From the NCBI GenBank assembly GCA_016933155.1, contig JAFGBM010000004.1, forward strand, positions 62,001 through 126,000: 64,000 nucleotides of DNA, read 5' to 3'. Positions 1 through 64,000 of the stretch are shown piece after piece. The position numbers and the translations under genes were made by a program. Positions within the stretch are counted from its first letter, which is position 1, and each line of letters opens with the position of its first letter. The DNA is from Demequinaceae bacterium (GTDB lineage: Bacteria > Actinomycetota > Actinomycetes > Actinomycetales > Demequinaceae). A model generated the notes under the pieces. That model was not told the DNA's origin and did no database searches. It was given only the letters and a program-made list of their open reading frames with translations.

Positions 1-2
1 CC

Positions 3-638
3 CCCGACTGGGCCGACACCCTCGAGCCAGTCGCCCCCGTCCTCACCCGGCTGGGAACGTTCCTCCGGGACGAGATCGCCGAGGGGCGGGGCTACCTTCC
101 CGCCAGCGAGAACATCCTCCGGGCCTTCCGAACCCCCTTGAGCGAGGTGAAGGTTCTCGTCGTGGGTCAGGACCCCTACCCCACACCGGGCGATCCCGTC
201 GGGTTGTGCTTCTCCGTCGGCCCCGGCCGCCCCGTCCCCCGCTCCCTCGCCAACATCGCCAAGGAACTTAAGGACGACACCGGCGAGGACCTGGCCGACG
301 GCGACCTCTCCCCGTGGGCCTCCCAGGGGGTCATGCTCCTCAACAGGGTGCTGACCGTGAGGCCCGGGGCGTCGGGCTCCCACCGGGGGAAAGGCTGGGA
401 GGAGTTCACGTCACACGCAATCGGGGTCCTGGCCGCCCGAGGGGGCCCGCTCGTCGCCATCCTGTGGGGGCGGGACGCCCAGTCATTGCGCCCGAACCTC
501 GGGGCCGTGCCCGCCATCGAGAGCGCCCACCCGAGCCCGTTGAGTGCCTCGGCCGGCTTCTTCGGCTCCCGACCGTTCTCCCGCACGAACGCCCTCCTCG
601 TCGAGCAGGGTGCGACGCCGATCCGCTGGGGGACGTGA
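3..638 (+). CDS. ung: Uracil-DNA glycosylase, 5' end cut by window edge
   Basis: Family 1 uracil-DNA glycosylase, which removes uracil from DNA to start base-excision repair. The frame is open from base 3; about 211 residues are visible, so only some 10-20 N-terminal residues are missing. Visible motifs are GQDPYP, whose Asp activates the catalytic water, the LLNRVLTVR segment that contacts uracil, and HPSPLS near the C-terminus with the catalytic His. The ATG at 138 lies inside the fold, just before GQDPYP, and is not the real start. It converges with the secreted-protein gene ending at 661. Known family, no oddities. Confidence 0.95.
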
Positions 639-647
639 CACGGGCCA

Positions 648-677
648 AGACCCAGACCCCCTAGGGGCAGAGGGTCT
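648..677. terminator. Possible bidirectional terminator between convergent genes
   Basis: Nested inverted repeats lie between two convergent stop codons: outer arms AGACCC/GGGTCT and an inner CCCCTAGGGG palindrome. There is no U-tract and the right half lies inside the end of the secreted-protein gene, so this is weak evidence. Confidence 0.3.
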
Positions 678-1485
678 GGCCACCCCACCAACTGGGTGGT
701 CCGTTCTCCCCGATGTACAGGGTGGCACCCCAGAAGGCGTTCTCGTCCTCGATGATCAACTCGTCCAGCGGGCTGGCGCACGTGAATCCTGAGGCCTTCC
801 GCACCTCGTTGCTGTACTGGCCGACCCACACCGGAACCCAAGAGAAGTCCGGATGCGTGAAGTCGATGGTCACCCGCCAGTGCGCCCCGGTGGTGGTCAC
901 GTTGAACGTGAAGTTCATCATCTCCCCGTCCGGAGGCGATGAGTTCGGGTACGTGCCGGACGTGCCCGTGACGACGACGGAACAGGTTCGCGATAGTTGA
1001 GGATTCCTCCCATTGTTGAGCGCGATGCAACTGACGGACGGGGTGGACGGCACGGAAGTCCACGTGGTGCGGACTCCCCAAGTGCCAATCAGAAGGGCGA
1101 CCCCTTGAACATCCGTACCGCGGTATGAACCCGTAGTGATAATCGCGGATCCGAGAGCCCCCGTGGTGCCCGTTCCCGTGGCAAGTTCCGTCCCTCCGGA
1201 ACCATAGACCACCAAACTCACCGTAAGGCCGTTGCACTCCGAGGGAATGGACTCGATAAGCACCTGGGTGTAACCCCCATGCGAGAAGGGACCCGTGGCA
1301 GCCGTGGGAAGGGTCAGGGTGGTGCACGGGGCCGCCTCGTCCGTTGTGCGATCGCGGCCGAATACCGACAGTTGCGCGGCGGAGGCAACGGTCACCACCG
1401 CGACGGTCGCGGTCAGGCCGACGGCAAGGGCCCACCTGCGCCAGAGTCGGCGACGCCGGCGGCTACGGGATGATCGCTGATTCAT
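661..1485 (-). CDS. Secreted protein, last gene of the SipW-like operon
   Basis: Protein of 274 residues, function not recognised. I chose the ATG at 1485 because GGAG and GGGGGA lie just upstream; a longer frame to 1521 lacks this. The N-terminus is very basic (about eleven Arg before residue 17), then a hydrophobic stretch about 18-37 ending in ASAAQLSV, almost the same motif as in the first gene of the operon (ASAAQLTV). The rest is Thr/Ser/Gly-rich and beta-prone, with paired Cys that could form disulfides, and no membrane anchor or sortase motif. It starts 8 bp after a 57-codon ORF and follows an ER-type signal peptidase. I infer it is a dedicated substrate of that peptidase, an extracellular or surface protein. 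Confidence 0.7.
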   Translation of the reverse strand: MNQRSSRSRRRRRLWRRWALAVGLTATVAVVTVASAAQLSVFGRDRTTDEAAPCTTLTLPTAATGPFSHGGYTQVLIESIPSECNGLTVSLVVYGSGGTELATGTGTTGALGSAIITTGSYRGTDVQGVALLIGTWGVRTTWTSVPSTPSVSCIALNNGRNPQLSRTCSVVVTGTSGTYPNSSPPDGEMMNFTFNVTTTGAHWRVTIDFTHPDFSWVPVWVGQYSNEVRKASGFTCASPLDELIIEDENAFWGATLYIGENGPPSWWGGQTLCP

Positions 1486-1493
1486 CAATCCCC

Positions 1494-1667
1494 CTACTCC
1501 GACCGGCCGGTCAATCCCCAAGTATAGAGGGCGGCGCCTCGAACGGCCTTGAGGCCCAGACCGACGGGCTCGTGCTCGGAGACCGGGATCTCGACGAGCA
1601 TGTCCTGCGACTTGACCCAGGCGAGGAATCCGCCGAGGGCGGCCGCGCCGAGGAGGGCCGGAATCAC
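1494..1667 (-). CDS. Small 57-codon ORF between signal peptidase and secreted protein
   Basis: Short ORF with a GTG start overlapping the TGA of the signal-peptidase gene (GTGA) and an AGAGG ribosome-binding site 5-6 nt upstream. It ends 8 bp before the next gene, so it exactly fills the gap. The product starts with a hydrophobic, Ala/Gly/Leu-rich stretch (residues 3-17, ending in Trp) and continues with an amphipathic tail containing VEIPVSEHEP. Similar to nothing I recognise. Coupled overlap, ribosome-binding site and tight packing argue for a real gene, perhaps a small membrane accessory of the signal peptidase; a chance ORF cannot be excluded. Confidence 0.5.
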   Translation of the reverse strand: MIPALLGAAALGGFLAWVKSQDMLVEIPVSEHEPVGLGLKAVRGAALYTWGLTGRSE

Positions 1668-2275
1668 GATGACCTCTGGCTGGCCCTCACGGCCGGGACG
1701 CCGGTCGGCGTCGGGGAACCGTTCGCGTCGAAACTCACGCCCGTCAGGCTCGGGTTCCGGGGTTCCTCGTCATCCTCGTTCTCTGGTTCGGGCCAGAGGA
1801 TGAGGACGACGGCCGCGAGGAGGATGAAGCCCCACAGCCAAGGCTGGATGAGGAATTCGGCGATCTGCCCTGCTCCGCCGAAGTGCAGCTCGACGGGTCC
1901 CAAAATCTGCTCGTCCGTCGGCTTCCACTGGTCGATCCAGGAGTTGTTGTCACCCTGGACCTCCCAGCCGTCGACGCCGTTGCCCCCGACCACCCGGTGG
2001 ACGACGTGGGCACCGCCGAATTCTGTCGGGGTATAGACGACGATGTCGCCGATCTCGACGGGCCCCTTCCGGGCGATGACGAGGTCGCCGTCGGAGTAGG
2101 TCGGTTCCATCGAGTTTCCGGAGACGATCACGAGAGTGGTGGCGCCCCCGAGCGAGGAGGGCCAGAGGAACCACGCGTCGATCGCGATGATCGCCCACAA
2201 GAGAAGGTTGCCGAGGACCGACAGGTACCAGTGCCCGGTGAATCGGGCACCGATACCTGTCGAGTGGCGAATCAT
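1664..2275 (-). CDS. ER-type (SipW-like) signal peptidase I
   Basis: Membrane serine peptidase of family S26, 203 residues, cleaving signal peptides outside the membrane. The start ATG at 2275 is preceded by GAGGA at 5 nt spacing. A transmembrane helix spans about 17-39, the catalytic Ser is in GNSMEP (Ser55), and the general base is His93 in VVHRVV instead of the Lys of bacterial P-type enzymes. The conserved Asp is in QGDNN (Asp109). This Ser-His-Asp pattern defines ER-type enzymes such as Bacillus SipW. A second helix lies at about 143-163, followed by an acidic tail. It sits 25 bp after a small secreted protein and upstream of another with the same signal motif, as SipW does next to TasA. 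Confidence 0.88.
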   Translation of the reverse strand: MIRHSTGIGARFTGHWYLSVLGNLLLWAIIAIDAWFLWPSSLGGATTLVIVSGNSMEPTYSDGDLVIARKGPVEIGDIVVYTPTEFGGAHVVHRVVGGNGVDGWEVQGDNNSWIDQWKPTDEQILGPVELHFGGAGQIAEFLIQPWLWGFILLAAVVLILWPEPENEDDEEPRNPSLTGVSFDANGSPTPTGVPAVRASQRSS

Positions 2276-2300
2276 GATGTCCTCAGCTGGGGTTGTTCTA

Positions 2301-2702
2301 CTAGCCGATCGCGACCGCAACGCCGTAGATGTCAGCGACGTCGACTGTGCCCGAAAGGGACACGGTCACGCTGCCGGCGGCGTAAGCGATAGAGCCATTG
2401 GCAAGAGCCGCGTCAGCGGCGTCGGTAACGGTCACTAGCACCGTTCCGGTGCAGGTACCGTCAAGGTCGCCGATGACGACCTCGTCGACGGAGTAGCCCG
2501 GAATGCCGTCGTCATACGACGGGGTGTAGGTGACGGTGACGCCGTCAGCGTCGCACTCGGCGATCGCGTCGACACCGGCAACAACATCCGTGCTGTTTAC
2601 CGTGAGCTGCGCCGCCGAGGCCATGCTGAGACCAGCAACACCGACGATGGCGAGCGCTAGGGCAAGAGATTTGCGCGATGTGCGCCGATTGATAGTAGCC
2701 AC
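2301..2702 (-). CDS. Small secreted protein, SipW-dependent class
   Basis: Protein of 133 residues. The GTG at 2702 is the likely start: AAAGGA lies 9 nt upstream, whereas the upstream ATG at 2720 has no such site. The N-terminus is basic and followed by a hydrophobic segment (about 12-28) ending MASAAQLTV, then VVAG, which resembles the signal segment of actinobacterial proteins found beside SipW-type peptidases. The mature part is acidic, rich in Val/Thr/Asp/Ala, with two Cys (ECDADG and GTCTGT) that may form a disulfide and a beta-sandwich-like pattern. First gene of a four-gene operon with the signal peptidase. Probable surface or matrix protein; exact role unknown. Confidence 0.7.
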   Translation of the reverse strand: MATINRRTSRKSLALALAIVGVAGLSMASAAQLTVNSTDVVAGVDAIAECDADGVTVTYTPSYDDGIPGYSVDEVVIGDLDGTCTGTVLVTVTDAADAALANGSIAYAAGSVTVSLSGTVDVADIYGVAVAIG

Positions 2703-2897
2703 TTCCAGAGTTCCTTTCATTATTCAAGCGAGGCCAGACCCGGTTGGATGAGCTTCTTCGGTCTGTCCCCGCTTGATATCGACATGTTGCCGACACCACA
2801 TGAGAGGGAGAGGGGCAGCAGATATGACGCAGATCACACGGATTGTCGTATCGATTTTTCTGCGTAAATCAGACCAAATGCCTCATTCGGGCCGACG

Positions 2898-2920
2898 AAA
2901 AGGTCCCCCTCGCACCTTTT
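2898..2920 (-). terminator. Hairpin terminator just after tRNA-Thr(UGU)
   Basis: On the minus strand AAAAGGT and ACCTTTT form a 7-bp stem around a 9-nt GC-rich loop, ending in TTTT, starting one base after the tRNA discriminator base. This is a plausible intrinsic terminator for the tRNA. Confidence 0.6.
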
Positions 2921-2921
2921 G

Positions 2922-2994
2922 AGCTGGCAGCGGGACTCGAACCCGCAACCGCCCGATTACAAGTCGGGTGCGCTACCAGTTGCGCCATGCCAGC
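2922..2994 (-). tRNA. tRNA-Thr, anticodon UGU
   Basis: The minus strand folds into a full cloverleaf. The acceptor stem GCTGGCA pairs with TGCCAGC, the D-arm is GCGC...GCGC, the anticodon stem CCCGA/TCGGG holds the loop CTTGTAA (anticodon TGT), and the T-arm carries GGTTCGAGTCC. The discriminator base is U and CCA is not encoded. It decodes ACA (ACR) threonine codons. Confidence 0.95.
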
Positions 2995-3065
2995 CGGGAC
3001 ACCGAAGGCCCGATACGAGGGTATCGGGGATCCGGCGAACGGAATCGACGGCGATCCGCTGGGTC

Positions 3066-3956
3066 CTAGGCCGAGGGGGAAGGGGACGGCTCCAGCTCCT
3101 GAGGCGTCGCGAGGTACTCGGCGAACGCCTCGGCCCCAAACTCCCGGACATAGGCCACCCCCGCCGTGATGTTGCCCGGCGTGGTCCAGTACCCGAAACG
3201 GACGCCCTCAATCAGCAGGCCCGGGGTCCCGAACCGTCCGTCGATATCCAAGTAGTCGGGGTTGGACGTCGCCCGATCCGTGGCGGCCGCCAACCACTGG
3301 GTGAACTCGCCGTCCGCGAACCTGTCGACGGTCTCCTTGGAGACCCCGGCACTCAGGGCGAGGTCGGCGATCTCCTCATTCGTCAGGCCCTTGGAGCCCT
3401 CCTCCGGAGGATCGACGAAGGACGCCTCGACGAAGGCCCAGAAGGTCTCTGGCTCGTACTCGGCGACCGTGACCCAGGCGGATGCCATGCGGGTGGAGTA
3501 ATGGGTGCCGACCGACTGGATGTCGAGGATGGACACGGGGTGGTAGTAGAAGGCGATCTCTCCCTGATCCACGAGGGTCCCGATCTCGCCGCTCACGTTC
3601 TGGACGAAGTACGTGCACCACGGGCAGATCGGATCCTCGAGGAGGTCGACCCGTATGGCGTCGGCCGGGGCCGTTCCCCCGGCGATCCCGCCGGGCCCGA
3701 CGAGGATCGCATCGGTCTCGTCGACGACGCTCGGGACCTTCATCTCCCCGCTGGTGTAGACCGTGTACGGACCCGATTCCTTCCCGGACTTGACGATGAA
3801 GATCATGAGCAGGGCGAAGACGACGACGAGGATCAGGGCCCCAAAGGAGGCCAGGATCGTATTGCGCCTGGCCGCGGCCCGTTGCTTCGCCCTGAGCGCG
3901 GCCGCCGCCTGACGGGCCTCCGCCGCCTTCTGAGAGGCAGACTGCTTGCTGGCCAT
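3066..3956 (-). CDS. DsbA-like membrane-anchored thioredoxin-fold protein
   Basis: Thiol-disulfide oxidoreductase of the DsbA family, 296 residues. The ATG at 3956 has AAAGGA 6 nt upstream; a longer frame to 4148 has no support. Layout: a basic Ala/Lys/Arg-rich cytoplasmic tail (1-32), one transmembrane helix (about 34-55), then an extracytoplasmic thioredoxin-fold domain with the active-site CPWC at 111-114 and the cis-Pro loop in RFGTPGL near residue 255. It probably forms or exchanges disulfides in exported proteins. In many actinobacteria it is paired with a MauE/DoxX or VKOR-type membrane redox partner; here the upstream partner appears to be only a remnant (3992-4176). A -10-like TAGTAT lies near 3990. 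Confidence 0.88.
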   Translation of the reverse strand: MASKQSASQKAAEARQAAAALRAKQRAAARRNTILASFGALILVVVFALLMIFIVKSGKESGPYTVYTSGEMKVPSVVDETDAILVGPGGIAGGTAPADAIRVDLLEDPICPWCTYFVQNVSGEIGTLVDQGEIAFYYHPVSILDIQSVGTHYSTRMASAWVTVAEYEPETFWAFVEASFVDPPEEGSKGLTNEEIADLALSAGVSKETVDRFADGEFTQWLAAATDRATSNPDYLDIDGRFGTPGLLIEGVRFGYWTTPGNITAGVAYVREFGAEAFAEYLATPQELEPSPSPSA

Positions 3957-3991
3957 GGTGTTCCTTTCCGTTCCGGATCCTTCCGGACATA

Positions 3992-4176
3992 CTACTGGTC
4001 TGAACGGAGCCATCCGTCGATGGAGAGGCGGCTCCTGGGGAAGATCACGAGCCATACCCCGAGTGCGGAGAAGACCGCCTGGTCCCTGAGGTGGCCGAGA
4101 TAGTCCGCCTGGAGCACCGGCCCTCCCCCGCCGCCAGGCGAACCCCAAGGGACAGCCAGAGGCGAAAGGAGACCAT
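3992..4176 (-). pseudogene. Remnant of a MauE/DoxX-type redox membrane protein
   Basis: Between the kinase stop and the DsbA-like gene lie two short out-of-phase coding pieces. The first, from ATG 4176, reads MVSFRLWLSLGVRLAAG, like the start of MauE/DoxX proteins. The second, in another frame and ending at TAG 3994-3992, reads LGHLRDQAVFSALGVWL then FPRSRLSIDGWL, like the MauE C-terminus (RDLLFLALALWL...RLSLD). The whole is 185 bp against roughly 500 bp for an intact gene, so an internal deletion plus frameshift is likely. This is inferred from remembered family patterns, not an alignment; a short genuine ORF is the alternative. Confidence 0.45.
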
Positions 4177-4181
4177 TCGCT

Positions 4182-5705
4182 TTACGAAACCGTCTCGGGA
4201 AGCTGGGACAGCGGCCAGAACAGGGGCTCCGTCCTCCAGAGCAGGGCGAAGAGCACCACACCCACGGCGAGGAGGGCGACCACCGCCCAGACCCGGGCCG
4301 CCGTGTCCGTCCGCGCCACGATCGCCGCCACCCGTCGGACCCCGTCCCTCGTCCCATAGGCCCACGGACCCCACCACACCAAGCCCACCGCAAGCACGGC
4401 CCCCAGGGCGAGCGCCAGGGCATGCCCCCAGTACTGATGCGCCTCATCGGCCGCGAACCCCATCCTCCCCGAACTCACACCCTGCCAGCAGAGCGTCGCC
4501 AACCCGCCCCCTGCGGCTGCGGCGATGGCCGCCGACGGCAAGATCTCCCCGACCGACCTCAGGAAGTGCCACGGAAGCCCGATGGTCGCGATCGCCGCGT
4601 CCCCCCGCTTGGCCCCCCGCTTGGCGCGCATCGAGGCGATGGAGGCGATTCTCCTGTGTTCCACCCTGCACAGGGCCAGGACGAAAAGGAGGACGAGGAA
4701 GGCGGTGGCTGGCACGAGGGTGGCGACGGCGATCAGGGCAGAGGCCCAGGCGGCAATCGTCCCCGTCCGCCGAATCATGATCGGGGGCAGGCGAAGGCGC
4801 TCCCTGACCCCGGCCTTGACGGACGCTTCCTCCCCCAGGTCGAAGATCCTCGTCACCGGCAGGTGCTCGCTGATGGGCTCCCCCGGACGCGAGGCCGCCC
4901 TCGAGGCCGCCGGCAACCGGACGGTCTTCCCCCGCAGGGCGGCCACGACCTCCTCGGGCTTGACGCGGCGCTTGACGTCGAGGGAGAGGGCCTCGGCGAC
5001 GGCCTCGGCCCCGGGGACGTCGGGGAGCACCACCTCACCCGCGAAGGTCTTCCCGAGAGCCCCCCTCCCCAACCCGAAGGGCGCCTGACCTGTCATGGCG
5101 AAGGCAATGGTCGCGGCCCACGACCACAGGTCGGCCTGCATTCCCGGCTCCGCGCCGTCGATGACCTCGGGGGCGACATATCCGGCCGTGCCGCTTACGA
5201 GGCCCTCCCGCGTCAACCGAGGATCGTCGGTCCGGTGGGACAGGCCGAAGTCGATGAGGGCCGGGCCCTTGGAGCCCAACATGACGTTCGCCGGGGTGAC
5301 GTCCCGATGGATCACACCGGAGGCATGAGCGGCTGCGAGGGCCGACGCCAGGGTCTCGGCGAGATCGGCGAGCTTCTTCCCCTTGAGGGGACCGTTGGCC
5401 TTGACGTGATGGGCCAGGCTCACCCCGTCGATGAAATCGAAAACGACAAAGGGCTCCGGTCCGTCCGTGTCGGCATCGAGGACCCCCGGCACACCCGGAT
5501 GGTCGATGGACCGGAGCGCGTTGACCTCCCTGCTCAGCCGAGTCCTGGCGGCAGGGTTGGCGCTGGAGTCGACGAGCTTGAGGGCTGCGGGTTTTCCACC
5601 CGGCCCGATGACCTTGTAGACATCCCCCGACCCTCCCCGCCCAAGGATCTCCGTCACCACGTAGGATCCGATCCGCATTCCAGGTCGGCGAAGGCGCATT
5701 CCCAT
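4182..5705 (-). CDS. Membrane-anchored Ser/Thr protein kinase
   Basis: Eukaryotic-like protein kinase of about 507 residues. Kinase domain, about 10-270: glycine loop GRGGSGDV (22-29), ATP-binding Lys43, helix-C Glu60, catalytic loop HRDVTPAN with Asp135, and metal-binding DFG (Asp152), then GYVAPE. Thr137 replaces the usual Lys of HRDxKPxN. After a linker, the C-terminal 200 residues contain four or five hydrophobic helices instead of the single helix plus sensor domain typical of PknB. The ATG at 5705 is chosen because TACGGT sits exactly 6 nt upstream, fitting a leaderless mRNA; ATGs at 5699 and 5678 are possible. Divergent from the sugar ABC ATPase. Substrates unknown. Confidence 0.88.
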   Translation of the reverse strand: MGMRLRRPGMRIGSYVVTEILGRGGSGDVYKVIGPGGKPAALKLVDSSANPAARTRLSREVNALRSIDHPGVPGVLDADTDGPEPFVVFDFIDGVSLAHHVKANGPLKGKKLADLAETLASALAAAHASGVIHRDVTPANVMLGSKGPALIDFGLSHRTDDPRLTREGLVSGTAGYVAPEVIDGAEPGMQADLWSWAATIAFAMTGQAPFGLGRGALGKTFAGEVVLPDVPGAEAVAEALSLDVKRRVKPEEVVAALRGKTVRLPAASRAASRPGEPISEHLPVTRIFDLGEEASVKAGVRERLRLPPIMIRRTGTIAAWASALIAVATLVPATAFLVLLFVLALCRVEHRRIASIASMRAKRGAKRGDAAIATIGLPWHFLRSVGEILPSAAIAAAAGGGLATLCWQGVSSGRMGFAADEAHQYWGHALALALGAVLAVGLVWWGPWAYGTRDGVRRVAAIVARTDTAARVWAVVALLAVGVVLFALLWRTEPLFWPLSQLPETVS

Positions 5706-5711
5706 GACGTA

Positions 5712-5717
5712 ACCGTA
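5712..5717 (-). promoter_or_regulatory. -10 box (TACGGT) for leaderless kinase mRNA
   Basis: TACGGT lies exactly 6 nt before the kinase ATG on the minus strand, so transcription would start at or next to the start codon. The same geometry recurs at seven other genes here. Confidence 0.5.
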
Positions 5718-5783
5718 TCGCGCCAGCGGTTGGATGGAAGGCTCGTCTGTGGCAGGATGAGTCCGTTCGCACTCGTTGCGGGC

Positions 5784-5799
5784 GTGTCTGTGCAGACAC
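5784..5799. promoter_or_regulatory. Palindrome GTGTCTG-TG-CAGACAC, possible operator
   Basis: A perfect 7-2-7 inverted repeat in the 154-bp divergent region, 60 bp upstream of the ABC ATPase start and 79 bp from the kinase start. A second small inverted repeat (CCGGC/GCCGG, 5828-5845) sits just before the ATPase ribosome-binding site. Position suggests a repressor site for the sugar ATPase; the regulator is unknown. Confidence 0.4.
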
Positions 5800-5859
5800 C
5801 GCATCGGCACTCTTCACTACGGATCGTCCGGCACGTACCTGCCGGTGAAGGGACCAGCA

Positions 5860-7020
5860 ATGGCAACCGTTACCTACGATCACGCGACCCGCATCTATCC
5901 GGGCACGGATCGTCCAGCAGTTGATCAACTCGACATCAAGATCGAAGACGGAGAGTTCCTCGTCCTCGTCGGGCCATCGGGCTGTGGGAAGTCGACTTCG
6001 CTCCGCATGCTCGCGGGCCTCGAGGACATCGACGAGGGCTCGATCTGGGTGGGCGACCGCGACGTGACCCGCGTCCAGCCCAAGGACCGCGACATCGCGA
6101 TGGTGTTCCAGTCCTACGCCCTCTACCCCCACATGTCCGTCGCGGACAACATGGGATTCGCCCTCAAGATCGCCGGCATCTCGAAGCCTGAGATCGCCGA
6201 ACGGGTCGAGGCAGCGGCGAAGATCCTCGACCTCACCGAGTACCTCGGGCGGAAGCCGCGGGCGCTCTCCGGTGGTCAGCGCCAGCGCGTGGCCATGGGC
6301 CGCGCCATCGTGCGTCAACCCCAGGTGTTCCTCATGGACGAGCCTTTGTCCAACCTCGACGCCAAACTCCGTGTCCAGACCCGTACCCAGATCGCGGCCC
6401 TCCAGCGTCGTCTCGGGACCACGACGGTCTACGTCACGCACGACCAGATCGAGGCCTTGACGATGGGCGACCGGATCGCCGTCCTCAAGGACGGAATCCT
6501 CCAGCAGATCGGCACCCCTCGGGAGATGTTCGACTTCCCGGAGAACGTGTTCGTTGCCGGGTTCATCGGTTCCCCCACGATGAACATCGGGACCTACCAG
6601 GTGTTCGACGGGGCCGCCCAGGTCGGCCGGGCCCGCATCCCGCTCACCCGGGACACCATCGCCGCCCTGAAGGAAGAGGACAAGAACACGATCATCCTCG
6701 GGTTCCGTCCGGAGGCGCTCGACCGTTCGACGGCGAACGCCGAGGGCGCGATCCCGATCGATGTCGAAGCGGTCGAGGAGCTCGGCTCCGACGCCTACGT
6801 CTACGGCTCCATTCCGAACGAGTTCGGCGCCTCGGAGGAGTTCCACTTCGCCGCAGGCGAGGCTCAGATCATCGTCCGGATCGACCCGCGTGACGTCCCC
6901 AAGAAGGGCGACACCATGTGGGTGACGATCCGCAAGGACGAGCAGCACGCCTTCTCGACGGCGACGGGCGAACGCCTGACCGGCGCGACCAAGCACCGGC
7001 GTTCTTCGAAGAAGAAGTAA
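5860..7020 (+). CDS. Sugar ABC transporter ATPase, MsiK/UgpC type
   Basis: Cytoplasmic ATPase that powers carbohydrate ABC importers, 386 residues. The ATG at 5860 has GAAGGGA 6 nt upstream. Walker [10 protein letters not shown] is at 38-46, Q-loop FQSYALYPHM follows, signature LSGGQRQR is near 135, Walker B VFLMDEP near 154, D-loop SNLD and switch His in YVTHDQ; the C-terminal third is the MalK-type regulatory OB-fold domain. No permease or binding-protein genes lie nearby. Stand-alone MsiK ATPases of actinomycetes serve several sugar importers encoded elsewhere, and that is the likely role here. The last residues are basic (HRRSSKKK). A strong GC-rich hairpin follows the stop. Confidence 0.9.
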   Translation: MATVTYDHATRIYPGTDRPAVDQLDIKIEDGEFLVLVGPSGCGKSTSLRMLAGLEDIDEGSIWVGDRDVTRVQPKDRDIAMVFQSYALYPHMSVADNMGFALKIAGISKPEIAERVEAAAKILDLTEYLGRKPRALSGGQRQRVAMGRAIVRQPQVFLMDEPLSNLDAKLRVQTRTQIAALQRRLGTTTVYVTHDQIEALTMGDRIAVLKDGILQQIGTPREMFDFPENVFVAGFIGSPTMNIGTYQVFDGAAQVGRARIPLTRDTIAALKEEDKNTIILGFRPEALDRSTANAEGAIPIDVEAVEELGSDAYVYGSIPNEFGASEEFHFAAGEAQIIVRIDPRDVPKKGDTMWVTIRKDEQHAFSTATGERLTGATKHRRSSKKK

Positions 7021-7035
7021 CAGCCTGGCGGTGAC

Positions 7036-7065
7036 GGGGGCGGTCCGGTTCGCCGGGCCGCCCCC
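7036..7065 (+). terminator. GC-rich hairpin terminator after ABC ATPase
   Basis: A 13-bp stem (GGGGGCGGTCCGG paired with CCGGGCCGCCCCC, one G-T pair) closed by a TTCG tetraloop begins 16 nt after the stop. There is no U-run, as is usual in high-GC actinobacteria. Confidence 0.7.
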
Positions 7066-7114
7066 GCCCATGTCCGCATTAGGATGAGGGCGACGACGAC
7101 CAAGCGAGGCAGGC

Positions 7115-8587
7115 GTGGCACTGACGATCAAGGGGGCCGCAGACCCCGGGCTCATCGCCCTTCCCTGGCATCAGCCGCTTGAGCGGTGGCCGGCGGAGAC
7201 GATCGCCGCCCTACCCCGAGGTCTGTCCCGGCACGTCGTGCGCTTCGTTAGGCACGGGGAGAAGATCCTGGCCATCAAGGAAACGAGTGCCGACCTCGCC
7301 CTACGGGAATTCTCCCTGCTCCGGGACCTCCAGCGACGGGGTGCCCCCACCGTGATCCCCCTCGCCATCGTGAAGGGGCGGGAATCCAGCGACGGGGAGG
7401 ACCTCGAGGCCGCCCTCGTCACCGCCCACCTCCAGTTCTCCTTGCCCTACCGTGCCCTCTTCAGCCAGTCCCTGCGCACCGAGACCGTCGTCCGGTTCAT
7501 CGACGCCCTCGCCGTCCTTCTCGTCCGGCTGCACCTCCTGGGGTTCTACTGGGGCGACGTCTCCCTCTCGAACGCCCTCTTCCGCCGCGACGCCGCCGAA
7601 TTCACGGCGTACCTCGTCGACGCGGAGACGGGTGAGCTCCACCCGACCCTGACCGATGGGCAACGCTCCCACGACCTCGACCTGGCCCGGACGAACATCC
7701 TGGGCGAGATGTTCGACCTCGAAGCGCAGGAGGTCCTCCATGAAAGCGTCGAGCCGCTCGCCGTGGCCGATCGCTTGGACGAGCGCTATCGCGAACTGTG
7801 GGAGACGCTGACGGAGACCGAGACCTTCACGTCGAATATCCCGCTCCGGATCGCCGAGCGGGTCGAGGCCTTGAACAGGCTGGGCTTCGACATCGGCGAA
7901 CTCGACATGAATCAGACCGACGACGGCCAGGCGATCGTCATCCGACCCAAAGTCGTCGACGCCGGTCACCACGCACGGCGACTCATGCGGCTCACAGGCC
8001 TGGACGTCCAGGAGAACCAGGCTCGCCGGTTGCTGAACGACCTCGACGAATACCGGTGCTGCCTCTCCGACCCAGGGGACGACGAGGGCTACGTCGCCCA
8101 CCGATGGCTCACGACCGTGTTCGAGCCGACGGTTCGCGCGGTTCCCCGGGAGCACCGATCCAAACTCGAACCCGCCCAGATCTTCCATGAGGTTCTCGAT
8201 CACCGGTGGTTCCTCGCCCAGGCCGCCGGTCACGACGTCCCGATGGAGGTGGCCGTCGCCTCGTACATCAAGCACATCCTGCCCGAGCGTCCGGATGAGA
8301 AGGCCCTCCTCGGCCCGAGCATTGAAGAGATGACCGCCGAACTTCCCGCCCTGACGGCCGAGATCGCGTCCCGGTCGCCGGTGCCGGATTTCGAAGGGGA
8401 CAACACCGCCGGCTGGGGACACGCCGACGATGTCCCGGAGGACGAGCCTGAAGAAGGATCCGTCGAGGAGTCCGGACCCCCGCAAGACAAGCCCCGGCCG
8501 GTGGAGCGGAAGACCACGCGCCGCCCCGCCCCCAAGCGCGCCGTCCCCAAGCCCCCCGCTCCGAAACCCACCGCCCTGAAGGACTAG
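7115..8587 (+). CDS. DUF4032 domain protein (LPS-kinase-like fold)
   Basis: Protein of 490 residues of the actinobacterial DUF4032 family, with an N-terminal region resembling lipopolysaccharide/Kdo kinase-like proteins: AIKET (about 48-52), a catalytic-loop-like YWGDVSLSNALF near 145 and VDAETGE near 165. Biochemical role unknown; a small-molecule or protein kinase is plausible from these motifs. The last 70 residues are a low-complexity acidic then Pro/Lys/Ala-rich tail. The GTG start at 7115 has GAGG 5 nt upstream, and a -10-like TAGGAT lies at 7080-7085 after the preceding hairpin, so it probably has its own promoter. Its TAG stop overlaps that of rlmB by four bases (CTAG), convergently. 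Confidence 0.75.
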   Translation: MALTIKGAADPGLIALPWHQPLERWPAETIAALPRGLSRHVVRFVRHGEKILAIKETSADLALREFSLLRDLQRRGAPTVIPLAIVKGRESSDGEDLEAALVTAHLQFSLPYRALFSQSLRTETVVRFIDALAVLLVRLHLLGFYWGDVSLSNALFRRDAAEFTAYLVDAETGELHPTLTDGQRSHDLDLARTNILGEMFDLEAQEVLHESVEPLAVADRLDERYRELWETLTETETFTSNIPLRIAERVEALNRLGFDIGELDMNQTDDGQAIVIRPKVVDAGHHARRLMRLTGLDVQENQARRLLNDLDEYRCCLSDPGDDEGYVAHRWLTTVFEPTVRAVPREHRSKLEPAQIFHEVLDHRWFLAQAAGHDVPMEVAVASYIKHILPERPDEKALLGPSIEEMTAELPALTAEIASRSPVPDFEGDNTAGWGHADDVPEDEPEEGSVEESGPPQDKPRPVERKTTRRPAPKRAVPKPPAPKPTALKD

Positions 8588-9531
8588 GAGTCCGCGCCCC
8601 TGACCCTCGCGACCTCATACAGGGCGAGGGATGCGGCGACCGAGGCGTTGAGGGACTCCGTCGAGGCTGAGATCGGGATGGACAGCACCTGGTCGCACTC
8701 CTCCCGGGCGAGCCGGGACATGCCCTTCCCCTCCGAGCCCACCACGATGACGAGCGGTTCCGACAGGAGGGGGCATTCCCCGAGCGGGACATCGCCGCGC
8801 GCATCCAGCCCGACGGTGAAACACCCCTGAGCCTTGAGTTCATGGACGGCCCTGGGCAGGTTCGTCACCCTGGCCACCGGTATTCGGGCGGCAGCCCCCG
8901 CCGAGGCCTTCCATGCGGCGACCGTCACCGCCGCGGCCCTCCGCTCCGGGATGACGACCCCGCTGGCCCCGAAGGCCGCCGCCGACCTCAGGATCGCTCC
9001 CAAGTTGCGGGGATCCTGGATGCCGTCGAGGGCGAGGACAAGCGGGGGGGTCTTCCCCCTCAGGAGGTTCTGGGCTTCGACGTATGCGAAGGGTGCCACC
9101 AGCAGGGCCATGCCCTGATGGGCGGCCCCTCCCGTGAGGGCATCGAGGTCGGGCTTCGACAGCTCCTTGACATCGATCCGTGCGGCCACGGCGAGCCCGA
9201 GGATCTCCCGAACCCTCTCGTCGGCCTCGATGCGGGAAAACACCCGAAGCCCCTCGACCGGCACCCCCGCCCGCAAGGCTTCGAGGACGGCGTTGCGCCC
9301 CGCCACGACCTCCGACGGCGTGCCGACCCGTCGCCGCGGTGCCTGTCTGTGGCCCGCGGCCGCCGCCCGCTCCTGAGCCCTCCGGGCCGGGTGACCCGTT
9401 CGCTCCTCAGCCCTCGGGGTCGGCCCCCGACCCTCGAGGGCCTTTCGTCCTCGCCCCCCGCTTCCGACGACGGCGCCCTTCTTGGACCCCGATTTGCGGA
9501 TGGCGCCCCGCCGCTTGGAGTTGCCCGTCAC
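8584..9531 (-). CDS. rlmB: TrmH-family 23S rRNA (guanosine-2'-O)-methyltransferase
   Basis: SPOUT-class methyltransferase, 315 residues, expected to methylate the 2'-O of G2251 in 23S rRNA using S-adenosylmethionine. The N-terminal 75 residues are a Lys/Arg/Gly-rich extension common in actinobacteria; then comes the substrate-binding domain (GRNAVLEAL) and the catalytic SPOUT domain with DPRNLGAILRSA, VVGSEGKGMS and STESLNASVAA, the last forming the knotted SAM pocket. Last gene of the carD-ispD-ispF-cysS-rlmB operon, 3 bp after cysS. Confidence 0.93.
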   Translation of the reverse strand: MTGNSKRRGAIRKSGSKKGAVVGSGGRGRKALEGRGPTPRAEERTGHPARRAQERAAAAGHRQAPRRRVGTPSEVVAGRNAVLEALRAGVPVEGLRVFSRIEADERVREILGLAVAARIDVKELSKPDLDALTGGAAHQGMALLVAPFAYVEAQNLLRGKTPPLVLALDGIQDPRNLGAILRSAAAFGASGVVIPERRAAAVTVAAWKASAGAAARIPVARVTNLPRAVHELKAQGCFTVGLDARGDVPLGECPLLSEPLVIVVGSEGKGMSRLAREECDQVLSIPISASTESLNASVAASLALYEVARVRGADS

Positions 9532-9534
9532 GGC

Positions 9535-10950
9535 CTAGCCCTCCCCGGAAAGGGACCACCGGGCGCCATCGGCAGAATCCTCGATGAGGATTCCTGCGGC
9601 CGCGAGGCGGTCACGGATCGCGTCGGCCTCGGTCCAGTCCTTAGCCTCTCGCGCCTGGTCGCGCGCGGCCAACTCCTCAACGACGAGCGCCCCGAGGGCC
9701 GCAAGCCCCCGATCCGAGCCCGAGACGTCCGTCCACTGCTCCGAGAGGGGATCGAGCCCGAGGGCGTCCAGCATCGCCCTGACGGCGAGAAGGCTCGTCG
9801 TCACGGTCACGTCATCGTTCGTGGAGAGAGCAGTGTTGCCCTCGCGGACGGCGTCGTGCACCACGACGAGGGCCCGCGGGACGGCGAGGTCGTCATCCAT
9901 CGCCTCGGCGAAGGCCTCGGGAAGGGCTGCCGCCCGAACCTCCTCGACCGAGGGCTGCCCCACCCTCTCCCCCGCCCGCCGGACGAACCCCTCCAACCGG
10001 GAGAACGTGGCCTCGGCGTCCGTCAGGGTGGTGTCGGTGTATTCAAGCATCGACCGGTAGTGGACAGAGACGAGGGCGAGGCGCAGAGCCGCGGCCGACC
10101 CCTCTTTCAGGACCTCTCTGACGAGCATGGAGTTGCCCAGGGACTTGGACATCTTGGTACCCGAAAGAGTGAGCCAGGCCGAATGCATCCAGAGTCGGGC
10201 GAAGCCGTATCCAGCCGCCCTCGACTGCGCCTGCTCGTTCTCGTGGTGCGGGAACCTGAGGTCGAGCCCGCCGCCGTGGATGTCGAACTCGTCCCCCAGG
10301 TAGCGCCTGGCCATGGCCGAGCACTCGATGTGCCAGCCCGGTCGGCCCGGCCCCCACGGTGAGTCCCACGAGCCTCCCGGCGGGTCGCTCTCCTTCGCAG
10401 CCTTCCACAGGGCGAAGTCCCTCGGGTCCCCTTTTCCCGTCGACTCGTCCTCCGATGGCTCCAAGTCTCCGAGTCGCTGGTTGGTCAGCGCCCCGTAGTC
10501 CGCGTAGGACTGGACGTCGAAGTACACCGATCCCGCGTGCTCGTAGGCGTGACCCCTCTCGACGAGGGTCCCGATGAGGTCGAGGATGTCGGGGATGTGG
10601 CCGGTCGCGCGCGGCTCGCAGGCGGCGGGAAGACAGCCGAGGGCGGCATGGGCGGAGGCGAATTCGCGTTCGAAGCGGGTGGCCCAGGACCACCACTTCT
10701 CCCCCACCTCGGCTGACTTGGCGAAGATCTTGTCGTCGACATCGGTGACGTTGCGGATCATCGTGACCCGCATACCCGAGCGCTCGAGCCACCGGTGGAG
10801 GACGTCGAACGCGATCCCGGTGCGCATATGGCCGATGTGAGGGGCCCCCTGGACCGTCGGCCCACAGACGTAGACGCCCACCTCGTTCGGCCGCAACGGC
10901 ACGAAGTCGCGGATCTCACGGGCGGCGGAGTCGAATAGTCGGAGGGTCAC
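9535..10950 (-). CDS. cysS: Cysteinyl-tRNA synthetase
   Basis: Class I aminoacyl-tRNA synthetase charging tRNA-Cys, 471 residues, normal length. Nucleotide-binding GAPHIGH (a HIGH signature) near residue 35 and KMSKS near 265. Zinc ligands for cysteine recognition are Cys29 in YVCGPT, Cys in HIECSA and His/Glu in FPHHENE. The C-terminal DALR anticodon-binding domain ends with the usual EDSADGARW. Translated 4 bp after ispF in the same operon. Confidence 0.97.
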   Translation of the reverse strand: MTLRLFDSAAREIRDFVPLRPNEVGVYVCGPTVQGAPHIGHMRTGIAFDVLHRWLERSGMRVTMIRNVTDVDDKIFAKSAEVGEKWWSWATRFEREFASAHAALGCLPAACEPRATGHIPDILDLIGTLVERGHAYEHAGSVYFDVQSYADYGALTNQRLGDLEPSEDESTGKGDPRDFALWKAAKESDPPGGSWDSPWGPGRPGWHIECSAMARRYLGDEFDIHGGGLDLRFPHHENEQAQSRAAGYGFARLWMHSAWLTLSGTKMSKSLGNSMLVREVLKEGSAAALRLALVSVHYRSMLEYTDTTLTDAEATFSRLEGFVRRAGERVGQPSVEEVRAAALPEAFAEAMDDDLAVPRALVVVHDAVREGNTALSTNDDVTVTTSLLAVRAMLDALGLDPLSEQWTDVSGSDRGLAALGALVVEELAARDQAREAKDWTEADAIRDRLAAAGILIEDSADGARWSLSGEG

Positions 10951-10954
10951 GCGC

Positions 10955-11434
10955 TCAGGCTACCGGCGAGACCAGGGCCGTGGCGACAGCCGCCACGCCC
11001 TCACCGCGCCCGGTCAGGCCGAGTCCATCCGTCGTGGTTGCGGAGACGGACACCGGCGCGCCGATCGCTGAGGCCAAGGCAGCCTCGGCCTCCGCCCTCC
11101 GGGAGGCCACCCGAGGACGGTTCCCTATGATCTGGATGGACACGTTGCCGATCTCGAAGCCCGCGACGGATAGCAGCCTGGCGACCTCGGACAGCATCGC
11201 CCTTCCGGAGGCTCCCGCCCATTCGGGTCGATCGGTTCCGAAGACCGATCCCAGGTCTCCCAGGGATGCGGCGGAGAGCAGGGCGTCGCAAGCCGCGTGC
11301 GCGGCCACGTCGCCGTCGGAGTGGCCCACCAGCACCCCCTCGTCCTCCCACGTCAGGCCGGCGAGATGCAACTCGTCGCCCTTCCCTTCCCCGAAGGCGT
11401 GGACGTCCACGCCTATCCCGACGCGGGCCGTCAC
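10955..11434 (-). CDS. ispF: 2-C-methyl-D-erythritol 2,4-cyclodiphosphate synthase
   Basis: Fifth enzyme of the methylerythritol phosphate route to isoprenoids, 159 residues. Metal-binding DVHAF (Asp/His near 10-12), substrate loop [10 protein letters not shown], and the C-terminal [11 protein letters not shown] are all present. The GTG start at 11434 overlaps the ispD TGA (GTGA), so the two consecutive-pathway genes are translationally coupled. Confidence 0.96.
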
Positions 11435-12138
11435 GACAGCCTCGCCACGTGTTCGGCAAGGGCCAGGTCGCCCTCGACCGTGACCTTGAAACCCCAGGGG
11501 TGACCCTCCGTCGCAACCACGCGATAACCGTATCGCCGAACAAGGCCGGCGTCGTCCGTCGCGTCGTCCACGCCCTCCTCGTCCGCCTTCGCGTGGGCGT
11601 CGACGAGGGCCTCCGTTCGGAAGACCTGAGGGGTCTGAGCCGCCTTCACCGCCTCCCGGTCGACGATGGCGCCAAGGGACCCGTCATCCTCCGGGGAGGC
11701 CACCAGGGTGTCGACGAGGGGCACGACGGGGACGGCCCCGTCGGCCCCCGCCTGGATCGCCCCGATGGCAGCCTGCATGGCTTCGACGGGCATGAAGGCC
11801 CGCGCGGCGTCGTGGACCAGGATGATGGACGGCTGTCTACCCTCATGCGCCAGAAGAGCCCGAAGACCAGCGGCCACGGATTCGCGGCGGGTCTCGCCTC
11901 CGGCGACAATTTCAACACTCAGCCGAGGTCTCCCGGCCCTGACGAGGGAGACCGCCTGATCGAATTCCGACTCGTGCCCGGGAGGAACGGTCACGACCAC
12001 CCGGTCCGCAACGTCGGCGATGCGATCGAGCGCCCAAGCGACGAGGGGCTGTCCGGCCACCGCGACAAGGGCCTTGGGCAGGTCGGAACCCAAGCGAGTG
12101 CCCAGGCCTGCGGCGGCGATGACCGCCGCTGTGGTCAC
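11431..12138 (-). CDS. ispD: 2-C-methyl-D-erythritol 4-phosphate cytidylyltransferase
   Basis: Transfers CMP to methylerythritol phosphate in isoprenoid synthesis, 235 residues from the GTG at 12138. That start overlaps the carD TGA and places the nucleotide-binding loop [10 protein letters not shown] at about residue 6, as in the family; an upstream ATG at 12186 would run back into carD. Other motifs: [21 protein letters not shown] and the TPQVF region. Coupled on both sides (carD and ispF), an arrangement common in actinobacteria. Confidence 0.95.
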
Positions 12139-12617
12139 GAAGTGAGCACCCCGTCGAGGCGCCCCTCCGCCTCGGGTTCCGTGCACTTCTCGGCCAACGC
12201 CAACTCCGAGACCAGGATCTGACGCGCCTTCGACAGCATGCGCTTCTCCCCGGCACTCAGGCCCTTGTCGGTGTCCCGCCTGCTCAGGTCGCGGACGACC
12301 TCGGCCACGCGGATGACATCCCCAGAGGCCAGTTTCTCGACGTTCGCCTTGTACCGGCGCGACCAGTTGGTCGGCTCCTCGATGTACGGCTCCCTGAGCA
12401 CGGCGAAAACCTTCTCGAGCCCGGCGCTGTCCACGACGTTGCGGACGCCGACCAGGTCGATGTTCTCGGCGGGCACCTCGATGGTCAGGTCACCCTGGGC
12501 GACCCGGAGCTTGAGGTAGGTCTTCTCCTCGCCCCCGACCGTCCGGGTCTTGATGTCCTGAATCTCGGCCGCACCGTGGTGCGGGTAAATCACAGTCTCG
12601 CCTACAGCGAAGTTCAT
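12135..12617 (-). CDS. carD: CarD-like RNA polymerase-binding regulator
   Basis: Essential actinobacterial transcription factor, 160 residues, that binds the RNA polymerase beta subunit and stabilises open complexes, notably at rRNA promoters. The N-terminal RNA-polymerase-interacting domain (1-60, [17 protein letters not shown]) is followed by the helical DNA-binding domain with the conserved Trp in NWSRRYK near residue 85. The ribosome-binding site is GAGGGG, and a -10 box TAGAAT lies at 12648-12653. First gene of an operon that continues into ispD. Confidence 0.96.
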
Positions 12618-12647
12618 ATGTATGTGTTCCCCTCTGCGCAGGGATCA

Positions 12648-12653
12648 ATTCTA
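12648..12653 (-). promoter_or_regulatory. -10 box (TAGAAT) upstream of carD
   Basis: Good sigma-70-type -10 sequence 30 bp upstream of the carD ATG, giving a leader of about 20-25 nt that contains GAGGGG. No convincing -35 box is visible. Confidence 0.5.
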
Positions 12654-12700
12654 CCATCGACGGGCGATCCAGAGGAGGGGTCGTTACCCAGCCGTCAGCC

Positions 12701-13480
12701 CTAGCCGAAACGGCCGGATATGTAGTCCTCCGTCGCTTTCTCCGCGGGCGCGGAGAAGATCACCGAGGTCGCGTTCATCTCGACGAGCTTGCCCGGCTTG
12801 CCCGCCCCGGCGATGTTGAAGAATGCCGTCCGGTCGGAGACGCGCGCCGCTTGCTGCATGTTGTGAGTGACGATGACGATCGTGTAGTTCTCCTTGAGCT
12901 CGGCCATCAGGTCCTCGATCGCGAGCGTGGAGATGGGGTCGAGGGCCGAGCACGGCTCGTCCATGAGGATGACGTCCGGCTTGACGGCGATCGCCCTGGC
13001 GATGCACAGCCGTTGCTGCTGGCCGCCGCTGAGCGAGGACCCCGGCCGCTCCAGGCGGTCCTTCACCTCGTCCCACAGGTTCGCGGCCCGAAGAGTCCCC
13101 TCGACGATCTCCTCGGCCTGGTCCTTGGGGAGGCGTCGATTGTTGAGGCGTATTCCCGCAAGGACGTTCTCCGCGATCGTCATCGTGGGGAAGGGGTTGG
13201 GTCGCTGGAACACCATCCCGACGTGGCGGCGCACCGCGACGGGATCGACATTTGTCCCATAGAGGTCGATGCCGTCCATGAGGACCTCCCCCTCGACCCG
13301 TGCCCCGGGGATGACCTCGTGCATGCGGTTGATGGTGCGGATGAAGGTGGACTTGCCGCACCCCGACGGTCCGATCAGGGCGGTGACGGACTTCGGTTCG
13401 ATTGATAGGGAGACCCCCTCGACGGCGAGGAACTTGCCATAGAAGGCGTTGAGGTTGTTGACGTCGATGCGCTTGGCCAC
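12701..13480 (-). CDS. pstB: Phosphate ABC transporter ATPase
   Basis: ATPase of the high-affinity phosphate importer, 259 residues. Walker [10 protein letters not shown] near 40, Q-loop [10 protein letters not shown], signature [16 protein letters not shown] and Walker [13 protein letters not shown]. The GTG start at 13480 is preceded by GGAAGG. It is the last gene of pstSCAB and begins 13 bp after pstA. Confidence 0.97.
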
Positions 13481-13493
13481 GGTAATTGCCTTC

Positions 13494-14459
13494 CTAGCGT
13501 CCGGTCTTCGGGGACAGGTATTTGGCGATGAGGCGCGCGATGAGGTTCAGCGCCATGACGATCAAGATGAGGACGAGGGCCGCAGCCCAGGCCCGCTGGA
13601 CGGTGATGTCGGCGATGCATGCGACATCGGGGTTGTTGCACGGCTGAGGACCCTTGCGGTACTCCGACACGATGTAGACCGGCAGGGTCATCATGCGCCC
13701 GTCGAGGGGATCCCAGTTCATGGAGTCCGCGACTCCGACGGCGATGAGCAGCGGAGCGGTCTCCCCGATGACCCGGGCGATGGCGAGCATGACACCCGTC
13801 GTGATCCCGGCGAAGGCCGTCCGAACGACGATCTTGAGGACGGTCAGCCACTTGGGAACACCGAGGGCGAGCGATGCCTCCCTGAGTTCGTTCGGGACGA
13901 TCCTCAGCATCTCCTCGCTCGACCGGACGACGACGGGGATCATGAGGACCGCGAGCGCGACAGCCCCGACGATCGCCGTCTTGGTGCCCGGCCCCGCAAG
14001 GACGGCGAACAGGGCATAGGCGAACAGCCCGGCGACGATCGAGGGGATGCCGGTCATGACGTCGACGAAGAACGTGATCGCCCGCTTGAGCGGTCCCCGC
14101 CCGTATTCGACGACGTAGATCGCCGTCAGAAGACCGATCGGCACGGAGATGGCGGCGGCGATGAGGGTGATGATGAGCGTGCCGGTCGCGGCATGCAGGA
14201 TGCCACCCGCAGGCATGCCGCCGTACACTCCTCGCATGCTCTGGGTCAGGAAGTCCCAATTGAAGTGACTCTCGCCGTCGGAGTCGATCATGAACCGACC
14301 CACCCCACGGGAAATCACGGTCACGATCAGCCAAACCAGGGGGATGAGGGCGAGAGTGAAGGCAGCGTAAACCGCGGCCTGCATGAGCCGGTCGACCGTG
14401 GCCCGCCTTCGAGACAAAGGCTCAAGCGTCAGCGTCCCCTGCTCGACGACGGCGGCCAT
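13494..14459 (-). CDS. pstA: Phosphate ABC transporter permease PstA
   Basis: Inner-membrane permease subunit of the phosphate importer, 321 residues with about six helices. The EAA-type loop is [12 protein letters not shown] in the second half. The ATG at 14459 shares its A with the pstC stop (TGATG), so translation is coupled; an upstream ATG at 14501 would run into pstC. An insertion around residues 215-250 ([11 protein letters not shown]...[11 protein letters not shown]) adds an extracytoplasmic loop with two Cys. Confidence 0.95.
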
Positions 14460-15505
14460 CAGTTGGCCCCCGAGAACTCGGACCGGCGGGAGATGATCCA
14501 CCGCGCCAGCATGTTGACGGCGAGCGTGATGACGAACAGGGCGAGCCCCATCGCGATGAGGGCGGAAACCCCCATCGAGTTCGCCTCCGGGAACTTCAGG
14601 GCGATGTTCGCCGCGATCGTGTTGTGGGCGGAGGGCTCGAGGACGCTCACCGAGAACCGCGGGATGGACCAGGGTGACAGGATCATGAAGACCGCCATCG
14701 TCTCACCGAGGGCCCGGCCGAGGCCGAGCATGGTCGCCCCGATCATCCCGGGCTTGCCGAACGGGATGACGGCCATGCGGATCATCTCCCACCGCGTCGC
14801 CCCGAGAGCGAGGGCCGCCTCTTCGTGGAGGACCGGTGTCTGAAGGAAGACCTCTCGGGTGACCGCCGTGATGATCGGAAGGATCATGATCGCGAGCACG
14901 ATCCCGGCGGAAAGCGCGACCCTCCCCGTCCCGACGGAGAAGACCTGGGTCACGACCTCCTGGCCGTTGACCATCGTCGTCTCCGTCGCGATGACGCGTC
15001 CCCGGAGGAAGGGGAGCCAGTTGAAACTGCGCTCGATCCACTCCAAGGCCGGAAGGATCGCCGGGATGAAGATGAACGCTCCCCAGAGCCCATAGATGAC
15101 GGATGGGATCGCGGCCAGGAGGTCGATGACATACCCGAGTCCCGCGGCCATGCGGCGCGGGGCGTAGTGCGAGATGAAGAGGGCAATGCCGTACGAGACC
15201 GGAGCGGCGATGGCGAGGGCGAGGGAGGCGATGATGACCGTCCCGAACACGAGGGAGGCGATGACGGGCCAGAGGCTCCGTCCGGGTTCGTCCTTGAGCC
15301 AGTCGACCTGGTCGGCGAGATCCGACGGGTTTGCGGTCAACGCTGGAAGGGCCTCTTTGACGAGAAAGGTCGCGACGAGGGCGAGCGTGACGAGGATCGT
15401 GATCGCGGCCCCACGGGACAGTCCGGCGAAGCCGCGGTTGAGGATGTCGCGACGGGGCCCGGCGAAGGCCTGCTCCGGCGCCCTCTCCTCTGTTGCGGTG
15501 CTCAC
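14459..15505 (-). CDS. pstC: Phosphate ABC transporter permease PstC
   Basis: Second permease subunit of the phosphate importer, 348 residues with about six helices and the EAA-loop EAALALGATRWEMIRM. The GTG at 15505 has GGAG 7-8 nt upstream and gives the usual short N-terminus; the frame extends to 15571 without support. A large hairpin (15532-15578) separates it from pstS, so it may receive less transcript than pstS. Confidence 0.94.
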   Translation of the reverse strand: MSTATEERAPEQAFAGPRRDILNRGFAGLSRGAAITILVTLALVATFLVKEALPALTANPSDLADQVDWLKDEPGRSLWPVIASLVFGTVIIASLALAIAAPVSYGIALFISHYAPRRMAAGLGYVIDLLAAIPSVIYGLWGAFIFIPAILPALEWIERSFNWLPFLRGRVIATETTMVNGQEVVTQVFSVGTGRVALSAGIVLAIMILPIITAVTREVFLQTPVLHEEAALALGATRWEMIRMAVIPFGKPGMIGATMLGLGRALGETMAVFMILSPWSIPRFSVSVLEPSAHNTIAANIALKFPEANSMGVSALIAMGLALFVITLAVNMLARWIISRRSEFSGAN

Positions 15506-15531
15506 CTTGGATCTCCGTTGGTCTTCTGGAA

Positions 15532-15578
15532 TGGACGGTGGTGGACCCATCCTTGCGGATGAGCCCACCACCGGTCCA
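15532..15578 (-). terminator. Intercistronic hairpin between pstS and pstC
   Basis: Arms TGGACGGTGGTGG and CCACCACCGGTCCA pair over 13 bp with one bulge, and an inner CATCC/GGATG pair lengthens the stem. It lies 11 bp after the pstS stop. Attenuator or 3'-stabilising structure that would let the binding protein be made in excess of the permease is inference. Confidence 0.6.
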
Positions 15579-15589
15579 GTCTGTCGCGC

Positions 15590-16687
15590 CTAGCCTGCGG
15601 CGATCTCGTCGAGGATGCCCTCGATGCGAGTACCGAGCGGCCCGATCGGGGACGAGCCCGCCGCCGCGGAGGCGACGTTCTGGCCCTCGTCTGAGGCGAC
15701 GTACTTGAGGTACGACGTCACGAGCGCGCGCTCGGCCGCGTCGTCGTACTGCTGACACATGATGACGTACGACACGAGGACGAGCGGGTAGGCCCCGTCG
15801 GCCGTGGTCGTGCGGTCCAACTTGTAGGCGAGGTCGTTCGCACCGTTTGCGCCCTCCGCGAGGGGGGAAGCGGAAACGGCCGCGGCGGCACCGGCGGGCG
15901 AGAAAGGCACCCAGTCGTCGCCGACCTTGATCGAAACGGCCCCGAGGGCACCGGCACGGGAGGCGTCGGCGTAGCCGATCGTCCCGTTGGTTCCGGTCAC
16001 GAGGTCGATGACCCCCGACGTACCCTGGCCGCCTTCACCGACGTTGTTCGCCCATTCGCCGGACGCGTCATACGGCCACGCCTCGGACGCCTTCGCGAGG
16101 TAGTCGGTGAAGTTCTTCGTCGTGCCCGACTCGTCCGAACGGTGCACCACCGTGATGGCGAGGTTCGGCAGGTCGACCCCGGGGTTCTCGGCGACGATGG
16201 CCGCGTCGTCCCACTTGGTGATCTGGCCGTCGAAGACCTGAGCGATGACATCGGGCGACATGTTCAGGCTCGAGATGCCCTCGAGGTTGAACAGTATGGC
16301 GATGGGGGAGATGTAGACGGGCAGGTGGATGGCGCCGTCGGTCCCGTCGCAGCGGGTGACCGCCGTGGCGTACTCGTCCGCGCTCATGAGCGAGTCCGAG
16401 CCGGCATACGACACCGCACCGTCGAGGAACTGGGTGCGACCACCACCGGATCCGACCGGGTCGTAGTTGAGGGTCACGGCCGGGTGCGCGTTCTGGAATT
16501 CGGCGCGCCATGCCTCCGAGGCCTTCTCCTGCGACGAGGCACCAGCCCCGTTGAGTTCGCCCGACAGCGGAACGGCAGCATCGGAGGCCGACGGCGTCGC
16601 CGTGGTCCCCGAGTCCGAGCACGCCGTGAGCGCGAGCGTCAGTGCAGCCGCGGAAGCGACGGCGCCGATGCGAGTTGCGATCTTCAC
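15590..16687 (-). CDS. pstS: Phosphate-binding lipoprotein PstS
   Basis: Extracellular solute-binding protein that captures phosphate for PstCAB, 365 residues. The GTG at 16687 gives a proper lipoprotein signal: basic start (KIATR), hydrophobic helix and lipobox LTAC, with the acylated Cys at about 23 followed by SDSG. The phosphate-loop residues appear in GAGASSQ and RSDESGTTKNF. A triple Pho box lies 85 bp upstream, and a TACCTT -10 candidate lies 19 nt after it. First gene of pstSCAB. Confidence 0.96.
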   Translation of the reverse strand: MKIATRIGAVASAAALTLALTACSDSGTTATPSASDAAVPLSGELNGAGASSQEKASEAWRAEFQNAHPAVTLNYDPVGSGGGRTQFLDGAVSYAGSDSLMSADEYATAVTRCDGTDGAIHLPVYISPIAILFNLEGISSLNMSPDVIAQVFDGQITKWDDAAIVAENPGVDLPNLAITVVHRSDESGTTKNFTDYLAKASEAWPYDASGEWANNVGEGGQGTSGVIDLVTGTNGTIGYADASRAGALGAVSIKVGDDWVPFSPAGAAAAVSASPLAEGANGANDLAYKLDRTTTADGAYPLVLVSYVIMCQQYDDAAERALVTSYLKYVASDEGQNVASAAAGSSPIGPLGTRIEGILDEIAAG

Positions 16688-16771
16688 GTGGAATCCAATC
16701 TTCTGTGTGATGCTCCGGCACGTCGCCGGATACTCTCGACGGTACGGATCCAAGGTAACGGAGGGGCCTGT

Positions 16772-16804
16772 CGAACGTGAACAGTCGGTGAACGTTCGGT
16801 GAAC
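16772..16804 (-). promoter_or_regulatory. Pho box: three 11-bp direct repeats upstream of pstS
   Basis: On the minus strand three consecutive 11-mers read GTTCACCGAAC, GTTCACCGACT and GTTCACGTTCG, the spacing and sequence of actinobacterial PhoP/RegX3 direct-repeat units. They sit where a -35 box would be relative to TACCTT at 16752-16757. This predicts phosphate-starvation activation of pstSCAB by the response regulator encoded next door. Confidence 0.8.
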
Positions 16805-16822
16805 GCGTATAGCGGTCACGCG

Positions 16823-17536
16823 TCAGCGGTCGACGATCTCCAGGCTGTAACCCACACCCCGGACGGTCTTGATGAGTGCGGGCTTCGCGGGGTCGGCCTC
16901 GATCCGGTCCCGGAGCCTCTTGATGTGCACGTCGAGGGTCTTGGTGTCCCCGAAGTAGTCCACGCCCCACACCCGTTCGATGATCATCTGTCGGGGGATA
17001 ACCCGCCCGGCGTTCGCCGCGAGGAGATACAGGAGCGCGAACTCCTTGGGCGGGATAGGCGAGGTTTTCCCGCCCTGGGTGAGCATGAGACGCTCGGGAT
17101 CGAGCGTCAATCCCGAGACCTCGAGCCTCTCCGGCTCAGATGTGAGGTCGGCGGGAATCGCGGCGGTCCGTCGCAGTACCGAGCGGATGCGGGCGACGAG
17201 CTCCCGTCCCGAATACGGCTTGGTGACGTAGTCGTCCGCGCCGAGCTCGAGCCCGATGATCTTGTCGACTTGGTCGTCCTTCGCGGTGACCATGATGATG
17301 GGCACGTCGGACTGCTCTCTGATCTTCTTGAAAACCCCCGCGCCGCTCAAGCCGGGAAGCATGAGGTCGAGCAGGACGACATCGGCCCCCAGGCGGACGA
17401 ATGCGGCCACCCCCTCGGGGCCCGTCCCCGCGAGGGCAACGCGGAATCCCTCCCGCGTGAGCAGCACCCGGAGCGAGTCCCGATAGGATTCCTCGTCCTC
17501 GATGACGAGAATGCGAGGGCCCAGGGATCCATTCAT
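16823..17536 (-). CDS. regX3: Phosphate response regulator (RegX3/PhoB type)
   Basis: OmpR-family response regulator of 237 residues. Receiver domain 1-125 with the acidic pocket EDEE (about 13-16), phospho-acceptor Asp in VLLDLMLPG near 58, Thr in MVTAKD and Lys in VTKPY; the C-terminal winged-helix DNA-binding domain (about 140-235) ends GVGYSLE. Its ATG shares a base with the senX3 stop, so kinase and regulator are coupled. Pho boxes before pstS and between senX3 and phoU are its likely targets, including its own operon. Confidence 0.93.
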   Translation of the reverse strand: MNGSLGPRILVIEDEESYRDSLRVLLTREGFRVALAGTGPEGVAAFVRLGADVVLLDLMLPGLSGAGVFKKIREQSDVPIIMVTAKDDQVDKIIGLELGADDYVTKPYSGRELVARIRSVLRRTAAIPADLTSEPERLEVSGLTLDPERLMLTQGGKTSPIPPKEFALLYLLAANAGRVIPRQMIIERVWGVDYFGDTKTLDVHIKRLRDRIEADPAKPALIKTVRGVGYSLEIVDR

Positions 17537-18648
17537 CAGGAAGCAAGTTTCTCATGCAGGGGAAGCCGAAGGGCGAAGGTCGAGCCCACCCCAAGCCTCG
17601 ACCACACCGAGACTTCTCCGTCGTGCTGGGCGACGATGTGCTTGACGATGCTGAGGCCGAGGCCCGTGCCTCCCGTCGCCCTCGACCGGGCGGGATCCGT
17701 CCGATAGAACCGCTCAAAGATCCTCTCCTGCTCAGCATCGGCGATCCCGATGCCCTGGTCGATGATCGATATCGATGCGACACCTCCATCGGTATCGACA
17801 TCGACCGTCACCTTGCCCCCCTCGTCCGAGTAGGCGATCGCGTTGTCGACGAGGTTCCGGACCGCCATGACCAGAAGGTCCCGGTCCCCCAGGACGGTCG
17901 CGGAGGCGGGGCAGGAGGCGGTGAGGGAGATCCGGCGTCCGTGCGCCGCCGTCTGGGCCGCGTCGACCGCCTCGTTGACCACCTCCTTGAGTTTGACCGG
18001 CCTGCGGTCGATGACGCTCTCGGAGCCCTGGATGCGGGTGATCTCGATGATCTCCTGGATGAGCTTGGACAGTCGGCGGGCCTCCTTCCCGATCTTGGCC
18101 GCGAACTCCCGAACGGTCTCCGGCTCGTCGAACGCCGTCTCGATGGTTTCGGCCAGGAGTACGAGTGCACCCACCGGAGTCTTCAATTCATGGGAGACGT
18201 TGATGGCGAACTCCCGGCGGGTCAGCTCGGCCACCCGTTGCTCCGTCCGGTCGTTCGCGAGCGCCAAGGCAAGGGTGTCGTCGATGGGGGCGACCCTGAC
18301 ATTGACCGTCGTGTCCGCCCCGAGGACCCCGCGTCGGACACAGACGTCGGCCTCCTCAGCCTCTCCTCGCTCCCAAGCCCTTTCCGCCAGGTCAGCCACC
18401 TCCCCGAGAAGGGCGCCGTCGGGCCTCGTGAGACCCAACCCGACCGCGAGGGTGTTGCTCGCGGCCGCGCGCCTGTCCCGGCCGATGACGATAACGCCGC
18501 TGGGGATGACCTCCATGAACTGACGGGTGCGGTGGGGAACGAGCGACAGGGACGCACTCGCGGTCCGGCTGCGACGGTGATCGGCGACGATCGCCACCCA
18601 GAGCACCGCGGCTCCCACGACGAGCGCGATCGCCACTTCGAGGGGCAT
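17536..18648 (-). CDS. senX3: Phosphate sensor histidine kinase (SenX3 type)
   Basis: Membrane sensor kinase of 370 residues. One transmembrane helix (5-23), a PAS-like domain (about 40-130), dimerisation/phospho-acceptor helix with His in VSHELKTPVG near 155, and an HATPase domain with N-box NLVDNAIAYSDEG, G1 DQGIGI, F-box IFERFYR and G2 GTGLGLSIVK. Partner of RegX3 directly downstream. The ATG at 18648 has TAGTGT exactly 6 nt upstream and a Pho box at the -35 position, so the mRNA is probably leaderless and autoregulated by phosphate. Confidence 0.93.
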   Translation of the reverse strand: MPLEVAIALVVGAAVLWVAIVADHRRSRTASASLSLVPHRTRQFMEVIPSGVIVIGRDRRAAASNTLAVGLGLTRPDGALLGEVADLAERAWERGEAEEADVCVRRGVLGADTTVNVRVAPIDDTLALALANDRTEQRVAELTRREFAINVSHELKTPVGALVLLAETIETAFDEPETVREFAAKIGKEARRLSKLIQEIIEITRIQGSESVIDRRPVKLKEVVNEAVDAAQTAAHGRRISLTASCPASATVLGDRDLLVMAVRNLVDNAIAYSDEGGKVTVDVDTDGGVASISIIDQGIGIADAEQERIFERFYRTDPARSRATGGTGLGLSIVKHIVAQHDGEVSVWSRLGVGSTFALRLPLHEKLAS

Positions 18649-18654
18649 GCGCCT

Positions 18655-18660
18655 ACACTA
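18655..18660 (-). promoter_or_regulatory. -10 box (TAGTGT) for leaderless senX3-regX3 mRNA
   Basis: TAGTGT ends 6 nt before the senX3 ATG. The Pho box at 18676-18697 covers the -35 region, a typical activator arrangement. Confidence 0.6.
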
Positions 18661-18675
18661 TCCGGGCAGCGGTCC

Positions 18676-18697
18676 GTTTACCGAATGTTCACGGATA
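18676..18697. promoter_or_regulatory. Pho box between senX3 and phoU
   Basis: Two 11-bp direct repeats, GTTTACCGAAT and GTTCACGGATA on the plus strand, match the units upstream of pstS. They lie 28 bp from senX3 and 82 bp from phoU in the divergent promoter region. Confidence 0.65.
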
Positions 18698-18778
18698 TCC
18701 TCGCCTCGCGCCTGCCCTTCCCCCGCGAGAGGTGCCAGACTAGGCGATAACGCAGCACACCGAAGCCCAAGGAGCCCC

Positions 18779-19438
18779 ATGCGCACGATCTTCACGGCCG
18801 AGTTGTCCCAGCTCGCCGACGACCTCGTGGAGATGGCCGAATACGTCCAGGCGGCCATCCACCGCGCCAACACCGCCCTCGAGAAGAAGGACCTCAAACT
18901 CGCCCAGCAGGTCATCGCGGACGACGTCAAACTCGACGACCTCGAGAACCGCGTCGACGAACGGACCATCCTCCTCATCGCCCAGCAGCAGCCCGTCGGC
19001 CTCGACCTCCGAACCCTCGTCACGTCGCTGCGCATCTCCGCCGGGCTCGAGCGCATGGGGGACCTCGCCCAGCACGTCGCCGAGGCCGCCCGGAGGGCAT
19101 ATCCAGAGTCTCCCATTCCGGCCTCGCACCGCGACGTGTTCAAGAAGATGTCCGAGGCCTCGAACCACACCTCGGATCTTGTCGTCGATCTCATCAGAGG
19201 CCGTGACCTCAACGTCGCCGCGCAGATCGTCAGCGACGATGACACTCTCGACGAGCTCCATGAGAAGGCCTACTCGCTGCTTCTCGCCAAGGGCTACAAG
19301 GGGGACACTCAGGAAACCCTCGACGTGGCCCTCCTCGCCCGATTCTTCGAACGCTTCGGGGACCACGCGGTCAACGTGTCCCGCCGTATCGTCTACCTCG
19401 TCACGGGAGACCTCGACGGCGGCCGCTCCTCGATCTAG
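18779..19438 (+). CDS. phoU: Phosphate signalling protein PhoU
   Basis: Negative regulator of the phosphate response that links the Pst transporter to the SenX3-type kinase, 219 residues, cytoplasmic and all-helical. Two repeated PhoU three-helix bundles (about 5-110 and 115-210) carry the metal-binding E/DxxxD motifs, for example ERMGDLAQHVAE and ERFGDHAVNVS. The ATG at 18779 has AAGGAG 4-5 nt upstream. Divergent from senX3 and sharing its Pho-box region; convergent with gpmA. Confidence 0.95.
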   Translation: MRTIFTAELSQLADDLVEMAEYVQAAIHRANTALEKKDLKLAQQVIADDVKLDDLENRVDERTILLIAQQQPVGLDLRTLVTSLRISAGLERMGDLAQHVAEAARRAYPESPIPASHRDVFKKMSEASNHTSDLVVDLIRGRDLNVAAQIVSDDDTLDELHEKAYSLLLAKGYKGDTQETLDVALLARFFERFGDHAVNVSRRIVYLVTGDLDGGRSSI

Positions 19439-19440
19439 CG

Positions 19441-20181
19441 CTACTTTTTCCCCTGCGCGGCGACCGCGGCGGCCCCGGCTGCCGCAGCCTCCGGGTCGAG
19501 GTACTCCCCGCCCTTGACGATGGGTTTGAGATTATCGTCGAGTTCGTACTTGAGAGGGATGCCCGTCGGGATGTTGAGGCCCACGATGGTGTCGTCGTCG
19601 ATGTCGTCGAGGTACTTGACGAGGGCCCGGAGGGAGTTCCCGTGCGCGGCGACGAGCACGACCTTACCGGCCTTGAGGTCGGGGACGATGTCGCTTGTCC
19701 AGTAGGGCAGGGTTCGGGCGAGGACGTCCTTGAGGCACTCGCTCGTGGGGACCGGTTCTCCCGCGTAGCGGACGTCCCCGGCCTGGGAGAACGGGCTGTC
19801 GTCGGAAATCGGGGGCGGTGGGACGTCGTACGAGCGTCGCCAGAGCATGAACTGCTCCTCGCCGAACTGCTCGAGCGTCTCCGCTTTGTTCTTGCCCTGG
19901 AGGTCTCCGTAGTGACGCTCGTTGAGCCGCCAGTGGCGTTTGACGGGGATCCAGTGGCGATCGGCGGCATCGAGGGCGAGGTTGGCTGTCGCGATGGCCC
20001 GACGGAGGACGGAGGTGTGGACGACGTCCGGCAAGAGGCCCTTCTCCTTGAAGAGTTCGCCCCCACGGACGGCCTCGACGGTGCCCTTCTCGCTGAGCGG
20101 GACATCGACCCATCCGCAGAAGAGGTTCTTGGCATTCCATTCGCTCTCGCCGTGGCGGAGCAGCACGAGGGTGTAGGTCAT
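19441..20181 (-). CDS. gpmA: 2,3-bisphosphoglycerate-dependent phosphoglycerate mutase
   Basis: Glycolytic enzyme interconverting 3- and 2-phosphoglycerate, 246 residues. Phospho-acceptor His in [10 protein letters not shown] (near 9), the arginine pair around TSVLRRAI, Glu in [11 protein letters not shown] near 88, and the second catalytic His in VAAHGNSLR near 180. The C-terminus carries an Ala-rich stretch ending in GKK. TAGGAT lies exactly 6 nt before the ATG, so the mRNA may be leaderless, though the intervening GAGGGC could also act as a ribosome-binding site. gpmA next to phoU-senX3-regX3 is a conserved actinobacterial order. Confidence 0.96.
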
Positions 20182-20187
20182 GCCCTC

Positions 20188-20193
20188 ATCCTA
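20188..20193 (-). promoter_or_regulatory. -10 box (TAGGAT) for gpmA
   Basis: TAGGAT placed exactly 6 nt before the gpmA ATG, the same spacing as at the other putative leaderless genes in this window. Confidence 0.5.
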
Positions 20194-20237
20194 GGCAAGG
20201 AAGCCGCTTCGGCGGGAGCCGAAAGTCCCAACCCCGG

Positions 20238-21302
20238 CTAGATCGAACAGACGCACGCCGGGCTGAGGACCTTGGCATCCGTATGCGGGAGTCGGGCCGG
20301 CTCTGTGGGATCGCCCCCCGGCTCAAGGGCGAGGACGTCCGCCAGATCGAAGAGGGACACGAGGTGGGACTTCTCGTTCCCGACCACCAGCCGTTCCCCG
20401 AGGACGGCGAAGTGCCGGGGATGCTCCCCGCCCGAGTCGAACCCGGACCGATACAGGGGCAGCCCTTGGGAGTCGAGATCGAAGACCGAGATCACGTCGC
20501 ACCCCCGGACCGAGGCGAGCACCACGTCGTTCACCACCACGATGTGGGCATCGTAGATCCCGTCTCCGCTGCGGAGGGGGACCGGGGTCGAGGGAAGGGT
20601 GGAGACCAGGGTGGCGGTCCTGGAGTCTTCGTCCCACGAGAGGGTCTTGAGGGTGTGGTCGAGTTCGCACAGGACGTACACGAGTTCTCCTCGAACCGCG
20701 AAATGCCGAGGCCCCGATCCCGGGGGCAGGCCAGCCGCGACCCCGTCGGCCCGAAGCGAGCCGTCGACGAGCACCTCGTAGCGTCGGAGTTCATCCGTCC
20801 CCAGGTCCGCAACCAACAGGGTCGACCCGCTGGGGGAATAGCCGGCGAAGTGGGCGTGGGGGCCCTCCTGGCGCCTCGGAACAAGACCGGATCCGGAGCC
20901 GGGGAGAAGCTGGATCGGGGCCGTCACCGCGAGCCGCCCGTCGGCGGTCAACGGGACGACCGCCACCTCGCCGCTCGTGTAGTGGGAGACATAGAGGGTC
21001 AGGGTGTCGCGGGCCAGAAGGACGTGGCAGGCACCGCTTCCCCCCGTCACCACCTCGTCGACGATCGCCGGCTCGGCCGGGTCGGCGACATCGATGCAGG
21101 CGACGGTGGATTTCTCCTGCTCCGTGACGACGTAGACGAGGGGCAGGTCGGGATGGGCGATGACGAAGGACGGGGCAGGGATCGTGAGGGCGAGGCTCGA
21201 CTCCGACCCCCCCGGGACCATGCCCCACAGACCCTCGCCGAGACCCGTCGGGGTCCCGAGACCGGCCTCGGGGTATGTTCCCCACCACCACCGTGCCGAC
21301 AT
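20238..21302 (-). CDS. Lactonase family beta-propeller (6-phosphogluconolactonase-like)
   Basis: Seven-bladed beta-propeller of the YbhE/Pgl lactonase family, 354 residues, usual length. Characteristic pieces are the N-terminal GTYPEAG, SFVIAHPDLPLVYVV, GPHAHFAGYSPSG, GPRHFAV and GEHPRHFAV with the conserved His/Arg of the central pocket. Family members hydrolyse 6-phosphogluconolactone in the pentose phosphate pathway, but many have unknown lactone substrates, so I give no symbol. No signal peptide. The ATG at 21302 has GGAGGGA upstream. Stands alone between gpmA and lsr2. Confidence 0.82.
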   Translation of the reverse strand: MSARWWWGTYPEAGLGTPTGLGEGLWGMVPGGSESSLALTIPAPSFVIAHPDLPLVYVVTEQEKSTVACIDVADPAEPAIVDEVVTGGSGACHVLLARDTLTLYVSHYTSGEVAVVPLTADGRLAVTAPIQLLPGSGSGLVPRRQEGPHAHFAGYSPSGSTLLVADLGTDELRRYEVLVDGSLRADGVAAGLPPGSGPRHFAVRGELVYVLCELDHTLKTLSWDEDSRTATLVSTLPSTPVPLRSGDGIYDAHIVVVNDVVLASVRGCDVISVFDLDSQGLPLYRSGFDSGGEHPRHFAVLGERLVVGNEKSHLVSLFDLADVLALEPGGDPTEPARLPHTDAKVLSPACVCSI

Positions 21303-21337
21303 CGTTCCCTCCGGCCGAGCGACGCCCGAGGCGAGGC

Positions 21338-21652
21338 CTACACCGCGTGTGCGGCGTACGCCTGACGCACCTCTGCCGGGATGCGGCCGCGCTCGTTCAC
21401 GGCATACCCGTTGGCCTTGGCCCAGGCGCGCATCGCGGCCACGTCTGAGGACTTCCCCGAACGCCGGCTCGACCGAGGTCCCACCCGGCGTGCCCTCGCC
21501 GTCCAGGGCTCGAAGGCGGCGCGCAACTCCCCCGCCCGTGATGCCGATAGATCGATCTCGTAGTGCACGCCGTCGAGAGCGAAACTCACCGTCTCGTCTG
21601 CTGATCCGCCATCGACGTCGTCGATGAGAATGACCTGGACCTTCTGCGCCAT
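21338..21652 (-). CDS. lsr2: Lsr2 nucleoid-associated silencer
   Basis: Actinobacterial H-NS-like protein that bridges AT-rich DNA and silences foreign genes, 104 residues. The N-terminal dimerisation domain (1-60) starts MAQKVQVILIDD; the C-terminal DNA-binding domain carries the AT-hook-like loop NERGRIP, here with RGR as in Lsr2, near residue 90. The start at 21652 is supported by GAGGTGAAG just upstream. Downstream of lysS by 81 bp, a common order. Confidence 0.96.
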   Translation of the reverse strand: MAQKVQVILIDDVDGGSADETVSFALDGVHYEIDLSASRAGELRAAFEPWTARARRVGPRSSRRSGKSSDVAAMRAWAKANGYAVNERGRIPAEVRQAYAAHAV

Positions 21653-21733
21653 CGCTTCACCTCTTTCACTTGTTCCCCAGAATGGCATGGCCGCCGGGAG
21701 CCGTCAAAGCCCGATCCCTCAACCCGATCCCCG

Positions 21734-23230
21734 CTACGGCCCGTCGGTGGGCTTGACGAGGGGGAAGAGGATGGTCTCTCGGATTCCGAGACCGGTGAGG
21801 GCCATGAGAAGGCGGTCGATCCCCATCCCCATCCCGCCGGCGGGCGGCATTGCGAACTCCATCGCCGCCAGGAAATCCTCGTCGACCCGCATGGCCTCGT
21901 CGTCACCCTGGGCCGCAAGCCGTGCCTGCTCCTCGAATCTCTCCCTCTGGATGATGGGATCGATGAGTTCGGAGTAGGCCGTGGCGAGTTCGAACCCCCT
22001 GACGTAGAGATCCCACTTCTCGACGACGCCGGGAAGGGATCGGTGGGCACGGGTGAGGGGAGAGGTCTCCACCGGGAAGTCCCGGACGAAGGTGGGGGCG
22101 CTCAGGTGGGCACCGATGTGATGCTCGAACAGGGCCTCGACGAGCACCCCGTGCGATTCCCTCTTGGGGTCGACCGGGATCTCCGCGGCCTCGCACCGTT
22201 CCTTCAACCACCCGATCTCGGTTTCAGGGGTCACCTCCTCGGAAAGGGCCTCAGACAAGGCGGGGTAGAGGCTGATGTCCGTCCAGGTTCCCCCGAGGTC
22301 GTAGGCCGTGCCGTCCGCCAACTCGACAACGGTGTCGCCGAAGACCTCCCGCGCCGCCCCCTGCACGAGGTCGCGGGTCAGGGTGGCCATGGTGGAGTAG
22401 TCCCCATAGGCCTCGTAGACCTCGAGCATGGAGAACTCGGGGGAGTGGGACGAGTCCGCCCCTTCGTTGCGGAAGTTCCTGTTGATCTCGAAGACCTTCT
22501 CCAGCCCCCCGACGACGGCCTTCTTGAGGAACAGTTCCGGGGCGATCCGGAGGTAGAGGTCGAGGTCGAAGGCGTTCATGTGGGTGACGAAGGGGCGCGC
22601 GGTCGCCCCGCCGGGCTGGGTCTGGAGCATCGGGGTCTCGATCTCGATGAATCCCCTGCCGTGAAGGGCGTCCCGGAGGGCCCTGACCACGCCGGAGCGG
22701 TGTCGCACCGTCGCTCGGGCGAGCGGCCTCGCGATGAGGTCGACGTATCTCTGACGGACCCGGGACTCCTCGGAGAGATCCTTGTGGAGCACTGGAAGGG
22801 GGCGGAGGGCCTTGGCCGCCAGAGACCATTCCCCCGCCAATACCGAGACCTCTCCCCTCTTGGAGCAGATGACCCGGCCATGGGAGAAGAGGTGATCGCC
22901 CAGGTCGATGTCGGATTTGAAGGACGACAGGGATTCGGTTCCGACCCCGTCTTCGCTCACCATGATCTGGAGGCGCTCGCCCTCGCCGTCCTGGATCGTC
23001 GCGAACACCAGCCGTCCCGTGTTCCTGATGAACACGACCCTGCCGGCGACTCCGACCTCATCCTCGGTCTCCGCGCCGGCCTCCAGGTGGGAGTAGGAGG
23101 CCTTGACCTCGGAGATCTCATGGGTCTTGGGCACCCCGACGGGGTAGGCATCCCCCCCTCTGGCGAGAATCGAGTCACGCTTCTCGCGCCGAACACGCAT
23201 TTGCTCGGGAAGGGAGAGTTCGTCGGTCAC
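21734..23230 (-). CDS. lysS: Lysyl-tRNA synthetase, class II
   Basis: Charges tRNA-Lys, 498 residues from the GTG at 23230. It has an N-terminal OB-fold anticodon-binding domain (about 55-160) and the class II catalytic core, with motif 2 [14 protein letters not shown] and motif 3 [13 protein letters not shown] at the C-terminus. TAGCCT lies 7 nt before the GTG, so the mRNA may be nearly leaderless; a longer frame reaches 23314 without support. Lies 52 bp after nadC. Confidence 0.95.
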
Positions 23231-23282
23231 GCCCCTAAGGCTACCGGCGGATCGCCCTCTCGCCTTTGCACTCCGAGGGACG

Positions 23283-24188
23283 TCAGTGAAGGTCGAGCGC
23301 GAGGTCGAGGGCATCCGAGGAATGGGTGAGCCCGCCGACCGAGATGAAGTCCACTCCGAGCGCCGCGACTTCGGCAGCCCTCTCGAGGGTCATGCCTCCC
23401 GTGGCCTCCAACGCAATCGCACCGGGCCGGGGATCCTCGGAACGCACGTACTCGATGATCTCCCGCATTCCCGAGTCGGGCATGTTGTCCAAGAGGAGGA
23501 ACCTCGCCCCGGCCTCGACGGCCTCGACGGCCTGGGAGAGCCGCTCGACCTCGACCTGGATCGCGACATCCGGGAAGCGATCCCGGACCGCCTCGATGGC
23601 GTTCAGGACTCCACCCGCGGCGATGACATGGTTGTCCTTGATCATGGCGACATCGAAAAGACCCATGCGCTTGTTGACCCCACCCCCGCACCGAACCGCG
23701 TACTTCTCCAGTTCGCGGAAACACGGGATCGTCTTCCGGGTGTCCAGCACTTTGGTGTTCGTTCCCTTGAGGGCATCCGCCCATCGTCGGGTATGGGTGG
23801 CGATGCCGGAAGCCCGGCACATGAAGTTGAGGATCGTCCTTTCGGCCATCAGGATCACGTGACCGGATCCGGCGATCTCGGCTAACACATCTCCAGGCTG
23901 AACACGGTCGCCATCCTGCTTGAGGGTGCTGACCCAGGGCGAATCGAGCGAGAATCGGCTGGCCACCTGGGAAAGGGCCTCGTGGATGACGGGGATCCCG
24001 GCGACGACTCCGGCCTCCCGGACCACGAGTTCTCCCGTGACCGAGGATTCCGGGTCGATGATGGCCTGGGTCGTCACGTCCCGCCCCGGGTCCCCCCCGA
24101 GATCCTCGTTCAGGGCTCGCGTCACGACATCCATCAGCCACTCGAGATCGAGTGGCTGATGCTGATTCAGGGTTTCGGGCATTGTCAC
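23283..24188 (-). CDS. nadC: Nicotinate-nucleotide pyrophosphorylase (carboxylating)
   Basis: Quinolinate phosphoribosyltransferase, making nicotinate mononucleotide in de novo NAD synthesis, 301 residues. N-terminal helical domain ([16 protein letters not shown]), then the alpha/beta barrel with [22 protein letters not shown], which contains the substrate-binding Thr-Arg-Lys-Thr, and IKDNH. The GTG at 24188 is the first start; an ATG follows two codons later. Separated from nadB by an oppositely oriented csoR-like gene, although nadB and nadC usually adjoin. Confidence 0.95.
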
Positions 24189-24256
24189 GCGACTATTGTT
24201 CCCCTTCCGACCGATTCCGCAACCCCGGGAACCTCATGCGTGGATGCTCCGGGGGG

Positions 24257-24262
24257 TATTCT
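24257..24262 (+). promoter_or_regulatory. -10 box (TATTCT) and GC-rich half-site before csoR-like gene
   Basis: TATTCT is a good -10 box 45 bp before the csoR-like ATG. Just upstream, CCGGGGGG (24249-24256) faces CCCCGG (24223-24228), and GGGGGGTAT looks like half of a CsoR/CstR-type operator. Autoregulation is inferred. Confidence 0.45.
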
Positions 24263-24306
24263 GGACAGTAGCGATGGTCCGCGGAAGCCCGAAGGAGCCC
24301 GACAAG

Positions 24307-24576
24307 ATGAACGAAGTCCACCTGTCATCCGAGGACCTCGCTCCCCTGAGGAACCGCCTCAAGCGTGCGAAGGGCCAGATCGACGGGATCATCAAGATGA
24401 TCGACGACGACCGCGACTGCGGGGATGTGCTGACCCAACTTGCGGCCGTGTCGAAGGCCCTCGACCGGACGGGTTTCGCCCTGGTCGCCGCTGGGCTTCA
24501 ACGCTGTCAGGCGTTGGATGAGTCCGACACCGAAACTCGGGACCGGCTGGAGAAGATGTTCCTGGCCATGGCCTAA
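24307..24576 (+). CDS. CsoR/CstR-family transcriptional repressor lacking the metal His
   Basis: Small helical repressor, 89 residues, of the CsoR/RcnR/CstR family. The ATG at 24307 has GGAG 9-10 nt upstream. The N-terminal DNA-contact helix contains RLKRAKGQIDGI, where family members have RxxRxxGQxxGI. In copper-sensing CsoR the ligands are Cys-x24-His-x3-Cys. Here the two cysteines are present with the correct spacing (Cys38 and Cys67), but the His position is Gly63. Retention of only the Cys pair is the pattern of the persulfide sensor CstR, so thiol or persulfide sensing is more likely than copper. No obvious target gene lies beside it; it is inserted between nadC and nadB. Confidence 0.82.
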   Translation: MNEVHLSSEDLAPLRNRLKRAKGQIDGIIKMIDDDRDCGDVLTQLAAVSKALDRTGFALVAAGLQRCQALDESDTETRDRLEKMFLAMA

Positions 24577-24598
24577 GATCGGCTCCACCGGCCCTCGG

Positions 24599-26296
24599 CT
24601 ACGCTTCGAGTCGTTCCAGCGGGATCGGGGCCACCTTGAGCTCGTCGGCACCGTCGAAGCTGACGGACAGCCGGACTTTCCACTCGTTGCTCGGCTGAGG
24701 ATAATCGAGCCGGAAGTGCCCTCCCCGGCTCTCCTCCCTCACCTGAGCCGCGGAGATGATCCCGGCCGTCGTCTGGGCGATGTTCGTCGTCTCCCACTCG
24801 GCGGTCTGGGGGGAGACCTCGACCGGCGAATCGGCAAAACGCCCTGGACGACGGATCTCCCGGAGCTCCTGCCAGGCCTCCTCCAGTCCTGCCCCGTCCC
24901 GCACCGGGCCGACGCCCTGATGCGCGATCCTCTGAATCCTCTGCCGGTCGGTCGCGGGAAGCAACCCCTGCGTACCCTTCCTCCGAACCGGATCCCTGTC
25001 GATCAATTCACCCGACGATACCCTCGCCGCGGCGTCGTGGGCGGCGCGATGGGCGTATACGAGCCCCTCGAGAAGCGAGTTCGAAGCCAGGCGGTTGGCC
25101 CCATGGACCCCCGTGCAGGCGGCCTCCCCCGCGGCATAGAGTCCCTCAAGGTCGGACCTGCCGTAGAGGTCTGTCAGGATCCCCCCGGAATGGAAGTGCT
25201 GAGCCGGGGCGACGGGAATGAGGTCCGTCGCGAGATCGAGGCCGTGCTCCGCGAGGGCCTCCTGAATGGTCGGGAAGCGGCGCCAGGCGAACTCCGAACC
25301 CAGGTGACGGGCGTCGAGGTAGACGTTCTCCTCCCCCGTCGCCTGAATTTGCTCGACGATCGCGTGGGAGACGACATCCCTGGGGGCGAGCTCGGCCATG
25401 GGATGGACGTCCGGCATGAAGCGCTTGCCCTCGGAATTTATGAGCAGGGCGCCCTCGCCCCGAACCGCCTCTGAAATGAGGGGAAGCTGCCCCCGCGCGC
25501 CCGTGCCCAGCCACAGGACGGTCGGGTGAAACTGGACGAATTCGAGGTCGGCGACCGTCGCCCCCGCTCGAAGCGCCATCGCGATCCCGTCCGCGGTTGC
25601 ACTCGGCGGATTGGTAGAGGAGCGGTACACCTGACCGATTCCCCCGGTTGCGACGATGACGGCCTTGGCGGTCGACGCCCCGATGCCGTCCCTGGTGCCC
25701 TCGCCGATGACGTGAAGCGTCACCCCGCACACGGGACCGGGTCGCCCGTCGGCATCCGGTTCGGCGGTCAGAAGGTCGACGACCAGAGCATGTTCGACGA
25801 CCTCGATCCCCGGGTCGTTTCGCACGGCCTCGAGTTGGGCGATGAGCGCCCGGGACACCTCGGCCCCGGTGGCGTCACCTCCGGCATGGACGATTCTGTT
25901 CGCATGGTGGCCGCCCTCCCTGGTCAACGAGACGTCACCGTTGGTGGCGAGGTCGAAGCGGGCCCCGCCCTTCATCAGTTCCCTGACCCGACCCGGACCC
26001 TCGCGGACGAGGACGTCGACGGCAGGAACGCTACAGAGCCCGCCCCCGGCCTCCAGGGTGTCGGTGAGGTGAGCCTCCGGGGTGTCCGTGACGTCGAGGG
26101 CTGCCGCGATGCCGCCCTGAGCCCAGATGGTCGACCCCGAGGACAGGATCCCCTTGGTCACGATGAGGACGCGCTTGACCCTCGTCCGGAGTTCCAGGGC
26201 GGCTGTGAGGCCCGCGACACCCGAACCCACCACGATGACGTCGGCTTCCGCCACCCACCCGGGCTCCGGGGCGACGAGCCTCCTCGCGAAACTCAT
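24599..26296 (-). CDS. nadB: L-aspartate oxidase
   Basis: Flavoenzyme oxidising aspartate to iminoaspartate, first step of de novo NAD synthesis, 565 residues. FAD-binding [14 protein letters not shown] (about 21-34), active-site loop [20 protein letters not shown] near 130 and the C-terminal succinate dehydrogenase-type helical domain. The ATG overlaps the panD stop (ATGA), so it is the last gene of a long operon running from dacB. Convergent with the csoR-like gene 22 bp away. Confidence 0.95.
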
Positions 26297-26760
26297 TCCC
26301 TGTACGCCGGCCAGCCGGATTCCCGGAATCCGGCCAGACCCCGACCGGAAGGCTTGAGGTCGCTGTCGGCTGGCACCTCGCCGGGCTCGTGGCAGACCTT
26401 CACGATGGCGTTCTCGGCGTCGACGAAGACCACTGTCGGGTCGAACCTCCTGGCGTCCTCGTCGCCCAGGTACCCGTAAGCCAGGATGATGATGATGTCC
26501 CCTGGGTGGATATGGTGGGCAGCGGCTCCGTTGATGCAGATCTGGCCGTCCTTGTAGTTCCCGGGAATCGCATAGGTCGTCAGCCGGGCGCCGTTCGTGA
26601 CGTCCAGGACGTCCACCCGCTGGCCCGGCAGGAGATCCGCGGCCTCCATCAACGAAGCGTCGATGGTGATCGAACCCACGTAGTGGAGGTCGGCTTGGGT
26701 GACCGTCGCCCGATGGATCTTGGAGATCATCATTGGCCGGATCAAGGACGGGTGGGTCAC
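26293..26760 (-). CDS. panD: Aspartate 1-decarboxylase
   Basis: Pyruvoyl enzyme making beta-alanine for pantothenate. The self-cleavage site is Gly-Ser in [23 protein letters not shown] and IIILAYG complete the barrel. From the GTG at 26760, which overlaps the panC TGA, it has 155 residues; a start at one of the two adjacent ATGs (26733/26730) would give the usual N-terminus. About 25 extra C-terminal residues (PSGRGLAGF...) exceed the normal length of 115-140 and are dispensable-looking. Coupled between panC and nadB: the beta-alanine and NAD routes both start from aspartate. Confidence 0.94.
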
Positions 26761-27605
26761 TCTGGGTCTCCCTGAATCGTCGCTGGCATGCTGTCGATCA
26801 GACGGGTCTTACCCACTCGGGCCGCGACCACGATCACGACATCTCCACGGTAGTCGGTCGAAACGGCTTCCGCCGACACGGGATCGATGACGTCGAAGTA
26901 GTCGAGGATGAGACCCTGCGCCTGGGCGAGGACGGCGTAGCCTGCCGCGAGCATCGCATCGGGTTTCTCCCCGCTCTCCGCCCGACGACGGGCCTCCATC
27001 AGGGCTCCGCTGAGGACGAGCGCCGTCTCCCTCTCCTCGCGGCTGAGGAACCTGTTCCGGCTCGACATCGCCAACCCGTCCGCCTCCCGCACTGTCGGCA
27101 CGGACACGATCTCGACGGGCAGGGCGAGATCCCTCGCCATCGTGCGGATGGCGATGAGCTGCTGGGCGTCCTTCTCTCCGAAAAGGGCGACGTCGGCCTT
27201 GGTGAGGTTGAACAGTTTGAGGACCACGGTCAGGACCCCGTCGAAATGGCCCGGGCGATGGAGGCCCTCGAAGACCTTGCCGATGCGTCCGGCGGATACC
27301 GTCACGATCGGGTCGCCATCCGGGTACATGTCCTCGACCTCGGGGGCGAAGACGACGTCGACCGCCTCGGAGGCGAGAAGGGTGCAGTCGGCCTCAAGGG
27401 TACGGGGGTATCGCTGGAGGTCGGTGGGATCGGTGAACTGGAGGGGGTTGACGAAGATCGTCACGATGACGTGGCCCCCGGATTCTCGCGCCCGCCTCAC
27501 CAAAGCGAGATGTCCGTCGTGAAGGGCCCCCATCGTCATGACCACGACCCGTCTGCCATCGGGCAGGGCGGACTCGAGTTCCTTGAGGCTGCGGGCCACC
27601 CTCAT
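26757..27605 (-). CDS. panC: Pantothenate synthetase
   Basis: Joins pantoate and beta-alanine using ATP, 282 residues. Class I synthetase-like fold with [12 protein letters not shown] (HIGH-like), FVNPLQF, the adenylate pocket [22 protein letters not shown] and SSRNRFL (KMSKS-like). ATG overlaps the stop of the DUF2520 gene, and its stop overlaps panD. Confidence 0.96.
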
Positions 27606-28477
27606 CGCGATCCCTCCAGGGCTTCCATGACTCCAGCGTAGGCCTCATCGGAGAGGCGCCCCGATTCGTGGACGAGCCGCGCGGTCGCCCCTCCCAAGAC
27701 CCGATAGGACTCCAGAATGCCCGGACTGTTCTCGAGGGCGGCCACATGGGCGGCCACCGTGCCAGCGTCCCCCCGGACGATGGGACCGGTGAGGGAGGCG
27801 AGGCCCGACTCGCCGACCGCCCCCTCGATCGAGGCGGAGACGAGGGGGCCGAGCAGCCTGCCCGGGTTCTCGACGCCTGCAAGGGAGAGGGCCTCTGCCG
27901 CCTGCGCCACCAACGTCACCACATGGTTGGCCCCATGCGTGATGGCGGCGTGGTACAGCGGTCGCACCTCCTCGTCGACGACGATCCCCTCTCCCCCGAA
28001 CTCGACGACCAGAGCCTGGGCGATGGGAACGTACTGCGGGGGCGCCGTGATGGCGAAAACCGCGTCCCTCATCCGCACCAGGTCGAGGGACGAACCCGTG
28101 AAGGTCATGGCCGGATGGATGGCAAGACAGGCAACCCCGGCATCGGCGGCAGGGGCCATCACCGCCACCCCATGCCGCCCGGCGGCATGGACCGCGATCT
28201 GACCCGGTCTCCAAACCCCTATCGAGGCGAGCCCGGAGGCGAGACCGGCGATCTCGTCGTCGGGGACGGTGAGGAGGACGAGGTCGGCCAGCCGAACGAC
28301 GGCCTCGGGTTCGAGCGCCGGGGTCCCGGGAAGAAGGGTCTCGATGCGGCTGACGCTTGCCTCCGAGACCCCCGACGCCCCGACGATGGTGTGACCCGCC
28401 CCGGCCAGTGCGGCCCCCCATACAGCCCCGACCCGACCGGCCCCGACGACTCCGACCCGGAGGCGGCCCGGCTTCAC
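27602..28477 (-). CDS. Rossmann-like and DUF2520 domain protein
   Basis: Two-domain NAD(P)-dependent dehydrogenase-like protein, 291 residues. N-terminal Rossmann domain with VVGAGRVGAVWGAALAGAGH (about 9-28); C-terminal helical DUF2520 domain, with AIHPAMTFTG near the junction. The overall design is like ketopantoate reductase or pyrroline-carboxylate reductase, but the substrate is unknown. The GTG at 28477 overlaps the stop of the PH-domain gene (GTGA) and its own stop overlaps panC. Persistent placement next to panC in actinobacteria suggests, but does not show, a role in pantothenate supply. Confidence 0.82.
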   Translation of the reverse strand: MKPGRLRVGVVGAGRVGAVWGAALAGAGHTIVGASGVSEASVSRIETLLPGTPALEPEAVVRLADLVLLTVPDDEIAGLASGLASIGVWRPGQIAVHAAGRHGVAVMAPAADAGVACLAIHPAMTFTGSSLDLVRMRDAVFAITAPPQYVPIAQALVVEFGGEGIVVDEEVRPLYHAAITHGANHVVTLVAQAAEALSLAGVENPGRLLGPLVSASIEGAVGESGLASLTGPIVRGDAGTVAAHVAALENSPGILESYRVLGGATARLVHESGRLSDEAYAGVMEALEGSR

Positions 28478-29928
28478 CGAGAAACCGCCTCCATCCACTG
28501 CTCGGGGGTCTGGCGTTTGCGGCCCTCCCGTGCACGCCTCGCCTGGTCCTCGACGAGGGCGATGGCGTCGTCGAGGTCCAGGTGCCCGGCGACGGGCCTC
28601 ACAACTCCCCTCGTCGAGTGAACCTCGATGGTCGCGAGCCGAAGCCACCTCTGAAGGGGACCCTGGCGGATCGCGAGCGACTGGGTCCGTTCGTGCGGGA
28701 TGACGAAGAACTCATGCACGAACAGGCCCCGTCGGATGAGGAGCGCCCGCTCCGTCGCCCGGACTCCTCGACGCCTCCACTGGAACGGGTCGAAGATCCA
28801 CGATCTCGAAGGGCTCGCCGTGAAGCCGTTGTCGGTCCCGACCCCGACCATGGCCGTTGAGATGGTCCCCGTGGGGTCAGGATCGCCGAGGTCGGGAAGG
28901 ACAAGCCAGAGGGCGTCCAGGGCCTGCTGTTTCGGGCCGACGGGCAGCAGGGTCGAGACGGCCTCTCTCTGGTCCTGGTACCCGGCCACGTTGAGCGTGA
29001 TCTTCCACCAGTCGAGTTTCCGCCAGAGGAGTGACTGCTTGATGTTCAGAGCCTGGACCCGACCCGGCGGGACCGTCTGACGTCTGGTGTCGAGAAGCCC
29101 GTGGGAGAGGCGGATGCCGTCTGCGGCGATCCCAGCCCTGAAGCCGGCGTTCGCGTTCAGTTGGGCCCATAAGATGGCCGCCACGCTGAGGACCGCCACG
29201 AGGGCACTGCCCCCGGTCCCGGCATTCGACGCAGTCGAGTCGACCTCGGCCAGCCAAGTCATCGACGAACCGACGAGCAGGACGAAGAACACCACGGCCA
29301 CGAAGGTCCACGACACGAAGATCGAACCGATGAGGCGCCCTAGGGGGACGTCGTATACCGGACGGTCGGGAGCGGCGACGGCGGCTGCCCGGGTCTCGGA
29401 GCGCGACGCGACGCCGTCTTCGGGCTCGGCCCTTTCCTCCGCGGCTCCCCTGTATCCGGATGCCAGGGCGAGGACCTCGTTGCGGAGAACCTCGGCCTCC
29501 TCCACCTTGAGGAACTTGATGCTGACCGTCGAGGCTCGCCCCCCCGCGACCTCGATCCTGGCCTCCGCGAACCCGAAGACCCTCGCGAAAAGGGGCTGGA
29601 CGACGTCGACGGCCTGAAGGCGGTCGAGCCGCGCCTGCCGTTGCTGCTTGAAGAGGATCCCCTTGCGTTGATAGACCGCGTCGTCACCGATGCGATACTC
29701 GTTGACCCTCCAGGCGAGGAACGCGATGCCCACGACGATCAGGCCGCCGACGAGAATCCCAAGGGTCAGGATGAGGAGGAGGGGCGCTTCCCCGGACCTC
29801 TCCGAGTCCTGCATGAAACCCGCATACATCGCGATCACCACGGCCACCATCCCCTGAAGGGCGTTGATGAAGGGCGTGACGACGTGGGCGCGGGTCCACT
29901 CCCGCGGCGCGGCCGTGGGTACGCTCAC
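28474..29928 (-). CDS. PH-domain membrane protein (YdbT type)
   Basis: Protein of 484 residues with repeated bacterial PH (bPH_2) domains and paired transmembrane helices: helices about 19-35 and 48-66, a PH domain (70-155), a second helix pair about 205-270, then two further PH-like segments (GLLDTRRQTVPPGRVQALNI near 300 and RRGLFVHEFFVIPHERTQSLAI near 420). Homologous to Bacillus YdbT, whose role is poorly known (envelope stress, bacteriocin tolerance). The GTG start overlaps the stop of the smaller YdbS-type gene. Probably works as a pair with it. Confidence 0.8.
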   Translation of the reverse strand: MSVPTAAPREWTRAHVVTPFINALQGMVAVVIAMYAGFMQDSERSGEAPLLLILTLGILVGGLIVVGIAFLAWRVNEYRIGDDAVYQRKGILFKQQRQARLDRLQAVDVVQPLFARVFGFAEARIEVAGGRASTVSIKFLKVEEAEVLRNEVLALASGYRGAAEERAEPEDGVASRSETRAAAVAAPDRPVYDVPLGRLIGSIFVSWTFVAVVFFVLLVGSSMTWLAEVDSTASNAGTGGSALVAVLSVAAILWAQLNANAGFRAGIAADGIRLSHGLLDTRRQTVPPGRVQALNIKQSLLWRKLDWWKITLNVAGYQDQREAVSTLLPVGPKQQALDALWLVLPDLGDPDPTGTISTAMVGVGTDNGFTASPSRSWIFDPFQWRRRGVRATERALLIRRGLFVHEFFVIPHERTQSLAIRQGPLQRWLRLATIEVHSTRGVVRPVAGHLDLDDAIALVEDQARRAREGRKRQTPEQWMEAVSR

Positions 29929-30404
29929 AGCCCCGCCAACTTCGCCTCGCCACGGGTGGTCAGCCGGTCTCTCAGGCGTGCGGCCTCCTCGGTCGGGACC
30001 CCGGAAATGTGGGCGTCGCTCCCCGGGGACGCGGTGTGCAACTGGACCCTGGCGATCCCCAGTCCGCGGGAGAGGGGGCCAGCCTCGACATCGACGAATT
30101 GCATGCGGCCGTACGGCACGACCGTGACCCGCCGGAACAACCGCCCTCGCCTCACCATGAGGTCATCGTCGCGCTCGGCCCAGGCGTGCGCGGAAACCTG
30201 CCGGACGATGATCCATGAGACCCACACCCCCAGGAGGAGCAGAGTGATCGGGAGGACCCACCAAGCCGAGCCCTCACTCGAGGCGACGACGAGGGCGGGA
30301 GCCGCAAGGCAGGCGACGAAGATCCACCACAGCACAAGCCGGGCGGTAGCCAGTCGGGACGAGACGGAAATCCACGTAACCCCAGGGGGAGAGAACCATG
30401 TCAT
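29925..30404 (-). CDS. PH-domain membrane protein (YdbS type)
   Basis: Protein of 159 residues with two transmembrane helices (about 22-42 and 47-68), then a single bacterial PH domain containing RRGRLFRRVTVVPYGRMQFVDV-like strands. Partner of the overlapping YdbT-type gene. Function not established in the family. Confidence 0.78.
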   Translation of the reverse strand: MTWFSPPGVTWISVSSRLATARLVLWWIFVACLAAPALVVASSEGSAWWVLPITLLLLGVWVSWIIVRQVSAHAWAERDDDLMVRRGRLFRRVTVVPYGRMQFVDVEAGPLSRGLGIARVQLHTASPGSDAHISGVPTEEAARLRDRLTTRGEAKLAGL

Positions 30405-30445
30405 GTCGGTAGTCTGCCACGCCTTGCCGAGCCCGGATGGTCTGT

Positions 30446-30922
30446 CTAGGCGGCCTCCGGAGAAATCTCGATGAACTCATCGTCGTCGTCATCGTCGTCG
30501 ATCGCACACCATCTCTCCGCGATCCAGCCGGCGGCGAGCAGCAGTCCTGACGCGATCGTGGCGAGGATGGCCGCCTCGATGAAGGCCCTCCTCGGGGGAT
30601 GGCTCCAGTACCCGGCGAGCGCCATGGCGTAGCCCCCATACACCCCCATGAGGGCGGCCCCCGTCAAGGCGGCGGCCTGGGCGAAAAGCGCCGTCCTGAC
30701 CGCCTGAAAGGGACTGAGGCCCGGCCTCTTCCCGGAGCGATACTGCCGAACCTCCCAGCCCAGCCACAGGGCGGCACCGGCTGCGATCATGAGGGAGAGG
30801 GGCACGGTCCACGGAACAGGCAGGGGAGACCCCTTCTCGGAGATGAGGAGATTCACCCCCCAACTGAGGATGCCGAGCCCGAGCATGACCGCGCCGATGC
30901 GCCGCCACGTCAGACGGGCCAC
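30446..30922 (-). CDS. DUF3180 family membrane protein
   Basis: Small actinobacterial membrane protein, 158 residues, with four predicted helices (about 10-27, 36-55, 77-100 and 112-133) and a highly acidic C-terminus containing seven consecutive Asp. GTG start 3 bp after folBK. DUF3180 genes almost always follow folK in actinobacteria; the function is unknown. Confidence 0.8.
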   Translation of the reverse strand: MARLTWRRIGAVMLGLGILSWGVNLLISEKGSPLPVPWTVPLSLMIAAGAALWLGWEVRQYRSGKRPGLSPFQAVRTALFAQAAALTGAALMGVYGGYAMALAGYWSHPPRRAFIEAAILATIASGLLLAAGWIAERWCAIDDDDDDDEFIEISPEAA

Positions 30923-30925
30923 GGA

Positions 30926-32008
30926 CTACGCCCCTGGGCTGGGGGTCCCCGACTGCGCCGCCCGGGCTGAAAGGACGGACGCGGGATCCCAAGGATTCTG
31001 GACCACGGTGAGACCCGCGGCGTCTGGAGCCGCGGTCGCCAGGTCGTGGACCTTGCCTCCGGTCGAGCCCGCGGATGCGGGCAGGACGGCCGCGGGGTCG
31101 ATGGCCGCCCACGGGGCCAGCACGAAGGCCCTCAGGCAGGCCCTCGGGTGGGGAATCACGAGATCGAGCGAGGACGCGACGAGATCGCCGTAGGTGATGA
31201 GGTCGATGTCCAGGGTGCGCGGACCCTCCTGGACCGATCTCTCCCGCCCGTGGATCATCTCAATCCCCTGACAGATGTGGAGGAGGGCGCGGGCGGAGAG
31301 ACTCGTCTCAATCTTGACGACGGCATTGAGGAAGTCGGGCTGAGGGGGGCCGCCCACCGGCTTCGTCGCCACCAGCGGCGAGACGGAGACGATCCCGATT
31401 CCCTCCAGTCGGCCGAGATCCTCGACCGCACGCGCGAGGGTGTACTCGACATCACCGAGGTTGCCGCCGATCGCGAGGACGACGGGTACGGGCCTGGAGG
31501 GTCGCTCGTCGAGGACATCCTTGGGGGGCGGCACGGCCTCGGGGGACAGGGGATCGTCGGCGAGGCCTGCGGCCGATCCGATCCGCCGATCCGACCAGAT
31601 GTCTCCGCCCTTGAGTTCGCGACGGATCTGGACATAGACGTCGCCGAAGGGCACCCCCAGGTCGACACCCGGCTTGTGGATGATGACGTCGACGACGAGA
31701 GCCGCACCCAATTCGAGGACGCCCCGGGCGATGCGTTCCGCCACGGTCTCGATGAGGTCGGCGGGTTCGCCCGTCAGGCGGGCGACAACCTCCTTGGCCA
31801 CCTCCCCATAGTCGACGGTCTTCGCTATCTCGTCCGAACGGGCGGCCGCTCGTGTGTCGAGGTGGACGACGACATCGACGACAAAGGACTGCGGGGTCTC
31901 TTTCTCCTGGGGGAGCACCCCGTGTTTCGCCATCGCTTGAATGCCCTCGATGACGACGGTGTCGAGCTGGATTCCATGCCATAGGTACGGCGAGCAGTTC
32001 ACTCCCAT
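30926..32008 (-). CDS. Fused dihydroneopterin aldolase / HPPK
   Basis: Bifunctional folate enzyme of 360 residues. The FolB domain (about 12-130, DTVVIEGIQAMAKHG...) cleaves dihydroneopterin to 6-hydroxymethyldihydropterin. After a Pro-rich linker, the FolK domain (about 180-330) pyrophosphorylates it: AIGGNLGD, KPVGGPPQPDFLNAVVKI and GPRTLDIDLITYGD. FolB-FolK fusions are known in actinobacteria. The ATG at 32008 with AAGGATGAGGG upstream is the most likely start. Its neighbours folP and folE supply the preceding and following steps. Confidence 0.93.
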   Translation of the reverse strand: MGVNCSPYLWHGIQLDTVVIEGIQAMAKHGVLPQEKETPQSFVVDVVVHLDTRAAARSDEIAKTVDYGEVAKEVVARLTGEPADLIETVAERIARGVLELGAALVVDVIIHKPGVDLGVPFGDVYVQIRRELKGGDIWSDRRIGSAAGLADDPLSPEAVPPPKDVLDERPSRPVPVVLAIGGNLGDVEYTLARAVEDLGRLEGIGIVSVSPLVATKPVGGPPQPDFLNAVVKIETSLSARALLHICQGIEMIHGRERSVQEGPRTLDIDLITYGDLVASSLDLVIPHPRACLRAFVLAPWAAIDPAAVLPASAGSTGGKVHDLATAAPDAAGLTVVQNPWDPASVLSARAAQSGTPSPGA

Positions 32009-32024
32009 GCCCTCATCCTTCCCT

Positions 32025-32834
32025 CTAACGGGCGGCCTGCCAAGCATTGACGACGTGAACTACGTCTCTTGCGGCTCTGACGTCATGCACCCGGACGGCC
32101 CAAACCCCGTGGGCAGCGGCCAGGGCGGTCACCGCCGACGTCGCGTTCTCACGCGACAGCGGGCCATCGTCTCGGGGCAGGACGGAACCCAGGAAGCGCT
32201 TGCGCGAGGCCCCCACCATCACGCGGTGCCCGAGTCCTTGCAGGCACTCCAGGTGGGCGAGAAGGGGCCAATTGCTGTCGGCGACCTTCGCGAAGCCCAG
32301 TCCCGGATCGAGGATGATCCGGTCGGCGTCGACCCCGGCCCCGACGAGGGCCTCGACCCGTTCCTCAAGCTCATCCCTCACCTCGCTGACCACATCCTGA
32401 TAGCGGTCGAAGGCGTCCATGTCGCCGGACGGGGCCCTCCAATGCATGGCTACGTAGTCCACCCCCGCCTCGGCGACGAGGGGCGCCATGGCCGGATCGG
32501 CTAGCCCTCCGGACACATCGTTGATGATCGCGGCACCCGCGTCGATGGCCGCGGCCGCGGTGGACGCTCTCATGGTGTCCACGCTGACGGTGATCCCCTC
32601 GTGGACAAGGGCCATGACGACGGGACGCACCCTGCCCATCTCGATGTTCGCGTCGACCCGCTCCGCTCCGGGCCTGGTCGATTCCCCGCCGACGTCGACG
32701 ATGTCCGCCCCGTCGTCCCTCAACTCCAATCCCTTGGCGATGGCCAGATCGATGTCCTCCCACCGTCCCCCATCCGAAAAGGAGTCAGGGGTGACATTCA
32801 GGACCCCCATGACCAGGCACCTCGACGGATCCAT
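32025..32834 (-). CDS. folP: Dihydropteroate synthase
   Basis: Condenses hydroxymethyldihydropterin pyrophosphate with p-aminobenzoate, 269 residues, TIM barrel. Motifs: MGVLNVTPDSFSDGG (pterin/metal loop), VDVGGESTRPGA, INDVSGG and the C-terminal RVHDVRAARDV with the conserved Arg/His. Target of sulfonamides. Starts 3 bp after folE. Confidence 0.97.
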   Translation of the reverse strand: MDPSRCLVMGVLNVTPDSFSDGGRWEDIDLAIAKGLELRDDGADIVDVGGESTRPGAERVDANIEMGRVRPVVMALVHEGITVSVDTMRASTAAAAIDAGAAIINDVSGGLADPAMAPLVAEAGVDYVAMHWRAPSGDMDAFDRYQDVVSEVRDELEERVEALVGAGVDADRIILDPGLGFAKVADSNWPLLAHLECLQGLGHRVMVGASRKRFLGSVLPRDDGPLSRENATSAVTALAAAHGVWAVRVHDVRAARDVVHVVNAWQAAR

Positions 32835-32837
32835 GGC

Positions 32838-33401
32838 CTAGCCCTCGACGATCAGGCTCATCGCCTCGGCACGGGTCGCGGCGTCACGCATGACACCCCT
32901 GACGGCGGAGGTCACCGCCCTGGCCGACGGCTTCCGAACCCCCCGCATGGACATGCACAGGTGTTCGCATTCGAGGACGACGATGACCCCTCGCGCCCCG
33001 ACGGTCTCCACCAGGGCGTCGGCGATCTCGGTGGCGAGCCGCTCCTGGACCTGGGGCCTCCTCGCATACACCTCGACGAGCCGGGCAACCTTGGACAAGC
33101 CCGTGATACGTCCGTCCTCTCCGGGGATGTAGGCCACGTGGGCGACCCCGTGAAACGGCAGAAGGTGATGCTCGCACACCGAGTAGACCTCGATATTCTT
33201 CACGAGGATCATCTCGTGGTGCCCCAACTCGAAGACCGCAGACAGCGCTTCCTTCGGATCCTGGCCGATCCCCTGGAACAGTTCCTCGTACGAACGGGCG
33301 ACCCGACTCGGGGTCTCCCGCAAGCCGTCCCTCTCCGGGTCCTCCCCGATGGCGAGCAGAATCTCCTTGACGGCCTTCTCGATCCTGGGTCGGTCGATCA
33401 T
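32838..33401 (-). CDS. folE: GTP cyclohydrolase I
   Basis: First enzyme of folate synthesis, converting GTP to dihydroneopterin triphosphate, 187 residues, type I zinc enzyme. Cys and His ligands appear in [12 protein letters not shown] and in [10 protein letters not shown]. The ATG overlaps the ftsH stop (ATGA). Confidence 0.97.
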
Positions 33402-35275
33402 CCCTTCACCCCCTGGGGCACGTAACCGGACGACCAGGGCTTCCGCCTGGGCACCTTCCGGACGTTCTCGAATATCTCCTCCAGCCGATCCTGGAGGAGC
33501 GTCTCCTTCTCCAGCAGCTCCTCTGCCATCTGGTCGAGGATCTTCCGGTTCAGGGCAAGGGCCGCTCCGGCCTCCCGCATCGCCCCGTCCAGGAGGGCCT
33601 TGACCTCGGCGTCGATCTTCGCGGCGATCTGCTCGGAGTAATCCCGATTGTGGCCGATGTCCCGGCCGAGGAAGACCTCCCCCGATCCCGCCGTCAGCCG
33701 AACGGAGCCGATCGCCGTGCTCATGCCGAACGATGTCACCATCTCCCGTGCGATCTCCGTCGCCTTGGCGATGTCGTTCGAAGCGCCGGTTGAGGGGTCC
33801 CCGAAGACGATCTCCTCGGAGAGCCTGCCTCCCATGGCGTACGCCAGGGTGTCGAGGAGCTGGTTGCGGCTCTTGGAATACCGGTCCTCCTCCGGCATGA
33901 CCATGGTGTACCCGAGCGCCTGGCCCCTGGGAAGGATGGTGACCTTGTTGACGGGATCCGTGTGGTGGAGGGACGCGGCTACGAGAGCGTGGCCGCTCTC
34001 GTGATAGGCGGTGACCTTCTTGTCGTGGTCGTTCATGACCCGGGTGCGCTGCTGGGGGCCCCCGATGACCCGATCGATCGCCTCGTCGAGGGCCGAATTG
34101 TCGAGGAGTTTCCTATCCCTGCGCGCCGTCAGCAGCGCCGCCTCGTTCAGGACGTTGGCGAGGTCCGCCCCGGTGAACCCCGGGGTCCGCCGCGCGATCG
34201 CCTGGAAATCGACCTCGGGCGCGATGGGCTTGCCCTTGGCGTGGACCTCGAGGATCTTCTTCCGACCCTTGAGGTCGGGGGCGTCGACGGGCACTTGGCG
34301 GTCGAATCGTCCCGGCCGGAGAAGGGCCGGGTCGAGGATGTCCGGCCGATTCGTCGCGGCGATCAGGATGACGTTGGCATTGACGTCGAATCCGTCCATC
34401 TCGACGAGCATCTGATTGAGGGTCTGCTCCCTCTCGTCGTGCCCCCCGCCGAGCCCCGCTCCCCGGTGTCGCCCGACGGCATCGATCTCGTCTACGAACA
34501 CGATCGCGGGGGCGTTCTTCTTGGCCTGCTCGAATAGGTCCCTCACCCGGCTCGCCCCGACCCCGACGAACATCTCCACAAAATCCGAGCCGGAGATGGA
34601 GAAGAAGGGCACACCCGCCTCGCCCGCCACGGCTCGGGCAAGAAGGGTCTTCCCCGTGCCTGGGGCCCCGTACAGGAGCACGCCCTTGGGGATCTTGGCG
34701 CCGACGGCCTGGAACTTCGCGGGCTTCTCCAGGAATTCCTCGATCTCCCGGAGTTCCTCCACCGCCTCGTCGACCCCGGCCACGTCGTCGAACTTCACCG
34801 TCGGGGTGTCCGGCGTCACGAGGGTCGCCCTGGATCGGCCGAAGCTCATGATCCGCCCCCCGCCGCTCCGCATGCTGAACCAGAGGAAAAAGGCGATCCC
34901 GAGTATGAGGATGAAGGGCAGCACGAAGTTGAAGAGCACCAGCCAGATGCTCCCCTGGGGCACCTCCGCGTTGTATCCCAGCGTGGGATGGGAGGCTTCG
35001 ATCGCCTCAATCACCGCCTCTCCCTGGGGATACAGATAGAAGAACTGGATGTGCTTTCCGTAATCCTCTATCTCCTCGGTGAAGGTCACCTCCACCCTCT
35101 GATCGCCGTCGACGACCTTCACCTGTTCGACTTGTCCTGAGGCGAGCAGGTCGAATCCCACAGAGGTGTCGACTCTGGTGACTGGGGTGCCCGCCTGACT
35201 CGACACGATGAGGACGATGACGGCCCCTATGACAAGCCAGAGGGTCAGGTGACGAAGAAGGGAGCGGCTTTTCAT
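33398..35275 (-). CDS. ftsH: Membrane ATP-dependent zinc metalloprotease FtsH
   Basis: AAA+ protease degrading unassembled membrane proteins and some regulators, 625 residues. Two transmembrane helices (about 8-26 and 110-130) flank a short external domain; then AAA ATPase with Walker A GAPGTGKT near 207, Walker [15 protein letters not shown] arginines in RPGRFDRQ, and the M41 protease domain with zinc motif HESGH near 425. The C-terminal tail is short and lacks the long extension seen in mycobacteria. Between hpt and folE, as in many actinobacteria. Confidence 0.97.
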
Positions 35276-35309
35276 GGTAGGACGACTCTACGCCGAGCCC
35301 CGGCGCCGG

Positions 35310-35876
35310 TCACTCCGCGTCCTCGGCATACACATGGGGGGCCAACAGGGCGACGTAGGGGAGGCCGCGGAACCTCTCCGCGTAGTCGAGGCCGAAGCCG
35401 ACGACGAAGGCGTTCGGGATGTCGATTCCCACGTACTTGACGGGGACGTTGACCACGGCGGCCTCGGGCTTGCGGAGAAGGGTCGCGACCTCGACGGACA
35501 GCGCCCCTCGCGACCTCAGGTTTCCGAGCAACCAGGAGAGAGTGCGGCCGGAGTCGACGATGTCCTCGACGATGAGGACGTGCCTGCCGGTGAGGTCGGC
35601 ATCGAGGTCCTTGAGGATCCTCACGACGCCCGAGCTCCGTGTTCCAGCCCCGTACGACGAGACGGCCATCCAGTCCATGGCCACCCCGGGGGGAAGGCGA
35701 CGGGCGAGGTCGGCCATGACCATCACCGCCCCTTTGAGCACCCCCACCAGCAGAAGCGACGAAGGGTCCGTGTAATCCGATCGGATCTCCCCCGCAAGGC
35801 GGTCGAGGGCGGCGGAGATGTCCGCCTCCGTCGCCACGATCCCGTCGAGGTCGGAGGCCAGCTCGTCCATCGTCAC
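35310..35876 (-). CDS. hpt: Hypoxanthine phosphoribosyltransferase
   Basis: Purine salvage enzyme, 188 residues from the GTG at 35876 that overlaps the tilS stop; an ATG two codons later is equally possible. PRPP-binding loop VLIVEDIVDSGRTL near 110, ILVG-type loop LLVGVLKGA near 42 and YVGIDIPNAFVVGFGLDY near the C-terminus. The frame stays open far upstream, but that part is an antisense-free shadow of tilS in another frame. Confidence 0.94.
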   Translation of the reverse strand: MTMDELASDLDGIVATEADISAALDRLAGEIRSDYTDPSSLLLVGVLKGAVMVMADLARRLPPGVAMDWMAVSSYGAGTRSSGVVRILKDLDADLTGRHVLIVEDIVDSGRTLSWLLGNLRSRGALSVEVATLLRKPEAAVVNVPVKYVGIDIPNAFVVGFGLDYAERFRGLPYVALLAPHVYAEDAE

Positions 35877-36871
35877 GTTTCTTGTCTCCTCAGTTCCTCG
35901 GGGCCGACGACGACCAGCCTTCCATACTCCCGGCGCGCCTCGAACCCTCCCGGGAGCGACACCGAACCCTGCCCGCGGTAGTTCGTGACCAGCTGGTCGA
36001 TCGCCTTCACGTGGGTCGAGGTCAAAGGTCCCGCGCCGAGGCGTTCCGCCAGCATCTTGAGAATCCTCCCCCGGAGGGCCTCGGGGAGCGAGGACAGCAT
36101 CTCGATGGGCCAGGCGTCGACGGGAGTGGAGGTCCGGAGGGCGGCTCGGGCCTGCCGATCGAGTTCGTCCGCATCGGCCTGGAGGAGGGCGGCCGAACGG
36201 GCCAAGCCCGGGATCACACCGGGCCCGAGGACATCGACGAGCGCGGGCATGACCTTGCCCCGGAGGGCCGATCTCTTCGATCCCCCGTCGGGCTCGTTCA
36301 TGGGGTCCAGCCAGGGGCTTAGGCCCATCGCCTCGCAGACGGCGACCGTGTCCCGCCTCCTCAGCCCGAGAAACGGCCGGAGGATGCTGCCCCGTCGGGG
36401 TGCCATGCCGGAGAGTGCCCGGGCCCCCGAGCCCCGGGCGAGGGCCAGCAGGACGGTCTCCGCCTGGTCGTCCATCGTGTGCCCGAGCAGGACGTGAGGA
36501 TTGACTCCCCCCTCCGCGATGACGCGTCGCTCGATGGCCTCGTATCGGGCGACCCTGGCCGCAGCCTCCAGCCCACCCTCCCGTCCGACTTTCACCTTCT
36601 CGACGAAGACGGCGGACATGCCCGCGAGACGGCACTGGTCGATGGCGTGGAGAGCCACCCGGCCGCTGTTCTTCTGAATCCCATGGTCGACGACGATGGC
36701 GCCGGCCACGAATCCTCGTTTCCTGGCGATGAAGGCCGTGGCGGCCGTCAGGGCAAGGGAATCCGGCCCGCCTGAACATGCGACCCACAGGCGCGTCCCC
36801 GCCTCAAACCCCTCGAGAGCCTCGCGGACGGCGGACCGCGCAGCGGCCACGGCCGGGTGGGGGCCGGTCAT
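35873..36871 (-). CDS. tilS: tRNA(Ile)-lysidine synthase
   Basis: Modifies the wobble cytidine of tRNA-Ile(CAU) to lysidine so that it reads AUA, 332 residues. N-type PP-loop CSGGPDSLAL near 33, VVDHGIQ, GHTMDDQAETVLLALARGSG and RPFLGLRRRD. Only a short C-terminal domain follows. tilS-hpt-ftsH is a widely conserved order; here tilS starts 24 bp after the D-alanyl-D-alanine carboxypeptidase gene. Confidence 0.96.
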   Translation of the reverse strand: MTGPHPAVAAARSAVREALEGFEAGTRLWVACSGGPDSLALTAATAFIARKRGFVAGAIVVDHGIQKNSGRVALHAIDQCRLAGMSAVFVEKVKVGREGGLEAAARVARYEAIERRVIAEGGVNPHVLLGHTMDDQAETVLLALARGSGARALSGMAPRRGSILRPFLGLRRRDTVAVCEAMGLSPWLDPMNEPDGGSKRSALRGKVMPALVDVLGPGVIPGLARSAALLQADADELDRQARAALRTSTPVDAWPIEMLSSLPEALRGRILKMLAERLGAGPLTSTHVKAIDQLVTNYRGQGSVSLPGGFEARREYGRLVVVGPEELRRQET

Positions 36872-36895
36872 GGGCGCCGTCCTGTCATGACTCCA

Positions 36896-38326
36896 TTATC
36901 CGCACCCGCAGGCGGCCACAGCCGACAGGAACTCGTCGATGGCCGCCTTGGGCCTCGTCTGGCCCCAGGGCAGTCCGTCCGTGAGAATCGAATAGGCGAG
37001 CCACCTCCCGTCGGCGGTGACCACCGTCCCGCTGAGGGCGGTCACCCCGGACAGGCTTCCCGTCTTTCCCCGGACGACCCCCGCCCCCTCCATGGACCCG
37101 AACCTGTCGTACAGGGTTCCCCGAAGAGCCGCGATCGGGTACTGCTCCAGGAGCGATGCGTGGTCCGGATCGCGGGCCAGGAGGACGACGAGGTCCGTCA
37201 GCATCCGGGGGGTCAGACGGTTCTTCCGCGACAGGCCCGATCCGTCAGCCAGGACGGCGTCGTCGAGGTCGAGACCCCTCGCTTCGAGGAGCCTCAGCAT
37301 TTCCGCTAGGCCGGCCTCCGTTGTCCCCTGTCGCCCCGCCTCCAGGGCAACGATCTTGACGAGATCCTCCGCAAGCGTGTTCACCGAGTACCAGAGCATG
37401 TACGCGACGACGTCCGACATCGGCGCCGACTCCACCGAGGCGAGCATGACCTCGCCCGGAGCCGCCACCCCTTTGGCCAGCGAACGAACGGTGATGCCCC
37501 GCTCCTCGAGTCGTCCCTTCAACACCTCCCCGACGTTGAGACCCGGATCGAGGTACCGCTCGGGATCGTCCTCCGTTCCTGGCACCAACCCCAAGTTGAT
37601 CGCGAGCCCAGAGACCGGGCCGGCATAACCCTCGGTCACGTTGTCCCACGACCAGCTCTCGGGAATGGATGCTCCCCCGAACACGTGGTCGTCGACAACG
37701 AGGTCCACCTCGGTGATGCCGGTGGAGCCGAGGGCGACGACCACTCGGTCCGCAAGATCGGCCACCCCCGCAAACCCGTTGGGGCTTCCCTCCGTCCCCT
37801 TGTGCCCGTATCCCGCGACGAGGAGCATGTCCCCACCGGCGACGAGCGTGAGCCGGACCCGTCCCGTATCGGCGGATCCCGACCAGGTCACGGAGGTCTC
37901 GAGACGCCGGTCTGGCGGAATGGAGTACTCGACGGCAGCCGCGGTCAGCATCTTGACATTGGACGCCGGAATCTGCAGATCATCCGCCCGGATCTCGGCC
38001 AGGACCCGACCCGTGGCGATGTCGACGACGATGAGGCCGAGATTGGTGCCGTTTCCGACCCGGGAATCGGCGTTGAGGGTGTTCGCCATGCTCTGGATCG
38101 CCGCCGACGAAGGGATGGGGGCGGTGGAGTCGATGCTCGCGACCGGCGATCCAGGCGGAACCGACTCCGGAGCGGCGGAATCCGGAAACGGAGACGGCGA
38201 GGGTTGAGGTGGATCGTCCGTGATCCAGCCGGGGACCACATCGGAGGCGTCGGCCACCGCGTATCCCCCTGCAAGGACCAGCAAAACGGCGCCGGTCGTT
38301 GCCGCCACTATTGAAGGACGTGCCAC
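36896..38326 (-). CDS. dacB: D-alanyl-D-alanine carboxypeptidase (PBP4/DacB type)
   Basis: Class C penicillin-binding protein trimming peptidoglycan, 476 residues. The GTG at 38326 is preceded by AAGGAGG. N-terminal signal or membrane segment about 6-25, Pro-rich linker to 70, then the S13 peptidase: active-site SxxK in ASNVKML near 150, SxN in YSVNTLAED near 325 and KTG in RGKTGSLSG near 435. First gene of the long operon through tilS and the folate genes. Divergent from pyrophosphatase. Confidence 0.92.
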   Translation of the reverse strand: MARPSIVAATTGAVLLVLAGGYAVADASDVVPGWITDDPPQPSPSPFPDSAAPESVPPGSPVASIDSTAPIPSSAAIQSMANTLNADSRVGNGTNLGLIVVDIATGRVLAEIRADDLQIPASNVKMLTAAAVEYSIPPDRRLETSVTWSGSADTGRVRLTLVAGGDMLLVAGYGHKGTEGSPNGFAGVADLADRVVVALGSTGITEVDLVVDDHVFGGASIPESWSWDNVTEGYAGPVSGLAINLGLVPGTEDDPERYLDPGLNVGEVLKGRLEERGITVRSLAKGVAAPGEVMLASVESAPMSDVVAYMLWYSVNTLAEDLVKIVALEAGRQGTTEAGLAEMLRLLEARGLDLDDAVLADGSGLSRKNRLTPRMLTDLVVLLARDPDHASLLEQYPIAALRGTLYDRFGSMEGAGVVRGKTGSLSGVTALSGTVVTADGRWLAYSILTDGLPWGQTRPKAAIDEFLSAVAACGCG

Positions 38327-38383
38327 ACTCTCCTCCTTTATGCGCCACACTAGTCAGTAGATCGACTCAACAAAGGACTGATA

Positions 38384-38887
38384 ATGGAATTCGACGTCAT
38401 CATCGAGATCCCCAAGGGGAGCCGGAACAAGTACGAATTCGACCATGAAACCGGTCGGATCCGGCTGGATCGAATGCTCTTCACGTCGACCCGGTACCCG
38501 GATGACTACGGCTTCATCGAGGGAACGCTAGGCCTCGACGGCGACCCCCTGGATGCCCTGGTTCTGCTGGAGGAACCCACCTTCCCCGGCTGCCTCATCC
38601 GGTGTCGGGCGCTGGGCATGTTCCGCATGCGTGACGAGGCCGGAGGGGACGACAAGGTCCTCTGCGTCCCCATCGCCGATCAGCGGGCCGCGTGGCGCCG
38701 AGAACTCAGCGACATCAGCGACTACCACCGCCTGGAGGTGCAGCACTTCTTCGAGGTGTACAAGGACCTCGAGCCCGGCAAGTCCATCGAGGGAGCGCAC
38801 TGGGTCGAGCGCGAGGAGGCGGAGGAGGAGATCCGCACCTCATACGAACGGGCGAGGGAGACCCCGTCCAAGTCTCACCGGCACTAG
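38384..38887 (+). CDS. ppa: Inorganic pyrophosphatase (family I)
   Basis: Soluble Mg-dependent pyrophosphatase, 167 residues, normal bacterial length. Active-site residues in [11 protein letters not shown], the signature [10 protein letters not shown] and the following metal ligands. AAAGGA precedes the ATG. Divergent from dacB in a 57-bp gap. Confidence 0.96.
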
Positions 38888-38914
38888 GCCGACGATCGAC
38901 AGGGGAGCGACGGG

Positions 38915-40219
38915 CTACGGCCGCCCTACGTAGGGCATGAGGTTGTTCTGCGCCCAGTTGCGGTAGTCCCGGGTCTTGACGGTGTATCCAGGGCGAGGCG
39001 CCTCGACGATCATGTTGTTCCCGATGTACATCGTCACGTGGTACACGGCGCTCGCCTGCCTGTTCGTGCCAAAGAAGATCAAGTCGCCCTTCCGAAGGGC
39101 CGAGTAAGGCACCTTTCCCACGTAGGCGTACTGGTTCTTGGACGACCGCGGGAGCGATACGCCCGCCGTCCTCCAGGAAACCATGGTCAAGCCCGAACAG
39201 TCCCAGGAATTGGGCCCGGCTGCACCGTAGACGTACGGCTCCCCGAGTTGGGCAAGGGCGAAGGCCACGGCGATCTCCCCCTGCGTCGCCGACCCGACCG
39301 ATTTCCCGCCGATGGGGGTGACGCTGCTGTCCCCTTCGGACGATCCGCTCGATCCGCTCGATCCGCTCGACTGGGCTGCCACCAATTGGGCCCAGAGGGC
39401 AGCCTCATAGGCCGCGCGGGCTTGCCGGTCCCTCGCCAGGCCCGCCTGCCTCTGGCTCTCGAGCGACCACGAGACTCGGCGGAGTTGCGCAAGTCGGGCA
39501 ATAGCCTCCTCCCTCGTGGCAACGGCCTCGACGAAGGCCTGTTGGGCCTGCTTCTCCGCCTCGACGGCAGCCGCATACGCCTCCCTGGAGGCATGTTCGG
39601 CCTGGACCGCCGCTTCCGCTGCCTCCTCGGCGTATTGCCGCATCGTGCGGGCTACGAGTTCCGCCGCCCTGACCTGCTCGATCACGAGCGCGGCATCCCG
39701 CGATGCCCGATCGAGCGCCTCGGATCGCACGATGACGTCTTCGAATCCATCCGCGGTCATGATGGCCTCGAAGGAGCCGAGGCTCCCTCCCTCTCGATAG
39801 GACGCCATGGCGAGGACGGCCAGGTCGTCCCGGGCATCCTCGAGCGCGCGTTCGGCCTCGTCGGCCCGGTTGTTCGCCGCAAACAACTGACGCTGCGCCT
39901 CGATGTTCTCCCACTGGGTCTGGGTGTATTCCTCCTGGGCCGTGTAGACCGCGACCTCCGCGTCCTCCATCGCCTTCTCGAGTTGCACGATGGCAGCATC
40001 CAACTGCGCGACGGTGGAGTTCTGGTTTCTCACGGCCGCCTGGGCCGCCCGAACCTCCGACGACCCGGGGTAGGGGTCGGCCTGGGCCGCGGGGGAGACG
40101 ATGACCAGCAGCACGCTCGCGAGCGCCAAGGCGGCTATCGCGGACACGACGGCTCTCCAGTGGACCTTCCAGTCCGCCGACGCCACCGCAGCCTGTCCCA
40201 TTCGGCTCTCCATGGTCAT
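38915..40219 (-). CDS. Secreted NlpC/P60 peptidoglycan endopeptidase (RipA-like)
   Basis: Exported cell-wall hydrolase, 434 residues. A signal segment (about 24-46) ends near AQADPYP; residues 50-280 form a long Ala/Glu-rich coiled coil; a short Ser/Gly linker holds SSG repeats; the C-terminal NlpC/P60 domain has the catalytic Cys in SWDCSGLTMVSW, His in VYHVTMYIG and a third polar residue in VEAPRPG. Similar to mycobacterial RipA and corynebacterial Cgp proteins that split septal peptidoglycan. Start ATG 40219 has AAGGTGG upstream. The coiled coil suggests control by a partner such as FtsEX, by analogy. Confidence 0.88.
   Translation of the reverse strand: MTMESRMGQAAVASADWKVHWRAVVSAIAALALASVLLVIVSPAAQADPYPGSSEVRAAQAAVRNQNSTVAQLDAAIVQLEKAMEDAEVAVYTAQEEYTQTQWENIEAQRQLFAANNRADEAERALEDARDDLAVLAMASYREGGSLGSFEAIMTADGFEDVIVRSEALDRASRDAALVIEQVRAAELVARTMRQYAEEAAEAAVQAEHASREAYAAAVEAEKQAQQAFVEAVATREEAIARLAQLRRVSWSLESQRQAGLARDRQARAAYEAALWAQLVAAQSSGSSGSSGSSEGDSSVTPIGGKSVGSATQGEIAVAFALAQLGEPYVYGAAGPNSWDCSGLTMVSWRTAGVSLPRSSKNQYAYVGKVPYSALRKGDLIFFGTNRQASAVYHVTMYIGNNMIVEAPRPGYTVKTRDYRNWAQNNLMPYVGRP
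39342..39368. repeat. Three tandem 9-bp repeats encoding Ser-Ser-Gly
   Basis: GATCCGCTC occurs three times perfectly in tandem inside the linker of the NlpC/P60 gene. Unit loss or gain keeps the frame and would change linker length. Confidence 0.8.
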
Positions 40220-40408
40220 GCATCAACCACCTTCGTCATCGGACGGGAAGCCCCGCCGTGCCGAACACCACTCCCCAGCCAGCAGCATCTCTCCTTCGAT
40301 GGTACGTCGACCGAGGGGAATGACGAAATGGCCTGGAATGTGACGTGCCTCTCATTCGGCTTTCGCGGCTGAACGGCCAAGTGGCAGGTCGGGTGGCCCC
40401 GGGTGCCC

Positions 40409-40414
40409 TAGGGT
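40409..40414 (+). promoter_or_regulatory. -10 box (TAGGGT) upstream of metX
   Basis: TAGGGT lies 10 nt before the metX ATG and no ribosome-binding site is visible, so the leader would be only a few bases long. Confidence 0.4.
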
Positions 40415-40424
40415 AGTCAGCGGC

Positions 40425-41621
40425 ATGGATGACGACGAGATCGAATCCGACGCGTGGGCCGCCGATCCCGGACCCACCGCGCACGTGCCCTTTCCTGCGT
40501 CCGCGGCCTGGCGTGAAGGGGACCACCCCGGGCGTCGCCGCTTCGCCAACATCGGCGATCTCGCCCTTGAGGCCGATCCCCTGGGCACCCTTCCATCTGT
40601 CCGGCTCGCCTACGAGACCTGGGGAGAACTGAACAAGGCCGGCGACAACGCGGTATACATCGCCCACGCCCTCACGGGGGACTCCCACGCATTCGGACAT
40701 GCCGAGGAGGGCCACCATACGGGCGGCTGGTGGAACTCGATGGTCGGTCCCGGCAAGCCCATCGACTCTGATCGATACTTCGTCGTCTGCGCCAACGTGA
40801 TCGGAGGCTGCCAGGGTTCCACGGGGCCATCTTCCCCGCACGAAGACGGTCGGCCCTGGGGCTCACGCTTTCCCTACCTCACCCTGCGGGACATGGTCCG
40901 AGCGGAAATCGCCCTCACCGAACGTCTGGGCATCGAGTCCTGGCGGCTCGTGACGGGGCCGTCGCTCGGGGGCATGAGGGCGATCGAATGGGCTGCCATG
41001 GCGCCCTCTCAGGTTCGGGCCATCGCCCCCGTCGGCGCGGCGGCCGCGACGACAGCCGATCAGATCGCATGGTGCACCCCCCAATTGGCGGCCATCCGGG
41101 CCGATCCGAGATTCCGCGGGGGCGACTACTACGACGCGCCGGACGACGACGGGCCCCACATCGGGATGGGCCTCGCCCGGATGATCGCCCATGCTACCTA
41201 CCGCTCGGAGGGCGAACTCAATTCCCGCTTCGGACGCTCCTACCAGGGCGACGAAGACCCCATCGGGCGCGGGGGGCGATTCGCCGTCCAGTCCTACCTC
41301 GAGCACCATGCGCGCAAACTCGCCCGGCGTTTCGACGCCAATACCTACATCACGCTGACCGAGGCGATGCTCTCCCACGACGTCGGCCGGGGCCGTGGGG
41401 GGATCGAGAAGGCCCTCGCGGGGATCACCATCCCCGCCCTAGTCGTCGCGGTCGACTCCGATCGCCTCTATCCCGTCTCGAACTCCGAACTCCTCGACGC
41501 CCACCTCACGGGCTCGTACGGAGTCAAGCTGGTCCACTCTGACGTCGGGCACGACGGCTTCCTCGTGGAATCCGGGCAACTGAACGCCCACATGGAAGAG
41601 TTCCTCGGGACGCTCGGCTAG
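40425..41621 (+). CDS. metX: Homoserine O-acetyltransferase
   Basis: Alpha/beta-hydrolase enzyme activating homoserine for methionine synthesis, 398 residues. Nucleophile Ser in GPSLGGM near 168, conserved NVIGGCQGSTGPSS oxyanion region, catalytic Asp in VVAVDSDRLYP near 345 and His in DVGHDGFL near 374. The metX family also includes succinyltransferases, so the acyl group is inferred. No metY or metB lies beside it; it stands alone, convergent with the fused oxidoreductase. Confidence 0.93.
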   Translation: MDDDEIESDAWAADPGPTAHVPFPASAAWREGDHPGRRRFANIGDLALEADPLGTLPSVRLAYETWGELNKAGDNAVYIAHALTGDSHAFGHAEEGHHTGGWWNSMVGPGKPIDSDRYFVVCANVIGGCQGSTGPSSPHEDGRPWGSRFPYLTLRDMVRAEIALTERLGIESWRLVTGPSLGGMRAIEWAAMAPSQVRAIAPVGAAAATTADQIAWCTPQLAAIRADPRFRGGDYYDAPDDDGPHIGMGLARMIAHATYRSEGELNSRFGRSYQGDEDPIGRGGRFAVQSYLEHHARKLARRFDANTYITLTEAMLSHDVGRGRGGIEKALAGITIPALVVAVDSDRLYPVSNSELLDAHLTGSYGVKLVHSDVGHDGFLVESGQLNAHMEEFLGTLG

Positions 41622-41639
41622 CGGCGTCGCGCCTGCCGG

Positions 41640-44528
41640 CTACTTGCTGGCGGCCTTGCCGGAGGCCTGTCCGGCCGCCCTGTTCCGATCCTCGATGCGG
41701 GTCGCCAGGAGCTGAGCCAGGTGAAGACCCGAGACGTTGGCCAGGTCGTCCGCCTGGGTGCGGCAGGAGTATCCGTCCGCCAGGTAGACCGAACCCTTCG
41801 GCGCGTCTTTGAGGGCAGGCAGGAGCGAGTTGTTCGCCACGGCGACCGATGTGTCGTAGTGGTCCTGGGTGGTGCCCCACATCCCGGCCATGCCGCAGCA
41901 GCCCGAGGCCTCCGTGACGGTCGCTCCGGCCTTGGCGAGCAGTTCGCGGTCGGCCTCGAATCCGATGACGGAGTAGTGGTGGCAGTGGGGTTGGACGACG
42001 GCGGTGACGTCATCCAGCGTCGGGGGCTTCCAGTCCGGACGAGGGGCGACGGGGGCCCGACCCGTGAGGATCTCGGCGAGGGTGAAGGTGCTTCGGGCGA
42101 CGGCCCGAGCGCGGGGGTCGTCCGGGAGGAGCTCCACGAGGTCGCTGCGGAGGGTCGCCGTGCACGAGGGCTCGACTCCGACGATGGGAATCCCGTTGAC
42201 CGCGAAGGGGCCGAGGACGGTCAGGAGGTGGCTCAACCTCTTCCTGGCCCCGTCGAGCTGGCCGGTCGAAATCCAGGTGATGCCGCAGCATGCCTGGCCC
42301 TCGGCGATGATGACCTCGAAGCCCGCGTCCTCGAGCACCGCGAGGATGGCGTGGGGGATCTCGGGGGCCATTCCGTCGCTGAACGAGTCCGCCCACAGGA
42401 GGACGCGGCGGGGCCCGGGGGTGCTGTCACTCGTACGACGGGCGCGAACGGCTGCGCTCCGACGGAAAGGCTTCGTCGCAAATCGGGGCATGTGGCGCCT
42501 CGTGTCGAGGCCCGCCAACTTGACCACGATGCGCTCGATCCACCGGGGTTTCATGAGCAGGTTGGCCGCCCACGGGGCGAGGCCGACGAGTCTGAGCCAC
42601 CGGGGAAGCCATCCGAGCGAGTAGTGCATGATCGGCCGGATACGGCCTTTGTACTTGCGGTGGAGGACCTCCGCGCGGTAGGCGGCCATGTCCACGGCGG
42701 ACGGGCAGTCCGACGAGCAGGCCTTGCAACTGAGGCAGAGGTCGAGGGCCTCGAGCACCTCGGGTGAGGTCAGGCCCTTGACGAGGGTCCCGTTGACCGC
42801 GTCCTGAAGCACCCGGGCGCGTCCGCGGGTGGAATCCTTCTCGTCCTTGGTCGCCGCGTAGCTCGGGCACATGAAGCCCGTGCCCTGCTCGATCGAATCC
42901 GCCCGGCACTTCCCGACCCCCGTGCACCGGTGCACGGCCTCGGAGATGTCGCCGTGGTCATGGAGGAAGGCGAAGCCCGTGCTCCGTTCGACGACCGGGG
43001 CGTGAGGGCGGCGCAGGTCGGCGTCGAAGGGGCGGGGATCCACGATGACGCCGGGATTCATGAGGTTGTGGGGATCGAAAAAGTGCTTGATCTCGGAGAA
43101 GGCCTGGATCGCGGCAGGCGAGTACTGCCGGGCCAGGAGTTCGCTCCGGGCACGGCCGTCTCCGTGCTCTCCGGTGATGGTCCCCTCGTGCTTGATGGCA
43201 AGGTCCGCGGCCTCTTCCATGAAATCCCGGAAGGCCGGGACATTGTCCCGAAGCGGGAAATCGAGGCGCATGTGGACGCATCCCTCGCCGAAGTGCCCGT
43301 ATTTCTGCCCGGAGATGCCGAAACGATCGAAGAGGCCGTCGAGGTCCCTGAGGTAGTTGCCGAGGTTGCGGGGAGGTATGGCGGCGTCCTCCCACCCCGG
43401 CCAGGCCTCGACGTTCTCCTCGGTGCGGCCAGCGAGGCCAGCCCCGTCGGCTCGGATGGCCCAGAGCCGGGCGGCCTCCTTGGGGTCGGGAACGATCCGG
43501 TGGGCCAGCGCCCCCGAGTCCTTGGCGATCCCCCTCATGGCCTGGGCGGCCTCCTCGGGGGTGTCTCCCCCGGTTTCGACGAATAGGAAACTGGCGCCCG
43601 CGGGAAGCTCGGGGATGGATCCGGAACCCTTGACGGCCCGGACCCTGTCGGCCAGGGAGGCGTCGAAGCCCTCGATCGCCTGGGGCTTGTAGGCGAGCAT
43701 GGGGACGACCGCGTCTGCCGCGGTCGGCATGTCGTCGTAGCCGAAGGCCCCCATCAGGAGGTGCTTGGGGGGCTTCACGAGGCGGACCTCCGCCTCGACG
43801 ATTGATGCGAGCGTGCCCTCGGTCCCGCCGAAGAAGCGTCCGAGATGGTGCCCGTTCTCGGGCAGGAGGTGCTCAAGGGAGTAGCCGGCCACCTGACGGG
43901 TGGTCTTGCCGAATTCCCTCCGGATGAGGGCGAGGTGCTCCTTGACCCATTCCTCGAGGCCGGGCACCACGGAGAGGTCGTCTTCCGCGATGAACCGATT
44001 GCCCTTGCCGTCGACGACGTCGAGGGAGAGCACATTGTCGGCGGCCTTGCCCCAGACGAGGGCGCGCGGACCGCAGGCGTTGTTCGCGATTGTCCCTCCG
44101 AAGCAGGCGCGGGTGATCGTCGACGGGTCGGGGCCGAACCGGAGCCCGTGTTTGGCGGCCTCCCGTTGCAGGTGGCCGAGAATGGTGCCGGGCTGGACCC
44201 GTGCCGCCCGCTTCTCGGGATCGATCGACAGGATCTTGGTCATGTGCCGCGACGTGTCGAGGACGATGCCCGGTCCGATCGAGTTCCCTGCGATGGAGGT
44301 TCCGCCGGCCCGCATGGTCACCGGAGCGCCGACTTCCCGGGCGGCCTTCAAGGCGGCGACGAGGTCGTCGGCATTCCGCGGGAAGGCCACGACCTCGGGG
44401 ACGACGCGGTAGTTCGAGGCGTCGGTGGAGTACTCGGCCCTGCGCCTCGTCGAGGAATCGACCTCCCCGTCGATGGCTTCCTTGAGGGCGGCGACCCAAT
44501 CGGCGACGGGGGGAGGAGGTGCGGTCAT
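41640..44528 (-). CDS. Fused FAD-linked oxidase / Fe-S oxidoreductase (GlcD-GlcF type)
   Basis: Large 962-residue enzyme joining two modules. N-terminal FAD-binding domain (about 35-215, with RAGGTSIAGNSIG) and FAD-oxidase C-terminal domain (to about 500) as in glycolate and D-lactate dehydrogenases; then a ferredoxin-like part with CTGVGKCR and CLSCKACSSDC (about 530-605); then CCG-type Cys-rich motifs, including ASGCCGMAGMWG near 872. It likely oxidises a 2-hydroxy acid such as D-lactate or glycolate and passes electrons to the respiratory chain; the substrate is not readable. The ATG at 44528 has GACAAT exactly 6 nt upstream (leaderless); a longer frame reaches 44699. Confidence 0.88.
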   Translation of the reverse strand: MTAPPPPVADWVAALKEAIDGEVDSSTRRRAEYSTDASNYRVVPEVVAFPRNADDLVAALKAAREVGAPVTMRAGGTSIAGNSIGPGIVLDTSRHMTKILSIDPEKRAARVQPGTILGHLQREAAKHGLRFGPDPSTITRACFGGTIANNACGPRALVWGKAADNVLSLDVVDGKGNRFIAEDDLSVVPGLEEWVKEHLALIRREFGKTTRQVAGYSLEHLLPENGHHLGRFFGGTEGTLASIVEAEVRLVKPPKHLLMGAFGYDDMPTAADAVVPMLAYKPQAIEGFDASLADRVRAVKGSGSIPELPAGASFLFVETGGDTPEEAAQAMRGIAKDSGALAHRIVPDPKEAARLWAIRADGAGLAGRTEENVEAWPGWEDAAIPPRNLGNYLRDLDGLFDRFGISGQKYGHFGEGCVHMRLDFPLRDNVPAFRDFMEEAADLAIKHEGTITGEHGDGRARSELLARQYSPAAIQAFSEIKHFFDPHNLMNPGVIVDPRPFDADLRRPHAPVVERSTGFAFLHDHGDISEAVHRCTGVGKCRADSIEQGTGFMCPSYAATKDEKDSTRGRARVLQDAVNGTLVKGLTSPEVLEALDLCLSCKACSSDCPSAVDMAAYRAEVLHRKYKGRIRPIMHYSLGWLPRWLRLVGLAPWAANLLMKPRWIERIVVKLAGLDTRRHMPRFATKPFRRSAAVRARRTSDSTPGPRRVLLWADSFSDGMAPEIPHAILAVLEDAGFEVIIAEGQACCGITWISTGQLDGARKRLSHLLTVLGPFAVNGIPIVGVEPSCTATLRSDLVELLPDDPRARAVARSTFTLAEILTGRAPVAPRPDWKPPTLDDVTAVVQPHCHHYSVIGFEADRELLAKAGATVTEASGCCGMAGMWGTTQDHYDTSVAVANNSLLPALKDAPKGSVYLADGYSCRTQADDLANVSGLHLAQLLATRIEDRNRAAGQASGKAASK

Positions 44529-44534
44529 GCGCAC

Positions 44535-44540
44535 ATTGTC
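44535..44540 (-). promoter_or_regulatory. -10-like GACAAT before the fused oxidase
   Basis: GACAAT lies 6 nt upstream of the ATG, the same geometry as the TANNNT boxes of other leaderless candidates; the match is weaker. Confidence 0.35.
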
Positions 44541-44652
44541 GCAGACCCCGCCGAACGCCGAGGGTGACGGAAGGCCCAGGCTCCACTCCCCTCGACATCG
44601 GCCCATACGAGATACTGGAAAACCGACTGCAGCGGACTCCTCGATCCCGGGT

Positions 44653-45555
44653 TCAGGCCCACCTGTCGACCCACGGCTCCAGACGGGACCAGATCGCATG
44701 GAATGAGCGCACAGACGTCAACATGTTCAGGCTTGACGACGGTTCTTCCCCCTGGGCAACCGCTTCGAGTGTCGACGGTAAATCGGCATCGAAATCCACC
44801 TCTCCCACGAGTTCGAGGCTCAGGTCTCGACATGCTGCTCTGATCCGCTCCGCTCCGGTTGCCGACAGGTCGGCCTTGTTCAGCACGACCTTGACCGGGA
44901 CACGCAGCTGATTCGCAAGTCCGACCAGCCGTCGCAGGTCGTGCTCCCCCGAGAGGGTCGGCTCCGTGACGGCCAACACTCCGTTGGCGCCGGTGATCGA
45001 GGCGATGGCTGGGCAGCCAACACCCGGCGGGCCGTCGATGACGACGAGTTCGGCATCACGCTCGTTCGCGATACCGTCGGCATGTTCTCGGACGCTGGTC
45101 ACGAGTTTGCCCGAGAGATCCTCACCCGGCCGCAGTCGACCGAAGACGATAGGCCCGGTGGGGCCTTCACCGACCAGGATCTCGCCTGCCTGGTGCGGAA
45201 GGAAAGAGATCGCGTCGACCGGGCAAACCTGAGCACAAGACCCACAGCTCTCGCACAACCAGGGATCGATGACGGCGAGGCCCTCGTCCGACTGGGACAA
45301 CGCGTCGAAGCGGCATTGGTCGATGCACGCCCCGCATCCCGTGCAGGCCCCCCCATCGACGACGGCCCTCGGATTCCCAGCGAACGGCGAGCGGGTGAGC
45401 ACGTCCACCCGCAGGGCGACGGGAAGGTTGGAGGCCTCCACGTCGCAGTCGGCGATGACCAACCGACGGGTAGATGCCGCGAGGCGAACCAACACGGCTG
45501 ACAGGGTGGTCTTCCCCGTCCCGCCCTTCCCCGAGGCCACGACGAGTGTTCTCAC
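44653..45555 (-). CDS. MinD-type ATPase with embedded 2[4Fe-4S] ferredoxin domain (copy 1)
   Basis: P-loop NTPase of 300 residues. Deviant Walker A SGKGGTGKTT (about 8-17), DCDVEASN near 38, then an inserted ferredoxin domain with two complete CxxCxxCxxxC sets (CTGCGACIDQC and CESCGSCAQVC, about 68-110), and the second half of the ATPase with VIDGPPGVGCP. Such proteins occur in pairs beside NifX-like proteins in anaerobes and are linked to Fe-S or metallocofactor assembly and electron transfer; exact activity is unknown. The GTG at 45555 overlaps the stop of copy 2 (GTGA). Last gene of the PadR-NifX operon. Confidence 0.85.
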   Translation of the reverse strand: MRTLVVASGKGGTGKTTLSAVLVRLAASTRRLVIADCDVEASNLPVALRVDVLTRSPFAGNPRAVVDGGACTGCGACIDQCRFDALSQSDEGLAVIDPWLCESCGSCAQVCPVDAISFLPHQAGEILVGEGPTGPIVFGRLRPGEDLSGKLVTSVREHADGIANERDAELVVIDGPPGVGCPAIASITGANGVLAVTEPTLSGEHDLRRLVGLANQLRVPVKVVLNKADLSATGAERIRAACRDLSLELVGEVDFDADLPSTLEAVAQGEEPSSSLNMLTSVRSFHAIWSRLEPWVDRWA

Positions 45556-46439
45556 GCCGGAACCTCCGATCCGATCGACGTCAACTGGGCTCGCACCGAC
45601 TCCCACAGATCCGAGAACCACTGATGACCGAGACCGTGCCCGTCGACCAGAAGCCCCCCATCCGCGTAGCAGGCCGCGACCTCCCGGTCAAAGGGGAACT
45701 CGGCAACGACCGAGATTCCCTCCGACCGGCAGTACCCGGCGATGTCGACGGCTCCGGTTCCGACGCGGTTGAGGACGACGGCCGCGGGCAGGTTCAGCCC
45801 CTTGGCGAGTTCGACCATCAGAGTCAGGTCGTGCAGGCCGAACGAGGTCGGCTCCGTGACGAGCAGCAGGAGGTCGACGCCGTGGAGGGTCGCGACGGCC
45901 GAGCAAGCCACCCCGGGCGGCGCGTCGAGGATCACCACGTCGGCACCCTCGGAGTCCGCCCGTTCCCGAGTCGCCCCGATGACCGTCGGCGCCTTCATCT
46001 GACCGATGTCGAGTTGACCCATCACGAGCAATAAGCCGTCCCGAACCACCCCCGCCCCGGTTTGGCCGACCCGGACCTGACGTTCCTGGAGCACCCCAGA
46101 CGGACAGGCATCGACGCACGCCCCGCAACTGTGGCACAGGTCAGGAAACACGACCGGACCACTCCCGAGCATGCGGATCGCCCCGAATCGGCAGGTGTCG
46201 CGGCACACCGCGCATCCCTCTGGGCAGTTGCCGGGGACCACCTCGGGGATCGGGACCTCGACAGCCCTGAAGTCGGGGTGGACGTCGAAGAAAAGGTGGT
46301 CGTTGGGTGCCTCCACGTCGCAGTCCGCCAGCGTCACGCGCAACCCGGTACGGGCGATGAGCACGGCCAAGTTGGTGGCCACAAGGGTCTTGCCCGTGCC
46401 TCCCTTGCCCGAGGCGACCGCTATCGTGATCGGCTTCAC
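45552..46439 (-). CDS. MinD-type ATPase with embedded ferredoxin domain (copy 2)
   Basis: Paralogue of the following gene, 295 residues. Walker A SGKGGTGKT (10-18), DCDVEAPN, an insert with CPEGCAVCRDTC (irregular first cluster, spacing C-x3-C-x2-C-x3-C) and a regular CHSCGACVDACP, then VILDAPPGVACSA. The loosened first motif differs from copy 1 and may bind a labile cluster. The two probably act as a heterodimer. It starts 10 bp after the NifX-like gene. Confidence 0.85.
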   Translation of the reverse strand: MKPITIAVASGKGGTGKTLVATNLAVLIARTGLRVTLADCDVEAPNDHLFFDVHPDFRAVEVPIPEVVPGNCPEGCAVCRDTCRFGAIRMLGSGPVVFPDLCHSCGACVDACPSGVLQERQVRVGQTGAGVVRDGLLLVMGQLDIGQMKAPTVIGATRERADSEGADVVILDAPPGVACSAVATLHGVDLLLLVTEPTSFGLHDLTLMVELAKGLNLPAAVVLNRVGTGAVDIAGYCRSEGISVVAEFPFDREVAACYADGGLLVDGHGLGHQWFSDLWESVRAQLTSIGSEVPA

Positions 46440-46449
46440 CCGGACCGCC

Positions 46450-46995
46450 TCATCCGAAATCGAGGCGGGTCAACTCACCCCGACCGAACGCGGCGACCGC
46501 CTCGCCAACGGTCAGACCCGCGGCCGTGTACACAGGAATGGCGGTCCGTCGGAAGGCGTCGGCCGCCTTCGGCCCCACCTTCGTCACGATCGCGACCTGC
46601 GCCCCGTGCTCGACGAGCAGTTCGACCGCCCCGATGCCAGCCCCCTCTGTTCCGCCTCGGTTCTCGTCATTGGAGATGACGACGACGGTCATGGTCTCCG
46701 GGTCGACCAACTGAAAGCACCCGGCACGTCCGAAACGATCATGAACCCGGTCCGACAGGGTCGGCCCTTCCGCGCACACGGCGATAGTCGTAAGAGAGGC
46801 CGACGCTTCACGGACCGAGTTGCCCGGCGCGATGTGCACGGTCCCCCCGTTTTCGCTCGCCCGACGGCAGGAACCGTCGCGTCGTCCGCGGCCGCCCCTG
46901 CGGCGGCAGTCTGCGGTCTCCCGATAACCGCACTCATGGTCGACCTCATTGGCACATCGTTCGTCCCTCGGTCCAGACTCATCGCAATTCGTCAT
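46450..46995 (-). CDS. NifX/NifB-family Fe-Mo-cofactor-binding-like protein with Cys-rich N-terminus
   Basis: Protein of 181 residues. The C-terminal 115 residues match the dinitrogenase iron-molybdenum cofactor family (NifX/NifY/VnfX fold: IAVCAEGPTLSDRVHDRFGRA, then GAVELLVEHGAQVAI and GLTVGEAVAAFGRGEL). The first 50 residues are a basic, Cys-containing extension (Cys at 4, 14, 22, 30 and 43). No nitrogenase genes are visible, so a general iron-sulfur or metal carrier or sensor is more likely. The ATG at 46995 overlaps the 3' end of the PadR gene by 17 bp, so both are on one mRNA. Start chosen because upstream frame lies wholly within PadR. Confidence 0.78.
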   Translation of the reverse strand: MTNCDESGPRDERCANEVDHECGYRETADCRRRGGRGRRDGSCRRASENGGTVHIAPGNSVREASASLTTIAVCAEGPTLSDRVHDRFGRAGCFQLVDPETMTVVVISNDENRGGTEGAGIGAVELLVEHGAQVAIVTKVGPKAADAFRRTAIPVYTAAGLTVGEAVAAFGRGELTRLDFG

Positions 46996-47464
46996 CGCCG
47001 TGCTCCTCACGGATTGTCGTGCTCTCTGAGTCCGCCAACGTGTTCGGCGGATCCTCCTGTCCAATCATCCGGTCAATCGCTCGCAAGATTCCGTCTAGTG
47101 CCGTTCGCCGAGCAACGAGCCTTTCAGCCCAGGAGCGAAGAACCTCGCGTCCGTCAGCGGTGAGCCGGTAGATACGCCGTTGTGGCCCGTGTTCGCCTTC
47201 CGTCCAGGTCGACGTCACGAGCCCCTCGTCTTCCATCCGACGAAGCGTCCGATACAAACCCCCTGGATCGACGACCAAGTAGCCTGACGTCAACTCCTCG
47301 ACTTCCGCGCGCAGGTCGTAGCCGTGAGACGTCGCGGTCGTGAGGGCGGCGAGGACCGCGGGTTCGAGCAGGCTGCCCCTCCCGGCACCACCGCCTCCGT
47401 GACCTCCCCCGTGACCTCCCCCACGGCCCCCGCCGCCACTGCCTCGGCCGTGTCCGTACGGCAT
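46979..47464 (-). CDS. PadR-family regulator with Gly/His-rich N-terminus
   Basis: Winged-helix transcription factor of 161 residues. The ATG at 47464 has GGAGG 5 nt upstream. PadR domain from about 33 to 110: LLEPAVLAALTTATSHGYDL, VDPGGLYRTLRRMEDEGLV and YRLTADG; then a helical dimerisation tail. The first 30 residues are Gly-rich with His5, His18 and His22, an unusual leader that could bind metal. It is first in the operon with the NifX-like protein and the two ferredoxin ATPases, and a palindromic site overlaps its promoter, so it probably represses its own operon. The inducer is unknown. Confidence 0.82.
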   Translation of the reverse strand: MPYGHGRGSGGGGRGGGHGGGHGGGGAGRGSLLEPAVLAALTTATSHGYDLRAEVEELTSGYLVVDPGGLYRTLRRMEDEGLVTSTWTEGEHGPQRRIYRLTADGREVLRSWAERLVARRTALDGILRAIDRMIGQEDPPNTLADSESTTIREEHGDDELR

Positions 47465-47474
47465 GCAAACCTCC

Positions 47475-47495
47475 ACATCTAGATGTTTCAAACAT
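47475..47495 (-). promoter_or_regulatory. Overlapping palindromes over the PadR promoter
   Basis: ACATCTAGATGT (47475-47486) and ATGTTTCAAACAT (47483-47495) are perfect palindromes sharing bases. The second contains ATGT and ACAT half-sites typical of PadR operators and adjoins a -10-like CATAAT on the minus strand. Likely autoregulatory operator. Confidence 0.6.
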
Positions 47496-47569
47496 TATGC
47501 CATGTCGAGGGTGGGTCGTAGGGACCTACGACCCGGTCGCCTCGTCATCGCTAGAGGATCATCGATCGT

Positions 47570-48421
47570 GTGCGGACCTACCTCGACTGCTACCCCTGTT
47601 TCCTCCGACAGGCCCTGAGCGCCGCCCGCATGGTCACCGACGACGAGGCCGCGCACCAGGCCGTCGTGACCGAGACGCTGGCCCTTCTCCAGGCCCTGCC
47701 GTCCGGCACCACCCCACCCGAGATCGCCTTCGAGGTGCATCGCCTCGTGCGAGAGCGGTTGGGCGACAGCGACCCATACGCGACCGTCAAGGCAGAGAGC
47801 ACGCGCGAGGCCCTGGCGTTGTACCCGCGGCTGACGGCCCTCGTCGCCGAGAGCGAGGACCCGCTGGACGCGGCGATTCGGGTCAGCATCGCGGGCAACA
47901 TCATCGACTTCGGCGTCAGCGACGACGTGCCGGACCTGTGGGCGACGGTCGAGCGAATCATGTCGGCCACGCTCGCGATCGACGACCGTGCCGGACTCCG
48001 CTCCGCGCTCGCCGCCGCCGACCGCGTGCTGTTCCTCGCCGACAACGCTGGCGAGACCGTATTCGACCGGGTGCTCCTCGAAAAACTCAAGCTTCCGGTG
48101 CTCTACGCGGTCAAAGGCGGCCCCATCCTCAACGACGCGACCCGCGAGGACGCTCTCGCCGCCGGCCTCGGCACGTGCGCGACCATCGTCGACAACGGCT
48201 CCCGCGCGCCCGGCACCGTCCTCGACCTCTGCTCACCGGAGTTCCGTGACACCTTCAACAACGCTCCGCTCGTCATCGCCAAGGGGCAGGCCAACTACGA
48301 GACGCTGAGCGAGGCCGGACCTCGCGTGTTCTGCCTATTGCAGGCCAAGTGCCCGGTCATCGCGGACGACATGCCCGCACCCGTCGGCAGCGCCGTCGTC
48401 TTCCAAGGCACGCTCCGCTGA
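47570..48421 (+). CDS. DUF89 / damage-control phosphatase family protein
   Basis: Metal-dependent phosphatase-like protein, 283 residues. It starts MRTYLDCYPCFLRQAL with two Cys, as in the short prokaryotic DUF89 subfamily, and has the active-site Asp-Asn in FLADNAGETVFD near 164 plus VKGGPILNDATREDA. DUF89 enzymes (ARMT1-like) hydrolyse damaged or excess phosphometabolites with Co, Ni or Mn; the substrate here is unknown. GTG start 47570, with GAGGA 11 nt upstream. Divergent from the PadR operon across 105 bp, so it may share its regulation. Confidence 0.8.
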   Translation: MRTYLDCYPCFLRQALSAARMVTDDEAAHQAVVTETLALLQALPSGTTPPEIAFEVHRLVRERLGDSDPYATVKAESTREALALYPRLTALVAESEDPLDAAIRVSIAGNIIDFGVSDDVPDLWATVERIMSATLAIDDRAGLRSALAAADRVLFLADNAGETVFDRVLLEKLKLPVLYAVKGGPILNDATREDALAAGLGTCATIVDNGSRAPGTVLDLCSPEFRDTFNNAPLVIAKGQANYETLSEAGPRVFCLLQAKCPVIADDMPAPVGSAVVFQGTLR

Positions 48422-48476
48422 CCCCGACGCACGCAAGGCCGCAACGAATTCCGCGCCACAGCCGCATCGGAGAAAG

Positions 48477-49226
48477 TCACTTGACGAGGTCCCAGCCGAT
48501 GACCGCCGCGAACACCCACAACAACACGCCGATACCGCGCTTGAGGTGATCGGCTGAGATTCGGGACTGCATGACGCGCGAACCCAGGAACGAGCCGATG
48601 GCCGCGAGGACCGCCATGACGCCGACAAACAGAGGGTTGGGCCCACCGAGGGCGACATGGCCGAAGAATCCGGAGAGCGAAGAGAAGACGACCGCCAAGG
48701 CCGTCGTCCCCACGGCGACCTTGGGTGCCAGCCCCATCCACATCAGGCCCGGCAGAATCACGTTCCCGCCGCCGACGCCGAGCAGCCCACCAAGGAAACC
48801 GGCCGTTCCCCCGACCCCCGCCCCGACGGCGGCCTCGGCCGGCGCCGACCGCTCCGCCGATGCAGCCCGCGGCCGGTACAGAAGCATCATTGCGCCGGCG
48901 AATACAAGAAATCCGGCGAAGAGGGCTAGAAGCACCCCATGATCGACATGCGTGCTCAGGACCGCGCCGACGGGAGCGAGCGCGACGGCCGTGACGAGCA
49001 CGGGGATCCCCGTGCGCCAACGGACGAGTCCCGCCCGCGCGTAGGAAGTCGCCGCGGCTCCAAGGCTGACCGCGTTCAATAGGAGCGCCGTGGACATCGC
49101 TTCGCCGAGGGGCACCCCGAGGTAGTAGAAGAGGGGCACGAAGATGAAGGCGGCGCCCAGGCCGGCCATCGCCATGATCCCCGAGCCGACCAGGACCACC
49201 ACCCCGCCCAGCAGATACAGGGTCAT
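48477..49226 (-). CDS. TauE/SafE (TSUP) family permease
   Basis: Integral membrane protein of 249 residues with about eight helices and an internal repeat: AGLGAAFIFVPLFYYLG in the first half and GGLLGVGGGNVILPGLMWMG in the second. The family exports sulfite, sulfoacetate or related anions, or imports sulfur compounds; substrate unknown. The ATG at 49226 has GAGGG upstream. Convergent with the DUF89 gene; together with the CsoR/CstR-like gene elsewhere it hints at sulfur chemistry, without direct linkage. Confidence 0.83.
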   Translation of the reverse strand: MTLYLLGGVVVLVGSGIMAMAGLGAAFIFVPLFYYLGVPLGEAMSTALLLNAVSLGAAATSYARAGLVRWRTGIPVLVTAVALAPVGAVLSTHVDHGVLLALFAGFLVFAGAMMLLYRPRAASAERSAPAEAAVGAGVGGTAGFLGGLLGVGGGNVILPGLMWMGLAPKVAVGTTALAVVFSSLSGFFGHVALGGPNPLFVGVMAVLAAIGSFLGSRVMQSRISADHLKRGIGVLLWVFAAVIGWDLVK

Positions 49227-49275
49227 CGCGTCGCCCTCATGGCTAGGTTCGATGAGACAACAAGCAGGGTGCGGG

Positions 49276-50163
49276 TCAGGATGCCGACGCCTGGAAGATG
49301 CTCTCGATCGCCGCGTCGAGGGCGGAATCGAACTCGCTCTCGCTCTGCTGGGCGGACAGACCCCCGGTGAGGGCTCGGGAGAAGCTCGCGACCACGGCGT
49401 GGTTCCTGGCCAGGCGCGCGTTCGCCTCCTCGAGGGAGTAGCCGCCGGACAAGGCGACGACACGCAGCACCCGCGGGTGCGCCACGAGATCGCCGTAGAG
49501 GTCGTCCTCGTCGGGCAGCGTCAGTTTGAGCATCACCCGCTGGCCGTCGGCGAGTCCGTCGAGTTGCCCCAGAATGGCAGCCGTCACCATCCCCTCCGCC
49601 TCGCCCTTCTCAGGGCTGTGGATGTCCACCTCCGGCTCGATGATCGGCACCAGCCCCGCGTCGAGGATTCGTCGTCCGATCTCGAATTGCTGGGCCACGT
49701 TGGCGTCGATGCCGGCCTTGTCGGCCCGGAGAACGACCGAGCGCATTTTGGTGCCGAACACGCCATGTCGCTTGGCTCGGGCGAGGAGGTCGTCCAGCCC
49801 GTCCATCGGTTTCATCAACTGCACGCCGTCGGACTCCTCAACCAAGCCTTTGTCCACCTTCACGAATGGGACGACGTTCTTGTCCTCCCACAAGTACTCG
49901 GCGGCGCCCTTGCCGGCGACCCGGCGTTCCATGGTCATCTCAAACAGGATCGCGCCGAGGATCCTCTCACCGGTGAAGGCCGGGCTGGTCATGATCCGGC
50001 TGCGCATCTCGTGGATGAGATCGAACATCTCAGCCTCGTTCGCGTATGAGGTCTCGTCGAGTCCATACGCCTTCAGCGCCTTGGGCGTGCTGCCGCCGCT
50101 CTGGTCCAGGGCCGCGATGAACCCGGCCCCGCGCTCGATCTTCTGAAGTTGTTCAGTGTTCAT
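49276..50163 (-). CDS. fda: Class I fructose-bisphosphate aldolase
   Basis: Schiff-base aldolase of glycolysis/gluconeogenesis, 295 residues, of the short bacterial class I type (as in Staphylococcus). LDQSGGSTPKAL near 20-31, KVDKGL with Lys, GTKMRSVV containing the active-site Lys region, PIIEPEVDI and VVALSGGY. I prefer the ATG at 50163 because AAGGA lies 7-8 nt upstream; at ATG 50169 the site would touch the codon. Stands alone 200 bp from the tRNA-Thr gene. Class I aldolases in actinobacteria usually accompany a class II enzyme encoded elsewhere. Confidence 0.9.
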   Translation of the reverse strand: MNTEQLQKIERGAGFIAALDQSGGSTPKALKAYGLDETSYANEAEMFDLIHEMRSRIMTSPAFTGERILGAILFEMTMERRVAGKGAAEYLWEDKNVVPFVKVDKGLVEESDGVQLMKPMDGLDDLLARAKRHGVFGTKMRSVVLRADKAGIDANVAQQFEIGRRILDAGLVPIIEPEVDIHSPEKGEAEGMVTAAILGQLDGLADGQRVMLKLTLPDEDDLYGDLVAHPRVLRVVALSGGYSLEEANARLARNHAVVASFSRALTGGLSAQQSESEFDSALDAAIESIFQASAS

Positions 50164-50294
50164 GGCCATCCTTCCGTTTCAGTGACTCCTGCCAAACGGC
50201 GCTCGATGCCGGTGCCCCGCTCATCCGGATTGTCCCACGCTCTGGTGACCTTGGGCGGGTGTTCTCGTGATCGAGGGACCGCCCCTGCCCCCGC

Positions 50295-50357
50295 CGCCCT
50301 GTGGGGCGTTCGGCCTCGATTGCATACGGTGATCGAGGCGAAACACCCCATAGGGCG
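50295..50357 (-). repeat. 26-bp imperfect inverted repeat (large hairpin) downstream of tRNA-Thr
   Basis: Arms 50295-50320 and 50332-50357 match at 22 of 26 positions around an 11-nt loop; two mismatches become G-U pairs in RNA. CCCCC (50288-50292) and GGGGG (50359-50363) can extend the stem. It begins 14 bp after the tRNA 3' end and has no U-tract. It may terminate tRNA transcription, insulate fda, or be a mobile palindromic unit. Confidence 0.75.
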
Positions 50358-50370
50358 AGGGGGATAGCGG

Positions 50371-50443
50371 AGCCGCCTATCGGAATCGAACCGATGACCT
50401 ATTCATTACGAGTGAATCGCTCTACCGACTGAGCTAAGGCGGC
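50371..50443 (-). tRNA. tRNA-Thr, anticodon CGU
   Basis: Full cloverleaf on the minus strand: acceptor GCCGCCT/AGGCGGC, D-arm GCTC...GAGC, anticodon stem ATTCA/TGAAT with loop CTCGTAA (anticodon CGT), T-arm GGTTCGATTCC. CCA not encoded. Reads the ACG threonine codon. Confidence 0.95.
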
Positions 50444-50483
50444 CTGGCCACGCTGCCGTGGCACGGCGTACGAGTCTAGCGGC

Positions 50484-52034
50484 TCAGCAGGTCTTTCCTG
50501 AAGCCGGGACCGTGCCGTTGACAAAGTATCCATCGACGGCGTCGAGAATGCACGAGTTGGACCGACCGTAGGCGGCGTGGCCCTCTCCGTTGTACACGAG
50601 CAGGGAGGCCGTGGGCATGCGGTCGGCCAGGGAACGCGCCCACTCGATCGGGGTCGCGGGGTCCCCCGTCGTGCCGATGACGATGATGGGGCCGGCCTCC
50701 TCCGTCGGGGTCAGGTCGTCGACGATCTCCTGAGCCGTCCACGGCCAGCCCTCACACCCTGCGCCCGCTCCGAACCACCATCCGAGCGTCGGGGAGGCCT
50801 CCTCGGCATACCGCTGGAAGGCCCGGAACTCCGAGATGGTCATGAGAGGCGCCTCCGGAACATCCAGGCATGAGATCGCCGTGAAGGTCTCCATCCCGTT
50901 GGAGAAGTAGTGCCCTCCGTCGTCGCGGTCCAGGTAGATGTTCGCGAGGGCAAGGAAGTTCCTGCCCGTCCCGCGATCGAGGGTTTCCTCCAGGGACCTC
51001 GTGAGCACCCACCACGATTCCTCGTCGTAGAGGGTGATGACGATCCCGTAGACCAGGAGAGTCCCGTTGAGGTCCTCGCCACCGGTCGGGATGCCCTCCT
51101 CCCTGGCCGTGTCCATGAGGTCTTGGATGGCTCGTTTGGCGAGGTCGGGGTCCCTCGGAAGGGGGCACTCCGAGTCCTTGATGCAATCTGCGATGTAAGC
51201 ATCGAGGGCTTGCTCGAAACCGCCCGCTTGGCCAAGGGAGAGCTCCTCCGAGGGGAGGAGGAAATCGACCGCCCCGTCGAGCACCATTCGGCCCACGTTC
51301 TCCGGATACAGCGCCGCGTAGGTCGCCCCGAGCTGGGTCCCGTAGGAGAACCCCAGGTAGTTGAGTTGCTCATCGCCGACCACGGCCCTGATGACGTCCA
51401 TGTCCCTCGCGGCGCTCACCGTGTCGACGTTCTCGATGAGGGGTCCCGTCAACTCCCGGCACCGCTCCGCGAAGTCGGTGTTCCTCTGGCGGGCGGCCTC
51501 CAACTCGGCCTCCGTCGTCACCACCTCGTCGACGAGGAAATAGGCATCTAGCTCGGCATCGGTCCCGCAGTCGATCGGGGAGGACTGCCCGACCCCCCTG
51601 GGATCGAACGCCACGATGTCGTAATGGTCGAGGAGATCCGTGCCCGCAAAGGAGAGAAACCCGTACCCGGTATCGGACAGGAAATCGAGCCCCGACCCCC
51701 CCGGTCCGCCGGGATTGATGACCACGGTCCCCATCCTCTGGTCGGGCTCTCGGGCCTCGGACCTGTTGAGGGAGAGGCTGACGGTCTGGCCGTAGGGATC
51801 GCTCCAGTCGAGGGGTACCTTGATGGTCGCGCAGTCGACGTCCCCGCAGGGGGTCCATTCGACCTCCTGGGAATACACGGGCGACTGGCCGGGGTCGCCG
51901 GTGACGGTGGGCTGAACCTCACCGCCCGGCCACGGGGCGGAGTCGTCGGGCGCGACCTGCTCGAGCGAGGGAAGGCAGGCCGCGAGCACGAGCACTCCAG
52001 CACCCACGGCGATCAATCGACGGCGGACGTCCAT
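50484..52034 (-). CDS. Secreted tripeptidyl-aminopeptidase-type lipoprotein
   Basis: Exported alpha/beta hydrolase of the S33/TAP family, 516 residues. The N-terminus is a lipoprotein signal with lipobox LAAC (Cys about 20). Catalytic Ser in GFSYGT near 228, Asp in VIGTTGDPATP near 450 and His in GEGHAAYG near 480; the C-terminal TAP-like domain with several Cys follows. Streptomyces homologues (SlpD/SlpE) cleave tripeptides outside the cell. TAGCGT lies exactly 6 nt before the ATG, although the intervening run of G could also act as a ribosome-binding site. Downstream of holB by 18 bp. Confidence 0.88.
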   Translation of the reverse strand: MDVRRRLIAVGAGVLVLAACLPSLEQVAPDDSAPWPGGEVQPTVTGDPGQSPVYSQEVEWTPCGDVDCATIKVPLDWSDPYGQTVSLSLNRSEAREPDQRMGTVVINPGGPGGSGLDFLSDTGYGFLSFAGTDLLDHYDIVAFDPRGVGQSSPIDCGTDAELDAYFLVDEVVTTEAELEAARQRNTDFAERCRELTGPLIENVDTVSAARDMDVIRAVVGDEQLNYLGFSYGTQLGATYAALYPENVGRMVLDGAVDFLLPSEELSLGQAGGFEQALDAYIADCIKDSECPLPRDPDLAKRAIQDLMDTAREEGIPTGGEDLNGTLLVYGIVITLYDEESWWVLTRSLEETLDRGTGRNFLALANIYLDRDDGGHYFSNGMETFTAISCLDVPEAPLMTISEFRAFQRYAEEASPTLGWWFGAGAGCEGWPWTAQEIVDDLTPTEEAGPIIVIGTTGDPATPIEWARSLADRMPTASLLVYNGEGHAAYGRSNSCILDAVDGYFVNGTVPASGKTC

Positions 52035-52040
52035 CCCCCC

Positions 52041-52046
52041 ACGCTA
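52041..52046 (-). promoter_or_regulatory. -10 box (TAGCGT) for TAP-type hydrolase
   Basis: TAGCGT placed 6 nt before the ATG, matching the leaderless pattern in this window. Confidence 0.45.
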
Positions 52047-52052
52047 CCGGAG

Positions 52053-53192
52053 TCAGGGGATGACGGGGCGAAGGGCGAGGGCCATCGCCTCGATGGCCAG
52101 AAGGGGGGAGACGTTGCCGGCAAGCCGCTCCCTGGCCACCCCGATCGCGTCCATCCGGTCCAGGGTCCCCTCAAGGCTCAGGCGGGCAGCCAGGTCGGCG
52201 ATGCCCTCGCGGTGGCGCTCGTTCACGAGGCCGACGGGCGCCCCCATCTGAAGGACGGCCACATCGCGATAGAGGGAGAGCAGATCGAGGAGTGCCCGGT
52301 CCAGGACGTCCCGCTTGGCCCGGGTCGCCCGCCGCTTCTGATCCTCCTCCAGTTGCCTGACCTGCGCCCGGAGCGCTGGGGGGAGCCTCTCCCCCGCCTC
52401 CACCCCGAGTGAGACGTACAGCTCGACCAGTTCGGCCGCGTTCCTGGCCTCCGTCGCGGCCTTGGCGTCCTCGTCCGCCAGCGCCGTGAGGTCACCGGCC
52501 CCGAGGACGGCGTCCCCGACCCCCCGCATGCCCGTGGCGAGCGCCAGCACCTTCTCACGCCTCTCCCTCGCCGCGGGGTCGGAGGCCAGTCGTTGAGCCA
52601 CACCGATGTGGCTCTGGGCCGCCAGGGCGCATTCCCTGGCCAGTCCGGGTTCCACCCCGTCGCGTTCGATGAGCAGCCAGGCGACGACCTCGGGGTCGGG
52701 GATGCGGAGGGTGAGGGTGCGGCACCGGGAGCGGATGGTCGTGGCCACATCGTGGAGGCTGGGGGCGCACAGCACCCACACGGTCCGGGGTGGGGGCTCC
52801 TCGATGGCCTTGAGGAGCACGTTCGACGTGCGTTCCGTCATCCGGTCTGCGTCCTCGACGACGATGACCCTCCAGCGTCCCTCGCTCGGAGCGGACTGGG
52901 CGTGGCTGACCAACTGGCGAACTTCCTCGACGGAGAAGGTCACCTTCTCGGTTGAGACCAACCGGACGTCCGGATGCCCCCCAGCGACGGCGGTGCGGCA
53001 GGCGTGACAGGTTCCGCACCCCGCCTCGCGACACTGGAGGGCGGCGCCGAAGGCCCGGGCCGCGATGGACCTCCCCGATCCCGGAGGCCCGGTGATAAGC
53101 CAGGCGTGGGTCATGGCGTCCTCGGAACGCGCGGCAGCGATGAGGGGCTCGAGGGCGTCCCCCTGTCCGACGACCTGGTCCCAGACGCTCAT
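52053..53192 (-). CDS. holB: DNA polymerase III subunit delta'
   Basis: Clamp-loader subunit of the replicative polymerase, 379 residues. AAA+ core with P-loop-like GPPGSGRS near 35, a zinc module of four Cys (CREAGCGTCHAC, with 3- and 2-residue spacings), VVVEDADRMTER (Walker B-like) and LLKAIEEPPP (SRC region). The ATG overlaps the tmk stop (ATGA). tmk-holB coupling is conserved. Confidence 0.94.
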   Translation of the reverse strand: MSVWDQVVGQGDALEPLIAAARSEDAMTHAWLITGPPGSGRSIAARAFGAALQCREAGCGTCHACRTAVAGGHPDVRLVSTEKVTFSVEEVRQLVSHAQSAPSEGRWRVIVVEDADRMTERTSNVLLKAIEEPPPRTVWVLCAPSLHDVATTIRSRCRTLTLRIPDPEVVAWLLIERDGVEPGLARECALAAQSHIGVAQRLASDPAARERREKVLALATGMRGVGDAVLGAGDLTALADEDAKAATEARNAAELVELYVSLGVEAGERLPPALRAQVRQLEEDQKRRATRAKRDVLDRALLDLLSLYRDVAVLQMGAPVGLVNERHREGIADLAARLSLEGTLDRMDAIGVARERLAGNVSPLLAIEAMALALRPVIP

Positions 53193-53815
53193 CCGTCGCC
53201 CCTCGCGAGCACCGCCTCGACGACGGTCCTGACGGCGGCCGCCACCTCGCCGACCGCCCCCCGGCCGTCGACAACCGCGTATCGGCCGGGCTCCGCCGAC
53301 GCGAGATCGAGGAAGCCTTGGCGCAGGTCCCCGGCCTTCTCGCCGGTCTCCCGCTCCAGGCGATCCGGATCGCCTTCGAGCCTCCGCGCCTCGACCGGGG
53401 CGTCCAGCACGATGGTGAGGTCGGGGACCAGGCCCTCGGTCGCCCACGCGGACAGCCTCCCGATCTCGTCCCCGAGTCCACGCACCAGTCCCTGGTAGAC
53501 CTTCGACGAGTCGACGTACCGGTCCTGGACGACGACAGCGCCGCGCTCAAGCGCGGGACGGACCACGGTCGCGACGTGGTGGGCGCGATCCGCGGCATAA
53601 AGGAGCGCCTCAGCCCGAGGCTCCACGTGCCCGCCGTGCTGGAGGGCCTCCCGGATCTCCCGGCCCAACTCCGTACCGCCGGGCTCCCTGGTCTCCACGA
53701 CGTCCCTAGCCCCCCCGTCGTCGGACCGGAGCCACTCCGCGAGCAGCCGCGCCTGGGTGGACTTCCCCACGCCGTCGCCACCCTCGAAGACGATGAAGAA
53801 ACCGGGATAGGCCAT
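53189..53815 (-). CDS. tmk: Thymidylate kinase
   Basis: Phosphorylates dTMP to dTDP, 208 residues. P-loop FEGGDGVGKSTQ (about 9-20), DR motif in VVQDRYVDSSKVYQG and LID region LERETGEKAGD. The ATG at 53815 has TACCGT exactly 6 nt upstream and no ribosome-binding site, fitting a leaderless mRNA that begins inside the end of the MFS gene. In most actinobacteria tmk follows topA directly; here 6.5 kb of accessory genes intervene. Confidence 0.95.
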   Translation of the reverse strand: MAYPGFFIVFEGGDGVGKSTQARLLAEWLRSDDGGARDVVETREPGGTELGREIREALQHGGHVEPRAEALLYAADRAHHVATVVRPALERGAVVVQDRYVDSSKVYQGLVRGLGDEIGRLSAWATEGLVPDLTIVLDAPVEARRLEGDPDRLERETGEKAGDLRQGFLDLASAEPGRYAVVDGRGAVGEVAAAVRTVVEAVLARGDG

Positions 53816-53819
53816 GGGG

Positions 53820-55031
53820 CTACGGTACCGCCGAGGAGAGACGCCTCGACCACACGACGTAGACGGCAATCGACGCGGCCTCGACCGCCCCTACCACTCC
53901 GATGAGCAGGGGAAGCGACGTCTCGTACAGGGCCCCGGTGAGGACGCCCCCGGCGAAGGCGGCGAGCCCGATGCCGGCCGCGAAGACGCCGTACGCGGTC
54001 CCCCGGCGCTCGACCGGGATGAGGTCGGCCACCGCCGCCCGCATGACGGACTCCTGGATGCCGAGCACGCCCGCCCACACCAATATCCCCGCGATGGCCA
54101 CGGAAAGGCGCGAGGAGAAGGCGAGCGGGGGCACGGCCGCGGCGAGGAAGGGCACGACGACGAGAACACGGCGACCCACGCGGTCGAAGAGGGAACCGGC
54201 GACGAGGGCGGCGAGAGCGTCCACGGCCATGGCCGCCGCGTAGACGACGGGCACCCAGGCGGTCGAGACGAGGCCCTCCTGGTCCAGGTGGAAGGCGAGT
54301 ACGCCGAACGTCGAGTAGCCGACGGTGGAGAGCGCGGCGAACGAGAGGTACCACCAGAAGGGACGACCCAGGGCGGATCGGCGCGATCGTCGGAGGCCGA
54401 CAGCCGCAGGCGGATCCTCGACCGTCTCGGCGGCCACCGGCTCAAAGACCGAGGGATCGGGCACCTTGTTCCGAAGCCACAGAAGCAGGATGATCACGGC
54501 GACGCCCGGCACCGCGAGCATTCCGAAGGTCGGCGCGTATCGGCCCGTGACAGCGAAGGCCGCGGCGACCGCGAGGGGGCCGGCGACCGCGCCGAGTTGG
54601 TCAAGTGCCTCGTGAACGGCGAAACCCCGTCCCCTCCCGATAGCCGATGTCGCATGGGAGAGGATGACGTCCTTGGCCGGGCGGCGGATGGCCTTGCCCG
54701 CCCGCTCCGCGAGGATGAGCCCGGAGACGATCCACACGACCGAACTGAGTCCCAGGAGGGGGACCGAGACGACGGTCAGGACGTACCCCCCGAGCAACAG
54801 CCGCCAGTAGGCCCGGGTCTTGTCGGCGATCGGTCCGGAGACGAGGCGGCCGGCCAGGCTGACGGCCTCCCCCGCTCCGGTGACGGCCCCGACGACCACG
54901 GCGGACGCGCCGAGCGAAGCCAGGTAGGGACCGGTGATGGAGCGGGCCCCCTCGTACGCGATGTCGGCGAGCATGCTGGCGACGCCCAGCCAGAGGACGA
55001 ACTTCCATGGCCTCCATGGGGTCGAACCCAT
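53820..55031 (-). CDS. Major facilitator superfamily transporter
   Basis: Twelve-helix MFS permease, 403 residues. Loop 2-3 motif GRLVSGPIADKTRAYWR and the repeat of it in the second half, GSLFDRVGRRVLV; helix-rich throughout. Resembles uncharacterised drug-efflux-like MFS proteins; substrate unknown. The ATG at 55031 shares one base with the stop of the second crcB gene (TGATG), so it is co-translated with the fluoride channel genes. A role in fluoride or acid stress is suggested only by this linkage. Confidence 0.85.
   Translation of the reverse strand: MGSTPWRPWKFVLWLGVASMLADIAYEGARSITGPYLASLGASAVVVGAVTGAGEAVSLAGRLVSGPIADKTRAYWRLLLGGYVLTVVSVPLLGLSSVVWIVSGLILAERAGKAIRRPAKDVILSHATSAIGRGRGFAVHEALDQLGAVAGPLAVAAAFAVTGRYAPTFGMLAVPGVAVIILLLWLRNKVPDPSVFEPVAAETVEDPPAAVGLRRSRRSALGRPFWWYLSFAALSTVGYSTFGVLAFHLDQEGLVSTAWVPVVYAAAMAVDALAALVAGSLFDRVGRRVLVVVPFLAAAVPPLAFSSRLSVAIAGILVWAGVLGIQESVMRAAVADLIPVERRGTAYGVFAAGIGLAAFAGGVLTGALYETSLPLLIGVVGAVEAASIAVYVVWSRRLSSAVP
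53822..53827 (-). promoter_or_regulatory. -10 box (TACCGT) for leaderless tmk-holB mRNA
   Basis: TACCGT spans the last codons of the MFS gene and stands 6 nt before the tmk ATG. Confidence 0.5.
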
Positions 55032-55390
55032 CAGACGACTGCCGTCCCAGCCAGGTACCCCAAGCCGACCGCCGCCATGGTTGCGGCGAGGGATCCCAGG
55101 ACGTTGGCCGTCGCAAGGAGGAAGGATCGTTGCTCCAGCAGCCGGTAGGTCTCGTATCCGAAGGTCGAATACGTGGTGAGCGCCCCGCAGAAACCCACCC
55201 CGACGAGGGCGAAAGCCGAGTCCCCCACCCCGGCTCCCACGAGCACACCGAGCATCAGGCAACCCGCAACGTTGACGCAGAACGTCCCCCAGGGAAAGAC
55301 GAGCGCCCGACGCCGCTGGATGATGCGGTCGACGAAGTACCGGGTAGGCGCACCTATGGCGCCCCCCAGGGCGACGAGCGCAAGGCTCAC
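55031..55390 (-). CDS. crcB: Fluoride channel subunit CrcB/Fluc (second copy)
   Basis: Small fluoride-exporting channel, 119 residues, four helices. Conserved [14 protein letters not shown] with the central Arg, [10 protein letters not shown] with the pore Asn, and [15 protein letters not shown] with the Phe/Thr/Ser pore residues. GTG start overlapping the DUF190 stop (GTGA). Paired with the first crcB; two-gene versions act as heterodimers with opposite orientation. Confidence 0.93.
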
Positions 55391-55749
55391 GCGTCGCCCT
55401 TGGAAACGTCGGCGACGCCGCCGACGTATCGCTCCACCTCGACGGAGTCGACGATGACGAGTCCTCCCGTCACGAGCTCGTCGAGCTGGGGGAGGAAGCC
55501 TCGGATCTTCTTCTCGGTGTCGACGATGGTGACGACGACGGGCAGGTCCTCGGACAGGGACAGGATGCGGGTGGTGTGGACGTGATTCGACCGCCCGTAC
55601 CCCTCGATGCCCCTGAGCACGGTCGCCCCCCCGAGCCCGGCGGCGTGGGCCCGGTGGACGATCTCGGTGTACAGGGGGTGGTGATGCCATTGGTCGCTTT
55701 CGCCCACGAAAACCTGCAGGCGGAGCGCCGGTCCGGAGATGAAGGTCAT
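55387..55749 (-). CDS. DUF190 family protein
   Basis: Cytoplasmic protein of 120 residues, alpha/beta ferredoxin-like fold related to PII-type regulators. [20 protein letters not shown] at the start and [16 protein letters not shown] are hallmarks. AGGAGGA precedes the ATG at 55749, which overlaps the first crcB stop (ATGA). DUF190 genes are often found with crcB; its job in fluoride resistance has not been worked out. A regulator or ligand sensor of the channel is a reasonable idea. Confidence 0.85.
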
Positions 55750-56201
55750 GGATTCCTCCTGGATTCCGCGAGTCGAGCCCGCAGGGTGAAGGCCGAGGTC
55801 GCTCCCGCGAACCCGACGATGGTGGCGATGACGGCGACGGCGGGGGTGCCGACGAGGTAGGCGAGGGCGATGGCCGGGTGATCGGCAAGCAACGCCCGGG
55901 TCTCCTCCGCGAACAGGGAGAACGTGGTGAATCCTCCCAGGAAACCCACCCCGATGAGGGGACGCGCGAAAGTGCGGCCCCGGAGGGTCTCCTCCAGGAG
56001 AACTGCGAGGATCCCCATGGCGAGGCACCCGGCGGCGTTCACGGCGAAGGTGGTGGTGGGGAACCCCCCCGCTGCCGGGGGCCACTCCCGGCCGATCCAC
56101 GCCCGGGAGGCGGCTCCCAAGGCCCCGCCGACGGCGATGAGGGCCCCCAGCCTCGCGGCAGGTCCGTTGACGGGGCGGCGCAGGACCGCAGGAAGCCTCA
56201 C
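55746..56201 (-). CDS. crcB: Fluoride channel subunit CrcB/Fluc (first copy)
   Basis: Fluoride-exporting channel subunit, about 151 residues, four helices: [30 protein letters not shown] with the pore Asn and [15 protein letters not shown] with the Phe box. I place the start at GTG 56201 because TATCGT stands exactly 6 nt before it; GTG 56207 is the alternative and no ribosome-binding site is visible. The last 20 residues extend beyond the usual end. No fluoride riboswitch was seen upstream: the oxidoreductase stop is only 27 bp away. Confidence 0.9.
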
Positions 56202-56207
56202 CGGCAC

Positions 56208-56213
56208 ACGATA
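56208..56213 (-). promoter_or_regulatory. -10 box (TATCGT) for leaderless crcB operon mRNA
   Basis: TATCGT 6 nt before the GTG at 56201; the fluoride cluster could start its own transcript here although the gap is only 26 bp. Confidence 0.45.
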
Positions 56214-56227
56214 CCGCGTGGCCGTCG

Positions 56228-57247
56228 CTACTCGCCGGGGTAGACCAACCCGATCTGTCGCCGCACCTCGTCCAGGGTCCGCATGACCTCGATCGTCCCC
56301 TCCGGCATCATGGCGGGGCTCTCCATCTCCCCCGCCGTCACCCGCCTCGCCACCTCGGCCGCCTCGTAGGCGTACCCGTTCGGAACCCGGGCCTCGACGC
56401 TCCAAGTCATGCCGTCGCGCCGGACGACGCGGTAGGAGGTGGGGGCGTAGAAGTGGCCTTCGATCTCGATGCGCCCCTCCGTTCCGGAGATGACCGCCGT
56501 GCAGGGGGTGGCGGACCAGAGGGTGGTGTACAGAGTCGCCTGGGCGCGCTCCCCGTACCCGAGGACGATGGACACCTGACCGTCGACCCCGGTTTCCGTG
56601 AGTTGGCCGACGGCGGCGATGGTCTCGGGGACGCCGAGGAAGTCGTGGGCGAAGGAGACGGGATAGACGCCGAGGTCGAGGAGGGCCCCCCCGGCCAGGT
56701 CGGGACTCCACAGCCGGGAGTCTCGGTCGAAGGGGAACCACTGGCCGTGGTCGGCCTCGAGGGCGACGATCCGTCCGATATCCCCCCGGGCGATCGTCCG
56801 CTTGATCTCGACGACGTGCGGGAGGAACCTCGTCCACATGGCCTCCATGACGAAGACCCCGGCCTTCCGGGCCGCGTCGATGACGTCTCTGGCCTCGACC
56901 TCGTTCCGTGTGAATGCCTTCTCGACGAGCACGTGCTTCCCAGCGGCAATGGCGGCGAGGGCATGGGTGCGGTGTTCCGAGTGAGGACTGGCGACGTGGA
57001 CGACGTCGACGTCGGGGTCGGCGACGAGGGCGTCAACCGAGTCGTAGGCGCGGGCGACGCCGTGGGAGGCGGCGAATGCCTCGGCACGTTCTTGGCTGCG
57101 GGAACAGACGGCGACCACCGTCGATCGGGTGAGGTCGCGGATGCCACTGGTGAACTTGTCCGCCATCCAGCCGACGCCGACGATACCCCACCGGACCGGG
57201 GGCGCCGATGCTGGATCGGGGGCCTCGACGGGGGAGGCGATCGTCAT
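56228..57247 (-). CDS. Gfo/Idh/MocA family oxidoreductase (copy 1)
   Basis: NAD(P)-dependent oxidoreductase, 339 residues, acting on sugars, inositols or related polyols. Rossmann domain with [13 protein letters not shown] near 20-32, the EKxx-type catalytic segment [15 protein letters not shown] near 102-116, and substrate-domain [15 protein letters not shown]. Very similar to the next gene downstream in coordinate order; the two share 54 identical bases. TAGAGT stands exactly 6 nt before the ATG at 57247. Substrate unknown. Confidence 0.87.
56831..56884. repeat. 54-bp tract identical to 57954-58007
   Basis: Direct repeat within the two tandem Gfo/Idh/MocA genes, encoding the segment around [18 protein letters not shown]. 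The genes are less alike on both sides. Confidence 0.85.
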
Positions 57248-57253
57248 ATCGCC

Positions 57254-57259
57254 ACTCTA
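57254..57259 (-). promoter_or_regulatory. -10 box (TAGAGT) for oxidoreductase copy 1
   Basis: TAGAGT 6 nt before the ATG at 57247; fits the leaderless pattern. Confidence 0.5.
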
Positions 57260-57347
57260 GGCCCTCCTTCAATCCAGGCTGCGAATGGCGCCGCCCCGCG
57301 AAGCCTAGGGTGGGGGGAGGCTCGGCGGGGCGGCACATCGTGCAGGG

Positions 57348-58397
57348 TCACTCTCCGGGGAAGACGACCCCCAATTGACGTCGGGCCTCGTCCATCACGC
57401 GCATCACGTCGAGCGTGGCGGCGTGCGGCATGATGTCGCTCTCGACTCGGCCCTCGGATGCGGCACGGGCGAAGGATGCGATCTGGTACTGCCACCCCAA
57501 TTCCGTCCGCTGATCGAAGACGTAATCCTTGCGACCCGCCCTGACCAGGCTGAGGGACGTCGGCCCGTAATAGGAGGGGCCGAAGTCGATCCTGCCCTGC
57601 CTGCCGTTGATGGTCGCAAACCTGCCGGTGTCGACCTCGAAGGTCGACATCGCCGTCCCCATCGCCCGCCGAGACGGGTAGTTGAGGATGACGGTCTCCC
57701 GGAGGTCTACTCCTGTCGGAGCCAAGGCCCCGATCGCCCTGACGGCCTCGGGGTCTCCCAGGAAATCGTGGATGAGGCTGATGGGATACACGCCCAGATC
57801 CAGGAGGGCGCCGCCCGCGAGCGTCGGATCGAAGCTCCTGCTGGTGGGATCGAACTCTGGACTTCCGCCGAAGTCGGCACTCACGTGCACGATCTCCCCG
57901 ATGGCGCCTTCCCTGACCAGTCGCCGCGCCTCCACCATGTGGGGGAGAAACCGCGTCCACATGGCCTCCATGACGAAGACCCCGGCCTTCCGGGCCGCGT
58001 CGATGACCTCCCGGGCCTCGGCTTCGTTCCGCGTGAACGCCTTCTCGACGAGCACGTGCTTACCGGCGGCGATCGCGAGGAGGGCTTGCTCCCTGTGGAG
58101 GGAGTGAGGGGTGGCGATGTAGACGGCTTGGACGGACGGGTCCTCGACCAGGCGCTCCGCCGCACCCTCCCCGGAACGCACGACGGCGACTCCGTGGCGC
58201 TTGGCGTACAGGTTGGAGTGGTGGGAGTCGCGCGAGGCGACGGCCACGATGCGCGACCGGGTGTGGGCGAGGGCGGACCGGGCGAAGGCGTCGGCCATGA
58301 AGCCCGAGCCGATGACCCCCCATGCGAGCGGGGGTGCGGATTCGGGCAGGGCGAGCCGATGGGTTGCCATGGCCGGCGCCGTGAGCGTCGCGGTCAT
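57348..58397 (-). CDS. Gfo/Idh/MocA family oxidoreductase (copy 2)
   Basis: Paralogue of the neighbouring gene, 349 residues. Rossmann WGVIGSGFMADAF near 27-39, catalytic [19 protein letters not shown] near 111-129 and DLGVYPISLIHDFLG. The ATG at 58397 lies 2 bp after the stop of the sigma-partner gene, so it may be part of the sigma-factor operon. Both copies end with VxPGE. Tandem duplication with divergence in the substrate-binding half suggests related but different substrates. Confidence 0.87.
   Translation of the reverse strand: MTATLTAPAMATHRLALPESAPPLAWGVIGSGFMADAFARSALAHTRSRIVAVASRDSHHSNLYAKRHGVAVVRSGEGAAERLVEDPSVQAVYIATPHSLHREQALLAIAAGKHVLVEKAFTRNEAEAREVIDAARKAGVFVMEAMWTRFLPHMVEARRLVREGAIGEIVHVSADFGGSPEFDPTSRSFDPTLAGGALLDLGVYPISLIHDFLGDPEAVRAIGALAPTGVDLRETVILNYPSRRAMGTAMSTFEVDTGRFATINGRQGRIDFGPSYYGPTSLSLVRAGRKDYVFDQRTELGWQYQIASFARAASEGRVESDIMPHAATLDVMRVMDEARRQLGVVFPGE
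57954..58007. repeat. 54-bp tract identical to 56831-56884
   Basis: Second copy of the direct repeat shared by the tandem oxidoreductase genes. Confidence 0.85.
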
Positions 58398-58399
58398 GG

Positions 58400-59335
58400 C
58401 TAGACCATCTCCGACTCGAACCAATACGCAGCGGTCCCGAGAGGGCTGGTGCCGCCCTTGTGGTCGACGAGGAACACGTCGACTACGACATGCCACTCGA
58501 ACGTTCCCGTTCGGAAGCTCGGATCCTCGAGGTCTTCCGGCTTGTAGCAGGTGCCCCATTCATTCAGCTCGATTGACCGGGTCTCGAGGGTCCCCACCCG
58601 GGTTCCGAGGTCCGCACTTCCCGAGTACACGGGCGCGGGCTCTCCCTCCAGGCTGCTCAGCGCGTAGGCGGGCGCATAGGACCTCCCGTGATCGCTCTCG
58701 ATCACCTTGAACTCCCATGTGGAGATCTTGACGGCGATGAAGGGCGCCACGGCCGGATCGACTTGGACAGTCGCAACGATGGCGGGCTGCGCCCCTGGCG
58801 GATAGGCCCCGAGGAAACTGCCCGTGAATAGGGAGGACTTCGTTCCGTCGTCCGCCTTCTTCCAAATCGTCACCTGCTGGACGATGCGGTTGGCGTCCGG
58901 GGTGACCGGTGTCCAGGATCCGGAGGGAAGGCCAGCCGGGGACGTGACCATGCACAGGCTCTCACTGGAGGTCCGCTGGAAGGTGACGTCACCCTCGTAC
59001 CGGGGAAGGCTGACCAAGTCGCCGCTGCTCAGGACAACCGAAACCGAGTCGTCCTCGTAGGTGGTGATGGGGCCGACGGCCCTGACGATTCCCGGCTGAA
59101 TGGTCTCGGGCTCGCCGGGAAGGCTTCGGAGAAGCGTGGGGGCGGCGATCACGGCCGCGCCGACGACGGCCGCGACCGAGACCCCGATCGCGCCCATTCG
59201 GATCCGGCGGCGACGAACCCCGTGCTGGATCCGGCCCGCGAGGGCCGTGACCGTCGACGGGGTGGCGAGGTCGGTGGCGATGTCGCGTCCCGCTCCTGCG
59301 GAGATCGTCCGCAGGCGATCGATCATGTCGCTCAT
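58400..59335 (-). CDS. Membrane partner of the ECF sigma factor (putative anti-sigma)
   Basis: Protein of 311 residues with an N-terminal cytoplasmic part (1-45), one transmembrane helix (about 47-70) and a large extracytoplasmic domain with only two Cys and no recognised fold. The ATG overlaps the sigma-factor stop (ATGA), the usual place of an anti-sigma factor, but the N-terminus has no His-x3-Cys-x2-Cys zinc motif of classic anti-sigma domains. I infer an anti-sigma or sensor role from position and topology only. Confidence 0.6.
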   Translation of the reverse strand: MSDMIDRLRTISAGAGRDIATDLATPSTVTALAGRIQHGVRRRRIRMGAIGVSVAAVVGAAVIAAPTLLRSLPGEPETIQPGIVRAVGPITTYEDDSVSVVLSSGDLVSLPRYEGDVTFQRTSSESLCMVTSPAGLPSGSWTPVTPDANRIVQQVTIWKKADDGTKSSLFTGSFLGAYPPGAQPAIVATVQVDPAVAPFIAVKISTWEFKVIESDHGRSYAPAYALSSLEGEPAPVYSGSADLGTRVGTLETRSIELNEWGTCYKPEDLEDPSFRTGTFEWHVVVDVFLVDHKGGTSPLGTAAYWFESEMV

Positions 59336-59892
59336 CTCTTCCTCCCTTCGCTCTTGGCGTCAAAGACCCGAACCGTATTGCCGTCGTCCTCTTCCTCGTG
59401 ATCCCCCAGGAGGGGCCGGAGGACTTCGGCTGCGTCGTGCAGGTATCGCTTGACCGTCCCCGGCTTCACCCGCATGGCCGAGGCGACCTCGGACACCGTC
59501 ATGTCGTCCCAATACCTGAGGGCCACCGCCACACGCTGCTGCGGTGTGAGGCCAAGCAACGCCCGAGACACCGCGACGCGGTCGGAGATGGCCTGGACAT
59601 GGTCGGGCTGCATCCCCGCCGGCTGTTGCCGTTCGGCGAAGGATCGGAACCGGGCGTCCTTGCGGGCGCGGTCGATGACCAGGGTTCTCATGGCTAGCCG
59701 GACGTACTGCTCTGCCGAGGCGATGTCCGTCAGACGCGGCCGCCGGACGAGGGTCTTGACGATGGCCTCTTGGACCAATTCCTCGGCGTCGACCTGGCTG
59801 CCCGTCATGATGAACCCGAAAGCCGCAAGCCGCTGACCCGAGTGGCGGGTCAAGCGCTCAAGCGTTTCGGTCACATCCACAGGGAGTCTCAA
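59332..59892 (-). CDS. ECF RNA polymerase sigma factor (SigE-like)
   Basis: Group IV sigma factor of 186 residues. Region 2 about 15-90 (DAEELVQEAIVKTL, core binding; YVRLAMRTLVIDRARK, -10 recognition) and region 4 about 105-160 (LTPQQRVAVALRYWDDMTVSEVASAM helix-turn-helix, then VKPGTVKRYLHDA). The frame starts at TTG 59892; GTG codons at 59880 and 59874 are alternatives. It heads a possible operon with the membrane partner and an oxidoreductase. An acidic C-terminal tail (DHEEEDDGN) follows region 4. Confidence 0.88.
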   Translation of the reverse strand: MRLPVDVTETLERLTRHSGQRLAAFGFIMTGSQVDAEELVQEAIVKTLVRRPRLTDIASAEQYVRLAMRTLVIDRARKDARFRSFAERQQPAGMQPDHVQAISDRVAVSRALLGLTPQQRVAVALRYWDDMTVSEVASAMRVKPGTVKRYLHDAAEVLRPLLGDHEEEDDGNTVRVFDAKSEGRKR

Positions 59893-60025
59893 CTTCCGTC
59901 CGGGTCTCCTGGTACGACCCTAGAACGCTGAGCTCCCCAAAAGGGTTGTGGCGAGGTTGCGAATTGGCAAAGACGCCCAGGCGTGGGTGGCGAAGGAATC
60001 CACCGCCCTCCCTCGTCTACCTTGG

Positions 60026-60340
60026 TCAGGCGGTCGCCATGTTCTGGACGACCCACTTGATCACCTTGGGGTACATCCAGAACGCATAGATCCCGAGGGT
60101 GATGATCGTGAGGAGCCACCATCCGATCCACTTGCCGAAGAGGTCACCGGCGTTGCCGGTGAATTCAAGCGGAAGACCGTCGAGGGTCGCATTCTTGGCG
60201 AACCACTGGGCAAGGAGGACGATGCCGATCGGGGCGCCGAGCCCCAAGGTGACAGCGGTGATGAGGTAGGCCGCGATAGCGTTCACCGCGAAGCCCGCGA
60301 CGTCCTCCTTGAATTCGAACCTGCCGATTCCCTGCGCCAT
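60026..60340 (-). CDS. Small DUF898-like membrane protein
   Basis: Protein of 104 residues with two hydrophobic helices (about 16-46 and 71-90). The end, LLTIITLGIYAFWMYPKVIKWVVQN after LEFTGNAGDLFGKWIGW, matches the repeated unit of DUF898 (YjgN) proteins, here as a single short unit. AAAGGA lies 6 nt before the ATG. Function unknown. A GC-rich inverted repeat (CGCGGGC/GCCCGCG, 60359-60384) upstream might be a leader hairpin. Confidence 0.65.
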   Translation of the reverse strand: MAQGIGRFEFKEDVAGFAVNAIAAYLITAVTLGLGAPIGIVLLAQWFAKNATLDGLPLEFTGNAGDLFGKWIGWWLLTIITLGIYAFWMYPKVIKWVVQNMATA

Positions 60341-60444
60341 GGATCGTCCTTTCGTCTCCGCGGGCCCCGTGCCCTATGCCCGCGAGCCTACGGGGTGACG
60401 ACCGGCGCGTGAGGCTGGCACGCCCACGGCCAAATTCGGCTGCT

Positions 60445-63132
60445 TCATTCCGTCTTTCTTGCTGGCTTCCTGCTTGCGGCCTTCTTGACAGGGGTGCGCC
60501 TGGTGGGGGCCCGCCGGGTAGGTTTCTTCGCCGGGCCCTTCGCACGTTTCTCCGCAAGGAGTTCGACGGCCCTCTCGTGGGTCAACTCGTCGATGACCGT
60601 CCCCCGGGGGACCGTCACGTTGGTCACACCGTCGGTGATGTACTCCCCGTAGCGGCCTTCCTTGACGACGATGGGTTTCTCGGTCGCCGGGTCGACCCCG
60701 AGTTCTTTGAGGGGTGGAACGGTCGGACGTCCGCGGCCGCGCTTGGGCGCCGCGTAAACAGCGAGCGCTTCGTCGAGGGTGATGGTCAGCAGTTGCTCCT
60801 CTGTCTCGAGCGAGCGGGAGTCGGTGCCCTTCTTGAGGTAGGGGCCGAACCGGCCGTTCTGGGCGGTGATCTCGGTCCCGTCGTCGGGATCGACCCCGAC
60901 GACCCGGGGAAGGGAGAACAGCGTAACCGCCTCCTCGAGGGTGACCGCCTCGACATCCATGGACTTGAACAGGGAGGCCGTCTTGGCCTTGCCCGTCGCG
61001 CCGTCCGGGAGCACCTCGGTGACGTAGGGGCCGAAGCGTCCGGCCTTCGCGACGATGGTGCGACCCGTCTCCGGGTGCGTGCCGAGGACCCTCTCCTCCG
61101 CCCCTTGGGACCGGAGGTACTCCAGGGCCTTCTCGACGCTCAACTCGTCGGGGGGCAGGTCCGGCGGGATGGACGCCCTCTCCGTCTCGCCGTCGACCAC
61201 CCGCTCGACGTACGGACCGAATTTGCCGACTCGGAGTGAGATCCCCTCGCCGATATCGAAGGTGTTGATCGCCCGGGCATCGATCGAGCCGAGCTCGTTG
61301 ACCAAGTGCTTGAGCCCTTCCTGACGCCCGTGCTCCTCGGATCCGGTTCCGAGGTAGAACCGCGCGAGCCAGTCACGGCGATCCAGATCCCCGGAGGCGA
61401 TTCGGTCCAGATCGCGCTCCATGTCGGCCGTGAAGTCGTAGTCGATCAGCCAGTCGAAGTGCTTCTCCATAAGCCCGACGATGGAGAAGGCGATCCAGTT
61501 GGGGATGAGCGCCTGCTTGACCACCCGCACATAGTCGCGGGCGATGATGAGGTCGACGGTCGCGGCATAGGTGGAGGGCCTCCCGAACTTCCGATCCTCG
61601 AGTTCCTTGATCATGGACCCTTGCGTGAACCGCGGGGGCGGGGCGGTGTGGTGGCCGACCGGCTCCAACTCGTCGGCCCGCACATCCTGACCCTCCTCGA
61701 GTTGGGGAAGCCGGGTGTCCCCGGATGATGCGTGCTCCTCGTCCTCCTCGTACCTGGACCGTTCATGGGTTTCCTCGTAAACGGACAGGAAGCCCGGGAG
61801 GGTGACGATGGTGCCCGAGGCCGTGAACTCGACCGCGTGATGGGCGGCGGTCTCCGCCCCGATCCGGACCGTGGACGTGGTCCCCTTCGCATCCTTCATC
61901 TGGCTGGCGAGGGTGCGTCTCCAGATGAGTTCGTACATCCGGAACTCGTCCGTCCGGAGTTCGCCCCCGAGGGAGTCCGGGGTGCGGAAGCGATCACCGG
62001 CCGGACGGATGGCCTCATGGGCCTCCTGGGCATTCGTGTCCTTCGAGGCATACGCCCGAGGGCTCTCGGCGACGGATTCCGTGCCGAACAGTTCGGCGGC
62101 CTGGGCCCTCGCGGCTTTGACGGCCTCGGATGACAGCGTCGGGGAATCGGTGCGCATGTAGGTGATGTATCCGCGTTCGTAGAGCCCCTGAGCAACCCGC
62201 ATGGCCTCCCTGGCCCCCAGGCGGAGCTTCCGGCTGGCCTCCTGAATCAAGGTGGAGGTGATGAAGGGGGCAGAGGGGCGGCGCGTGTAGGGCTTGGACT
62301 CCACCCCGAGGACCGCGAACTCGGCAGAGGCCAGGCCCGAGGCGAGTGCCCCGGCGGTGGCCGCCGTCACGTGGGTCGTGGGTGAGCCCTTCGGCTGTCC
62401 CCGGTCGTCGAAATCCCGGCCCGTCGCCACCCGGGTGCCGTCGATCGACGCGAGCCTGGCCTCGAACTGCCGTCCCGCGTCCGGCCCGGACGTCGCCTCG
62501 AAAACGGCGCGGATGTCCCAGTACTCGGCGGCGATGAACGCCATGCGTTCCCGTTCACGGTCGACGACGAGCCGGAGCGCGATCGACTGGACCCGCCCGG
62601 CGCTCAGGCCCTGGGCGACCTTGCGCCACAGGACGGGAGACACTTCGTACCCGTAGAGCCGGTCGAGCACGCGCCGGGCTTCCTGCGCCTCGACGAGTTC
62701 CATGTCGACCTCGCGGGGATTCTCGAGTGCCCGACGGATCCCCTCTGGGGTGATCTCGTGGAAGGCCAGTCTCTTCACCGGAACCTTGGGTTTGAGGACC
62801 TCCAGGAGGTGCCAGGCGATCGCCTCCCCCTCCCGGTCCTCATCGGTCGCGAGCAGAACCTCGGAGGCCTCCTTGAGGCGGGCCTTGATCTCGGATACGA
62901 CCTTCTTCTTTTCCGGGGGCACCACGTAGTACGGCTCGAAGTCGTTTTCCACGTCGACGGCGAATTTCCCGAGCGAGCCCCCGCGCTTGTCCGCGGGCAT
63001 CTCGGACGGCTGCGGTAGGTCCCGGATGTGCCCGATGGATGAGACGACGTCGTAGCCGTCGCCGAGGAGCCCGCCAATGGTGCGGGACTTCGTCGGTGAC
63101 TCGACGATGACAAGGGTGCGACCCGTGGTCAT
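60445..63132 (-). CDS. topA: DNA topoisomerase I
   Basis: Type IA topoisomerase relaxing negative supercoils, 895 residues. TOPRIM domain (about 5-130, LVIVESPTKSRTI and DEDREGEAIAWHL), active-site Tyr in GYITYMRTDSP near 325, and the gate domains. The C-terminus has four repeated GRFGPY/GRYGEY modules instead of zinc fingers and a basic tail of about 40 residues rich in Lys/Arg/Pro/Ala, as in mycobacterial TopA. The ATG at 63132 gives the usual start MTTGRTLVIVESPTK. A promoter candidate lies at 63184-63212. Confidence 0.96.
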   Translation of the reverse strand: MTTGRTLVIVESPTKSRTIGGLLGDGYDVVSSIGHIRDLPQPSEMPADKRGGSLGKFAVDVENDFEPYYVVPPEKKKVVSEIKARLKEASEVLLATDEDREGEAIAWHLLEVLKPKVPVKRLAFHEITPEGIRRALENPREVDMELVEAQEARRVLDRLYGYEVSPVLWRKVAQGLSAGRVQSIALRLVVDRERERMAFIAAEYWDIRAVFEATSGPDAGRQFEARLASIDGTRVATGRDFDDRGQPKGSPTTHVTAATAGALASGLASAEFAVLGVESKPYTRRPSAPFITSTLIQEASRKLRLGAREAMRVAQGLYERGYITYMRTDSPTLSSEAVKAARAQAAELFGTESVAESPRAYASKDTNAQEAHEAIRPAGDRFRTPDSLGGELRTDEFRMYELIWRRTLASQMKDAKGTTSTVRIGAETAAHHAVEFTASGTIVTLPGFLSVYEETHERSRYEEDEEHASSGDTRLPQLEEGQDVRADELEPVGHHTAPPPRFTQGSMIKELEDRKFGRPSTYAATVDLIIARDYVRVVKQALIPNWIAFSIVGLMEKHFDWLIDYDFTADMERDLDRIASGDLDRRDWLARFYLGTGSEEHGRQEGLKHLVNELGSIDARAINTFDIGEGISLRVGKFGPYVERVVDGETERASIPPDLPPDELSVEKALEYLRSQGAEERVLGTHPETGRTIVAKAGRFGPYVTEVLPDGATGKAKTASLFKSMDVEAVTLEEAVTLFSLPRVVGVDPDDGTEITAQNGRFGPYLKKGTDSRSLETEEQLLTITLDEALAVYAAPKRGRGRPTVPPLKELGVDPATEKPIVVKEGRYGEYITDGVTNVTVPRGTVIDELTHERAVELLAEKRAKGPAKKPTRRAPTRRTPVKKAASRKPARKTE

Positions 63133-63183
63133 GGAACCTGCTCTCCCTGAGCGTGTGCGTCCCAGTATGGACGCGCTGCGCAG

Positions 63184-63212
63184 AATATCCCGCATCACTG
63201 TAGGTCGCGCAA
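63184..63212 (-). promoter_or_regulatory. Candidate sigma-70-type promoter for topA
   Basis: TTGCGC (63207-63212) and GATATT (63184-63189) are separated by 17 bp on the minus strand, 50 bp upstream of the topA ATG. Confidence 0.45.
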
Positions 63213-63258
63213 GTCGGACCTGTGGACGACGACGCGCCCCGGTGCGCTCCGAATGCCC

Positions 63259-63999
63259 CTAGAACTCGGTGGATTCCCGCCGTGTGAGGGCTTCCCGGAT
63301 CCCCGGCTCGGCCTCCGATGGGGGAAGGGTGACCCGGCGTTCAAGCCCGGGAAGGGCGTCGGCCGGGATGACGTCGACCAGGCGCAGGTTTCCGAGCCGT
63401 TCGGCGTAGTCGGGGCGGACCCCCTCGGATCGGGCCTCCTGGAGAACCGGGGGTCGGGCTCCGCGACGACTCAGCTCCGTGACGATCTCCTCGACGTCGG
63501 CCAGGGTCAACACGGTCGGGTCGACGGTGATCCGGACCTCATAGTCGACCCCGGAGGCGACCAGGAGATCAAGCGAGGCCCAGGCGCGTTCGCCGCCCGC
63601 CCTCGCTCCCGTCACCTCCTGATACCGGGCTGGGGGAGCCTTGATGTCGAGGCCCACCCAGGCGAGGCCGGGCAGCAGTTCTTTGAAACGCGCCGGGTAC
63701 GCCCCGTTCGTGTGCAGGACGGCCCCGAAGCCCAACTCCCTGACCTCGACGACGGCATCGACGATCTCCGGCTGACGGGTGGGTTCCCCGCCGGAGAAGA
63801 CGACCCCGTCCAGGAGGCCGACCCTCTGTTCGAGGGTGGCGCGCACCTGCTCCCAGGGGATCAATCCCGGGGCCCGCATGTCGATGAGGTCGGGGTTCTG
63901 GCAGTACCCGCAGTCCCAGGGGCACCCCTGGAGGAACAGCACGGAGGACAGTTTCCCGGGCCAGTCGATAGCGGAAAAGGGGAGGAAACCCGCGATCAC
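63259..63999 (-). CDS. Anaerobic ribonucleotide reductase activase (NrdG-like radical SAM)
   Basis: Radical SAM protein of 246 residues. The 4Fe-4S motif is CPWDCGYC (C-x3-C-x2-C) near 26-33, followed by FSGGEPT (SAM-binding) near 69 and IKAPPARY. It resembles the longer NrdG-type activases that generate the glycyl radical of class III ribonucleotide reductase, NrdD. The GTG at 63999 touches the window edge and the bases GTGA suggest overlap with the stop of an upstream gene, probably nrdD, outside the window. Presence implies growth without oxygen at least at times. Confidence 0.85.
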   Translation of the reverse strand: MIAGFLPFSAIDWPGKLSSVLFLQGCPWDCGYCQNPDLIDMRAPGLIPWEQVRATLEQRVGLLDGVVFSGGEPTRQPEIVDAVVEVRELGFGAVLHTNGAYPARFKELLPGLAWVGLDIKAPPARYQEVTGARAGGERAWASLDLLVASGVDYEVRITVDPTVLTLADVEEIVTELSRRGARPPVLQEARSEGVRPDYAERLGNLRLVDVIPADALPGLERRVTLPPSEAEPGIREALTRRESTEF

Positions 64000-64000
64000 G

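Follow-up and report, generated by a model that had tools for sequence, protein, structure and literature searches.

A SipW-like signal peptidase encoded with two related secreted proteins in actinobacteria: a probable export system for a surface fiber

Most of what is known about SipW-type signal peptidases that serve substrates of their own comes from Bacillus TasA and from archaea. Both TasA and TapA are cut by SipW in B. subtilis, where the tapA and sipW genes overlap; each TasA subunit is linked to the next through a donor strand at its N-terminus, and TapA, whose N-terminal sequence resembles that of TasA, supplies the first such strand (PMC9674648; PMC10151520). An aromatic residue at position P2' in TasA hinders its processing by LepB (PMC10269814). 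When we searched the literature on SipW in actinobacteria or Cellulomonas, no description of the gene cassette reported here was found.

The window analyzed here is a stretch of 64,000 nucleotides (G000:C3:62001-126000) from an assembly of 1.885 Mb with a completeness of 99.8%; the host is possibly a small-genome actinobacterium from the order that includes Cellulomonas and Demequina. The original prediction had described four tightly packed minus-strand genes at positions 661–2702, and all four ORFs were found there. The first encodes a small secreted protein of 133 aa, designated S (positions 2301–2702, minus strand), with a GTG start at position 2702 that is preceded by AAAGGAA and is the same in all S relatives. 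It is followed on the same strand by the gene for an ER-type (SipW-like) signal peptidase of 203 aa with hydrophobic segments at both ends (positions 1664–2275), by a 57-aa ORF with a GTG start that overlaps the peptidase stop (positions 1494–1667; GTGA), and by the gene for a secreted protein of 274 aa, designated B (positions 661–1485). Because none of the other loci examined had a relative of the 57-aa ORF, the conserved unit consists of three genes rather than four; this ORF is possibly spurious or lineage specific and was set aside as a component of the system. Upstream, the cassette is bordered by a tRNA-Thr(TGT) gene (positions 2921–2994, minus strand), beyond which lies the gene for a DsbA/thioredoxin-like membrane protein (positions 3066–3957, minus strand), a conserved flank outside the cassette that was named from its sequence features (CPWC). 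The downstream border is a plus-strand gene (positions 1–638) that we take to be ung, encoding uracil-DNA glycosylase.

The ER-type Ser/His/Asp pattern predicted for the peptidase was confirmed exactly at Ser55, His93, and Asp109, in the contexts SGNS55ME, VVH93RV, and QGD109NN. Across 17 relatives, S55, M56, and H93 were invariant, as were G108, N111, and D115, and the GDNN109 region was conserved; the Lys of P-type enzymes, which the original prediction had named as contrary evidence, was absent from the peptidase in this alignment. PF00717 (29.4 bits; cut-off, 23.3) and PF10502 (27.8 bits; cut-off, 22.9) matched above their cut-offs, the archaeal-type model TIGR02228 scored just below its own (51.5 bits; cut-off, 51.85), and the best PDB matches were eukaryotic (human-type) SEC11 subunits (7p2q, E = 5e-6). 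A Ser-His pair with a downstream Asp, together with the match to a curated profile, places the enzyme in S26B. The Bacillus SipW equivalog model NF046067 gave 15.7 bits against a cut-off of 190. Because the same genome encodes a separate LepB of the P-type Ser-Lys form (C13:16841, SSSMEPT...DRILVTK), the cassette peptidase is an extra enzyme beside the housekeeping one.

The first and last products of the locus had been noted for their near-identical signal ends, and these are indeed ASAAQLTV in S and ASAAQLSV in B. The DNA pattern encoding ASAAQL occurred three times in the 1.885-Mb genome and not once in the reversed control, so the pair of motifs is not a product of chance. Two occurrences are those in S (positions 2605–2621, minus strand; G000:C3:64605-64621), where the N-terminal strand of the mature protein is proposed to begin, and B (positions 1370–1386, minus strand; G000:C3:63370-63386); the third was out of frame inside a sugar-binding-protein gene and was discarded. 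The pair is also kept in the homologous loci. Furthermore, the likeness extends beyond the signal end to a homology between S and the N-terminal half of B: the S profile picked up this half of B in the majority of genomes (E = 1e-4 to 1e-12), and a profile-profile comparison (hhalign) over approximately 118 columns gave a probability of 98.9% and an E-value of 3.7e-17, with the Cys pair, conserved in S as Cys50/Cys84, in register. Sec signals are usually less conserved than the mature part, and S reverses that order: the mean identity over all pairs was 70% in the signal region (residues 9–36) and 33% in the mature part after it, which fits recognition by a dedicated enzyme.

The original prediction had recognized nothing in the 274-residue protein, and indeed neither B nor S matched any Pfam, NCBIfam, or PDB family above the cut-off. 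Against PDB profiles, S returned only look-alikes of the HIV gp41 fusion peptide (E ≥ 0.4), which were rejected as chance similarity of a hydrophobic stretch. A match of NF038083 to B (E = 1.8e-4), far below the cut-off and confined to the N-terminus, was rejected as similarity of the signal region. The C-terminal domain of B matched the T18.1 pilin backbone (568-aa chain) with an E-value of 2.4e-4, and no single stretch passed, making this a lead only. AlphaFold2 models predicted from single sequences without an alignment had pLDDT values of 38 (S) and 46 (B), and the antibody Fabs that Foldseek returned for the low-pLDDT model of B (TM about 0.2) were ignored. No obvious anchor was found in S or B, in which neither LPxTG nor a lipobox was seen, and among the sequences read, S, B, and the 2-kb locus contained no LPxTG or class C sortase of the kind that defines a sortase-assembled pilus. 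An LPITG motif was found only in a distant protein: at G131:C19 (L196:5175-6379), the gene after that for a divergent SipW-like peptidase encodes a secreted protein with LPITG and a hydrophobic tail at its end, which suggests sortase anchoring in this variant. Meanwhile, a third copy of the S/B domain, with the sequence AASQLSV and a short Cys-rich tail but lacking the C-terminal part of B, is encoded away from the cassette in the genome of the window (G000:C11:26316-26726; L096:6308-6763), and a gene similar to this paralogue is present at G001:C108.

S was present in 20 of the 47 genomes of the family. Among the 37 family genomes covered by both the S and the peptidase searches, S and a close peptidase (E ≤ 6e-42) occurred together in 15 of 15 and were both absent in 22 of 22; two genomes without S (G009 and G021) had distant peptidase homologues only, and a scan of other contigs with the locus also gave only distant SipW homologues. 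S-peptidase-B is conserved within the family and in several other families of its order: the gene order was kept in the family and in families f9 and f6; S-peptidase was found in f18 (G053) and a divergent form in f13 (G131). Of nine regions fetched from other families of the phylum, six had the peptidase next to one to four S genes in tandem, usually with a different second secreted protein (two of the remaining three are on short contigs), and an Ilumatobacter contig has the same arrangement. The genus has one other genome in the sample, in which the S-peptidase pair is duplicated and followed by one B (G001:C76; L097:583-3886). The cassette at G059:C1 (L201:2689-5282), from an assembly that is 50% complete, is disrupted by several frameshifts, which are probably sequencing errors. 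Outside the actinobacteria, an Anaerolineae contig of the Chloroflexota (JAKLPV010000046.1; L115:5512-7999) encodes a SipW-like peptidase of 549 aa together with a secreted protein of 130 aa and another secreted protein of the AAAN type; the long C-terminal extension of this peptidase is possibly a parallel extension.

Where the genes are not fused, the stop codon of the peptidase and the start codon of B share 4 nt (ATGA/GTGA) in 13 loci and 1 nt in G032; in the window, the 57-aa ORF intervenes between the two genes. In seven genomes (G008, G014, G015, G024, G035, G060, and G066), the peptidase and B form a single ORF of 466–535 residues, and at least three changes between the fused and unfused states are required on the peptidase tree. 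The ASA(A/S)QL site, after a hydrophobic stretch, was kept in six of the seven fusions (G060 has ASASGL), which argues that cleavage is probably still required within them. That peptidase and substrate are fused in nature hints at a possible coupling of cleavage to assembly. Because of the perfect co-occurrence, adjacency, overlap, and fusion, S and B are likely substrates of the adjacent peptidase, and the dedicated export system that had been proposed for this locus gains support.

In nearly all family loci and most f9 loci, the cassette lies between tRNA-Thr(TGT) and ung, with the DsbA-like gene upstream of the tRNA gene. All 21 of the 21 family genomes without S had ung, and tRNA-Thr stood beside it in 19 of the 20 S-less loci read, at a distance of 13–250 bp in 18 and 666 bp in one; between the two genes in these 19 loci, there was no S, peptidase, or B. 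The presence and absence of the cassette require six changes on the ung tree. Because f9 carries the cassette at the same site, its repeated loss as a whole appears to be a simpler account than the alternative, that it may have spread by transfer. Viral and plasmid scans for the cassette gave nothing.

When pairwise identities were compared between genomes, those of S, the peptidase, and the N-terminal domain of B were correlated with one another (Spearman 0.36–0.46), and that of the C-terminal domain of B was decoupled from all three (Spearman 0.05–0.13). For example, G003 and G005 share 78% identity in S, 88% in the peptidase, 65% in the N-terminal domain of B, and 39% in its C-terminal domain, for which the nearest relative of the G003 sequence is G029 (51%); for G022 and G029, the corresponding values are 94%, 84%, 47%, and 33%. 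The C-terminal domain of the second substrate is a ricin-type lectin in G103 (PF00652 Ricin_B_lectin, E = 1.3e-19) and beta-trefoil-like, with weak FRG1/RicinB matches, in G001. Distant loci have a CBM96/DNRLRE protein as their second substrate (E = 3e-20, 5e-28, and 7e-16). In other words, carbohydrate-binding domains are swapped on an otherwise fixed unit, as would be expected of an adhesin, and B has the appearance of one with a domain that can be exchanged.

By analogy with tapA-sipW-tasA, the cassette is probably a dedicated SipW-type system that exports a surface fiber (S) and a minor adhesive subunit (B); its resemblance to a surface-adhesion fiber comes from the tail of B, which is swappable and often sugar-binding. 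The signal end A-S-A-A/S-Q/T-L-T/S-V would be recognized by the adjacent ER-type peptidase rather than by LepB. The avoidance of LepB through an aromatic P2' residue, as in TasA, is inapplicable here, since Gln or Leu would occupy P2' in both substrates, and LepB might therefore also cut them. The major subunit, forming the shaft, would be S, which is preceded by a ribosome-binding site of its own and is encoded in tandem in some relatives. B, which in most relatives is either coupled to the peptidase in translation or fused to it, would be present in few copies at the end of the fiber and confer its adhesive specificity. Once freed by cleavage, the N-terminal QL(T/S)V segment would most likely act as the donor beta-strand that joins the subunits, as in TasA/TapA. 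We infer these steps (cleavage by the adjacent peptidase, fiber formation, donor-strand assembly, and adhesion) by analogy. More tentatively, the cassette may represent a separate class of Gram-positive fiber, in which S subunits without sequence relation to TasA are joined by donor strands and an interchangeable lectin-like adhesin forms the end; this adhesin would be produced one-to-one with its own peptidase, and in some species as part of it, so that a self-processing precursor could start assembly at the membrane.

S and B might instead be exported as a pair that does not polymerize, each released as a separate soluble or surface-bound carbohydrate-binding or receptor protein, for example as a substrate-scavenging pair of lectins. 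The lectin and CBM domains on the second substrate of related loci and the two short B-like paralogues away from the cassette (G000:C11 and G001:C108) are compatible with such a pair, and polymers of S are predicted only by analogy; however, S carries no recognized binding domain and is present in tandem copies in other families, and the domain and N-terminal segment common to S and B are what the subunits of one assembly would be expected to have, so we regard this explanation as rather unlikely. A surface system for competition, antimicrobial action, or phage reception, with fast-diverging exposed proteins, a private peptidase, and a presence that varies among close relatives, would account for the patchy distribution with its six changes on the ung tree, for the exchange of the C-terminal domains of B, and for the faster divergence of S (median identity, 36%) and B (30–34%) than of the peptidase (53%). 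Yet the cassette contains no immunity gene or toxin domain, and its conserved borders and the lectin/CBM domains fit adhesion better, which leaves us with little confidence in such a role.

Two further explanations carry still less weight than these. An ordinary Bacillus-type TasA/SipW matrix operon would have a like layout, with a small secreted protein, a SipW-like peptidase, and a second secreted protein, and an N-terminal segment common to both substrates; nevertheless, we consider it very improbable. PF12389 (TasA/camelysin, Peptidase_M73) had no match in S, B, or the genome, and TIGR04088 (SipW-cognate signal peptide) had none in 16 S proteins or the genome, although both matched their B. 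subtilis controls; together with the NF046067 score, this refutes membership at the sequence level. The substrates are thus unlike TasA, as had been supposed, and of the profile check proposed with that supposition, the SipW-cognate model gave no match and the ER-type alignment showed conserved residues. Furthermore, three family genomes encode canonical SipW-cognate substrates (AYWTD, AYWND, and AAWTD) at other sites, in G006 next to another peptidase; the two classes of substrate thus coexist as separate systems. That the peptidase merely neighbors two Sec proteins alike in their A-x-A ends is hardly credible: such ends are common, but a chance association is refuted by what the survey found, namely the perfect co-occurrence and conserved order of the genes, their overlap and fusion, the homology of S and B, and the clean empty sites. 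As separate observations, G006, which also has the cassette, encodes a further SipW-like peptidase, next to which lies the gene for an AAQLST protein of 143 aa (G006:C8; L107:5883-7471), and the only PF12389 match in the family (G068:C55:16361-16633; L205; E = 9.7e-5) is in a genome without the S cassette.

An export system for an adhesive fiber, which we favor, would make the cassette a widespread actinobacterial counterpart of known SipW systems, with substrate families that are unnamed in Pfam or NCBIfam. The cassette allows the roles of shaft and adhesin to be predicted for its two secreted proteins, and provides a direct way to ask why such fibers need their own signal peptidase.

Among known systems, signal peptidase I of the SEC11/TIGR02228 type has the Ser-His-Asp catalytic pattern in common with the cassette enzyme, which differs in being genetically dedicated to a substrate cassette while a separate P-type LepB has the housekeeping role. 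Archaeal bundling pili and thread filaments, donor-strand-complemented fibers cited in PMC9674648, are alike in the proposed N-terminal donor strand on secreted beta-rich subunits; PDB profile searches gave no sequence relation to S or B, for which such assembly is only proposed. The camelysin/CalY operon of B. cereus (sipW-calY1-bc_1280-calY2; PMC10151520) also combines SipW with several secreted substrates, but these belong to the TasA/camelysin family, of which the S-peptidase-B cassette has no member. The organization of a TasA-type operon is seen here in two substrates with similar N-terminal segments beside the peptidase, one of them overlapping it in relatives. As in tapA-sipW-tasA, an ER-type peptidase is encoded with two substrates that have a common N-terminal segment, and the gene for the minor subunit overlaps the peptidase gene, whereas that for the major subunit is separate. 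The cassette differs from tapA-sipW-tasA in that S and B match neither PF12389 nor TIGR04088 and have no aromatic residue after the cut, in the exchangeable domain of B, and in the peptidase-substrate fusions that occur in its relatives. By this analogy, the cassette would work like tapA-sipW-tasA but outside its substrate families.

Follow-up and report, generated by a model that had tools for sequence, protein, structure and literature searches.

A PadR regulator with a glycine/histidine-rich arm and a predicted operator at the head of an ORP-like gene cluster in a Demequinaceae genome

NfeR (YqjI) of E. coli is a nickel-responsive repressor of the PadR family, whose PadR domain follows a Cys/His arm some 60 residues long; in work by Wang et al. 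from 2011 it reportedly controls the ferric reductase gene yqjH. In the small PadR proteins of the PadR-s2 group, LmrR and bcPadR1, ATGT/ACAT inverted repeats have been described in the promoters and autoregulation has been proposed (PMC3506622). The operons of the ORP (orange protein) complex in Desulfovibrio vulgaris are controlled by sigma54 together with IHF (PMC3897727), and the Di-Nase domains found in such systems are described as binding Fe-S or Mo/Cu clusters (PMC6345978). Here we compare these systems with a padR locus in a 64,000-nucleotide stretch of the genome of a Demequinaceae bacterium (the window).

The gene cluster and its PadR protein

The padR gene heads a tight cluster of four genes, which encode the PadR protein, a dinitrogenase-cofactor (Di-Nase) protein and two MinD/Mrp-like ATPases (Table 1). 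padR starts with the ATG at 47464-47462, and 46979 is the last base of its stop codon. The Di-Nase gene follows directly downstream, its start at 46995 overlapping the padR end by 17 bases; a gap of 10 bases separates it from the first ATPase gene, and the second ATPase gene, with an inferred start at the GTG at 45555, overlaps the preceding stop by 4 bases. The four genes are presumably co-transcribed. A gene for an ARMT1-like (DUF89) phosphatase near a Di-Nase/ATPase cluster was also noticed in two other genomes, at the loci L077 and L078.

Table 1. Features of the padR locus, in window coordinates
Feature	Position	Strand	Description	Basis
Second MinD/Mrp-like ATPase gene	44653..45555	-	two Fer4 stretches	Pfam CbiA 7.3e-13, Fer4 6.7e-12
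MinD/Mrp-like ATPase gene	45552..46439	-	4Fe-4S ferredoxin motifs (Orp3/Orp4-like)	Pfam CbiA 1.7e-17, Fer4 1.4e-08
Di-Nase (Nitro_FeMo-Co, NifX-like) gene	46450..46995	-	Cys-rich N-terminal extension	Pfam PF02579 8e-17
padR gene	46979..47464	-	161 aa; Gly/His arm, winged helix, C-terminal helix	Pfam, AlphaFold2 model, tree
Gly/His arm coding sequence	47372..47464	-	31 residues, 3 His, no Cys	sequence, low model confidence, arm with CC in orthologs
Ribosome-binding site GGAGG of padR	47470..47474	-		sequence
Third ATGT half-site	47475..47478	-	with the operator's right arm makes ACATCTAGATGT	same layout in L086
Predicted operator CATAATGT-TTGAA-ACATCTAG	47479..47499	-	matches conserved CTATATGT-N5-ACATATAG	best PWM score in the 64 kb window
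Longer inverted repeat GGGTCGTAGG-GA-CCTACGACCC	47513..47534	.	lies upstream of the PadR operator at a distance of 13 bases; missed by the original prediction	
Divergent ARMT1-like (DUF89) damage-control phosphatase gene	47570..48421	+		Pfam PF01937 8.1e-67

The PadR domain (PF03551) spans residues 37-110 of the protein, with an E-value of 6.9e-21 and a score of 74.5 bits against a curated cut-off of 27. In the AlphaFold2 model a winged helix follows the arm, its first helix at residues 30-43, and a C-terminal helix of the dimerisation type follows the wing at 103-136. By its domain and this modelled helix the protein is a member of the PadR family. Its whole sequence contains no Cys.

A predicted operator in the padR promoter

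The original prediction had placed two overlapping palindromes over the padR promoter. Both are exact: the 12-base ACATCTAGATGT at 47475-47486 and the 13-base ATGTTTCAAACAT at 47483-47495, each with no second match in the window even when one mismatch was allowed. When the 105-base intergenic region was shuffled 20,000 times, an overlapping pair with arms of at least 6 bases arose in only 3 of the shuffles. The two palindromes do not, however, form two operators. The minus strand reads CATAATGT-TTGAA-ACATCTAG and then ATGT, so that a single dyad with a 5-base spacer is accompanied by a third half-site; the 13-base palindrome is the core of this predicted operator, and the 12-base palindrome joins its right half-site to the third ATGT. 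The same extra half-site is seen beside the site CTAGATGT-ATATA-TCATCTAGATGT of the related locus L086.

The regulatory character suspected for the palindromes was supported by comparison with orthologous padR genes. A match of at least 12 of the 16 consensus positions of CTATATGT-N5-ACATATAG, with the 5-base spacer, was found upstream of 57 of the 63 loci where PadR is linked to Di-Nase, while six scored below 12; compared directly, the window site agrees with the consensus at 12 of 16 positions. Among shuffled regions, 12 of 3,150 scored at least 12; elsewhere in these loci, none of 309,711 positions did. Five of the 24 PadR genes without a Di-Nase neighbour also reached this score, so the operator is not wholly specific to the Di-Nase-linked set.

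With a weight matrix (PWM) built from 52 distinct sites, the window excluded, the best position in the 64 kb window was 47479-47499, at 15.1 bits, and the next scored 6.9. The operators of the orthologs scored higher, from 17.8 to 38.3 bits, and the best score in 20 shuffled 64-kb windows was 16.7; with a shuffled maximum above 15.1, the signal of the window operator rests on its position as well as its score. The exact core, ATGT-N5-ACATNTAG, occurs once in the genome, with one other place at one mismatch. This uniqueness suggests that the own operon is probably the only target of the window PadR.

A search around the predicted operator gave no standard sigma-70 promoter, and a -35-like box 15-19 bases before TATAG accompanies only 16 of the 57 orthologous sites. 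The longer inverted repeat at 47513-47534 has a core, GTAGGNNCCTAC, that occurs once in the genome, and inverted repeats with arms of at least 10 bases arose in 10 of 20,000 shuffles of the intergenic region. It probably serves a different regulator or belongs to the divergent phosphatase gene. The idea that this 22-base repeat is a DosR-like box was dropped, since so short a GC-rich pattern would say little in this DNA. The presence of this separate and longer palindrome in the same gap means that another regulator may act here, and could be taken to suggest that the palindromes at padR are accidental or are used by some other regulator of the divergent gene pair. We regard this as very improbable, because dozens of orthologous promoters share the operator that the site matches and because its third half-site is common to the window and L086.

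The arm and its relatives

The N-terminal arm of the original prediction is real. Residues 1-31, MPYGHGRGSGGGGRGGGHGGGHGGGGAGRGS, include 19 Gly and three His, at positions 5, 18 and 22, and the model confidence is low throughout (block means of 51, 45 and 47). The accompanying statement that PadR proteins normally start with the winged helix was too strong: E. coli NfeR has an arm, and Gly/His-rich arms of 51-116 residues were present at 11 of the 29 PadR loci taken from related genomes, a rough count given approximate start calls and a sample biased by a query that itself contained the arm.

To follow the cluster through the phylum we searched 396 genomes for MinD1, of which 48 matched at 1e-30. 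The closest MinD1 proteins beyond the own genome, 51-54% identical, belong to G186, G219 and G240, all genomes of a single genus, where the gene order is PadR-NifX-NifX-MinD1-MinD2 and PadR is 45-47% identical to that of the window. In the class of G240 (Coriobacteriia in named records) a PadR match at 1e-18 was obtained in 74 of 396 genomes, at 76 places, and a Di-Nase gene adjoins the PadR of this subfamily at 59 of them. With 16 named loci, 5 of them duplicates, the loci examined numbered 92. As a BLAST search with the window Di-Nase misses a second Di-Nase type, an HMM made from five sequences was used instead, and the starts of some loci, L086 among them, were set by eye.

An adjacent Cys pair (CC) lies in a Gly-rich arm in 57 of the 59 Di-Nase-linked PadR proteins of this class; of the other two, one (in G489) has a single Cys and one (in G552) is cut off at its start. 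Over the 76 places, a CC arm and a Di-Nase gene occur together at 57, the CC arm alone at 3, Di-Nase alone at 2 and neither at 14, counts that are inflated by kinship among the genomes. The window PadR shares the Gly-rich arm of this subfamily and lacks the Cys pair. The PadR of L086, 56% identical to it and adjoined by a Di-Nase gene, has an intermediate arm, PRRRPCGGGRGQGGHGGG, with one Cys and one His. The arm of the window protein is thus probably a Cys-free variant of the conserved arm.

At four of the 92 loci (L088, L089, L091 and L191) PadR and Di-Nase are encoded in one frame, and Pfam confirmed the fusion in both of those scanned, L088 and L191. Two of the loci L088, L089 and L091 are titled UBP9. 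In a tree of PadR proteins the window sequence fell among the Di-Nase-linked ones, apart from the three other PadR proteins of its own genome; the smallest starred set that included it had 10 rows, 8 of them Di-Nase-linked, although its exact place is unsure in an alignment of 105 columns. A separate group of PadR proteins, L194-L204, for which no Di-Nase neighbour was found, has a short arm, MWxxCxPK...EC.QLGKSLSR, with two Cys, and is possibly a second Cys-arm type.

Because the conserved arm holds a Cys pair in the relatives, it may reasonably have a role in ligand binding or redox, and could plausibly act in cluster, thiol or metal sensing; that the window arm has no Cys speaks against direct thiol sensing in this protein. 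Alternatively, the arm could be a passive, disordered Gly-rich linker in an autoregulated operon, the signal being a small molecule that, as in LmrR, binds in the core of the dimer, or else one received through Di-Nase. The predicted disorder, the missing Cys pair and the frequency of long Gly-rich arms in unrelated PadR proteins of the order would all fit such a linker. We nevertheless consider it rather unlikely, since the Gly-rich arm and the Cys pair are kept together in nearly all Di-Nase-linked relatives and since the window arm has kept three His, and that of L086 one Cys and one His. Less likely still, in our judgement, is the metal sensing suggested by the original prediction, in which the three His would bind Ni, Co, Zn or Fe(II) directly, like E. 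coli NfeR. The composition of the arm, His in Gly, and the Cys/His arm of NfeR speak for it; against it, the His are only three and widely spaced in Gly, the orthologs use Cys instead of His, and the neighbouring genes are of the Fe-S/thiometallate type, a scan of 7 neighbours having shown none for nickel or siderophores.

The N-terminal extension of the Di-Nase protein, encoded at 46840-46995, reads CDES...C...HECGY... and resembles the CRRRGG arm of the relatives' PadR proteins, as if a ligand element had moved from the PadR arm to its partner.

PadR matches were found in 55 of 59 genomes of the order, but with low identity outside the own genome; BLAST detected Di-Nase or ATPase genes beside PadR at none of 29 loci of relatives in the order (L006-L034), and MinD1 was absent from the other 58 of the 59 relatives searched. 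A PadR profile at 1e-22 retrieved only the own genome among 394 of its class, and in the phylum sample matches below 1e-40 came from the own genome and from two families (f64 and f42), both in the class of G240. The cluster at 44653-47464 was probably acquired horizontally, and the simplest reading would be a transfer from the class of G240 or a relative of that class.

Proposed role and comparison with known systems

The sequences themselves show the gene cluster, the conservation of operator and arm, the link to Di-Nase and the fusions, and with these in view we consider it probable, on balance, that PadR locally represses an ORP-like metal-cluster operon and is autoregulated through the conserved dyad. 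A PadR dimer would bind CATAATGT-N5-ACATCTAG at its own promoter, where the site covers the early leader and the probable -10 region, and would thereby repress, rather than activate, padR, the Di-Nase gene and both ferredoxin-containing MinD/Mrp-like ATPase genes; we infer autorepression because the operator covers the probable -10 region and the leader. The repression would probably be lifted when the arm or the partner Di-Nase protein meets a signal, which may be a redox change, a metal, or a cluster of the Fe-S or thiometallate type. Since Di-Nase domains bind Fe-S or Mo/Cu clusters, a cluster, metal or redox signal is likely. The window protein, which lacks the Cys pair, may use its His to read the signal or may hand the signal on to the Di-Nase partner with its Cys-rich extension.

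More tentatively, and with doubt outweighing confidence, we propose that the PadR subfamily found through one class of Actinomycetota could be a dedicated sensor-repressor of ORP-like operons, in which the Cys-Cys Gly-rich arm or the fused Di-Nase would read the operon's own Fe-S/thiometallate cluster (product feedback); the window would hold a horizontally acquired member with its Cys ligands replaced by His. If so, this member would provide a natural experiment on what the arm reads. A search of the open-licence literature, with most subscription papers outside its reach, found no description of a PadR protein that regulates ORP-like operons. The function and the signal of orange-protein systems are not settled, and a PadR protein with a conserved operator, a Cys-pair arm and natural Di-Nase fusions would offer a simple one-component handle on ORP-like systems: what releases it would tell what such a system responds to, and its operator predicts targets in dozens of genomes.

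Like LmrR and bcPadR1, the window protein is a small PadR with a winged helix and one long C-terminal helix. The half-sites agree with those published for PadR-s2, whereas the spacer is 5 in the window (ATGT-N5-ACAT) and about 8-10 in the published sites (PMC3506622). LmrR has multidrug ligands, and for LmrR and bcPadR1 the available part of PMC3506622 does not describe an arm, unlike that of the window PadR. NfeR does share an arm before the PadR domain, composed of Cys, His and Gly and ending in GGRHGRGGGRRQ; it is twice as long as that of the window and rich in Cys and His, whereas the latter has three His and no Cys. NfeR regulates nfeF (yqjH), while the neighbours here are Di-Nase and ARMT1-like genes with no adjacent nfeF, and in the tree NfeR fell outside the Di-Nase-linked group, on a long branch whose place is unsure.

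As far as the available part of PMC6345978 describes them, the ORP operons of D. vulgaris (Orp3, Orp4, Orp5, Orp8 and Orp9) resemble the window cluster in having a pair of related ATPases that carry ferredoxin motifs, of the Orp3/Orp4 type, together with an Orp8-type Di-Nase protein of one domain; neither an Orp9-like MrpORP nor Orp5 was found among the 7 window proteins scanned. In their regulation the two differ: where the D. vulgaris operons are described as depending on sigma54 and IHF (PMC3897727), the window cluster is headed by a PadR gene with its own predicted operator.
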